Assembly: GCA_016839275.1 (NCBI GenBank)
Contig: JAEOUM010000114.1
Coordinates: 1-43,509, forward strand
Source: Candidatus Thorarchaeota archaeon
GTDB taxonomy: Archaea; Asgardarchaeota; Thorarchaeia; Thorarchaeales; Thorarchaeaceae
Direction of reading: 5' to 3'
DNA: 43,509 bases
Position 1 is the stretch's first letter. Every line of letters starts with the position of its first letter. The notes under the pieces are model-generated. The model made no database searches. It saw nothing but the letters and a program-made list of their open reading frames with translations, and had not been told where the DNA came from. Below are positions 1 through 43,509 of the stretch, piece by piece. The position numbers were made by a program, and so were the translations under genes.

Positions 1-945
1 AACCTCCGTGGAGTACTACGCTTGGTTTACCCCATCGCTCATGGAAAAATCGAAGACTGGGACGCAATTGAGAAGATATGGAGTTACACATTCTATAACG
101 ACTTGAAAGTTGACCCCAGTGAGAACCCAGTCCTTTTGACTGAAGCACCATTCAATCCCAGAGAAAACAGAGAGCGCATGGCCTCCGTTATGTTTGATAA
201 CTTCGGAGTACCTGCAGTATACGTTGCCACACAGGCAGTACTCTCACTGTACGCATCTGGTCGAACCACTGGTCTGGTCATTGACTCTGGTGACGGTGTG
301 ACCCACATAGTACCAATCTATGAGGGCTTTTCAATCAACCACGCCATCACAAGAATCGACCTGGCTGGAAGAGACATCACTGAGTACCTTCGCAGACTAC
401 TCAGGCAGACCGGATACACCTTTGTCAGCGGTGCTGAGAAAGAGATTGTCAGAGATATCAAAGAGAAGCTATGTTATGTAGCTCTTGATCCCGAGAGGGA
501 ACGAACTGTCGCTGACAAGGCTGGTGTTGACAAGCCATTCATGCTACCTGACGGTGAAGTAATCACAGTGGGTGCAGAGAGGTTCCAAGCTCCTGAGTTG
601 TTCTTCAACCCAAGCGCAATTGGCCTTGACACAATCCCACTCGACGAGCACATCGTCAACGCAATCAAGGCTTGTGACGTCGACTTGCGACGTGACCTGT
701 ACGCCAACATTGTACTATCAGGTGGTTCAACCATGTTCCCAGGACTTAAGGAGAGACTCCACAAAGAGATCACCGAACTAGTCCCAGAGAACATCGAAGT
801 CCGAATCATTGCTCCTCCAGAGAGACAGTACTCTGTCTGGATTGGTGGAAGCATTCTTGGCTCACTCAAGACATTCCAGAAGATGTGGGTGTCAAAGAAG
901 GAGTTCGAAGAAGTCGGACCCGAAGTGATACACCGCTGTATCTAG
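1..945 (+). CDS. Actin family protein (Asgard/Loki-actin type), 5' truncated by window edge
   Basis: Frame is open from base 1 ([15 protein letters not shown]...). Actin motifs: [96 protein letters not shown]-terminus [19 protein letters not shown] (compare eukaryotic actin ...GPSIVHRKCF). Confidence 0.97.
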
Positions 946-948
946 TAT
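894..948 (+). repeat. Actin-tail repeat copy 1 (within the intact actin gene)
   Basis: aaagaaggagttcgaagaagtcggacccgaagtgatacaccgctgtatctagtat; reference copy for two further copies downstream. Confidence 0.95.
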
Positions 949-960
949 ACACACAGTTTA

Positions 961-1000
961 ACGAAGGTGGGCTTCGTACCCCCTTCGTACTCTTGTTTTT
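961..1000 (+). terminator. Hairpin plus T-tract terminator after actin
   Basis: acgaagg-t-ggg cttcgta ccc-ccttcgt followed by actcttgttttt. Confidence 0.7.
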
Positions 1001-1049
1001 CAAACTTCTATATTAAAATAGAACCTAGTAGATGTGAAATGATTTACTT

Positions 1050-1661
1050 CTAGATCCATTTAATTTTTGGTTCTTTTCTATTCTGTTGAATACCATACAT
1101 TGTACTAGAATCATTCTCTGGATAGCCAAGTACAATGGGTCCATAAATTCGTTCGCCCTCTTTTATCTCGAGAGCTTCCATCACATTGGTGTTACCTGTG
1201 ACCAGCGCTCCAAATCCTACATAGCAACTGCCAAGACCTAGAGATGTAGCAGCAATCATAATGTTCTCACATGCTAGTGCACAGCTCACAGCGTAATCTG
1301 TTGGACCTATGACAAATACAATGACAGGTGCACCATAGTATATCACATCTTTGGGTTCATCCATGGATTCATAGTTCATCATTGTATCCTCATACATCTC
1401 TGGTTGACTTTCTTTCATTCCTTCTATCATTTGTTTCCAGAATGGAACTGTGGTTTGAATGAGTTTCAATTTGAACTCAGGGTCCTCAACAACGACAAAG
1501 CGCCATGGTTGGAATTGAACGCTTCCTTCTTCCATTCTTCCCCTCGAAGGTGCCTGATTTCCAGCTTCGATAATCGAATTGATGACATCTTTTGGAATGG
1601 GATCTGGTTTATATGACCTGATAGATCGCCTGTTCTTTATTACTTCAAGTACTTCATTCAT
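1050..1661 (-). CDS. Nitroreductase family protein
   Basis: N-terminal VIKNRRSIRSYKPDPIPKDVINSIIEAGNQAPS and QPWRFVVVEDPE; C-terminal AATSLGLGSCYVGF...GPIVLGYP, typical of FMN nitroreductases. Confidence 0.9.
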   Translation of the reverse strand: MNEVLEVIKNRRSIRSYKPDPIPKDVINSIIEAGNQAPSRGRMEEGSVQFQPWRFVVVEDPEFKLKLIQTTVPFWKQMIEGMKESQPEMYEDTMMNYESMDEPKDVIYYGAPVIVFVIGPTDYAVSCALACENIMIAATSLGLGSCYVGFGALVTGNTNVMEALEIKEGERIYGPIVLGYPENDSSTMYGIQQNRKEPKIKWI

Positions 1662-1891
1662 TCTTTTCTCTCCAAGATGTTATATTGTACTGGTGAAACC
1701 TGATACTTCACTAGATGATTTAACGCTCAAAATATAAATGAGAGGCACAAGAAAGGGTCACAACATGTGACTTCACCTAAGGAGTTGTACCTTGATTTTA
1801 TAGCTGACTAAATCGCTCGACTTTGAAAAAATGTTTTGCATCGTTCTTCTATTCTACATTTTAGTCAAAGTGACAATGAGTATTAAATAGT

Positions 1892-1946
1892 AAAGAAGGC
1901 GTTCGAAGAAGTCGGACCCGAAGTGATACACCGCTGTATCTAGTAT
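1892..1946 (+). repeat. Actin-tail repeat copy 2 (orphan actin 3' end, encodes [15 protein letters not shown]-stop)
   Basis: 54/55 identical to 894-948; no actin sequence upstream of aaagaagg. Confidence 0.95.
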
Positions 1947-1959
1947 GTAATTAGTTTCC

Positions 1960-1999
1960 AAAGAAGGAGTTTTTTCCCTCTTCGCTCTCTTGTTTTTTC
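1960..1999 (+). terminator. Weak hairpin plus T-tract following repeat copy 2
   Basis: aaagaaggagttttttccctcttcgctctcttgttttttc; same layout as after copies 1 and 3. Confidence 0.55.
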
Positions 2000-2551
2000 T
2001 CACTGTTTATTGGCTACAGCATCATCCTGTTTCTTTTCCCACCATGATGGTTTCTTTTCGAGAAGTTCATCCTTCGGACGCTCTATTCCTGATTTTACCA
2101 TCCACATCACAACAAGACCAAGTATGAATTGGAAAGGTAATGGTCCTGCATAGATTCCACTAGCATACGCTTCAAATGGAACTGACATTCCTGAAACGAA
2201 AATGGGGATGATCAAGCTCAATAGACCTGAAACGATTGCCCCTCGTTGAGTAGTTGGTTTTATGCAATAATATGTGACCTGAAGTGCATAGATTATGAAG
2301 AACAACAAGAGCATTACAATGATCATTGCATACACTGATCCAAGTATCCATCCTGATGGTTCCGTTCCTCCAGGTGGATTATAGGCTCCAAACAAGAAGA
2401 AGTATGTTGGCTCCATTTCCCACCCTATTCCTGACTGGTATGAAAGTGATGTAGGAGATATCACTAGGGGAGTCAGAACCGTCACACACCACAGCATGAG
2501 TAAACCAAGTTTTACCTGCAAACGATTTAACGAACTCATCGATTTCCTCAA
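2000..2551 (-). CDS. Hypothetical multi-pass membrane protein
   Basis: 183 aa with several hydrophobic segments (LLMLWCVTVLTPLVI, SVYAMIIVMLLLFFIIYAL, GLLSLIIPIFVSGM, FILGLVVMWMV); charged C-terminal tail. Confidence 0.7.
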   Translation of the reverse strand: MRKSMSSLNRLQVKLGLLMLWCVTVLTPLVISPTSLSYQSGIGWEMEPTYFFLFGAYNPPGGTEPSGWILGSVYAMIIVMLLLFFIIYALQVTYYCIKPTTQRGAIVSGLLSLIIPIFVSGMSVPFEAYASGIYAGPLPFQFILGLVVMWMVKSGIERPKDELLEKKPSWWEKKQDDAVANKQ

Positions 2552-2628
2552 TTATCAATAGATAGGACTTGGAAATAAATCTCGTCTATAGTGAAAATAT
2601 GTACTAGATAGTTGAGGTCAAGTTTTCT

Positions 2629-2683
2629 AAAGAAAGTGTTCGAGGAAATCAAGCCCGAAGTCATACACCGCTGTATCTTGTAT
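2629..2683 (+). repeat. Actin-tail repeat copy 3 (divergent, stop codon TAG changed to TTG)
   Basis: aaagaaagtgttcgaggaaatcaagcccgaagtcatacaccgctgtatcttgtat; 46/55 identical to copy 1; encodes [16 protein letters not shown] in the same frame. Confidence 0.92.
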
Positions 2684-2695
2684 ACGTTCATTTTA

Positions 2696-2733
2696 CGAAG
2701 AGGGAGTCTTTCCCTCTTCGCTCTCTCGTTTTT
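2696..2733 (+). terminator. Perfect hairpin plus T-tract after repeat copy 3
   Basis: cgaagaggga-gtctt-tccctcttcg (10-bp perfect stem, 5-nt loop), then ctctctcgttttt. Confidence 0.75.
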
Positions 2734-2747
2734 GATGCCCTTCTCCT

Positions 2748-3383
2748 TTAGATTTCATCTGCTTTTGCTGTTCCCAGTAAATAGCCGCCGAAACAAATAA
2801 TCCACGCCAGAAGTGGATAAATTGCCCAACGTTCCAATGATCCTTTTGCCATCCCGAGAAATGTCACCGTAGAGCCCGTTGGAAGCCCCAAATAGGGGAT
2901 GAAGACAATTGCTAGGACTAGTGACATCAATCCAAGCACTACTGCCATTATTGACATAGGTTTACTCTGGTAAGTATAGGAACCAATGGCTGCAAATGCT
3001 CCGAACATAATTGCTAGTAAGGTAGCAATGCTGTGCATTGGTTGAAGACTAGCGGGGAATACTCCCACGCCCATCGCACCAATTCCAGTAATTGTCAGGA
3101 GAACTGGTAGATGCTTTCTCTCGGTTGATTTGAATAAGAAAAACGCTCCAACTACTAGAAATGCTCCAAGCATGAAGACAGATAGATTGTAGATTGATGC
3201 GGTCGGTCCAATTCCAAGGTCACTGACATAGTCAATACGACTGCTATATCCATCAAACCATGACTCTGCGGCAAGAATACCCAAGAACCATTGAATGCCT
3301 CCTATTAGGAAGGAGCTACCGCTTATTGTTGTCTTATCAAACCGTTTTACTAGATTTTTTAGTGATGTTGTAGATTCTGTCAT
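2748..3383 (-). CDS. DUF998-like membrane protein
   Basis: Hydrophobic, with GGIQWFLGILAAESWFDGYSSRIDYVSDLGIGPTASIYNLSVFMLGAFLVVGAFFLF, resembling the DUF998 pattern. Confidence 0.7.
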   Translation of the reverse strand: MTESTTSLKNLVKRFDKTTISGSSFLIGGIQWFLGILAAESWFDGYSSRIDYVSDLGIGPTASIYNLSVFMLGAFLVVGAFFLFKSTERKHLPVLLTITGIGAMGVGVFPASLQPMHSIATLLAIMFGAFAAIGSYTYQSKPMSIMAVVLGLMSLVLAIVFIPYLGLPTGSTVTFLGMAKGSLERWAIYPLLAWIICFGGYLLGTAKADEI

Positions 3384-3526
3384 TTTGAATCACGAATTTG
3401 AACATGCATGGAATGAATATAAGAAGTAGACAATCTTTGAACTACATTGTTGTCTGCGCGGCAAACTTGACTGGTGACACCTTATTATTCCAATTCCAAG
3501 TATCTATTGCGTGATTAGGATTTTGT

Positions 3527-4582
3527 CTAGATTGTTTTCTTGAGTATGCGTCTAAGATCTAATGCGTACTTGTTTACTTCAATCATTGCTTCTTCAAGAA
3601 CACGAGGGTAGCGTATTGCGCAGCTTTGGTAAAAGAACATTAATTGCGCATATCGAGCAGCAATAAAGAGGTCAAGATATTCGAATCCTATATTCTCTAG
3701 AGGGCTTGTTTCTTTATACCCTGCAATCAGTGCATCCTGCAGTAAGGGAGACGCATTGATGTAATCACTGAAATAGTGTGCTAATAGAACTGCCAGATCG
3801 AAAATCCAATATCCAAAGCCACAGTCATCGAAGTCGAAAGGATGAGCTTTACCCGCAAGGAATGTGACATTATCAATTAAGCTCAAATCTGCATGGATTA
3901 GTCCATATACGTTCTTACCTTTTCCCAATTGTTCAGTGGTTTCCTGAACTTTTCTCAAAGTTTCATTGAAGATGCTTTGATGGACCTTTGGAATCGCACT
4001 ATGTGTTTCTTTTGCTGGAACACCGTAGCCAAAGCCATCTCCAAAGAGTCCTTCCCAATCCCACTGGGGTCGTGCAAAACATTTTGGTCGTTTCCAATTC
4101 TTGGACTGTTCATGCATTCTCCCTACTACTAAACCAAGTGCATTGAAATGCTTAGGAAGAATTCTGTTTTTTAAGAACCTACCCTCTGTCCATCCAATGA
4201 GCGTGCAGTTTCTCTTCCTTGCCACGTTGTGATTTTCACCAACTACTGTTAACCAATGACGCTCTTGGTTCAGGAAGGGCTTTGGGACGGGAACTCCTGC
4301 CTGATGTAGGGCTGATAGCCAATCCATCTCGGAAGCTATGAATTCTGATTTCATGTAGTTTGGTTGGTGTAGTCTTAATGCGTATTTTCCGGGGACAAAC
4401 GTACTAGCTGATTTTGTACCAGGGTGCACGATTACTTGGTATATCCCGTTTCCACTGTAGTTGATGAATTTGAGTTCTGCATCGCTTAATCCATAGCACT
4501 GAAGTGCGTTCTTTGCCAGACTCCTCAAACTGAGCAAGAGGGCACGATGACTGACCTGAGTATCAGTTGCCATCTCTATCAC
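3527..4582 (-). CDS. Aminoglycoside phosphotransferase / homoserine kinase-like (APH) family kinase
   Basis: YGLIHADLSLIDNVTFLAGKAHPFDFDDCGFGYWIFDLAVLLAHY matches the APH catalytic and Mg-binding pattern HxDLxxxNvl...iDFDdxgxg. Confidence 0.8.
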   Translation of the reverse strand: MIEMATDTQVSHRALLLSLRSLAKNALQCYGLSDAELKFINYSGNGIYQVIVHPGTKSASTFVPGKYALRLHQPNYMKSEFIASEMDWLSALHQAGVPVPKPFLNQERHWLTVVGENHNVARKRNCTLIGWTEGRFLKNRILPKHFNALGLVVGRMHEQSKNWKRPKCFARPQWDWEGLFGDGFGYGVPAKETHSAIPKVHQSIFNETLRKVQETTEQLGKGKNVYGLIHADLSLIDNVTFLAGKAHPFDFDDCGFGYWIFDLAVLLAHYFSDYINASPLLQDALIAGYKETSPLENIGFEYLDLFIAARYAQLMFFYQSCAIRYPRVLEEAMIEVNKYALDLRRILKKTI

Positions 4583-4791
4583 GTTCTAATGTAACATATC
4601 AACTTGAAGGTATTAGTTCGTCATGATGTCGTTCTATATTTATTTCGAAGCATTAACGCGATTTGCATTTGATTAGTTGTGAACATCGAAAAATTCGCAG
4701 CCCCCATCATGAGATAAATAACCCATGTTAATTCTTGAATCCATAGATTGCTCTATAAGTCATGTATTAGTGAAAGTTTTCGGATGAGAAA

Positions 4792-6045
4792 TTGGCAATC
4801 ACGTCTTGGATTCCTGTCATTGTGCTTGCAATCGTCTTCTCAATGATTGCTATCAGAAAAATCGGAAATGTCCGAGTAAAGATCTGGCAAGCAATGACCA
4901 TTGGAGCAATAGCAGTCTTATTGACGGGTCAAATTACACTATTCGATGCTCTTTACTCAATCAACATTGATGTGATGCTGTTTCTCTTTGGCATGTTCGT
5001 TGTAGGGGAAGCAATGCAGAGAAGTGGCTATCTCAATATCCTATCATTCAAACTATTTCATCATGCCAAGAATGCGAATCATCTGGTTCTACTAATTCTC
5101 TTTCCAATAGGTTTATTGTCGGCAATTCTAATGAATGATACTCTAGCAATCATCGGTACACCTGTCATGCTAAGTATCTCAAAAAGACAAAATATTTCTT
5201 CCAAGCTTCTTCTTATGGCATTAGCTGTTGCAGTTACTACTGGAAGTGTTCTAAGTCCAATTGGCAATCCTCAGAATCTCTTGATTGCTAGCTCTGGTAT
5301 AGCAAATCCGTTTGTGTCTTTTCTGCAGTATCTGTTTTTGCCTTCATTGGTTTCGTTGGCAATTGCATTCATCATTCTGAAGATATTCTATCGAAAGCAT
5401 TTCAAGAATGAAATTGTCCTTGAAAACTTCGATACTAGTGCGCCTGATGATAGGCTAATCAAAATAGCAAAATTAGCATTAGGCTTGCTTGTGACTCTTA
5501 TTGTCTTGAAAATGATTTTTGGCATAATAGCGCCATGGATAGATCTAAGACTCTCCTACATAGCTCTCATTTCCTCTTTACCAATTCTCTTACTAAGTAG
5601 TGAAAGAGTGAAGATTGTAAAGAACATTGATTGGTCCACACTGCTATTCTTCGTGTCCATGTTTGTCTTGATGGCGAGTGTCTGGCTGAGTGGCTTTTTC
5701 CAGGAACTTCTGATTGACTTAAGTCTGGATGTAACTTCAATTCCAGTCATCTTGATTATCGGCGTGATGTTCAGTCAATTGATTTCAAATGTACCTCTGG
5801 TAGCATTGTATCTTCCCATACTCTCAATGTCCAGTACTACTGTTCCTCAGCTAATGGCTCTTGCAGCAGGGAGTACAATAGCTGGAAATATGCTCATTCT
5901 TGGTGCAGCCAGTAATGTGATTATAATTCAGAATGCGGAAAGACAGGGAGAAACTCTAGGTTTCTTAGAATTCGCGAAAATTGGAATCCCTCTCGTTTGT
6001 TTGCAAACAATGGTATATTTTCTATTCTTGAGTGTCTTAGTATGA
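4792..6045 (+). CDS. ArsB/CitM/SLC13-type anion permease
   Basis: MLFLFGMFVVGEAMQRSGY, ILMNDTLAIIGTPVML, GSVLSPIGNPQNLLIA, QLISNVPLVALYLP, typical of the ion transporter superfamily; TTG start. Confidence 0.85.
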   Translation: MAITSWIPVIVLAIVFSMIAIRKIGNVRVKIWQAMTIGAIAVLLTGQITLFDALYSINIDVMLFLFGMFVVGEAMQRSGYLNILSFKLFHHAKNANHLVLLILFPIGLLSAILMNDTLAIIGTPVMLSISKRQNISSKLLLMALAVAVTTGSVLSPIGNPQNLLIASSGIANPFVSFLQYLFLPSLVSLAIAFIILKIFYRKHFKNEIVLENFDTSAPDDRLIKIAKLALGLLVTLIVLKMIFGIIAPWIDLRLSYIALISSLPILLLSSERVKIVKNIDWSTLLFFVSMFVLMASVWLSGFFQELLIDLSLDVTSIPVILIIGVMFSQLISNVPLVALYLPILSMSSTTVPQLMALAAGSTIAGNMLILGAASNVIIIQNAERQGETLGFLEFAKIGIPLVCLQTMVYFLFLSVLV

Positions 6046-6181
6046 AGAGTCCACATCTGTTCTTGGAGTAACAGGTTGGACGACAGCCATACTACACATG
6101 TATCTCCAATTTAAGCAGAAATTAAAAACCACTGAGATATACTAGCCTTCTATGCATTATTTCACAAGTAGGTGATGATGG

Positions 6182-6661
6182 TTGAGTTCTTCAAACGTTG
6201 AATTTCGAAGAGCATCTGAAAGAGACATTGATGTCATTGTGGAACTCTGGATGGACTCATCGAGATACCATAAGAAACTCGATTCTAGGCTAGCAGTTAG
6301 AAAGGATGCTCCAAAGAATATCCATGCATTCCTCTCGAAATTAGTTTTAGATGAAAATAACTACTTGGCAGTTGCATTGGTGAACGACACCATAATTGGA
6401 TACATATGCGTTCTAATCCAAGAACGTCCTCCAATTCATTTTGAGAAGATGAGTGGTTTTCTCGACGGTATTTTTGTTAAACCGGATTATAGACAACAGG
6501 GAGTTGGTTCAGAGCTTTATCAGATGGCATTGAGGTGGTTAAAGGAGCATGAGATTAGGAGCATGAGGTTGACGGTGTCTCCTCACAATTCGGTTGGCTT
6601 GTCTTTTTGGAGAAAACAGGGTTTCACTGAGCTCATGTACGTAATGCACATTCAAATATGA
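6182..6661 (+). CDS. GNAT family N-acetyltransferase
   Basis: FLDGIFVKPDYRQQGVGSELYQMALRWLKEHEIRSMRLTVSPHNSVGLSFWRKQGFTE; acetyl-CoA binding motif R/Q-x-x-G-x-G/A. Confidence 0.92.
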   Translation: MSSSNVEFRRASERDIDVIVELWMDSSRYHKKLDSRLAVRKDAPKNIHAFLSKLVLDENNYLAVALVNDTIIGYICVLIQERPPIHFEKMSGFLDGIFVKPDYRQQGVGSELYQMALRWLKEHEIRSMRLTVSPHNSVGLSFWRKQGFTELMYVMHIQI

Positions 6662-6685
6662 CACAACTCGACTAAATCCCTACGA

Positions 6686-7759
6686 TCAGGCGGTCCAGAA
6701 TATCCAATCGCCATCTGTCTTCTCGCCCATCAGTTTCCCTTTATCGAAACGTCGTTTCACAGTTGCATGGATCATCTTGTCTCTGTTTTTAGCTCTAGGA
6801 TCTGCCTCTTTGAGAGCTGTAATTACCTCTTTCATCGTTTTCCTACCAGGCAACTTGAAGAAACCTCCTTTGATGAGACCGTCAACTGCCTTTGATGCTG
6901 ACCAAGGATCCGGTTTCGAGGCTAGCTCTGCTTCAAGTGACCTTCTTGCCTCTTTGAACTTAAGCTCAATCTCGTCCATGGGAACACCAACTATGTCGAT
7001 TTTATCAAGGTCACCAATGCCCAATCCCTTCTTTACAAATGATTGAATCACCTGCGTTTTTTGTGGTTTAATACCCGCGAGGTGGAAACCTATTGCTTCT
7101 ACTGCTACAGCATCACGCCCAACAAAGAGAAAGTCAGTCCTAGTTCTAGCTCCCTTTCCCTTGAAGAACTGTGAGAAGTAGGTAGCATCTAAAACAGCCA
7201 AGTCGATGCCTCCGATAGTTTCGTAGAGGGTAGTTAAGAGATTGAAGAATATCTCACTTTTATGATACTGTACCTTCTTCCTTGTTGGAGGAAGCCCAAA
7301 GAGGTTCTTGAGAATGCTACCCCTCTCATAGCTTCTCATAACGTGCGTATTGACGAAGACACGAGGTTTCAGAATTATCTTTGCAATGTCAATGACTACT
7401 TCTCTAATTGGATTTGAAACCCTAATTGGTATGGTCTCATTCTCATCAGACAGGTTCACGGGAACAACGGTATCTGAGAATAATGCTTCCCATACCTTTA
7501 GTCTATCAGTACCTGTTCCTTGATAGTTATCAGTCTCAACAAGGTATTTCTTAGGTGCGTTTGAGAATGCTCTAAGAATCCCATCAACAGTTTCTACTGT
7601 CGAATACCATCCACTCTCTGGGTAGAATACGCCTACTTTGATTACGACTTCACGATTTGAAACGTCAATGTCCTCAATTCCCCCTATGAGATCGCATGCA
7701 TACTTGACAGCATCGTGCTTGTGTTTTCTTAAATCGACTGCTGCTACAACTGCATTCAT
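6686..7759 (-). CDS. DUF362 domain-containing protein
   Basis: VVIKVGVFYPESGWYSTVETVDGILRAF...YLVETDN and IAKIILKPRVFVNTHVMRSYERGSILKNLFGL resemble DUF362 (NVLxK...HxxtxxTlalKNlfG). Confidence 0.75.
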   Translation of the reverse strand: MNAVVAAVDLRKHKHDAVKYACDLIGGIEDIDVSNREVVIKVGVFYPESGWYSTVETVDGILRAFSNAPKKYLVETDNYQGTGTDRLKVWEALFSDTVVPVNLSDENETIPIRVSNPIREVVIDIAKIILKPRVFVNTHVMRSYERGSILKNLFGLPPTRKKVQYHKSEIFFNLLTTLYETIGGIDLAVLDATYFSQFFKGKGARTRTDFLFVGRDAVAVEAIGFHLAGIKPQKTQVIQSFVKKGLGIGDLDKIDIVGVPMDEIELKFKEARRSLEAELASKPDPWSASKAVDGLIKGGFFKLPGRKTMKEVITALKEADPRAKNRDKMIHATVKRRFDKGKLMGEKTDGDWIFWTA

Positions 7760-7889
7760 TCTTCATCTTCACCCTAACGACGCGTCAATGGATTTCTGTA
7801 CATATCTTCTCTACTCATAAATTCCGAGTTAGAGAACATGTGAATCATAGTCCTGGAACTTTTTCCATTAACTGATGTTCTCAAGATCA

Positions 7890-9119
7890 TTAAGAGTCCT
7901 GGTTTTGGAGCTGAGCTATTTTCTCCCTGACTTTATTCAATTCCCCAACTCGCTTCTTGACTCCTCCCTCTGCCTTATCGATTCGTTTCTGAATATTTTT
8001 GATTTTATCTTCTAGTGCTGAAACCTCTTTCTTCCTACGGTTCTCTGCCTTCTCAAACTCACCCTTAGCATCATCCCACTCTTGCTTTGCTAACCGCAGC
8101 TGTTCATTGATACTCTCATAGTGTATTCTCTTGACCTCTGACTTGTTGTGGCTCTCTTGTACACGAGCATCAAGTTGTGAAGTAATAGCAATTTGATTGG
8201 CAGTGACGAGTTGAATCTCCCTATGTAGATTTGCAAGTTCAGTCAGGAAATCTTTGATCTTGCCATCTTGAAGGTCTTCTTGATGCGTAATACAGGCTAG
8301 TATTTCATTCATCTCTTGTGTTTGAGCATCTCTTGTTGTGGGACGCGAAGCAACGGTGGGAGCTATAGTACTTGGTGACTTAGTGGAAACCTGCGCATCC
8401 GGGCTCATACTCGTGTTTTCTTTCAGTATTGTGGATTGCTTATCTTCTGCCACTGAAATTTTTTGAGGAGTAACCATTGTGCCCGATGGTTTTGTCATGA
8501 GGGGTGAGGGTGGGCCAGTTGCAGCTGGTGTAGGTGGGATTCGTTCTTTTTCTGCAAAGGTCTGCATTGGGGTCGATTTTGCTGTGACTACAGGTGGTGT
8601 TTCATGCACTGTATTCGCTGATCTGTTCATGGGTGGACCTTGGGGTCTATCAATTGGTTGTTGAGGTGTTTGAGGTTGAGTAGGCATGTCTTGCATAAGT
8701 TCTCTTACTTCACTTGCCCGGAGCATTCTTGTTTCAACTATATCTCCTCCCTCTTCTTGAATACCAACTTTTTCTGCTCTGGCAAACGCTTCCTTTGCCT
8801 TTTCCATCTCAGACTTGCCTCTACTGGATGACGTAGTTCTCATCCTATCTCTCGATATCTCACTTGGTCTTACCCATTGGTCGCCCGATGTGACACTAGG
8901 AGTTGTAGATACTGATTTGGGTGACACATCCGGTTCTGGTCTTGGCTTTTCAACAATCTCGGTTGGTTTGACTGATGGAGTGGGTGTTTTAGCTGAATTG
9001 TCCACTTTTGAGGTGAGGAGAGACTTTCCACAACGTACACAGTACTTGCGTATTGGATTGTTTGCTTTCCCACAGCTCGCACAAGTTCTCATTGACCATT
9101 CATCCCGTGTTGTTCGCAA
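7890..9119 (-). CDS. Zinc-ribbon, low-complexity linker, coiled-coil protein
   Basis: N-terminal CASCGKANNPIRKYCVRCGKSL zinc ribbon; central P/T/S-rich region; C-terminal heptad-like EQLRLAKQEWDDAKGEFEKAENRRKKEVSALEDKIKNIQKRIDKAEGGVKKRVGELNKVREKIAQL. Confidence 0.8.
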   Translation of the reverse strand: MRTTRDEWSMRTCASCGKANNPIRKYCVRCGKSLLTSKVDNSAKTPTPSVKPTEIVEKPRPEPDVSPKSVSTTPSVTSGDQWVRPSEISRDRMRTTSSSRGKSEMEKAKEAFARAEKVGIQEEGGDIVETRMLRASEVRELMQDMPTQPQTPQQPIDRPQGPPMNRSANTVHETPPVVTAKSTPMQTFAEKERIPPTPAATGPPSPLMTKPSGTMVTPQKISVAEDKQSTILKENTSMSPDAQVSTKSPSTIAPTVASRPTTRDAQTQEMNEILACITHQEDLQDGKIKDFLTELANLHREIQLVTANQIAITSQLDARVQESHNKSEVKRIHYESINEQLRLAKQEWDDAKGEFEKAENRRKKEVSALEDKIKNIQKRIDKAEGGVKKRVGELNKVREKIAQLQNQDS

Positions 9120-9304
9120 TTTAAATTATTAACAACATACGCAGTAAAGGTTTTCCAAAGACTGGTTTTAGGAAAAATACATACATTTTCTAAAGGAATG
9201 TGTTTCACTGGAAATCTAAACGGCGTCTGGCTTGTCTACTTTACAACGCAGTTACATATTCGAATACTACCTAGAAGGTCTGGGTTCACTTACTTGTCTT
9301 GTTT

Positions 9305-10807
9305 CTAATCTTTGAAACCTGCTTGTTGTCTTGCCATCGCAACTGGTGGTTTTAGATCCTTAGGAACTGGTGAGACATAAGTTCTGTCGCTCTTTCTTCT
9401 TTCGAACTCATGGTGAATTTTCTTTAACACATCCGGTTTTGTGATGAGATCTATCGCTGAGCCGGCCATGGTCTTAGCTGCAAACATGAGTGACTTATGT
9501 CCTATACCAGCTCCACAGCATGCGACTACCTGCCATGAATGACCTCCTACACCCAGAACACAGGTTGAAGTTGTGAATTCCATCGTTGGTACAACCCAAC
9601 TCACATCTCCAACATCCGTAGATCCTGGCCATACAATATCCTCGTCCCACGGATCCATGATTTCAGTATCAATGCTGGCATCTAGTAGGTCTTCCCAACC
9701 GGGGCGTCTTGATAGACGAAGCTCCTCTACCTTATCCTCTCGAGATACTGTGGCTGAGATTTCCTCTGCAAACTTTAATTCCTGTTTGGAGTATTCTGGT
9801 GTACCTACCTCTCTCATATTAGACGTGACCACTTCGCTAAGTCCTTTGTTTGGAAGTACATTGTAGACTCCTTCAATGAACTCAACTCTATGTGTTGTAC
9901 GAGCCATCAGATCAGCTCCATCTGCAATCTTTTGCACCCACTCATACATATGATTGACCTGCTCCCGCTCTGGTGCCCTGATGTAGTACCAGCTTCTTGC
10001 ATATGGCGGCACAACATTCGGTTGCATCCCTCCATCTTCGATGACATAATGAATCCGTGCCTCCTGGATAATATGCTCGCGCATGAAATTGACACCCGTA
10101 TTCATCAGCTCTACAGCGTCGAGGGCACTCTTCCCTAAGAAAGGAGTATAGGCTGCGTGCGAAGAAACTCCATGGAAATGGAACTTGACAGAGTTTACAG
10201 CCAGAGTGCTTCCAATGCCTGCCACATTCGAGCTACCAGGATGGTGGCTCAAGACAGCATCGACATCGCTATACAGACCATCTCGAACCATGAACATCTT
10301 CCCACTATACGTTTCCTCTGCAGGAGTACCATAGAACCTAATGGTTCCCTCAATCCCATTATTCTCCATGGCAACTTTCGTTGCAATTGCTCCTGCAACC
10401 GCAGACACTCCATGGATATTATGACCGCACCCATGACCTGGAGCGCCTTCAATAAGTGGCTCTCTCTTTGTGGAAACTTTTTGGGATACGCCCGGAAGTG
10501 CATCATATTCTCCTTGAAAACCTATAACTGGCTTCCCACTCCCCCATGATGCCACAAATGCAGTGGGCATGTCAGCTACACCTCTCTGCACTTCAAAACC
10601 ATTTTCTTCAAGGATCTTTGCCAATAATTCTGAGGATTTGTATTCCACAAGACCAAGCTCCGCAAAGTTCCAAATTTTATCGCTTGCCTCGATTATTCTT
10701 GATTCATTAGTTGAAATCCATCGCCATGCGTCTTCCTTCAATATTGCTTCCTCCGATTCAGAAGTTCGTAAGAACTTAATCATAAACTGCTTTTTGGTGA
10801 ATACCAT
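9305..10807 (-). CDS. M20 family amidohydrolase, p-aminobenzoyl-glutamate hydrolase subunit B-like
   Basis: FAELGLVEYKSSELL, VIGFQGEYDALPGVSQK, GAPGHGCGHNIHGVSAVAGAIA, GTPAEETYSGKMFMVRDGLY, GSTDVGDVSWVVPT. Confidence 0.88.
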   Translation of the reverse strand: MVFTKKQFMIKFLRTSESEEAILKEDAWRWISTNESRIIEASDKIWNFAELGLVEYKSSELLAKILEENGFEVQRGVADMPTAFVASWGSGKPVIGFQGEYDALPGVSQKVSTKREPLIEGAPGHGCGHNIHGVSAVAGAIATKVAMENNGIEGTIRFYGTPAEETYSGKMFMVRDGLYSDVDAVLSHHPGSSNVAGIGSTLAVNSVKFHFHGVSSHAAYTPFLGKSALDAVELMNTGVNFMREHIIQEARIHYVIEDGGMQPNVVPPYARSWYYIRAPEREQVNHMYEWVQKIADGADLMARTTHRVEFIEGVYNVLPNKGLSEVVTSNMREVGTPEYSKQELKFAEEISATVSREDKVEELRLSRRPGWEDLLDASIDTEIMDPWDEDIVWPGSTDVGDVSWVVPTMEFTTSTCVLGVGGHSWQVVACCGAGIGHKSLMFAAKTMAGSAIDLITKPDVLKKIHHEFERRKSDRTYVSPVPKDLKPPVAMARQQAGFKD

Positions 10808-10852
10808 GTTTCACATAAATATACGCGGAGCGCAGTTTTTGAACGAAAACCC

Positions 10853-12268
10853 TTACTCCTTTGTAGGTAATTTGATTTTGAACGCTGTTCCTGTTTCTCC
10901 CGGTCTATCCACCAGTTCTATTGACCCACCATACCCTTCAATCACCTTCCGAGTCAGATAGAGCCCATAACCCCCTCCTGTGGTAGAAACTCCTTTAGTA
11001 AAGAGTTTGGGTTTAATCTCATCAGGTACCCCTGGTCCATCATCGTGTATCTCTATTCTTATCATGTCATCATCTTGAAACAGACTAATTCGCACTTGCA
11101 CTCCATTGGTTGAGAACTCTGCTGAGTTCCGGAATAAATTATCAAACACCATCTGAATCAATCTAGCACTTTGGATCCTGGTATTAGTTGCTGAGTTTTC
11201 GATGGTTACGGTAAGTCCAGAGTGTGTCTTTTCAGCTTGAACCTTCGCCTTTTTGATGATTTGAAGGATGTCAGTTTGATCCTCTTCCGCAGGTCGCCCG
11301 AAGACGTCAAGAAGATTAACCATCCTCTCCGAGGCGGCTTGCACTATCTCAATATACTCAAAGGATCGTGAGTCCTTGTCCATCAACATTAGAGCTGCTT
11401 CAGCATGATTCATGAGTACTTGAAGATCATTCCTCATATCATGTGAGAGAAATGAGGCATAGAGTTCCAAATCTTGATGTGAATTTCGAAGTTTCTCCTC
11501 TGCGATGACATTCCTTGTAATGTCCTCTTTTACTGCAACAAAATGTGTTATCTCACCATTCCCGCTTCTAATTGGGGATATCCATGCATCTTCCCAGTAC
11601 AGTTCTCCATTTTTCTTTTTATTCACAAAACGACCTCGCCATATCTCTCCTGACTTTATTGTTCTCCATAGATTCTCATAGACTTCCGGAGAGGTCTTGC
11701 CTGATTTCAACACTCGTGGGTTCTTGCCCATTGCCTCCTCGTATGAATACCCTGTCAATTCTGAGAACTTTGGATTAACATACTCTATGGTCCCCTCACA
11801 ATCAGTGATGACCACAGAAGTAGGACTTGCTTCAATCGCTCCATAGAGTTTTAGAAGCTCAAATTCACGTTCCTTTTCAATAGTAATGTCACTGACAACT
11901 GCCATTGTACCTATGACATTATCTTGATCATCTCTTCTAGGAACTCCCGATACCTTAACAACTATCTTGCCCCCGTCTTTTCGTATCATCCTTAGATTAT
12001 AGACCGAGGACACTCCAAAACGTCGCTTCGATGTTTCAGTATGTACTGTTTCTAGATCTCCTTCTGTTACGAACTCCCTGAGATTCTTTCCTACCAATTC
12101 GTGAGGTTCATACCCGAGCATACTTGCGAATTCCTTGTTGACGAAAATGAGATTCTCATTAAGATCTGTAATTCCAACACCCTCAGGAAGTTGAATTAAT
12201 AGATCTCTAAAATGCCTCTCTTTCAATATTACTTCAGTCTCATTTTCCATTCTCTCTGAGGGCATCAA
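10853..12268 (-). CDS. PAS-domain sensor histidine kinase
   Basis: Two PAS/PAC repeats (GITDLNENLIFVNKEFASMLGYEPHELVGKN; VITDCEGTIEYVNPKFSELTGYSYEEAMGKNPRVLKSG), HisKA-like SHDMRNDLQVLMNHAE, HATPase DNLFRNSAEFS and DDGPGVPDEIKPKLFTKGVSTTGGGYGLYLTRKV. Confidence 0.93.
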   Translation of the reverse strand: MMPSERMENETEVILKERHFRDLLIQLPEGVGITDLNENLIFVNKEFASMLGYEPHELVGKNLREFVTEGDLETVHTETSKRRFGVSSVYNLRMIRKDGGKIVVKVSGVPRRDDQDNVIGTMAVVSDITIEKEREFELLKLYGAIEASPTSVVITDCEGTIEYVNPKFSELTGYSYEEAMGKNPRVLKSGKTSPEVYENLWRTIKSGEIWRGRFVNKKKNGELYWEDAWISPIRSGNGEITHFVAVKEDITRNVIAEEKLRNSHQDLELYASFLSHDMRNDLQVLMNHAEAALMLMDKDSRSFEYIEIVQAASERMVNLLDVFGRPAEEDQTDILQIIKKAKVQAEKTHSGLTVTIENSATNTRIQSARLIQMVFDNLFRNSAEFSTNGVQVRISLFQDDDMIRIEIHDDGPGVPDEIKPKLFTKGVSTTGGGYGLYLTRKVIEGYGGSIELVDRPGETGTAFKIKLPTKE

Positions 12269-12454
12269 TACATCTCTCTTGTTGGGTTTGTTGGATTTTG
12301 ACTAGTGTGGGCCTTTTTTGTACCTATCTCTTCTAAGTATATGTCCTTTCATATTCTCGAGGCGTTACAAAAATAAAGCTAAGCTCCGAATAGGAACTTC
12401 AGCAGGCTCTTATAGTGCTAATTCCACATAATAATCGATGGAGATGCCATTCAA

Positions 12455-13789
12455 ATGAACTCAGCTATACCCCCGTCAAATCTTACTATCTTCTGGGATG
12501 TTGAGAATGTTGCAGACGATTCTGCTACACATAAGTCTATGACTGAGAGGATACGAAGAACTGGTACGATTATCAAAGCCTATGCTTTTGCTGACTGGGA
12601 TACGCGTCGCCGAATGGCTGAAGAGTTGTACAGTCTGGGATATGATCTCATTCATGTTCCAGATATTAGGGATAATGCTAGCGATTACAAGATGGCATCC
12701 TATATCTTGGATCATCTTGTGCATTACCCTGAAACCTCTCAATATGTATTGATTACTGGTGATGGTGATTTCAAGCTGCTCGCTGGTGCGCTCAAAGAAC
12801 GTGGCGTTGATCTATGGCTCATTAGTAATCCACTCATTACCGCGTCAGAACTTCATGACCTTGCATCGAAGTATACCGATATCTTCTCCTTTAGACCTGC
12901 TCTCGATTGTGTGAATCCAGAAGACTGTGACGAATCTGTTCAGAGCATTGTCAAACTCCGTCACCTTGCAGCTGTTCAGCTCCAAGAGGTTGTCCGATTA
13001 ATAGCAAAATCTGGAAATAAGGCTGGCATGGGTCATGCAAGACATGTAATGAAATCATTAAATCCGCAATTCAATGAAAGCGATTTAGGTTTTGCATCTT
13101 GGAACGATTTCTTAGAATGGACCGAAATTCAAGATTATATTCGACTTGAAGGCGAACATCCAACAACCCTTCTCGCGCTCCCTGATAGACTCCCACCACA
13201 ATCGGTTGCAACATCAAAAGAAGTCAGCCAAGCATTTGAATTCCTTGCAAAAGTAGCTGAAGATGGTGTAAACGAGGGAACTCCCTATTCCCTGAAAGAA
13301 CTTGGTATAAAGATTCGTGAACTCGGTCTAGAGTTCGAGAAGATTGGTTATCGACGTTTCTCTGATTTTGTGCTCTCTGCAGAGAAGCGTGAAATGATAC
13401 GAATAGTATCTCCTGATAAGGAAGGGGATTCTCCAATTGTTCTACCATCCTATAATGTGAAACGTATGCATGAGTGGTTTGAGAAAAACGTTGAACGGAT
13501 TTTTGGCCCCTCCGTAAACGGTCCCAAAACAACCTTTCTGAGAAAGATTTCACAGATGCTCCTTGAAACTCACACAAGTCTTAACGAGCTCGAAAGATAC
13601 CTGACGGATGACAAGCTGAAAGAGACCTATTTTTCAATACTCAGTGCAAGCAATATTCCATTCCTACCACCATTTCAGCAGTCATATATTCACGTGCTGC
13701 TCGGGAAAGATTTTCCGTGTCATGATATCGTCACGAAAGTAAACATCGAACTAAGTCCACTTGGTATTAAGCTTCAATGTCCTGATTGA
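12455..13789 (+). CDS. NYN/PIN-like nuclease with C-terminal LOTUS (OST-HTH)-like domains
   Basis: TIFWDVENV...DNASDYKMASYILDHL...YVLITGDGDFKLLAGALKERGVDLWLIS (NYN/LabA pattern with acidic residues); AAVQLQEVVRLIAKSGNKAGMGHARHVMKSLNPQFNESDLGFASWNDFLEW and a second YSLKELGIKIRELGLEFEKIGYRRFSDFVLSAE resemble LOTUS repeats. Confidence 0.85.
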   Translation: MNSAIPPSNLTIFWDVENVADDSATHKSMTERIRRTGTIIKAYAFADWDTRRRMAEELYSLGYDLIHVPDIRDNASDYKMASYILDHLVHYPETSQYVLITGDGDFKLLAGALKERGVDLWLISNPLITASELHDLASKYTDIFSFRPALDCVNPEDCDESVQSIVKLRHLAAVQLQEVVRLIAKSGNKAGMGHARHVMKSLNPQFNESDLGFASWNDFLEWTEIQDYIRLEGEHPTTLLALPDRLPPQSVATSKEVSQAFEFLAKVAEDGVNEGTPYSLKELGIKIRELGLEFEKIGYRRFSDFVLSAEKREMIRIVSPDKEGDSPIVLPSYNVKRMHEWFEKNVERIFGPSVNGPKTTFLRKISQMLLETHTSLNELERYLTDDKLKETYFSILSASNIPFLPPFQQSYIHVLLGKDFPCHDIVTKVNIELSPLGIKLQCPD

Positions 13790-13829
13790 CATAAGACTAA
13801 TCAACCACAATGCACACTCTGATTGAGAT

Positions 13830-14921
13830 GTGCTAGAGATGAATTCTTATGAAAAACTAGCTGCAACGCTAGATAAAATCCCTAATGGATTCCCAGCAGC
13901 AGATGATGGAACACATCTGAAAATTCTGGAGTGGATCTTCACCCCTGAAGAGGCAGAGCTTGCTAGTCAGTTAAAACTCAGTGGTGAAACCATTGACGAG
14001 TTGTCAAATCGGTTAAGCTTTCCAAAGCATCAGCTTGAGCAGCTACTTACAACTATGATTTCAAAAGGACAGATTAACTCATGGATGTCTAAAAGCGCAG
14101 GTCAAAGAAAGTATGCACTTCTCCCTTTTGCTGTTGGTATCTTTGAGGAACAGCTGAGTCGAATGGATAAGGAATTCGCTCAACTACTAGAACGGTACTT
14201 CAGTCATGGATTCAAGAAGATCACAGCAACCGAGCCTGTAATTTTCAAAGTCATACCTGTTAATCAAAGTGTTAAGACTGAGCTTGAGATCCATCCTTAT
14301 GACCAGGCTGAGCACCTACTAAAGAGTGCAGCATCTTGGGGAGTTCGTGAGTGCATTTGCAAGAAACAGAAAGCACTCATTGATGAACCCTGTACCTATC
14401 CGACAACGGTCTGCTTGATTTTTGCTAAGAACAGAGAGAATGCATTTGATCACGATGCACTCACAAAAACTATCACGAAAGAGGAATCACTGGAATTGCT
14501 GAAACAAGCAGAAGATGCAGGTCTTGTTCATTGTTCATATAATACACAGACCGGTCACAATTACATCTGCAATTGTTGTACCTGCTGTTGTGGTGTTCTA
14601 AGAGGAGTTAATGAACTGGACTCTCCTCGTGAGTACATCAAAACAGATTTCGCAATTTCTGTAAATGCTGATCTCTGCACAGGATGTGGAACATGTCTTG
14701 ATAGATGTCAATTTGGGGCTCTCAGCATTCCGAGTGATATCTGTGAAGCTAATACTACGCGTTGTATTGGGTGTGGCGTCTGTGCAATGGTATGCCCTGA
14801 ATCTGCACTGGAGCTCATAAGAAAAGAGCCTGCGGACAAACCACCGCCGCCTGAAACTATTATGGACTGGATGACCCAACGCGCAATTTCTCGCAATGTG
14901 GACCCGTCTGACATTCTATAG
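13830..14921 (+). CDS. HTH-containing 4Fe-4S ferredoxin domain protein (start probably ATG at 13839)
   Basis: Cys clusters CTGCGTCLDRC and CIGCGVCAMVCP (2x[4Fe-4S]) and additional CICKK/CNCCTCCCGV; N-terminal winged-helix-like segment ETIDELSNRLSFPKHQLEQLLTTMISKGQI. Confidence 0.85.
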   Translation: MLEMNSYEKLAATLDKIPNGFPAADDGTHLKILEWIFTPEEAELASQLKLSGETIDELSNRLSFPKHQLEQLLTTMISKGQINSWMSKSAGQRKYALLPFAVGIFEEQLSRMDKEFAQLLERYFSHGFKKITATEPVIFKVIPVNQSVKTELEIHPYDQAEHLLKSAASWGVRECICKKQKALIDEPCTYPTTVCLIFAKNRENAFDHDALTKTITKEESLELLKQAEDAGLVHCSYNTQTGHNYICNCCTCCCGVLRGVNELDSPREYIKTDFAISVNADLCTGCGTCLDRCQFGALSIPSDICEANTTRCIGCGVCAMVCPESALELIRKEPADKPPPPETIMDWMTQRAISRNVDPSDIL

Positions 14922-14970
14922 TCTTTGTGGATTATGAGTATTCTTAAGAAGAAATGGCTCTATTCTGTTT

Positions 14971-15951
14971 GTGGAATGGCTCATGACAATCGAAACGAAC
15001 GCGAGCAAGAAGAATGCAAAACAAACGAAGGAACGACTCACGCCTTACATTCCTCATCTTGCCGAGTTCTATTTTGAACCAACTTATGATTGGAGCTATA
15101 TAGAAGCTGAGCAGCTTTTTTCCCAAACTACACATCAACTCAATGCGTTTGAACAAGACACTGTGAATTTCATAGAGTGTATAGAAGGCATGGAGCGATT
15201 GCCAAGGTCTTCTATTGATCTGGTTGTCGCTGATCCTCCGTTTGGCATCGATTTTGACGGAAAGAGCAGTGTGTATAATCGTGATGAGGCTCTCGTGATT
15301 GGTGGTTATGAAGAGGCTCAAGGATCATACTCAGAGTTCACAAGTAAATGGATGGGCAAGCTTCCTCGAGTCATGAAAAAGAATGCCTCTGTCTATGTGT
15401 TTAGTGGATGGACTAATCTTAATGCAATCTTGGCTGGTGCTGACAAAGCTGGACTTACAACATTGAATCATCTAATCTGGCACTATCCATTCGGTGTGTA
15501 CACGAAGCGAAGGTTTGTGACAAGTCATTACCACATTGTGCTACTTGTTAAAGATCCCAAGACATACTTCTTCAATAAGATAGAGAACTATCCTGAAGAT
15601 GTTTGGATTGTAAAGCGAAAATATCGGACTGGACTTGCGAAAAATGGGACTAAACTTCCCCTCGATGTTGTGGCTCGCTGTATTGATTTCTCATCAAGAC
15701 CAGGCGATATCATACTGGATCCTTTCATGGGAAATGGCACTACTGCTGTAGCTGCAAAATCCGCTTTCAGACATTTCATTGGATTTGAAATCAATAGGAA
15801 ACTGAAACCACTGCTCAAGCGCGAGATTAGTTCGACGCAGCCCGGACAATCATATAAGCCCTATAAGGAACGTCTTCCTACTGTGGAAGAATTAGCTGTG
15901 TTATATCCTCGTGCTTATCGGGAATATCAACAAAGAGCGGGACAGAAATAG
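14971..15951 (+). CDS. N6-adenine/N4-cytosine DNA methyltransferase (start may be ATG at 14983)
   Basis: Catalytic motif IV DLVVADPPFGIDF followed by motif I DIILDPFMGNGTTAVAAKSAFRHFIGFEI (beta-class order). Confidence 0.88.
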   Translation: MEWLMTIETNASKKNAKQTKERLTPYIPHLAEFYFEPTYDWSYIEAEQLFSQTTHQLNAFEQDTVNFIECIEGMERLPRSSIDLVVADPPFGIDFDGKSSVYNRDEALVIGGYEEAQGSYSEFTSKWMGKLPRVMKKNASVYVFSGWTNLNAILAGADKAGLTTLNHLIWHYPFGVYTKRRFVTSHYHIVLLVKDPKTYFFNKIENYPEDVWIVKRKYRTGLAKNGTKLPLDVVARCIDFSSRPGDIILDPFMGNGTTAVAAKSAFRHFIGFEINRKLKPLLKREISSTQPGQSYKPYKERLPTVEELAVLYPRAYREYQQRAGQK

Positions 15952-15967
15952 TCCTTTAATCATTAAT

Positions 15968-17422
15968 ATGGTGTGCATGAATATGGACCCTGAAGATTTA
16001 CTCGTGGAACATGGTTCTGCATTTGATAGACTTGCAGATGCCTTTAGTTCGAGTGATATCTTCAATCGATGGCACGGGACTGAGCTTGTCAGATGGGAAT
16101 CTGATCTCCTTCAGCAATTTAGCGAACGTCTACGAGGTCAGAAGTTTCTATATCGCGGATTTGTCCGACACACTCGTGATCCATCTCTTATTCTTCTAAC
16201 ACCCAGTCCTTGGTTGCTTGAGGGTGAGTTTGTTTTCTTTGAAAGAGAACAGACTATTCCTGAAGATGGCGCATACATCGAAGTGACAGGAAAGAGAATA
16301 GCCGCACCGAGCGTGCTCCAACAATCAAATACAGTTCTTCGAGCCATTGCTGCAGAGTCCTATCAGTCTCTCAATTTGGATTTTGCATCTCAGATTGCTC
16401 CACCACTTAGTCTAAAGGAACTCTCCAATATGCTATTCGAGCGCGTTGGAATAGCGGAGGCTAGCAAGCGGGTCTTTGCGCGACTTTTCGTTTCCAGTCC
16501 GCCCTTTCAAGATGCTATTGGTGGACTCACAACTGGAATTCAGGCTATTGCTTCTATGACAGATGTGCGGAGATTTCTCTCTTTCATCAGACATATTCTA
16601 CCACCCTCAATGCGGACGAGGACTATATCCGTCAAAGATGTGCGTGGAATGAAGATTCGAACGCCAAGAATGCTCCGGATTGATATTGGATCACTATCCA
16701 AAGCGCGATTGGAAACAATATGTATACAACGAAAGGATAGCTCTGGTTTCAAGGAGGTTTCAGTTGGTACTTTGACAGAAGCTGAAACAGCCGCACTACC
16801 TGATGTTCCTTTGGCGCTTGCCTCCGAAGATTTTTGGATTGAGACTAGAAATCCAAAGGAACTAAGGTTGCCAATCTTGAAGTCTGCAATCACTTACCAG
16901 TTACTTACACCTATAGTATCACAACGTAGTATTGACTCTAGTACGAAACACGTACTCTCAAGATTGGAAACACTACAAGAGAGCTTTGATCTTGGGGAAA
17001 CCGCATTGGCAAGAGGAAATGTGCTTGATGCGGATGCTTTAGGCAGACCATTGAGCACTCTAAAAATAGCACGCTCAAATGCTCGAGCAGCCTGGAATGA
17101 AAAAGTCACTGTCACTGATATAAAACATGCTTGGGATCGAATTCTTGAACCCGCATTAAAAGAGTTCATAGAAATATCTGAGATTAAAAGAACCTCGGAA
17201 GCAGATTGGGGTAAAGGCAGTCGGATTGACAAATTCAACACTAAGGTCTTGAAAGCCATTCGGACACTTGACACCGGAAAGCGAGGATATCTTGGTCCAA
17301 CTCTTGACGAAATTGCTCAAGAGGCTGGTGTTGAAAACTATGTTGCTGCAGAGACCTTGACGCGGATGAAAGACAGTGGTGTCCTATACGAACCGCGGCC
17401 AGGTCACTACAGACTTGTTTGA
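15968..17422 (+). CDS. MCM-like protein lacking a recognisable AAA+ Walker A; C-terminal lid and winged helix resemble MCM
   Basis: OB-like PSPWLLEGEFVFFEREQTIPEDGAYIEVTGKRIAA; SKRVFARLFVSSPPFQDAIGGLTTGIQA resembles the MCM iirS-aPsi-g---vK-ai-l-l-gG segment; PLSTLKIARSNARAAWNEKVTVTDIKHAWDRI resembles MCM RQLEALvRLaEA-Ar--L-e-Vt-eDa--Ai; C-terminus VLYEPRPGHYRLV matches MCM winged-helix ends. No GxxxxGK[ST]. Confidence 0.55.
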   Translation: MVCMNMDPEDLLVEHGSAFDRLADAFSSSDIFNRWHGTELVRWESDLLQQFSERLRGQKFLYRGFVRHTRDPSLILLTPSPWLLEGEFVFFEREQTIPEDGAYIEVTGKRIAAPSVLQQSNTVLRAIAAESYQSLNLDFASQIAPPLSLKELSNMLFERVGIAEASKRVFARLFVSSPPFQDAIGGLTTGIQAIASMTDVRRFLSFIRHILPPSMRTRTISVKDVRGMKIRTPRMLRIDIGSLSKARLETICIQRKDSSGFKEVSVGTLTEAETAALPDVPLALASEDFWIETRNPKELRLPILKSAITYQLLTPIVSQRSIDSSTKHVLSRLETLQESFDLGETALARGNVLDADALGRPLSTLKIARSNARAAWNEKVTVTDIKHAWDRILEPALKEFIEISEIKRTSEADWGKGSRIDKFNTKVLKAIRTLDTGKRGYLGPTLDEIAQEAGVENYVAAETLTRMKDSGVLYEPRPGHYRLV

Positions 17423-17424
17423 AT

Positions 17425-18021
17425 CTATGGAAATGCTTTGTTGAACTCTTCGGTTTCGTCGCCCTCTTCTATGATTTCAATATCTTGTACACCAACACGC
17501 TCTGCATCATATCTCCTAGCTAGAATGTTTCCATCAAACTTCTCCCTGGCTGATGCTCCCTTTCCTCGCCAGACCCAAATATCATCCCAAGTATCGAGAA
17601 TGAAGACGTCATCTGTCTTCAACGAATTCTTGTTCAAGGGGACTTCTGCGAAGAAGGTTTCATTGCCCTCACGATGGACTTTCCAGAGCTTGTATTCGTG
17701 GGTTTCAAGGTGGACTTTTCTAAGAATTCCTTCGGTATCCTCATCTGTGAGCCTGAAATCATCGAATAGGGCTTTAAACTCAGGAGGTTCGCTACCTCCT
17801 TCAATACGGTCGATATCGGCCTTTCCTTCTCGTTCCGTATCCCGCATCACTGCAGTAGCAGCTGTCAGGAATTTTTCATCAACAGTCGACTTGGGACCTA
17901 TCCAGAGATAGATCTTCGGCCCTGCATCCACAAGGTAGCAGTCTCCTCTTCCGAACGCTCCTGGATTTGGCATCTTGACAAGCCGACCTTTCTGAATGTG
18001 GTATGTAGTCGGTTCTTTCAT
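17425..18021 (-). CDS. Two-domain gelsolin-like protein
   Basis: Tandem gelsolin motifs: GDCYLVDAGPKIYLWIGPKSTVDEKFLTAATAVMRD...DIDRIEGGSEPPEFKALF and DVFILDTWDDIWVWRGKGASAREKFDGNILARRYDAERVGVQDIEIIEEGDETEEF. Confidence 0.95.
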   Translation of the reverse strand: MKEPTTYHIQKGRLVKMPNPGAFGRGDCYLVDAGPKIYLWIGPKSTVDEKFLTAATAVMRDTEREGKADIDRIEGGSEPPEFKALFDDFRLTDEDTEGILRKVHLETHEYKLWKVHREGNETFFAEVPLNKNSLKTDDVFILDTWDDIWVWRGKGASAREKFDGNILARRYDAERVGVQDIEIIEEGDETEEFNKAFP

Positions 18022-18067
18022 GGTATTTTCATCAACTGATTTTGACTTAAGTGATATTTGCGTGTCT

Positions 18068-18757
18068 TTACCACACGAAAACTAGAGTAACATTGTAGGA
18101 ATATTCAACCAAATCTCCATAACTCCATGCCCATGTTTCCATTGTTAAAGGCACTCCTGTGTTCAAAGAGCAGATGCAATTCCAGCCAACCCCGTTATTG
18201 ACGCCATATGAAATGTATCCCAAGTAGAATGAATTTTCTGTGAAATATGAAATGTATGACTCTGCTGTGGAATTGATTGGTTGTACAAGATTGTCTGGGT
18301 AAAACGAGTCAAGCAGGTTCCAAGGGCCTCGTGGGAGGAAGCAACTTGATCCGAGACTACTCATTTCAGAAAACAGATTCAGGGGTATTCCTGTACCATT
18401 TTCAAAGCTTATCTGAGTCTTCATGTATCCTATCACTTGTTCTGCAAAGGTTTCTCCATCGATGATCATAGAGTCAGTTGGAAGAGACACGATTTCTAAC
18501 CTAAGCCTAGTGTTATTTAGAACAGCCTGTGCGACAGGGAATATCGTAGACCCGGTTTCTCTGTATCCCACTACAGAAACCTCGAAGATGAACTGCTCTC
18601 CTTCCTGCACCTGCCATCTGAAATATAGATAATCTCTGAGACTCTCTGTTGATACCGACACTAGTAAGGCTACTACTATCGTTAGAGTGACAGCAACAGT
18701 AATCTTCCTATGATATCGCATAACAGCGTTCTCCTCAACGAGAAAATAGACAATCAT
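18068..18757 (-). CDS. Hypothetical exported / membrane-anchored protein
   Basis: Internal start MRYHRKITVAVTLTIVVALLVSVSTESL looks like a signal peptide/anchor; remainder is extracellular-like and aromatic/N/S rich. Confidence 0.6.
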   Translation of the reverse strand: MIVYFLVEENAVMRYHRKITVAVTLTIVVALLVSVSTESLRDYLYFRWQVQEGEQFIFEVSVVGYRETGSTIFPVAQAVLNNTRLRLEIVSLPTDSMIIDGETFAEQVIGYMKTQISFENGTGIPLNLFSEMSSLGSSCFLPRGPWNLLDSFYPDNLVQPINSTAESYISYFTENSFYLGYISYGVNNGVGWNCICSLNTGVPLTMETWAWSYGDLVEYSYNVTLVFVW

Positions 18758-18834
18758 CCTGCCTTTTGGTCGTTATGTTTTACCTATACATACTGTTCTT
18801 ATCTTCAGGATGTACATTTTTAGAGAGACTCAAT

Positions 18835-19638
18835 ATGCCCGAACTCCCAGAATTGAATGTGATAAGTGAACGACTCACTGCCCTGCTATCCGGCCAATCA
18901 ATAACAAAGATCTCAGTCTTTAATCATCTTGTCATACATGGATTACCTGTTGAAGATTTTTCCAAGCGTGCAGTTGGAGAAGCATTCCAGAAGTGCGAAG
19001 CTGATGGGAAATTCCTGATAATGACCCTCGAAAATTATGAAATTGTCATCAATCCTATGTTGACGGGAAAGTTCAGAGTTTTCACACGGTACAGAAATCC
19101 TACTAAAATGGACATGTTATCCATTCAGACCGATGGCCCTTCCATCTGGTATTCGGATACTAAGAAGATGGGTCGGGTATATCTTGTTCCAAGAGGTGAT
19201 TATTCCTCAGTGGCTGGATTTAGTGATCGAGGTCCTTCAGCAATGGATCCTGCGTTGACCTTAGATAGCTTCATTCTACGATTAAAACGGTTTAATGGCC
19301 AGATAAAGAATGTATTGCGCAATCAAAGGTTTCTGAAGGGGATAGGAAACGCGTATGCTGATGAAATTCTCCTTTATGCTGGAATCCTCCCCTTTAGGAA
19401 GCGGTCCTCACTAAATCTTCAAGAAGTGGAAAGGCTCTTTGTATCTATGAAGAAGGTTCTAACTCGTATTGAAGAAATTCTTGTAGAGAGGTCACTCGAT
19501 GACATAACTACGGAGAAACGGGACTTCTTGATGATTCACAACAAAGGTGGAGGTATTTGCCCTCTTTGCGGTGGACGAGTTTCTGAGGTACGTGCAAACC
19601 GTTTCAAGACAAGTTATTGTCAATCATGTCAAAAGTAG
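18835..19638 (+). CDS. mutM: Formamidopyrimidine-DNA glycosylase (Fpg/MutM family)
   Basis: Start taken at 18835 because Pro2-Glu3 (MPELPEL) is the catalytic N-terminus; RFNGQIKNVLRNQRFLKGIGNAYADEILLYAGILPFR; C-terminal zinc finger CPLCGGRVSEVRANRFKTSYCQSCQK. Confidence 0.93.
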   Translation: MPELPELNVISERLTALLSGQSITKISVFNHLVIHGLPVEDFSKRAVGEAFQKCEADGKFLIMTLENYEIVINPMLTGKFRVFTRYRNPTKMDMLSIQTDGPSIWYSDTKKMGRVYLVPRGDYSSVAGFSDRGPSAMDPALTLDSFILRLKRFNGQIKNVLRNQRFLKGIGNAYADEILLYAGILPFRKRSSLNLQEVERLFVSMKKVLTRIEEILVERSLDDITTEKRDFLMIHNKGGGICPLCGGRVSEVRANRFKTSYCQSCQK

Positions 19639-19705
19639 TAGATTGTCAAAATACTAATCAGGTGGCTTTGTTCCTGTTGTAATAGAACTCGGGAGCTGAG
19701 AAGAG

Positions 19706-20887
19706 ATGGACAAGTGGGAAGAAACCTTTCTTCGAGAGTTGGTTGAGCTAGATACTAATAGCGATGAGAAGAAGAATTACCAAGAATGTGCCGAAGTGGT
19801 GAAACGATACTGCGAGGAGGCTGGTCTCAAGGTTGAGATCTTTGACTCGAAACATGACGATCTTCCACAACCTAATGTCGTTGCGACCTTAGATGTAGGG
19901 GCAAAGAAGACCATTCTCCTTTGCACACACTATGATGTGGTTCCTCCTGGAGATGTAGAGGACTGGAAATTTTCACCCTTCAAACTAACAATCAAGGGTG
20001 GTAAAGCTTATGGTCGTGGTGTCAGTGATAATAAAGGAAATATCGTTGCTTCGGTAAGTGCGGCAAAAGAACTCATCAAGAAAGAGTCTGCAAAAGTGAA
20101 CTGGAAGATTTTAATCAGTCCAAACGAAGAGATAGGCGGAGAATATGGTATTGACTACCTAATGAACGGGCCACCAAAGATACAAGGTGATTTTGGAATT
20201 GTTGTGGACTCTGGACCAGAGTATGTAAGCATTGGGGCAAGTGGTGTTATTGCAGGAACAATAACAGTTCACGGAGTCCAAGGGCATGCAGGGTATCCTT
20301 TCAAATTTGCTAATGCAATCCATCTCTCAGTACCTCTGATGCAGGTCATGTTAGATTATGTTGATGTCCGTAGGAAAGTGGAATCGGAATTCCCTGCTCC
20401 TCCAGGTAGCCCACACCGTACCCTCTGGGGTAGATTCTCGATGACTGTCTATAAGGCGGGAAGCAAGACAAACACTATTCCTGGAAAAGCTGAGATTTCC
20501 TTTGACTGTAGAACTATTCCTGAGGAAAATGTCGAAGATGTCACTAAAGACATTGCAGAATTCCTAGAAAAAGCCAAGGAGGAAACATGTGTTGAGGCGA
20601 CTCTTGAGTTTAAGACAAAACATGCCGGATGGGGGTCGGATCCAGAAAATCACTTCATCAAGAAATTCCATTCTAGTGTTAGAGAAGTGGCTGACCCAGA
20701 CATTCCAATATCTGCAGATCTTGGTGGAAACGACGGTCACTACTTCACATCTCACGGTATTCCTACTGCCTGCTTTGGTACTTTGCGGGATGATAATAAT
20801 TACCACGGTATTGACGAGTTCATGCATCTTGATGATTTTGAAACTGTGAAGAAAGTACTAATCCATTTTGCAGAGACGTGTGAATAA
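19706..20887 (+). CDS. M20 family metallopeptidase (ArgE/DapE-like)
   Basis: TILLCTHYDVVPPGDVEDWKFSPFKLTIKGGKAYGRGVSDNKGNIVASVSAAKEL; SPNEEIGGEYG; DLGGNDGHYFTSHGIPTACFG. Confidence 0.93.
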   Translation: MDKWEETFLRELVELDTNSDEKKNYQECAEVVKRYCEEAGLKVEIFDSKHDDLPQPNVVATLDVGAKKTILLCTHYDVVPPGDVEDWKFSPFKLTIKGGKAYGRGVSDNKGNIVASVSAAKELIKKESAKVNWKILISPNEEIGGEYGIDYLMNGPPKIQGDFGIVVDSGPEYVSIGASGVIAGTITVHGVQGHAGYPFKFANAIHLSVPLMQVMLDYVDVRRKVESEFPAPPGSPHRTLWGRFSMTVYKAGSKTNTIPGKAEISFDCRTIPEENVEDVTKDIAEFLEKAKEETCVEATLEFKTKHAGWGSDPENHFIKKFHSSVREVADPDIPISADLGGNDGHYFTSHGIPTACFGTLRDDNNYHGIDEFMHLDDFETVKKVLIHFAETCE

Positions 20888-22012
20888 ATGGTTGACATTC
20901 ATGATCTTGAGATAGGAGCTCCGGGACCATTCCTTCCTCCTTGGGAGAATGCTCTGAAGAATGCCAAGACAATAGATGCTTTGGGCTATGACAGTATGGC
21001 ATTCCCTGATCATTTTGCCGGTTTCATTCCTGAAAGTGTTTGGACTGCTGATATAACACCATTGGCATTTCTTCAACAGTCTCCACATACATACTACGAA
21101 CTTGGTACCATTATGGGTGCTTGTGCGGCTGTTACGGAAAACGTGAAGTTAATCTCGTCCGTTACAGAGCCTATCAGACGACATCCTGCGCTCATTGCAC
21201 AGACATTTCTGACATTGGATCATATCAGCAATGGACGAACGGTTCTTGGAATAGGTACTGGAGAACTTGAGAATATTGAGCCCTATGGTCTCACATATCG
21301 GGGGCAGGTTGGAAGACTGAAGGAGGCTCTTCAAATCATTCGTCTGATTTGGGAAACCCATGAACCCTTCGATTTTGAAGGGAAGTACTGGACTCTGAAG
21401 GACGCTGTAATGTCTCTACGCTCCTCAGCTGAGGGAAAGCCGCCTCCTATATGGATTGCTGCTCACGGTCCCAAAATGCTTGAAATCACTGCAGAGTATG
21501 GTGATGGATGGTTGCCAACCCTTCTACAGCCAAATGACTATGGCGAACGACTCAAGACTATACATGCGCATCGTAAAAAGAAAGATAGAACTGGCATCTT
21601 TACAGCTGCGTTATGGAACTGGTGTATTCTTGATAGTGAACCAACAGAATGTGAACGGATGATGAATACTCCCCTTGCAAAGGCATTCGCACTTCTACTA
21701 CCAGCAAGCGACTGGAGAAAATTAGGTTATGATCACCCCTTTGGAGAGGAGTTTCATTCTCTCACAAATTACATTCCAATGCGCTATGACCGAGAAACAA
21801 CTCTAAGAGCAATTGATTCAGTTCCACGGGAAGTCCTAGAGAATTTCTACATGATGGGTGATGCAGAGCACATTATCAAGAAACTTGAGGCGTACTGCGC
21901 AGAAGGTCTGCAGCATATAATCCTCTGGAATACGACTGGGATGTACGATCTCTCGAAGACCAGGTCCTCCTATAGTGTGATGAAGGAGATTCTCTCATAT
22001 GTCAAGGGATAG
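20888..22012 (+). CDS. LLM class flavin/F420-dependent oxidoreductase
   Basis: AKTIDALGYDSMAFPDHFAGFIPES, TLDHISNGRTVLGIGTGELENIEPYGL, PPIWIAAHGPKMLEITAEYGDGWLPTL. Confidence 0.9.
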   Translation: MVDIHDLEIGAPGPFLPPWENALKNAKTIDALGYDSMAFPDHFAGFIPESVWTADITPLAFLQQSPHTYYELGTIMGACAAVTENVKLISSVTEPIRRHPALIAQTFLTLDHISNGRTVLGIGTGELENIEPYGLTYRGQVGRLKEALQIIRLIWETHEPFDFEGKYWTLKDAVMSLRSSAEGKPPPIWIAAHGPKMLEITAEYGDGWLPTLLQPNDYGERLKTIHAHRKKKDRTGIFTAALWNWCILDSEPTECERMMNTPLAKAFALLLPASDWRKLGYDHPFGEEFHSLTNYIPMRYDRETTLRAIDSVPREVLENFYMMGDAEHIIKKLEAYCAEGLQHIILWNTTGMYDLSKTRSSYSVMKEILSYVKG

Positions 22013-22571
22013 AATTGTCTTGGTCACACAGAACAAGCACAAGCTCGCAGAGCTCAAACCGCTCTTCGATGAGTATAAGATTCCATTCGAAACCACTGAC
22101 CTTGAGAAACTTGAGATTCGGTCGCAAGATGTAGAGGAGATTGCGCTCACTGCGGCAAAACATGCCCATGAAATTTTGAACTGCCCTGTTGTCGTGGATG
22201 ATACTGGGTTCTTTGTTTCAGCACTTAATGATTTTCCAGGTTCCTATGCTGCATACTTTTTACAAACCATCGGCTACAATGGAGTTCTCAGACTGCTTGA
22301 AGGAACTCTAGACAGATCCGCAAAATTTGTAACAGCTGTCGCATTTTGTGATGAGAAGAACCTGAAATCATTCCTAGGTCAGATGCATGGCACAATCAGT
22401 ACAAGCCCCTCTGGCAAGGGCGGGTTTGGGTATGACCCGATTTTCATTCCAAATGGTTTCTCTAATACATATGCTCAGCTGTCCCTCTCAGAGAAGATCC
22501 AAATTTCCCATCGAACCAAGGCTTTCAGAGCCTTTCTAGAGTGGAGGACAAGTATACCTGAGAATCCTTAA
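21999..22571 (+). CDS. rdgB: XTP/dITP diphosphatase (RdgB/HAM1 family)
   Basis: IVLVTQNKHKLAELKPLF, VVVDDTGFFVSALNDFPGSYAAYF, GKGGFGYDPIFIPNGFSNTYAQLSLSEKIQISHRTKAFRAF. Confidence 0.94.
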   Translation: MSRDRIVLVTQNKHKLAELKPLFDEYKIPFETTDLEKLEIRSQDVEEIALTAAKHAHEILNCPVVVDDTGFFVSALNDFPGSYAAYFLQTIGYNGVLRLLEGTLDRSAKFVTAVAFCDEKNLKSFLGQMHGTISTSPSGKGGFGYDPIFIPNGFSNTYAQLSLSEKIQISHRTKAFRAFLEWRTSIPENP

Positions 22572-22597
22572 GTTGGATGAGGACGCCCTAAAACGCG

Positions 22598-23362
22598 GTG
22601 TTATGGATGTCTGTAAGCGAGGCAACCCTAAAAGCTCTCAAACAACTAGGACTTACTGAGTATGAAACAAATGCCTACCTGACTCTCGTAGCTGGCGGTC
22701 AGATGGCAGCCTCTGATGTATCAGCAAAATCCAAAGTACCCTTCTCACGGATATACGATGTTCTTGGTCGCCTAGAAGAGAAACAATTCATCCAAGTTCG
22801 CAAGGGACGACCCACATCGTATGTTGCTAAAGCTCCAACTGAGGTAATGCGTCTTATTCGCCTTGATTGGGAGGAACGTCTCAAGGAATCAAGTCGTGTG
22901 GTTGTAGAAGAACTTCAACCTCTGTTCGAGCAAGAAACAAAGGTAACGACAAGAGACGTATTTGTTATTCATGGACGGGCTTCGATTTTGGCTAAGGCCA
23001 TGGAGATGCTTGATTCAGCGAAGGAAGAAGTTCTTCTCTCATTGCCATCCTTTGATCTCTCCGCTGAAGATGTAGATACTATTGTCGAAGGAGTACTTAG
23101 TGTCAAAGCACGGGTTGTACGAATTCTCACGTCATCAATAACTGACTCTTTGAAAGATGTTATACCTAAGCAATTTGAAGTTCGAACACGAGAAAGGGTC
23201 TTTGGAGCTGGATTGGTTTGCGATAATCGAGATACCATGATTATGCTTGCAGGCGACGAGGAAAGTGATGAGTTTCTCGGCATTTACAGTAGTCATGCAA
23301 TCTTTGCGGCGATGTCGAGTAGTTATTTCGAATCACTCTGGAAAGACTCTAAACAAATCTGA
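22598..23362 (+). CDS. TrmB family transcriptional regulator
   Basis: LKQLGLTEYETNAYLTLVAGGQMAASDVSAKSKVPFSRIYDVLGRLEEKQFIQVRKGRPTSYVAKAP, the classic TrmB winged-helix. Confidence 0.9.
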   Translation: MLWMSVSEATLKALKQLGLTEYETNAYLTLVAGGQMAASDVSAKSKVPFSRIYDVLGRLEEKQFIQVRKGRPTSYVAKAPTEVMRLIRLDWEERLKESSRVVVEELQPLFEQETKVTTRDVFVIHGRASILAKAMEMLDSAKEEVLLSLPSFDLSAEDVDTIVEGVLSVKARVVRILTSSITDSLKDVIPKQFEVRTRERVFGAGLVCDNRDTMIMLAGDEESDEFLGIYSSHAIFAAMSSSYFESLWKDSKQI

Positions 23363-23421
23363 GCTTATATTCTCTCCTGAACATATTCTACCGTTGGTAA
23401 CACTCGCTTTGAATTATCTCG

Positions 23422-24855
23422 GTGGGAGAAATAATGACGCAGTCTGATTCAGATGACCGTGTTCAGGATGACGAACCAATGCCCAATGATGAGACTCCGA
23501 AACGCGAGAAGAAACTGTCCCCAAGTGCTCAGGCTATTCTGAGGTTTGTAAAGACTTTCGAAGAAGGCGGAACAATTGACGTATTGACTGAAGACGCTGA
23601 TTTTACCCGATTACGACAGATTGTTACATCTTATCGTGGAAGTCTATATGTATCTCTTATGAAACGATTGGAAAAAGTTCTAAAACTAGGAGGTGTGGAA
23701 ATCATCACACAGAGGGATGTGATGAGTCTCATCACCCAGCTCTGGGAAGATAACATATCAACACTCTCGAAGACTGAACTGAATTTTCTTGAAGCCATTG
23801 TTCAGAATCCTGGGGGCTCCCTGAAAGACCTCTCGATGAAAGCGGACCAGAGCTACGCTCAAAGCCGTCGGGCGCAGAAACGCCTTTTTGATAGTGGTAT
23901 TTTGAAGATTGGTGGTATGTTAAATGTGTATCAGATGGGATTAGAGCGTGTTTTGATTGTATTAGAGAGTCCATCTCTCGTGTTGTCCGGACCGTATTGT
24001 CAAAAGAGTCTCTTTATCGACGATAATGATGGTTCACCACTTGTTCTCACAGTAGCAACTGTTCCGTTTTCTAAACGAAAAGAGCTACTCGATATTGTTA
24101 GGAGTCTTAGAAATACTAGTACGAACGCCAAGGTATATGGATTATCTGCGGGGCATCCAAATTTCAACAGCATCTACTTCAATCCGCAGGATGGATGGAA
24201 GGCTCTTGATTTGTTCCACTTCCGCCTCATGTTGCGAAAAGGTAGTGATCCCATCACGATTTCAGGGATTCCTGCACCATCTGCCTCAGAAATCACACGA
24301 ATCAAAAAATCAGACACCTTGGTAATGGATGCATTAGTAGAGAGCCTAGATGGAACTGCAAATGACATCGTAAAAGCCACAAAACTCTCTCAGTCTACAG
24401 CGTTTCGAAAACGTGCCAGTCTTCTTAACGACGGGATAATTCTCCCTCGTGCACGAGTGAATATCCCTCAATTGAGTGATCGTATAGTCGTAGTCTGTAG
24501 TCCAGAAGTGGGCGGTAACATCAGCCCTGGGTGGCATACTTTACCACTGACCTATATGAGCCAAATCTCCAATCTCGAAGATAAATCTGACAAAAAGGTG
24601 TTATTCCTTGCAGCACTCCCCACAGGCTTAGGTAAATCTGTACTTGATGTACTGGATGATGAAACCTCAAAAGTTGACGATTATTCTGCATGGATTGTTG
24701 ACGCGGCAATTGGTGGAACAACCAAGGTTTCTCCCATGTACGATCGTCGTCGAAATGCTTGGGCATGGGATGTTTCAAGACACTTTGATGCCTTAACCTA
24801 CAGCGTTGTGAGACGAGCAGCATCCCCCCATAATATTCACCTTGACCTGGCGTAG
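23422..24855 (+). CDS. Hypothetical HTH protein with two winged-helix-like segments
   Basis: LSKTELNFLEAIVQNPGGSLKDLSMKADQSYAQSRRAQKRLFDSGIL and KSDTLVMDALVESLDGTANDIVKATKLSQSTAFRKRASLLNDGII are similar wHTH units, each followed by a related downstream region. Confidence 0.7.
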   Translation: MGEIMTQSDSDDRVQDDEPMPNDETPKREKKLSPSAQAILRFVKTFEEGGTIDVLTEDADFTRLRQIVTSYRGSLYVSLMKRLEKVLKLGGVEIITQRDVMSLITQLWEDNISTLSKTELNFLEAIVQNPGGSLKDLSMKADQSYAQSRRAQKRLFDSGILKIGGMLNVYQMGLERVLIVLESPSLVLSGPYCQKSLFIDDNDGSPLVLTVATVPFSKRKELLDIVRSLRNTSTNAKVYGLSAGHPNFNSIYFNPQDGWKALDLFHFRLMLRKGSDPITISGIPAPSASEITRIKKSDTLVMDALVESLDGTANDIVKATKLSQSTAFRKRASLLNDGIILPRARVNIPQLSDRIVVVCSPEVGGNISPGWHTLPLTYMSQISNLEDKSDKKVLFLAALPTGLGKSVLDVLDDETSKVDDYSAWIVDAAIGGTTKVSPMYDRRRNAWAWDVSRHFDALTYSVVRRAASPHNIHLDLA

Positions 24856-24915
24856 ATGTATATATGCGACAAAACCCATATCTGTGCAGTATTCTAGGTC
24901 CAGAGTGATTAATCA

Positions 24916-25884
24916 ATGATAGATATCATATTCCTTGGTACCGGTGGCTCAATGCCCACTGAGGGTCGTAATCTCCCTGCGATTGCAATTCGGTACCTTG
25001 GATGGATTTTCCTCTTTGACTGTGGTGAGGATGTTCAACGGCAGTTCGAAAGAGCAGGATTAGGCTTGAATAAGAACATGGCCATCTTCATTACACATGG
25101 ACATAGCGATCATTTGATTGGTCTCCCCGGCCTCTTGTTAAGATTCTCTCTTCTTGGGCGACTAAAGCCATTAGCAATTTATGGACCCAAGGAGCTGATT
25201 GAATATGTCAAGATAAGTCAATCAACTATCAATCTTGGAACAACCTTTGAAACTGTTGTCTATGGACTCACTGAATCTGGTTTAGTGTTTCAAGAGAGTC
25301 CTATCACGATTCGCTCATTTGAGGTTGATCATCGTGGATTTGCCCTTGGATATGAAATTCTTTTCCAGAATCCAACTGGAGAGTTCTTCCCAGAGAAAGC
25401 CGAGAAGTTAGGTATTCCAAAAGGTCCTCTCTGGAGCAATCTGGCTAAGGGCGATTCGGTCACCTTGCCTGATGGTACAATCATCCATCCTGAAGAAGTC
25501 ACCAGCCAACGTCCACAACCATTGAAGATTGTGTATTCTGGGGACACGCGTCCCTGTCAAGCACTCCGAGAGAAGTCGCTGGATGCAGATGTTCTAATTT
25601 CAGAAGCTATGTACACTACAGAACATGCAGATCTTGCTCAAGAGCGAGGGCATTCAACTGCGGAAGATATTGCTAAGATGGCCTCTGAGGTTGGGGTTAA
25701 GCTGCTTGTTCTAACGCATTACAGTCCACGATACTATGATGGTACAGCAGTCTTGAATGAGGGAAAGAAGTATTTTCAGAATACAATCATCGCCCGTGAC
25801 TTACTTACAATCTCCATGACGAAAGATGGAACTTGCTCCGTTAAATATCCCGCAACTACATCTGCTAAGACAGACCAAGTCTAA
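24916..25884 (+). CDS. rnz: Ribonuclease Z (tRNase Z)
   Basis: IIFLGTGGSMPTEGRNLPAIAIRY, FDCGEDVQRQFERAGLGLNKNMAIFITHGHSDHLIGLPGLL, IVYSGDTRPC, LTHYSPRY. Confidence 0.96.
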   Translation: MIDIIFLGTGGSMPTEGRNLPAIAIRYLGWIFLFDCGEDVQRQFERAGLGLNKNMAIFITHGHSDHLIGLPGLLLRFSLLGRLKPLAIYGPKELIEYVKISQSTINLGTTFETVVYGLTESGLVFQESPITIRSFEVDHRGFALGYEILFQNPTGEFFPEKAEKLGIPKGPLWSNLAKGDSVTLPDGTIIHPEEVTSQRPQPLKIVYSGDTRPCQALREKSLDADVLISEAMYTTEHADLAQERGHSTAEDIAKMASEVGVKLLVLTHYSPRYYDGTAVLNEGKKYFQNTIIARDLLTISMTKDGTCSVKYPATTSAKTDQV

Positions 25885-27070
25885 TTGCCTTAAGGGGATG
25901 GTGCAGTAACATTCTCTTACTAAATTGATTCCAGAGCTCAGTAGTTGGTTTTACTCTCGCCAAGATGTCTGTCAAATATTCTTTCAATACAGGGTCCTCA
26001 TCAGCAATGGTGCAGATGAGTTCGATATTTGCATCTGATTTGTAGAGAATTCTAGTTAGGTCTCTCATCACTGTCAATTCCCGTAGCAGTCCCTGCTTCA
26101 ATCTTTGTTCATATTCAGTGATGTAAGCTGACGACTTGTTCCTGACTGCATTGGATGCGGTGTCAGCTGCCAGTATTCCTGACTCGATGGCATACGAAAT
26201 TCCCTCTCCCGACACAGGTGATACTAGCCCAGCTGCGTCACCAACTAGCATTGAACGTCTTGCTACATAACGACCTGTTAAGCCTCCGACTGGAACTCGT
26301 GCTGATGTTTCTCCTACAATCTCAAGTTCGCAATCTTTCGTCTTCTCAATATGTGAAATGAATTTCTCCCACCTGTCTCGAAGATTATGTGACTTGTCCA
26401 TCCGACAACCTATACCAATGTTAAGCGATTCACGTAATGGAAAACACCATCCATACCCCCATTCGACCATCCCAAAGTATAGATCAAGAACGGATAGGTT
26501 ATGACGTCCATCTGGAGTCATCACTTGTTCAATCTGTGATGAATTCATAGGGGCTTCTGCCTTGATGCAGACAGCAATCGATTCCGGGTCCCACCTATCC
26601 CTAATTCTCAGATGTTTACTCGTGATTCCATTAACCCCATCAGCTCCAATCAGTAGATGCGCCTTATAGGATTCACCAACCCCCAATGCTCTTATGCCCT
26701 TTCGAAGATGTTCGATTGCTACAATCTCGGATCCCTGTATGACCTCTACTCCTGCCTCATCTGCCTTCTTCAGGAGGAAATTATCAAATTCTTGCCGCTG
26801 TATCAAGTATCCCTTGAACCCATCCCGTGTCAAAATCGTTTGTTTTCCTGATGGTGTGTGAAGAAGGGCTCCTTGGTACTCTCTCTGGAAAAGGTGCGAT
26901 ATATCCACATCAAGCAGGTCAATGACTCGTGGACTAAGTGCGCCTCCACAGGGTTTCTCTCGTGGAAACATTTCTTTTTCAACAAGAACAACATCTAATC
27001 CCATTTCTGCGGCTCTTCTAGCACAGGTTGCCCCTGCTGGTCCTCCACCTATGACCAGAAGGTCATGCAT
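25865..27070 (-). CDS. Geranylgeranyl reductase family FAD protein
   Basis: LLVIGGGPAGATCARRAAEMGLDVVLVEKEMFPREKPCGGALSPR and RSMLVGDAAGLVSPVSGEGISYAIESGILAAD. Confidence 0.94.
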   Translation of the reverse strand: MHDLLVIGGGPAGATCARRAAEMGLDVVLVEKEMFPREKPCGGALSPRVIDLLDVDISHLFQREYQGALLHTPSGKQTILTRDGFKGYLIQRQEFDNFLLKKADEAGVEVIQGSEIVAIEHLRKGIRALGVGESYKAHLLIGADGVNGITSKHLRIRDRWDPESIAVCIKAEAPMNSSQIEQVMTPDGRHNLSVLDLYFGMVEWGYGWCFPLRESLNIGIGCRMDKSHNLRDRWEKFISHIEKTKDCELEIVGETSARVPVGGLTGRYVARRSMLVGDAAGLVSPVSGEGISYAIESGILAADTASNAVRNKSSAYITEYEQRLKQGLLRELTVMRDLTRILYKSDANIELICTIADEDPVLKEYLTDILARVKPTTELWNQFSKRMLLHHPLKAIRLGLS

Positions 27071-27145
27071 TCACAATCACCTAACTAGTGAATATATATC
27101 ACAACATGAATAAATCTACTAGTGTGACTCCTGCATGGGGAATGC

Positions 27146-28201
27146 ATGATGACCTCTAATGAGACCGCAAAAATATGTCTGATAACTACAGGCGGGACGA
27201 TTTCAAGTATCTATGACGAACGAACACAGGCACTTCGACCTGGACTTGCTGTGGATGAGCTTCTCGATAGGCTCCCAAAGGGCATGGGTAACATTGAGGT
27301 CATCAAGAGAGAGCTGTACCAACTCGACTCTGCAAATGCTCAACCTCATCACTGGCAGACTTTGGCAGGTGCAATTAAACAGGTCAGCGAGGAGATTGAA
27401 GACCTGCAAGGTATTGTCATCTCTCATGGAACAGATACGATGACATATGCCTCCGCAGCTATTAGTTTTATGATTCAGGACTTTGGGAAACCAATAGTCT
27501 TCACCGGTGCTCAAATACCAGCTAGCATACCTTGGAGTGATGGTCCAAGGAATCTACTTGATGCAATGCGGGTTGCTGCCTTCGGTGATTTGGGTGAAAC
27601 AGTCATTGTGTTCAATGGCGAGATACATAGGGCTACACGAACCAAGAAAGTCCGGGTCAATTCCTACGATGCGTTTGACTCAGTAGATCCATCACCAATC
27701 GGAATCTTAGCCCGAGAGATTGTTCTCTACGAAGGGCGTAAAAAACGTGATACTGCTCTCATTCCTCGATTCGACACTCGTCTTGACGATCGAGTATTTC
27801 TATTGAAGGTCTTTCCAGGAATTCCCTCACAAACACTTACGAAAATCATGGAAATGGGGTATCACGGAATCATAATCGAAGGATTTGGGTCTGGGAATAT
27901 TCCTACTGATGAGAATGCCCTCACGGGAGGAATTCTACAAGCAATCGATCAAGGCTGTTTTGTAGTAATCAGCTCACAATGTGCATTTGGACAGGCAGAT
28001 TTGTCAATCTATGAGGTTGGTAGAGCTGCAATGGAAGTCGGAGCGATGAGTGCCTTTGACATGACTTCAGAGGCAGCACTTGTGAAATTAGCATGGGTCT
28101 TGGGTCACACACGTGACTCGGACCGTGTTCGAGAGATGATGAACATTAGCTACGTTGGCGAAGTATCCTATACTGGATTACCAGAGAAAAGCAACAAGTA
28201 G
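27146..28201 (+). CDS. Type I L-asparaginase family protein
   Basis: ICLITTGGTISSIYDERT, GIVISHGTDTMTYASAAISFMI, KPIVFTGAQIP...SDGPRNLLDAMRVA. Confidence 0.93.
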   Translation: MMTSNETAKICLITTGGTISSIYDERTQALRPGLAVDELLDRLPKGMGNIEVIKRELYQLDSANAQPHHWQTLAGAIKQVSEEIEDLQGIVISHGTDTMTYASAAISFMIQDFGKPIVFTGAQIPASIPWSDGPRNLLDAMRVAAFGDLGETVIVFNGEIHRATRTKKVRVNSYDAFDSVDPSPIGILAREIVLYEGRKKRDTALIPRFDTRLDDRVFLLKVFPGIPSQTLTKIMEMGYHGIIIEGFGSGNIPTDENALTGGILQAIDQGCFVVISSQCAFGQADLSIYEVGRAAMEVGAMSAFDMTSEAALVKLAWVLGHTRDSDRVREMMNISYVGEVSYTGLPEKSNK

Positions 28202-28288
28202 GTATCTCTTAGCAAGGCGTCGAGTTGTAGAGCGGTTATGAGTTCTATGGATTAATTAGTAGCAGTGGATGATATGAAAAGGAAGTGG

Positions 28289-28436
28289 CGCCTGGGATGG
28301 GATTTGAACTTGGGCAAAGTCACTCAAAGTGAGTAACTCTCATGCCTCCCGGAGGAGAACAGCTGTCTATCCGAAGGCCGGTAAGACAACCGTCGATTCC
28401 AGGCTGTCGCCGTAAACCAGGCTTGGCTACCCAGGC
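28289..28436 (-). tRNA. tRNA-Ser(GGA) with two putative introns; CCA encoded at 28288-28286
   Basis: Acceptor GCCTGGG/CCCAGGC 7/7; anticodon stem ACAGC/GCTGT with loop CTGGAAA after removal of a 32-nt intron (28365-28396); variable arm CTCC-TCCG-GGAG; T-loop TTCAAAT. T-stem is completed only after removing a 30-nt insert (28311-28340) flanked by a bulge-helix-bulge-like fold (GGCA/TGCC with 3-nt bulges TGA and CAA). Mature length 86 nt. Confidence 0.85.
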
Positions 28437-28512
28437 TTACCAGTGGTGATTTCGATATCCCTTTTCATCTTTTCCCTTGGTTGCATAACTACTAACATGA
28501 AATAATAGAGTT

Positions 28513-30081
28513 TCAGGATTTTGTCTTGTTAAACCGGGTATATGTGACTATGATGACAGCTGCACATATTACAGCACCCAAGGGCACCGCCCATGGGATC
28601 ATTAATATCCACCAACTATTTTGAATATTGAAATACAGTGCTTCTATGAACTCGGAAACAACAACGGAATGTTGAATTCCCTCCCATGTTGCATTAATAT
28701 TTAGCCTATAGTTTCCATTCGCAAACAGAAATGTGTTTATGTCTAATCGCCAGCAAGTGTCGTTCACAATCTGGGCCTTTATGATGGTGCTATGAGATAC
28801 CTGATGCTCTGTATCGACCACTTCGACCATTTCACCTATCACGGATGCAAGGTTGCATCGATAGCAGTCCCTGAGAACATCTGTCGTTGCGTTGAAATTA
28901 ATTTCACAGTAGTTCAAACCAGATATCGTTCCAGAAGCCCGCCCTCCATTCCTCTCATATATTGTTACTGTGGTTTCCACAAAATCGTTAGAATGAACAA
29001 GAGGTTCGGGGTATGTCCATTGACTGACCTCTCCGGTGAGACCATACCTTATAGAGGCGGCTAGGAATACACTAAGAAACTGGTCAGATAGGATTGTATC
29101 GCTTGCCATTATTCCAGAGTGGATTACCGTCCCAGCTCCGTATTTGTGCATATAGGCAGCTACCGGATAGCCAGGACAATCGTCAGGATTTATGAGATTC
29201 CAGTACCCGATAATGTCTGTTTCTGTCAGATTTTGTAGATAATTCTCCTCATGGCCTCCGTAGATTGTGGAGATGTTCTCACCAACCGTGATTCTAATTG
29301 CGTCGCTGATAGCATTTGTTGTGTTAACTCTGATACCGCTGTAATGTCTACCAGTCCAGTATTTCCAGAAGTTGCCACCAATCCAGTTCTTGTTTTCCTG
29401 ATACCACCTATGGTAATCAGATTTCCAGGCGTGGGTTCCATTGAACTCCCACCCGTGCCCCTTGGTCAGGCTTAGATAACCATTGGAGTAGGTAACCTCA
29501 GCTAGAAAGTTGCAGGCATCCATTATAATCAGTGTGCCTCCCAACGCCACGAATTGCTTATAATAGAGGTACTCCCTTTCAGTGACGTATTCCGTAAACC
29601 CTAGAATCAGGACATCATACAATCTCACCCCATCGTGGAAAAGCTCGCCACTGTCAACGTCAATTTCGTCCATGAGTGTCACTGTTTCTCCAAGCATTAG
29701 GTGGAGAGAGCGAGCTGTATCACTCCCAAACCATGCATTGAGTCGTGTGCTCCAACCCCATTCGTCAACCACTGTCCTGTTCAAGAGGTTTAGATCTGTT
29801 GTTACATACTCTCCAAGAGGCAACGAGGCATACTTCCCGTAGAATGAATAAAACGCCTGTGAGTAGGCAGTTGCAGAAAAAATGGGCTTAACAAGAGCGA
29901 TTCTATTCTCCGTCGATGCCAGAGTTATTCCGCTATATTCGACACCCTCAATTAGACTGCCTGGTCTATATAAAACCACAGACGATTGAGCGTAAGCAAA
30001 AGACACGAAAAACAATAGAAAAAGAGCAATACATACGCTTCTGTAATGTCCTCTGTATCCTTTTCCCTGAGATTCTGTCAC
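28513..30081 (-). CDS. Exported membrane-anchored protein, GATase-like/DMFase-like features, unknown function
   Basis: N-terminal signal (YRSVCIALFLLFFVSFAYAQS) and C-terminal TM (WWILMIPWAVPLGAVICAAVIIV) with short basic tail; YDVLILGFTEYVTEREYLYYKQFVALGGTLIIMDACNF resembles GATase-1-like folds. Confidence 0.65.
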   Translation of the reverse strand: MTESQGKGYRGHYRSVCIALFLLFFVSFAYAQSSVVLYRPGSLIEGVEYSGITLASTENRIALVKPIFSATAYSQAFYSFYGKYASLPLGEYVTTDLNLLNRTVVDEWGWSTRLNAWFGSDTARSLHLMLGETVTLMDEIDVDSGELFHDGVRLYDVLILGFTEYVTEREYLYYKQFVALGGTLIIMDACNFLAEVTYSNGYLSLTKGHGWEFNGTHAWKSDYHRWYQENKNWIGGNFWKYWTGRHYSGIRVNTTNAISDAIRITVGENISTIYGGHEENYLQNLTETDIIGYWNLINPDDCPGYPVAAYMHKYGAGTVIHSGIMASDTILSDQFLSVFLAASIRYGLTGEVSQWTYPEPLVHSNDFVETTVTIYERNGGRASGTISGLNYCEINFNATTDVLRDCYRCNLASVIGEMVEVVDTEHQVSHSTIIKAQIVNDTCWRLDINTFLFANGNYRLNINATWEGIQHSVVVSEFIEALYFNIQNSWWILMIPWAVPLGAVICAAVIIVTYTRFNKTKS

Positions 30082-30333
30082 ACGACAACACCACCCTTCG
30101 AACGCTATTCTACTACCCTCATATGCTCAAATAAGCATATCGACATAGAATGCTGTAAACTGCACCAACCGCTGATTGTATTATATCATTGATAGGATCT
30201 GGCTAAGAACTCAGTTTGATTCTGTCTGAATTTGTCTTAAATGATAGGACTGTGTTGACTCTCTGGATACGTGGAAACCTTCACCTTTAAGTTTGTAATC
30301 CCTTGGAATAGAGCCTGATGAGGTCGAAAGTAG

Positions 30334-31245
30334 ATGATTCGCAGCACCATCCTCCTGAGAATCAAGAGCAAAAGAATCTTGGCTCATTCTCAGTACTGGA
30401 TCTTTCAGGTTCCGGAGAGCGAAATTGGTGAGTTTCTATCTGCGAGAGAACATCTGAAGAAGGATTCCAATGATTGCGATGACATTTCTCTGTCCATTGC
30501 GGGAAACAGGTATTATGCCCGTGAAATCACTTCTGGCCTGCTCCTGGTTTTTATAGCTGACGTGGATGAAAATGAAGAAACAGTGAACGCAAAAATCTCC
30601 ACAGCAGCAAATGTATTCCATGAGATAATCGAGAGGAAGAAGATTGCGTATGTCAAGGCGAATTATGAGATGCTCGTCAATCCCTTTGTCCATTCAAAGC
30701 TGAGGATTGCTTTGGTTGGGGAGGACAGCGTGGGCAAGACAACAACATTGCATCTTATTATGGGAAGACGTCCGCCTCTTCAGTATATTCCTGCTCTTGC
30801 TCTAACGATGCAGGTCATTGAAATCATACATTTTGCGAACTATAGCTTGGTCCTGTGGGACTTCGCGGGTCAGGAGCGATTTAGAACACTTTGGAAATTA
30901 TACTTCCAAGGCGCAGATATCGTGTTCCTACTCACGGATTCAACTCTTCCTAACCTCTCGGTTTCAAAAGAAATGTTCCAAATGATCTGTCGTGATGCTC
31001 CCCATGTTCCAATAATTGTCATTGCTAATAAACAGGACCTGCCCAATGCCCTCGACCCCTCAATCATTGAGCGTATCATCGGGGCAAAAACATACCCCCT
31101 GGTTGCCATAGATATGGCGTACAGAGATGATATTCTGAAACTCCTACTCAACACGGTTGCAAAGCATGTCAATATCCCTCTGCCTAAGCTGCCTACTGAG
31201 GAACTTCTAAGATTCACAGCTGAAGAAGAATACGAGAAAAGGTAG
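30334..31245 (+). CDS. Arf-like small GTPase with N-terminal longin-like domain
   Basis: G1 GEDSVGKTT, G3 LWDFAGQERFRTLW, G4 IVIANKQDLPNA (Arf-type). About 120-aa N-terminal extension STILLRIKSKRILAHSQYWIF...DDISLSIAGNRYYAREITSGLLLVFIADVDENEETVNAKISTAANVFHEIIERKK fits a longin/roadblock-like alpha/beta pattern. Confidence 0.85.
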   Translation: MIRSTILLRIKSKRILAHSQYWIFQVPESEIGEFLSAREHLKKDSNDCDDISLSIAGNRYYAREITSGLLLVFIADVDENEETVNAKISTAANVFHEIIERKKIAYVKANYEMLVNPFVHSKLRIALVGEDSVGKTTTLHLIMGRRPPLQYIPALALTMQVIEIIHFANYSLVLWDFAGQERFRTLWKLYFQGADIVFLLTDSTLPNLSVSKEMFQMICRDAPHVPIIVIANKQDLPNALDPSIIERIIGAKTYPLVAIDMAYRDDILKLLLNTVAKHVNIPLPKLPTEELLRFTAEEEYEKR

Positions 31246-31336
31246 ATGAATGAGCTCTGTTATCAACTCAGGTGGGTCTTCACTATAATACTAAGGCAGT
31301 TTTCATCTGTGAACGGTCATATCGGTCCTATATCAA

Positions 31337-31783
31337 TCAGAAACTAGTTCCACATCCGCATGGGACCACTGAACCTTCTTCAACATACAAAAATCCTAGG
31401 ATGAGGTTGCCCCGTACCTCATCAAACTTATACACAGAATACCAATGCTCTGCATTCGGTTTCTTGTCAATGATCTTTCCTTGTCTAACATAGTATTGAA
31501 AGAGATTGCGACACTGTTCTCTCACCGCAGAAAAGAGATCTTTATAGTGTCTACGTTGCGAGGGTCTAATCCCCCACTGCAGATGGATGAACCTGTTTGC
31601 GAGATTATTGCTTGAGATTAATGTGCTTTTACGTTTCTTCCCCTCTTGTTTTTGAATCGTTTCACTTAGTATCCGTTTGAGAACAATCGGGATATTAGAT
31701 AATGTACTAGGTGTAATGACAGGTTCAGATGACACAGCTTTCCCCATTAATCCAACCTTTCTGGGGGCTAAAAAGACCTTCAA
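31337..31783 (-). CDS. Hypothetical protein
   Basis: 148-aa ORF occupying an otherwise empty interval between + strand genes; C-terminal WYSVYKFDEVRGNLILGFLYVEEGSVVPCGCGTSF. No recognised family. Confidence 0.5.
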   Translation of the reverse strand: MKVFLAPRKVGLMGKAVSSEPVITPSTLSNIPIVLKRILSETIQKQEGKKRKSTLISSNNLANRFIHLQWGIRPSQRRHYKDLFSAVREQCRNLFQYYVRQGKIIDKKPNAEHWYSVYKFDEVRGNLILGFLYVEEGSVVPCGCGTSF

Positions 31784-31865
31784 AAATCAGTTCTCTATGG
31801 TAATGGTTATAAGGAATCCAAAGGAGGCGAACTAGCCAAAGCCAGTCAGAATGAGGTTATAGACC

Positions 31866-32315
31866 GTGTCTGAAGATTACAAGCACATTGTTCGTATTGG
31901 TGGTTCCGACATAGATGGCCAAGAGAGCCTAATCCAAGGGCTTACTCGTATTAGAGGTGTTGGTCTCAGGATGTCTAAGACCATTCTCGCACATCTTGGA
32001 ATGAATCCTAATGATAGACTCGGATTCATCACCGACAAAAACATTGATGCAGTTGAGGCTATCCTCGAGAATCCTGTTAGCGCAGGATTTCCTGATTGGT
32101 TCATAAACCGCCCTAGAGATAGAATGAGCGGTAGGATGCTGCACCTGACTGGTTCAGATCTAGACTTTGCTAATAGAAATGATATTGACAGATTACGCAG
32201 AATCAAGTCCTGGCGAGGTTCAAGGCATGCGCTTGGTCTTAAGGTAAGAGGTCAACACACAAGGACAACTGGACGTGGTGGCGTGGCTGTTGGTGTGTCA
32301 AGGAAGAAAGAATAG
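31866..32315 (+). CDS. rps13: Ribosomal protein uS13
   Basis: IVRIGGSDIDGQESLIQGLTRIRGVGLRMSKTIL...RRIKSWRGSRHALGLKVRGQHTRTTGRGG; GTG start. Confidence 0.97.
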   Translation: MSEDYKHIVRIGGSDIDGQESLIQGLTRIRGVGLRMSKTILAHLGMNPNDRLGFITDKNIDAVEAILENPVSAGFPDWFINRPRDRMSGRMLHLTGSDLDFANRNDIDRLRRIKSWRGSRHALGLKVRGQHTRTTGRGGVAVGVSRKKE

Positions 32316-32328
32316 AGAGGAATGAAAT

Positions 32329-32991
32329 ATGGGAGATCCACGCAGCCAGAAGAAAAAGTACGTAACACCAAAACGTCCATTTGATACTGACCGGTTTGAG
32401 CAGGAACTTCAATTGGTTGGCACATTCGGCCTAAGGAATAAAAAAGAGATTTGGATGCATAGGACCGAACTTTCCAATTATCGCCGACAAGCAAGAACAT
32501 TATTGGCTCTACCGCCTTCAGAAAGAGCCCATCTAGAGAAAGATCTTGTTGACAAGCTTAGCAGAATTGGTATCCTCTCAGGAGAACTGACACTTGACAG
32601 CGTTCTAGACCTGACATTAGAAAACCTGCTTGAACGTAGATTACAGACTATTGTATTCCGAAAGGGTCTAGCCGCATCCATGCATCATGCTAGACAACTA
32701 GTGACGCACGGGCACATTGGATTAGACAATAGCAGAGTAACCACACCTGCACGATTGATTACCATAGCTGAAGAAGAGCATATCACTTACACTACAAAAT
32801 CTGCATTGAACGATCAGTCACATCCAGCCCGAATTGCCGCTTCTGACGCCGCAACAAGGATTACTGCAGTTCCTGAGGAAATCGAGGTAGAACGACCAGT
32901 ACGGCGACGTATTCCAGTGGAAACTGATGATGAACGAGAACCCCTAAGAGACGATAATAACGAGTCAACAGGAGCTGAGGATCTTGAGTAA
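32329..32991 (+). CDS. rps4: Ribosomal protein uS4
   Basis: [74 protein letters not shown]. Confidence 0.97.
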
Positions 32992-33385
32992 GGAAGAGAA
33001 GAGAGACAAGTGGGCTATTGCTCACATATTTGCGTCATACAATGATACGATAATAACAATCACAGATATAACTGGCGCAGAAACCTTGGCACGACATACA
33101 GGTGGTATGATGGTTAAGGCGGATAGGAACGAGTCCTCGCCGCATGCTGCAATGCAGGCTGCATTTCAAGCAGCAAGGGAAGCCAAGGATAAGGGCGTCT
33201 ATGGTATTCACATCCGTGTGAGAGCTCCTGGTGGTTCTGGTCCCAAAACTCCAGGTCCTGGTGCGCAAGCTGCAATCCGTGCACTCAGCAGAGCTGGCCT
33301 CAGAATAGGTATCATTGATGAAGTCACACCTGTACCACACGATGGAACACGAAAGGCTGGCGGTCGTCGCGGAAGACGAGTATAG
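32984..33385 (+). CDS. rps11: Ribosomal protein uS11
   Basis: [51 protein letters not shown]...[63 protein letters not shown]. Confidence 0.98.
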
Positions 33386-33422
33386 ACCTGTAAATCCAAT
33401 ATTCCTCTCAATTAACAAGCAT

Positions 33423-34775
33423 TCAAGGACAATGCCATTTGTTGATTAGATACTGTGGTTTTCCCGAGTTTCGTAATTCGAATCTAACTCTTGGGCGTGT
33501 GAGATGCCTTTGCGCACTAAGTGGTGGCAGGTATAGACCTTTTTTGAGGGTTCTCTCTACCGGTGTTTCAATCTTGACTGCGGTTCGATCCTTGAAACCG
33601 CATTTGAAGCACTTATACCCCTTATCACTTCCAGCACTCTTCATTCGCTTTAGGCAGTGTGGACAAACCGGATTCAATGACCGAATCTCCTTTTCGAGGT
33701 TGAGAATCTCTAGGCCTTCGACATTGAGAGTAAGACCATGTTATCTTGAACTAGGTCTCACACTGGCATGAATCTTGATATCATCACCAATACGTAGTGC
33801 CTTAATCACTTCTCTAAAGCTTCGTGTGGGTTCATAGGCAGCACAGTCTATTCTCTGCCTGCCATCCCGAACACCGAATACCACATGACCGCCATCTATT
33901 ATTTTTGGACGACTCTCTACAAAACCGTGAACAATGGATGCCATGTACGGTCTCAAGTCTTGTATCTTGGATGTATACCTGAGATGCTCTCCTGTTCCTT
34001 GGTTACTCCTGAAAATCATCCATCTATCAATATTTTGCCCACTTTTCACAAGATTTGCTGCGTCCCTAACATCTTCTGCGGTTTCACCTCTAATTCCAAA
34101 GATAACTGGATCCGGGCCATGAGGTTCTATCAAAAGTTTCCCATCTGTTGGATCAACATTCGAAAAGACCTTATTTCCCATTCTGTTGACCATCTCAAGT
34201 ACCGACTCTAAATCCACAGCTCGCTTCTGTCCACATTGGTCCATCGCACGATATGCAATGAACTCGTAAGTATGGTCCTCCTCAAGAGCGTTCCCAACAG
34301 CTGAAAGCGCTCCAATCAGCCCCCTCCCATTTCCTCCCTCATAGTGGACTATGTTGTTCCTCTTAACAAGTCTACGCGCTAAATCTATGGGAACCGTCCG
34401 CCATAGCGCTTGTCGTGAGAGGACTCGAACATCTGCAGGTATCTCTTCTGCAATGACCACAACACCGGGATTTGTGTTGGGGTATGTTTCATCTACGTAG
34501 TTGTGCACCATTTGTTCGATATACTCCATCATCTCATTAATCCGACCAACGTCGAAGAGAAATTGAAGTGCGACAGCTCCATTGCCACGGGTTCTATAGG
34601 GAATCCCTGGATTAAGTCGAACTAGCCGAGGATAGTCTTTCCACTCTGCGTGCTCTTTTGTGAAATATTCTACTAACTGGCTTGCAAAGTGTGTTGTACA
34701 GCCACCTTGCGGACTGTCGATATCGTCAAGGCCAATGTGGATTTCCTTAATGCTCATACCACTCTCTTCCGACAA
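33423..34775 (-). pseudogene. tiaS: TiaS, tRNA(Ile2) agmatinylcytidine synthetase, interrupted by an in-frame TAA at 33741-33743
   Basis: N-terminal ORF 33741-34775 (IHIGLDDIDSPQGGCTTHFASQLVEYF) and C-terminal ORF 33423-33677 (NPVCPHCLKRMKSAGSDKGYKCFKCGFKD...VERTLKKGLYLPPLSAQRHLTRP) are in the same frame; read-through is SVRPSSR*HGLTLNVEGLEILNLEKEIRSLNPVCPHC, collinear with full-length TiaS. Pseudogene status unproven. Confidence 0.8.
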
Positions 34776-35023
34776 TTATTGCAGATAGTAGACTCATCCA
34801 CTTTTATTCCATGGTCCTCACACACAAGGCTACCACAGATATTACATGCTCGCGAAGCAAGATATTCTTGGCATATATGGCATCTAGCCTCTTTACAATT
34901 CAGGCATAATTCATCGCTGTCCATACATTCATTGCATACACCCGCTCCACACATCTTACAAGATACAAGCTGTCTACCTTCCTCACTGCAGATCTCGCAT
35001 GAGATTCCTGGTACGTAGTGCAT
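34754..35023 (-). CDS. Small Cys-rich zinc-binding protein (start taken at ATG 35023)
   Basis: MHYVPGISCEICSEEGRQLVSCKMCGAGVCNECMDSDELCLNCKEARCHICQEYLASRACNICGSLVCEDHGIKVDESTICNNCRK; multiple CxxC, B-box/treble-clef-like. Confidence 0.8.
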   Translation of the reverse strand: MHYVPGISCEICSEEGRQLVSCKMCGAGVCNECMDSDELCLNCKEARCHICQEYLASRACNICGSLVCEDHGIKVDESTICNNCRKRVV

Positions 35024-35079
35024 TCTCAGTATTTCCTCTCTGTTGAGGCTTATGACAACACAGAAATCCTTTACCCTTT

Positions 35080-35625
35080 TTGGATGATACAATTGGTGAA
35101 GCTAGAGTGACTACAAAACCGAGAATCCTCATCTATCATGCTGGACAGTGTGCTCCAAAGAAATGCACAGGGATACGACTTAGTAGAATGAAGAAAAGTC
35201 AGATTCTAACTAGTATGAGCCAAATCCCTCGTGGAGGTGTTGTTCTCAATCCTGTATCAGAAATTGCATTCTCAAGGGCTGATAGGGATGCCCTGCTTGT
35301 TTCAGGTCTCGTTGCCCTCGATTGTTCTTGGAAGAAGGCTGAAGAGATATTTGCAAGTTCCAGACTAGGTGTACAGAGGGCACTACCCTACCTACTTGCA
35401 GCTAATCCTATCAATACATACAAACCAATCAAACTCTCCACTGCTGAGGCTATTGCTGCAGCTCTCTACATCGCCGGATTCAAAGAACTTGCTGAGGATA
35501 CGATGTCAATCTTCAAATGGGGTCCCTCCTTCATAACACTGAATCATGATCTTTTAGAGGATTATTCAAGATGCTCCACAAGCGGTGAAGTTGTTCAAGT
35601 TCAGAAAGAGTACATGGAATTATAG
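35080..35625 (+). CDS. Tsr3-family rRNA aminocarboxypropyltransferase (DUF367/RLI-like)
   Basis: ILIYHAGQCAPKKCTGIRLSR, GVVLNPVSEIAFSRADRDALLVSGLVALDCSWKKAEEIF, LPYLLAANPINTYKPIKLSTAEAIAAALYIAGF...FKWGPSFITLN. Confidence 0.95.
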   Translation: MDDTIGEARVTTKPRILIYHAGQCAPKKCTGIRLSRMKKSQILTSMSQIPRGGVVLNPVSEIAFSRADRDALLVSGLVALDCSWKKAEEIFASSRLGVQRALPYLLAANPINTYKPIKLSTAEAIAAALYIAGFKELAEDTMSIFKWGPSFITLNHDLLEDYSRCSTSGEVVQVQKEYMEL

Positions 35626-35644
35626 AGAGATTGAAAAATATAAT

Positions 35645-35997
35645 GTAGCTCTGGTCCAGAGAGTAACCCCAATTCTGTTCCATCTCATCTCGTTACCGTT
35701 ATGAGATCTTGCAACATCGAACTAAGCTTCCTACCCTACACCTCAGGTCGACACATCAACAGTGTATTCTTGGAATTGCTCAACCGGTGATGGGCCGTTT
35801 CAACCAAGCCAAACGAGTCCTCAACAGATTCAAGTCTGTATCATTGTCACGCCCGTTCGGAGGTGTCGTTTCTGTTCCCAGAGCGAGGCTCTCGCCTCCC
35901 TTCTTTCGTTGGACCGGCGCCGACATGAGTCGGGAGTTTCCTCAGCTCTCATCCCTGAGGATGAGTACCGTCAGTTGCGCTTCTGCTCCAGAGCTAC
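35645..35997 (-). ncRNA. rnpB: RNase P RNA (archaeal)
   Basis: Minus strand closes with P1 helix GTAGCTCTGG/CCAGAGCTAC (10/10); conserved 5' GAGGAAACTCC and 3' ACAGAA..GG.TTAC elements; internal GGGAACAGAAACG. Confidence 0.88.
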
Positions 35998-36039
35998 GTT
36001 ATTCACTCGAATGTAACTCATAAAAAGATGATTAATTTT

Positions 36040-37053
36040 CTAATTGACAACATCAGTATGTTTCTTCCACATTTGAGGATATCTTCCTCTGACCATCAAA
36101 ACTCGCTCGCTAGTAGCCACAATCCCGCTTTTTGCCTTGGCTATTCTCTCACTAATATCATTACTCCTGGCTAATGCAACAGCTTCTCCCTTCAGAGTCT
36201 TAAGGAGGATTAGGTCTCCCTTCACGATGCCAGTGTTTAGCGTGACCACTCCTGTTGCAGCTAGGTCTGCACCGTGACATATTGCATCGACTGCAGAATC
36301 GCGTATCTGAATAAAAGGAAGATGACTAAGGGCGAATTCCACCGGCAAGAGATATTTACGAAGGAGCTTTTCATCTCCATCCTCTTTCCAGAAGATATAG
36401 GCATCCTTGAGGTCATACAATGAACACAGATGTATATCCTCTTTGAATGCTCCAACCCGTGTTCGACGAAGCTCTCTCATATGCCCTCCAACACCAAGAG
36501 CTTCTCCTATATCAAAGCAGAGCTTTCGAACATAGGTTCCTGCTTCGCATCCAACTCGAAAGAGGACAAGTCTTCCTTTGATTTCGATGATTTGATTATA
36601 GTAAATTTCACGAACTCGTAAAACACGCTTCACTGATGACCTGAGTGGAGGTTTCTGATAGATTTTACCTATGAACTCTTGAATAACTCGTTGTATCTCT
36701 TCTTCTGGTGATGAGTGATGAAGTTCTAGAACACAGACATATTCTTTTCCAGCTGGAAGAAGCGCTTGCATAGCTTTCGTAGCATTTCCTATACCTGTCG
36801 GGAGAATACCTGTTACACCTGGATCCAACGTTCCTCCGTGACCCACACGATCTACATTGAGTATTTTCTTGACCCAAGTCGCAACCTCATGGCTTGTTGG
36901 CCCTGCTGGTTTGTCGAGGACTATAACACCATTCTCGAGGAGATATTCGATAGGGAGATTATCAAGCGAAGAGAATCCATACTCTGGATTCGTCGTGTCT
37001 GATGCTCTTTGAATAATTTCACGAGGTTGGTCTGAAGGCAGAAGGCCCACCAA
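36040..37053 (-). CDS. cbf5: Cbf5/dyskerin-TruB pseudouridine synthase (with PUA)
   Basis: GVIVLDKPAGPTSHEVATWVKKILNVDRVGHGGTLDPGVTGILPTGIGNATK, EAGTYVRKLCFDIGEALGVGGHMRELRRTRVGAF. Confidence 0.97.
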   Translation of the reverse strand: MVGLLPSDQPREIIQRASDTTNPEYGFSSLDNLPIEYLLENGVIVLDKPAGPTSHEVATWVKKILNVDRVGHGGTLDPGVTGILPTGIGNATKAMQALLPAGKEYVCVLELHHSSPEEEIQRVIQEFIGKIYQKPPLRSSVKRVLRVREIYYNQIIEIKGRLVLFRVGCEAGTYVRKLCFDIGEALGVGGHMRELRRTRVGAFKEDIHLCSLYDLKDAYIFWKEDGDEKLLRKYLLPVEFALSHLPFIQIRDSAVDAICHGADLAATGVVTLNTGIVKGDLILLKTLKGEAVALARSNDISERIAKAKSGIVATSERVLMVRGRYPQMWKKHTDVVN

Positions 37054-37084
37054 TCACAGACACTCCTTTAATATCTATTCTTGT

Positions 37085-37375
37085 CTAGAACTCAAATCGA
37101 ATTTTCTGTCGGAATTTGTCGGTAAGACCTGCTTCCTCAATTGCTTTTGCAACAGATTCGTCATCCGCTCCTTTGGAGATTGGAAGCACAGTTTCTAGTG
37201 GCTCAAGATGTCGAGTATTGCAATTACGCCGTCTGACTCCACTAAGATTCTTAGGTCCAGTGATGACTACATAACTATCATCCGTAATCTCCACGATGAC
37301 ACAGTGGCTTCCAGTCTCTCGACCTACCACCTTCACACAGATTCTACCAATATCGTACAAATTCATATCAATCAC
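37085..37375 (-). CDS. rpl14e: Ribosomal protein eL14
   Basis: MNLYDIGRICVKVVGRETGSHCVIVEITDDSYVVITGPKNLSGVRRRNCNTRHLEPLE. Confidence 0.95.
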   Translation of the reverse strand: MIDMNLYDIGRICVKVVGRETGSHCVIVEITDDSYVVITGPKNLSGVRRRNCNTRHLEPLETVLPISKGADDESVAKAIEEAGLTDKFRQKIRFEF

Positions 37376-37496
37376 ACCTCACCTTGTCCATAGTCTGCAA
37401 CCAAGTCACCTCGGTGTATCATCCCTCTGGACTGGGAGAATACCGTCACTTGTTTTTGTTCACAATATGAGCTTTCCGCTAGGACCTGCATAGGTC

Positions 37497-38042
37497 TTAT
37501 TTTGTTTCAAGATCAAAATATGTTTCAACAGCCGCAATTATTATCTTGCTAACTCCATCAAGAGAGTATTTTCCTGTATTGAGAATAAGATCATAGATAG
37601 ATAGGTCTGAAACATCCACCTTGTAGTACTCAAGATACCTTGCTTTCTCACTGCCTTCGCGCTGAATGGTTTCCCGCCGAGCAAACTCAAATTCAGCACC
37701 ATCTCGCGCGGCTATCCGCTTGATTCTTACATCAAGGGGTGCGGTTAAAAGTATCTTCAGGTCTGCATATTCTCCTGCCATCCACGCTGCAAGCTGACCA
37801 TCGATGACAGCATCGCCCTTTTTTGCCTCTTTCCTCTGGGTGTCATCAATTAACTTATCAATTTCCTCATCGCCCTCAGCTACGCGGCAGAACTCCTCTA
37901 AGGTCAGCCCTCTCTCCTTCGCTAGTTGTCGGAATGTGGCACCTGCAGAGATTCTCCTCAAATTGAACCTCTTTGCGACAGCATCCGCGACAGAGCTCTT
38001 TCCTGTTCCATGAAGCCCGCCAATAGTGATGACTCGCTTCAT
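37497..38042 (-). CDS. cmk: Cytidylate kinase (archaeal type)
   Basis: ITIGGLHGTGKSSVADAVAKRFNLRRISAGATFRQLAKERGLTLEEFCRVAEGDEEIDKLID, VIDGQLAAWMAGEYADLKILLTAPLDVRIKRIAARDG. Confidence 0.96.
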   Translation of the reverse strand: MKRVITIGGLHGTGKSSVADAVAKRFNLRRISAGATFRQLAKERGLTLEEFCRVAEGDEEIDKLIDDTQRKEAKKGDAVIDGQLAAWMAGEYADLKILLTAPLDVRIKRIAARDGAEFEFARRETIQREGSEKARYLEYYKVDVSDLSIYDLILNTGKYSLDGVSKIIIAAVETYFDLETK

Positions 38043-38046
38043 CTTT

Positions 38047-38313
38047 CTACTCTCGGGTTTTTGCGATTATCGAACGACGAACAGCTGCGGGTGACAGTAC
38101 TCCACCGTAAGGACGGTTGGGCCGTTTTGATGAACGACTTGCTTTTCTGCTTAGTCGATATAACGAGTTCTTTGGAAGCTGAAGCTGCGATCCGGTCATG
38201 GGGCAGATACCTCCAGATTTGTAGAACTTCTGTCTATGTACGACTCTTCTGCCACCTGGAGTCTTAATCATTCGATTTGCTCTTCCTCTTGTTAGTTGAC
38301 CGGGTCGTGCCAT
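38047..38313 (-). CDS. rpl34e: Ribosomal protein eL34
   Basis: RRVVHRQKFYKSGGICPMTGSQLQLPKNSLYRLSRKASRSSKRPNRPYGGVLSPAAVRRSIIAKTRE. Confidence 0.95.
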   Translation of the reverse strand: MARPGQLTRGRANRMIKTPGGRRVVHRQKFYKSGGICPMTGSQLQLPKNSLYRLSRKASRSSKRPNRPYGGVLSPAAVRRSIIAKTRE

Positions 38314-38395
38314 GATTCAACACCATTCCTATATTATTCCACTGAATCCCTTGGCAGCTCTCTTTTAAGCAAAGCGGTGGGTCGTTTATGAATCA

Positions 38396-38965
38396 CTAGG
38401 TCTGAGGTGTCATGACTTGGGTGCCCATGATTCTTTGAAGAATGCTAGAGAGGCCAAGGCCTACGATGAAGTAGAAGATGTAATATGTCAGACCAAAGCC
38501 TGCTTCGGTAGCTCTACCGCCCATACCTACTAGAAATGGCAGCACTTTCTGCAGATTGAATGGTATTACCGCAACTATCTGTTCTGTGCCGTCTATTGTA
38601 TAAAAGCCTCTAAGTATTGTGAAGATAAGCATGAATGGAATGAGAAATATCAGAGATGGCTTACATCGAGAGCTCAACTGCTCGCGTTGGATTCTGTCAA
38701 TGTATGCCTTTCTTCTTTTTACTTTCTTGAGTAGTTTTTCGTTCTGGGTTCTCTTCGCCTCCTTCTCCATCTCTTGGTACTGCTTGATTTCCAGCTGTTG
38801 GCGTTGAAGTCGTCGCATATCAGAGAACCGTCTCATTGCTAAGTTACTCAATGTCGATACAACGACTGACACAATCATAATGAATAACCCAGAAAAGGGT
38901 GGCTTCTGGAACAGCTGAAATGTCGTTGCAAACCATATTGCAAAGTCCGTGAAGAGATCCTGCAC
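38396..38965 (-). CDS. DUF106/EMC3-TMCO1-like Oxa1-superfamily membrane protein
   Basis: N-terminal TM, coiled RRFSDMRRLQRQQLEIKQYQEMEKEAKRTQNEKLLKKVKRRKAYIDRIQREQLSSRCKPSLIFLIPFMLIFTIL; between adk and eL34 as in other archaea. Confidence 0.9.
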   Translation of the reverse strand: MQDLFTDFAIWFATTFQLFQKPPFSGLFIMIVSVVVSTLSNLAMRRFSDMRRLQRQQLEIKQYQEMEKEAKRTQNEKLLKKVKRRKAYIDRIQREQLSSRCKPSLIFLIPFMLIFTILRGFYTIDGTEQIVAVIPFNLQKVLPFLVGMGGRATEAGFGLTYYIFYFIVGLGLSSILQRIMGTQVMTPQT

Positions 38966-38971
38966 CTGTTT

Positions 38972-39562
38972 CTACTCCATTAACGTCTGAGCCAATTCAG
39001 CAGCGGCTTCTTCAACTTTACCCTCTCGGTTCATGATTCTCCTTACCGTGGCTCCGGTGAGGGTTCCTACTGAAATGGCTGCTGCCCTACACATCTCTTG
39101 ATGTATTTGAATATCACTGATTGCTTGAGAATCACGAGTCCGTGTTTCATCACTACTTCTTCGACCCGCTATCTTCTCGGAGTCGGCCTCGATAAGTACC
39201 ACAGTCTTTGGCTGGATTGCTCGCACCACCCACTCAGGAAGACCAATCAGGTACCCATTATTCGTCTGGATGAGGGTATGAGTGTCCACAATCACTTTGG
39301 CTTTTCGAGCCTTCTCGGCTATTGCTTGTCCAGCAAGCCTCTGGTTATCCCGTTGCTGAGAAGTAGGCATTTTTCTCATCTCATCACGATTTTTGACTTG
39401 ACCTGCCTTTGATGCCACTTCAAACATCTCTGTACCAAAGTTCAAGACTAGCACGTCTTCGCCATGTTTTTGCTTGCAAATTTCCACAGCAGTATTGATC
39501 ACAGTTGTCTTTCCGACACCTGGAATACCAGTCACAATGACAACATTTCTTGACTCACTCAT
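38972..39562 (-). CDS. adkA: Archaeal adenylate kinase
   Basis: NVVIVTGIPGVGKTTVINTAVEICKQKHGEDVLVLNFGTEMFEVA...DTHTLIQTNNGYLIGLP. Confidence 0.96.
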   Translation of the reverse strand: MSESRNVVIVTGIPGVGKTTVINTAVEICKQKHGEDVLVLNFGTEMFEVASKAGQVKNRDEMRKMPTSQQRDNQRLAGQAIAEKARKAKVIVDTHTLIQTNNGYLIGLPEWVVRAIQPKTVVLIEADSEKIAGRRSSDETRTRDSQAISDIQIHQEMCRAAAISVGTLTGATVRRIMNREGKVEEAAAELAQTLME

Positions 39563-39654
39563 CGAGTGGACTCACCTTCGACTCAGAAATTGACGGCACG
39601 GTCGAATGAGGTGGTTATAATTCCTTCTATGCATCTTAAGCAAGGCTTACAGTA

Positions 39655-40593
39655 CTATCCAAAGAAACGCTTGAGCATTCTGCATATAACAAGTCCAACC
39701 CAGAAACTAGTATTCTTGTCTCCTGCTCCCTTAAGAAGATACAAATTCCAGCTCCCGTCGCTCTTCTGTTGACTCACAAACCAATCTATTGCATCTCTTA
39801 TATTCTGCTGATCTGCAGAGAATCCTAATCTCGAAAGAGTGTCCAACACAGATAAGACATCACTAAACCAGAATGGGAATGTGATTCTAGTCCAGTATTC
39901 AGGTGCTTTTCTGTCCGTGTAATTATCTGCCTTGAATATCTGGGTAGTAAGTCTCTCACCAGCCAGCAAAACATCTGCATGACGGTTGTATTTAGGATGG
40001 ACTGCAAAAGATCTTAGAACCACACCGGTGATCATTTGCGAGAAGCGTTTCTCTCTCCTTGGCTGCACAGGTTCTGTCAGTTTTATTACCTCTCCCCACC
40101 TCAGATGTTCAGTACGAAGAGGCACTGTCCATCCTCCATCATCTTGGCGAATGGAGAGTAACCATTGAAGGCCTCGCTCTATAGGTTCGTCATCAATAAA
40201 TCCTGCTTTAATCAAAATCTCAAGATACGCAGCAGTATAGTTTGGACTGTACTGATTTCGATAGATACCTCTGAAGTCGCCTTCCTCGGTCTGACAACTT
40301 AAAAGGAAATTTGCAGCTTTCTGCACTGCGGGATGGTTTCTATTCAGGAGATACTTCTCAACAAGTATACCAAGCTGCCGGAAGGTTTCAAGTTGTTTGT
40401 ATCCTGAAACTTCGATTGGGTCTGTCTTCTTCTTAGGATATTTCCAAGAGCCATCCTCTTGTTGCTTTCTAAGGATTCTTTGCACGGATTGCAGATTCCA
40501 GAGGGAAGTAACTGGACCTGGATCTACTCCTCGAAGGTCTCGTAACACCTGATATTGAAGAGCATCGTTATCAACGCCCTCGAATTGCGGCAA
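39655..40593 (-). CDS. Prenyltransferase/squalene-cyclase-like alpha/alpha toroid protein
   Basis: Repeated QxxDGSW/QxxDGGW motifs: RKQQEDGSWKYP, CQTEEGDFRGIY, IRQDDGGWTVPL, QQKSDGSWNLYL. Confidence 0.85.
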   Translation of the reverse strand: MPQFEGVDNDALQYQVLRDLRGVDPGPVTSLWNLQSVQRILRKQQEDGSWKYPKKKTDPIEVSGYKQLETFRQLGILVEKYLLNRNHPAVQKAANFLLSCQTEEGDFRGIYRNQYSPNYTAAYLEILIKAGFIDDEPIERGLQWLLSIRQDDGGWTVPLRTEHLRWGEVIKLTEPVQPRREKRFSQMITGVVLRSFAVHPKYNRHADVLLAGERLTTQIFKADNYTDRKAPEYWTRITFPFWFSDVLSVLDTLSRLGFSADQQNIRDAIDWFVSQQKSDGSWNLYLLKGAGDKNTSFWVGLVICRMLKRFFG

Positions 40594-40665
40594 TGGATCG
40601 TACTTCAGACGGTTACGCCATTTCGTATGGAAAACCTCCTTGTCATCATGTGCGCTTTCCAGTTA

Positions 40666-41742
40666 TCACTTATCGCTCGAAGTAAAGGCATATGCAATAT
40701 TGGCTCCAGTTTGTACTGCCTGCAGACTGCCTGGTGTGCCCAAGATATCTCCGCATGGGTATGCCCAAATATATCCATTAACCGGGCTTTTCACTTGCTC
40801 AAGGACATCGCCATAGAGGTCATAGATCTCTGCAAATATGTCTCCTCTCTTCAGAAACGCACCTGGTGCCTTCTTGAATCGAATGAGCCCGCCTCTATTC
40901 GCTCTTACAATCCCATGAAAGGTACAAACACCGGGTATGATGGTTATGCCCTTCTGTTTCTCAATACTGCCATCGATCATATCGAACTCTTTCATGATAT
41001 TAAGAACCCCCCTGATACCTACCGTTGTTGAGGGCTCTGATATCCAGCGACCGTCGATGAGTTCAATCAGTATGTCTGGAACGCTGTTCTTGACAGCCAA
41101 ATTTGCGAGGGTGTCCGGTGCCTTCTCTTTGAGGGGTACGCTCTCAACGACATTTGTCACACCGAACGCTTTGGCCATTCTCTCAAGGCTTTCTCTTGTC
41201 GATGGATTCCCAATATTAATCTCAGTGAAGAAGAGCGAGTCCGGTCTCACATTACAATGTATATTGACGACCATGTCTGCCTTGCTCCATGCTTCCTCCC
41301 ACAGAGCGTGGGCCAATCTTTCTGTTGCCGTTCCAGAGGGCTGGTCTGCAGTCAGAGGACTTGCACTTCCTCCACCCCCCAGGTCAAGATTGTCTATCCA
41401 CGAGAGATACTGGTGGTGCATGAAGGCAAGCGGATTTTCAACTGGGATTCCTATTATTGCTCCTCGCAGGCTTTTTGGATTGACTCGCTCTCGCATTATT
41501 TTGAGAATGACCTCGATTCCCTGTATCTCAATACCATGCTGCGTTGACACCATGAGCAGAGTAGGCCCGTCCTTCTCTCCATTCATCACCAAGACGGGAA
41601 TATCAATGGAAGTGGTTGTGTTGAGCTCGATTCCTTTGATGACACCCTTCTTGAGTTCGCCTCTTTTCGCAGTTGCTGTTCCTACTGTGAGACTCGTTGG
41701 CAATTCTCTAACCTCATTGTGAACATATACAGAGGCTCCCAT
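40666..41742 (-). CDS. Succinylglutamate desuccinylase/aspartoacylase family protein
   Basis: IPVLVMNGEKDGPTLLMVSTQHGIEIQGIEVILKIM...AIIGIPVENPLAF, VVNIHCN, FVESVPLKE-like region and C-terminal GVCTFHGIVRANRGGLIRFKKAPGAFLKRGDIFAEIYDLYGDVLEQVKSPVNGYIW. Confidence 0.9.
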   Translation of the reverse strand: MGASVYVHNEVRELPTSLTVGTATAKRGELKKGVIKGIELNTTTSIDIPVLVMNGEKDGPTLLMVSTQHGIEIQGIEVILKIMRERVNPKSLRGAIIGIPVENPLAFMHHQYLSWIDNLDLGGGGSASPLTADQPSGTATERLAHALWEEAWSKADMVVNIHCNVRPDSLFFTEINIGNPSTRESLERMAKAFGVTNVVESVPLKEKAPDTLANLAVKNSVPDILIELIDGRWISEPSTTVGIRGVLNIMKEFDMIDGSIEKQKGITIIPGVCTFHGIVRANRGGLIRFKKAPGAFLKRGDIFAEIYDLYGDVLEQVKSPVNGYIWAYPCGDILGTPGSLQAVQTGANIAYAFTSSDK

Positions 41743-41811
41743 AAATACACCATGGTATGAAGCGTATCAAGAAATGGAAAAGAAAGGGGTCACTGTGGAC
41801 CCCTATTTGTT

Positions 41812-43326
41812 CTACAATATCCCTAACAAACCAGCTACGCCTTCGCCGCCCATCTCGGATAGCTGTGCCTTAGCGATCTGTTCGTAGTATTGTTTTATGA
41901 TCGATACCATCAGTAATATTCCTGTTCCGCTAGCTAGAGCACCCAGAACATCTGCAGTGGCTGCAAGCACTCCGATGAGGAATCCCCCGAGCCCTGCAAC
42001 AACCGGGATGTAGCGCTCAAGTAGCCTCTCCATGACCTTCTCGCTGGTCCTGAAACCAGGGACCATGTACCCTGAGTTGAGTAGTTGTCGAGAGACATCA
42101 CGAGGTGCAATACCTGAGATATCCACCCACACCTTAGAGAAACCCCAACAGAGGAGTATCATGAGGGCGAAATAGATAATCACATGGAGCGCCCAGTCCG
42201 GTTCCGTACTCAGGTTGAATATTCCCTGTGGCGGCGTGATATAGCGTGATAGACCGGAGTCTGCTATCATTCTCCCTGATGCCTCATCCTTATGGAACGT
42301 ACCTAACCAATTCAGGAAGGGATTATTGTTCTCACTATTGAAAGCTCCCCAGATCATCTGTCCAAAGAACAGGATGTTTGCATAGAGCGCTTGTGCCAAA
42401 ATGACTGGAATATTCGAAGTGTAGAGGAGTTTGATTGGATATCGTGCTTTCATACCCCGATACTTTGCATATTGAAGCGGTATCTCAACGCGTACTGATT
42501 CCATCCAGATGACAGCCCCAAAGATGACAAAGGTGATGATGAGCGAGAAAATACTAGGGGTGTATCCATCCCGCACGAACAGCCATGCCGCATCAACAGG
42601 CTGTCCAGCTGTTGTGCCAATTCCAACCGCTCTCAAGACATTCGAAAGAATTGCAGCGATGACACCCTTCGGTAGTCCTGTGGCTGTTGTTCCATCAGCA
42701 CCGATGTAACCATCTGGACCTGTGCCTTCGACCTGTGTAAAGTCAAGCATGTTCCAAAGGACCTGTCCTGCGACATTAGTCATGATGAAGAGCGAAACAC
42801 CTGATCCAAGACCCCAGCCCTTCTGAACAAGTTCGTCCATGAGGATTACAATGATTCCTGACATGAAGAGTTGCAGAAATACTAGCAGGGAGTTCATAGG
42901 CGTTAGTTGCCCATATGCTTGACCCGAGATATATGCAATTGCTTGGAATCCGGTCATGAACAGAGCCAGTACTTTCTGACCTCCGGTAAAGAGAGCTCTG
43001 TCCTCTGGGTCTCCAAAATCCACATTGATAATCTTTGAGCCAGATAATAGCTGCATGACCAGACCTGCAGTGACTATTGGTCCTATTCCTAGCTCCATCA
43101 ATGTGCCCCTTGTGGATGCGAGAATGACTCGCATTGCCCATAGATAATCTGTCCCTACTGTCCTATCCACGCCATACAATGGCAAGTGCGACATGATAAG
43201 GAAGATAATGAGCACTATAGCAGTCCAAACGATTTTCTCTCTAAAAGAGACCTCTCTGTCAGGCGCCTTTACTTCAGGCATTATCCTGACAAATGGTGAT
43301 AGAGCTTTGAGAAATGTGCTAGGCAT
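41812..43326 (-). CDS. secY: Protein translocase SecY/Sec61-alpha
   Basis: FREKIVWTAIVLIIFLIMSHLPLYGV, LMELGIGPIVTAGLVMQLLSGSKIINVDFGDPEDRALFTGGQK, GWGLGSGVSLFI, YPIKLLYTSNIPVILAQAL. Confidence 0.98.
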   Translation of the reverse strand: MPSTFLKALSPFVRIMPEVKAPDREVSFREKIVWTAIVLIIFLIMSHLPLYGVDRTVGTDYLWAMRVILASTRGTLMELGIGPIVTAGLVMQLLSGSKIINVDFGDPEDRALFTGGQKVLALFMTGFQAIAYISGQAYGQLTPMNSLLVFLQLFMSGIIVILMDELVQKGWGLGSGVSLFIMTNVAGQVLWNMLDFTQVEGTGPDGYIGADGTTATGLPKGVIAAILSNVLRAVGIGTTAGQPVDAAWLFVRDGYTPSIFSLIITFVIFGAVIWMESVRVEIPLQYAKYRGMKARYPIKLLYTSNIPVILAQALYANILFFGQMIWGAFNSENNNPFLNWLGTFHKDEASGRMIADSGLSRYITPPQGIFNLSTEPDWALHVIIYFALMILLCWGFSKVWVDISGIAPRDVSRQLLNSGYMVPGFRTSEKVMERLLERYIPVVAGLGGFLIGVLAATADVLGALASGTGILLMVSIIKQYYEQIAKAQLSEMGGEGVAGLLGIL

Positions 43327-43407
43327 TCATATCTTGCCTCCTGCAGGTACTTTTCGGCTCCAGCAGACCTATACCTTTAAAGATAGTGGTCGGCTAGAAC
43401 TTGTACT

Positions 43408-43509
43408 CTACTCTTCTGGTAGATCAAGGGTTCCGCCTGCACCAGTGAGCTTTTCTCTAGCCCGTGATGTGATTGACTTAACACCTGTCAAGTTCAACTT
43501 GCGGCTGAC
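43408..43509 (-). CDS. rpl15: Ribosomal protein uL15, C-terminal fragment (truncated by window edge)
   Basis: Minus-strand translation VSRKLNLTGVKSITSRAREKLTGAGGTLDLPEE-stop matches the uL15 C-terminus; located upstream of secY as in archaeal operons. Confidence 0.75.
   Translation of the reverse strand, partial: VSRKLNLTGVKSITSRAREKLTGAGGTLDLPEE

Follow-up and report, generated by a model that had tools for sequence, protein, structure and literature searches.

Repeated actin gene tails in Thorarchaeota as probable scars of small cassettes integrating at the actin 3' end

In Escherichia coli, the element e14 is integrated at the 3' end of a protein-coding gene, icd. Elements that integrate at the 3' end of a gene, whether for a tRNA or for a protein, are known, and a displaced gene fragment marks their far end, as in thaumarchaeal iMGEs (PMC6563490) and Islander islands (PMC4383910). 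Casposons occur as tandem insertions within the thaumarchaeal ef-2 gene (PMC6563490), and both integrons and CALINs, i.e., integrase-less arrays, are known from archaea (PMC9668308). A search of the open literature, with subscription journals and preprints outside its scope, gave no report of actin as an integration site. Here we describe a Thorarchaeota locus that carries three copies of the actin gene tail, which are probably attachment-site scars: small mobile cassettes would have integrated repeatedly, in a site-directed process, behind the last codons of actin.

The window, that is the whole stretch of DNA analysed, is a contig of 43.5 kb (G000:C84) from a 2.58-Mb MAG (84% complete). It begins inside an actin gene, whose 3' 314 codons (1..945, + strand; PF00022, E=2.9e-113) encode a protein with up to 96% identity to Thorarchaeota actins; this gene would be the insertion target. 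The copied unit is a 107-bp module consisting of about 16 terminal actin codons, the stop codon, a 3'UTR hairpin and a T-run. The resident copy, T1 (894..1000, + strand; hairpin 961-988), is followed by the displaced copies T2 (1892..1997, + strand) and T3 (2629..2733, + strand), the latter being the copy under study, and these three were the sole significant repeat in a self-BLAST of the window. An earlier note on this DNA had recognized the actin match at 2629-2683 and overlooked that the UTR and the terminator-like hairpin also belong to the unit. Realignment of T3 2629-2683 to T1 894-948 reproduced its count of 46/55 identical positions (T2 versus T1: 54/55). Over the whole module, to position 2733, T3 is 77.6% identical to T1 (107 columns, E=6e-16 in a whole-genome search) and T2 about 82% (82.2-82.6%). 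The loss of the T3 stop codon (TAG to TTG) was confirmed, and its hairpin (2696-2720; MFE -17.2, compared with about -7.5 for shuffled sequence) and T-run are intact. The codon changes in T3 had been described as including synonymous or conservative ones; three are synonymous and three non-synonymous, with an overlooked GAG to GTG (E to V) among them. Upstream of 2629, we looked for further actin homology and found none, with 14/60 ungapped matches in the preceding 60 bp (22/60 for T2).

The proposal that T3 derives from a different actin paralog was not borne out, as its best match is a sister-species actin tail (87.7% over 106 bp, compared with 77.6% for the actin of its own contig) and most same-genus genomes yielded one actin gene; two MAGs had two actin contigs each. 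The full-length best match of T2 is T1 of the sister genome G010 (90.7% over 107 bp), above the match to its own T1, and this G010 copy precedes the same insert (B, see below) as T2 does. The T1 UTR is nearest to L089/L085, and not to the downstream-syntenic sister L084/G010. T3 is an old displaced tail, the oldest of the three in the window, and an ordinary member of the array. The same MAG contains a second actin contig (G000:C115, L064), 89% identical to the window actin over 880 bp; the last 73 bp are identical and the contig ends there, which may mean that another strain was co-binned or that the gene is present twice.

Between the tails lie two inserts. Insert A (1001..1891) carries a nitroreductase-family gene (1050..1661, - strand; PF00881, E=3e-30) present in 4 of 47 family genomes. 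Insert B (1998..2628), which in G010 directly follows T1 (79% identical), carries a gene for a small membrane protein (2000..2551, - strand) with no Pfam family above the cut-off. The last tail is followed by a DUF998 gene (2748..3383, - strand; PF06197, E=2e-16), which forms the chromosomal flank in several relatives and adjoins the distal tail in G005, G011 and G013. The order is thus actin-T-A-T-B-T-DUF998 in the window and actin-T-B-T-... in G010, so that the two differ at the actin-proximal position by insert A plus one tail, the same site in G010 being without insert A. The insert A gene is 92.8% identical between the window and G009, another species, compared with 77% for DUF998 and 87% for actin; judged by these identities, cassette A has been laterally transferred. 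Going by contig coordinates, 1.6 Mb separate this gene from actin in the single-contig genome G036, and the G063 copy lies on a contig other than that of the tail matches.

Across loci, the inserts measure 0.2-4 kb and hold between one and four genes each, and their cargo includes toxin-antitoxin-like pairs and membrane proteins. Examples are a deaminase, an uncharacterised gene cluster and an HD/radical-SAM protein (L087), a HepT/nucleotidyltransferase pair (L141), DUF433 or DUF5615 proteins (L096, L104), an S15 peptidase with an HTH protein (L092) and a Ras-like GTPase plus an actin paralog (L113). The genes to the right of a tail are antiparallel to actin in 39 of 66 cases, and their stops are usually less than 50 bp from the T-run. 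The actin paralog of L113 (6831-7952), situated behind actin, is 57.7% identical to it overall, but its last ~18 codons, UTR and hairpin are 88-91% identical, i.e., it is a chimera. A class I lysyl-tRNA synthetase gene is located between two actin tails in L101 (11134-12759). Furthermore, comparison of L075 (G009:C187; 402-1030, reverse strand) with L078:812-830 revealed a gene and a tail copy inserted beyond DUF998, the TAG stop of the gene being provided by the tail sequence; hairpin-only remnants nearby suggest older decayed sites.

The arrangement is widespread in Thorarchaeota. A profile scan detected displaced copies in 22 of 36 actin loci (window included) and a weak match in one more; in these 36 loci the copies are situated 0.3-8.4 kb downstream of actin, always on the actin strand and never upstream. 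The module was found in 14/16 same-genus genomes, with up to five copies, and a model search matched it in 43/47 family genomes. Relatives carry two to five same-strand copies, all behind actin. The suggestion of the earlier note that copies of unequal age arose by a recurrent, site-directed process is supported. In the single-contig genomes G034 and G036, matches were present at actin only (one in G034; two, 0.9 kb apart, in G036). The actin tail was the sole, or nearly the sole, significant repeat in 21 other regions, L107 and L135 each having one unrelated repeat. A genome-wide dispersed repeat was rejected, as the copies are confined to the actin locus or its contigs with the exception of one weak hairpin-only match (G063:C20). 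The actin loci of Jord-, Hel-, Heimdall- and Borrarchaeal genomes contained no tail copy, apart from a single Jordarchaeal locus in which two weak matches lie upstream of actin on the minus strand. The contigs of L093, L109, L078 and L064 have their start or end in an actin tail or only a few bases away from one, as expected of a repeat or of a strain-variable site.

The right edge of the module, the T-run, is steady across relatives. The left edges of T2 and T3 agree within about 1-2 bases, as had been noticed, but across relatives the left edge varies over ~40 bp, and the identity of left breakpoints therefore fails as an argument for a site-directed process. For the same reason, the integration site is less sharply defined than a tRNA att site. 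A site-directed, recurrent process still holds on other evidence, the exchanged 3'UTRs giving site direction stronger support than the left breakpoints did. In L085 and L086, the actin bodies are 98.5% identical, but the identity of the resident UTRs is only 0.79; the displaced L085 UTR reaches 0.89 with L086, and 0.89 and 0.93 with two displaced UTRs of L087. Similarly, the displaced UTR of L092 matches the resident UTR of its sister L088 at 0.93, compared with 0.77 for the resident UTR of L092. In L138, T1 agrees with the sister L093 in the coding part where T2 does not, and in the UTR it is T2 that agrees with L093, at 22 sites versus 7. The switch point falls within 15 bp spanning the stop codon (TGTATCTAGTACACA), and seven codons differ between T1 and T2, all of them synonymously. 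T1 and T2 of L138 are reciprocal hybrids, the clearest case of exchange. About five arrays show clear UTR exchange; it is absent or undecidable in others (L098, L101, L104, L107 and L113), with UTRs that are near-identical on both copies or with decayed arrays. Pairs of empty and occupied sites with the gene end swapped are G010/window, L086/L085, L088/L092 and L093/L138.

When displaced tails are compared with resident ones, a single copy being taken from each locus, synonymous changes make up 61 of the 96 codon differences (p=7e-6, calculated with our own two-branch estimate of ~41% for the neutral expectation; the one-branch value is 26%). Since the differences are mostly synonymous, many displaced tails seem to have diverged within coding actins of other lineages. 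At the level of the entire family, the coding-like substitutions pointed out in the earlier note are supported.

The most probable explanation of these observations is as follows. A circular cassette would hold one full actin-tail module, with tail codons, stop codon, UTR and terminator-like hairpin, and this module would recombine, probably near the stop codon, with the resident module. After integration, actin would be intact and carry the UTR and hairpin of the cassette, and the native UTR would be pushed downstream to the far side of the insert; the integration of such a tail-bearing circle would thus make the resident UTR foreign and leave the native one in the displaced copy. Repetition would build integron-like actin-T-gene-T-gene-T arrays with newer cassettes nearer to actin. 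The displaced tails, no longer translated, would decay, as with the lost stop of T3. The recombinase would presumably act in trans: none was found among ~30 insert proteins scanned, and PF00589 and PF00239 had no match in the genome of the window (84% complete). A tyrosine recombinase in G018 (L187:2016-2480) was considered and rejected, as ~12 kb separate it from the second tail, which lies upstream, and no significant tail copy adjoins it. A phage or plasmid carrier was likewise rejected: there was no phage match, and plasmids gave one irrelevant 34-bp match.

The module also offers a candidate for the exchange core. The arms of short inverted repeats lie on either side of the stop codon, e.g., TGTAT-CTAGT-ATACA, centred on the stop codon of the window actin (937..951, + strand; exploratory), TGCA-TCTAG-TGCA and CCGCT-GCATCTG-AGCGG. 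Their mean arm length was 3.70, compared with 3.02 for shuffled and 3.26 for swapped UTRs (0/300 each), in a test for which the sequences are related, the arms short and several designs possible; these repeats give no more than a first hint of the crossover core. The hairpins fold more stably than shuffled sequences, with means of -17.9 versus -9.0 kcal/mol for resident and -14.3 versus -7.9 kcal/mol for displaced copies. These energies are from single-sequence folds, and the RNAalifold consensus/model R1 placed three pairs only, the hairpin lengths being different.

One alternative is target-site duplication, in which an integrase of transposon- or Cas1-like type would place DNA downstream of actin and, through a staggered cut followed by gap repair, leave about 55-110 bp of the native tail in two copies, in the way in which CRISPR adaptation duplicates its repeat. 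The layout does resemble leader-repeat-spacer arrays, and T1 and T2 hardly differ in their coding halves in the window (54/55), L092, L085 and L141, which also fits target-site duplication or gene conversion. Nor does cassette integration readily account for the synonymous bias: a coding half, once displaced, is expected to decay within its array, and the bias needs recent renewal of the tails from actin genes. However, duplication of a native tail leaves the reciprocal hybrids of L138 with their seven synonymous and no non-synonymous differences unaccounted for, as well as L107, L113 and T3 of L087, which show five synonymous and no non-synonymous differences; moreover, left edges vary and several arrays have a foreign resident UTR. 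We therefore regard target duplication as unlikely.

Homologous recombination or gene conversion without a dedicated recombinase, with DNA from relatives whose arrays already existed being exchanged at the conserved actin tail, would be in line with the lack of a recombinase in the inserts scanned and in the genome of the window. Hybrids could arise by such exchange, and the tracts shared by T1 and T2 suggest conversion. On the other hand, the exchange in L138 took place in a 15-bp identical block within a poorly matched module, which is short for this mechanism, and it would explain neither how unrelated genes were first joined to actin tails nor why the actin tail alone is repeated; as an account of the arrays as a whole, it is quite improbable. 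Decay of tandem actin duplicates down to their 3' fragments is very improbable. The second actin-family gene of L113, which ends in a tail, and the two MAGs with two actin contigs are what it would lead one to expect, but whole-gene decay should give random fragments, and the fragments in independent arrays begin within the same stretch of ~40 bp close to the 3' end, are immediately preceded by unrelated genes and show no further actin homology.

It is conceivable, though rather doubtful, that an undescribed integron-like cassette system operates across Thorarchaeota, in which the actin stop codon and hairpin would form the recombination site, a yet-unrecognised recombinase would act in trans, and accessory genes would be captured and exchanged. 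If so, the Asgard archaea, the closest archaea to eukaryotes, would possess a gene-capture platform anchored on an actin gene. This would show how single genes enter Asgard chromosomes, make the recombinase and the origin of the cassettes testable, and account for Thorarchaeota assemblies sometimes breaking at actin.

Compared with casposons, the actin arrays share with those in ef-2 the tandem insertion at a conserved protein-coding gene of an archaeon, but terminal inverted repeats and short target duplications, which together with Cas1 characterize casposons, were not seen at the actin inserts. In a CRISPR-like array formed by target duplication, repeats are identical when made, whereas the tails of L138, L107, L113 and L087 differ, with synonymous codon changes and swapped UTRs. 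With the elements at gene 3' ends, the arrays have in common that the target 3' end is restored and a second copy of it marks the distal boundary of the insert, that relatives have empty sites with the gene end swapped, and that tandem arrays at one site are known; the actin inserts differ in their size of 0.2-4 kb, in holding between one and four genes and in that no integrase was found in those scanned. As for integrons, their integrase (TIGR02249) had no match over the cut-off in 47 family genomes (MAGs, hence incomplete), as in CALINs, which lack IntI by definition, and no attC core (R''/R', GTTRRRY/RYYYAAC) was noticed by eye in the module alignments; the modules have a strong hairpin. 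Like integrons and CALINs, the arrays consist of tandem one-gene cassettes separated by a module resembling a recombination site, a function that we infer, and carry cargo of toxin-antitoxin type; the lack of an integrase is shared with CALINs. Unlike integrons, they are anchored on a housekeeping gene, and the sites within the array are homologous to the anchor site.
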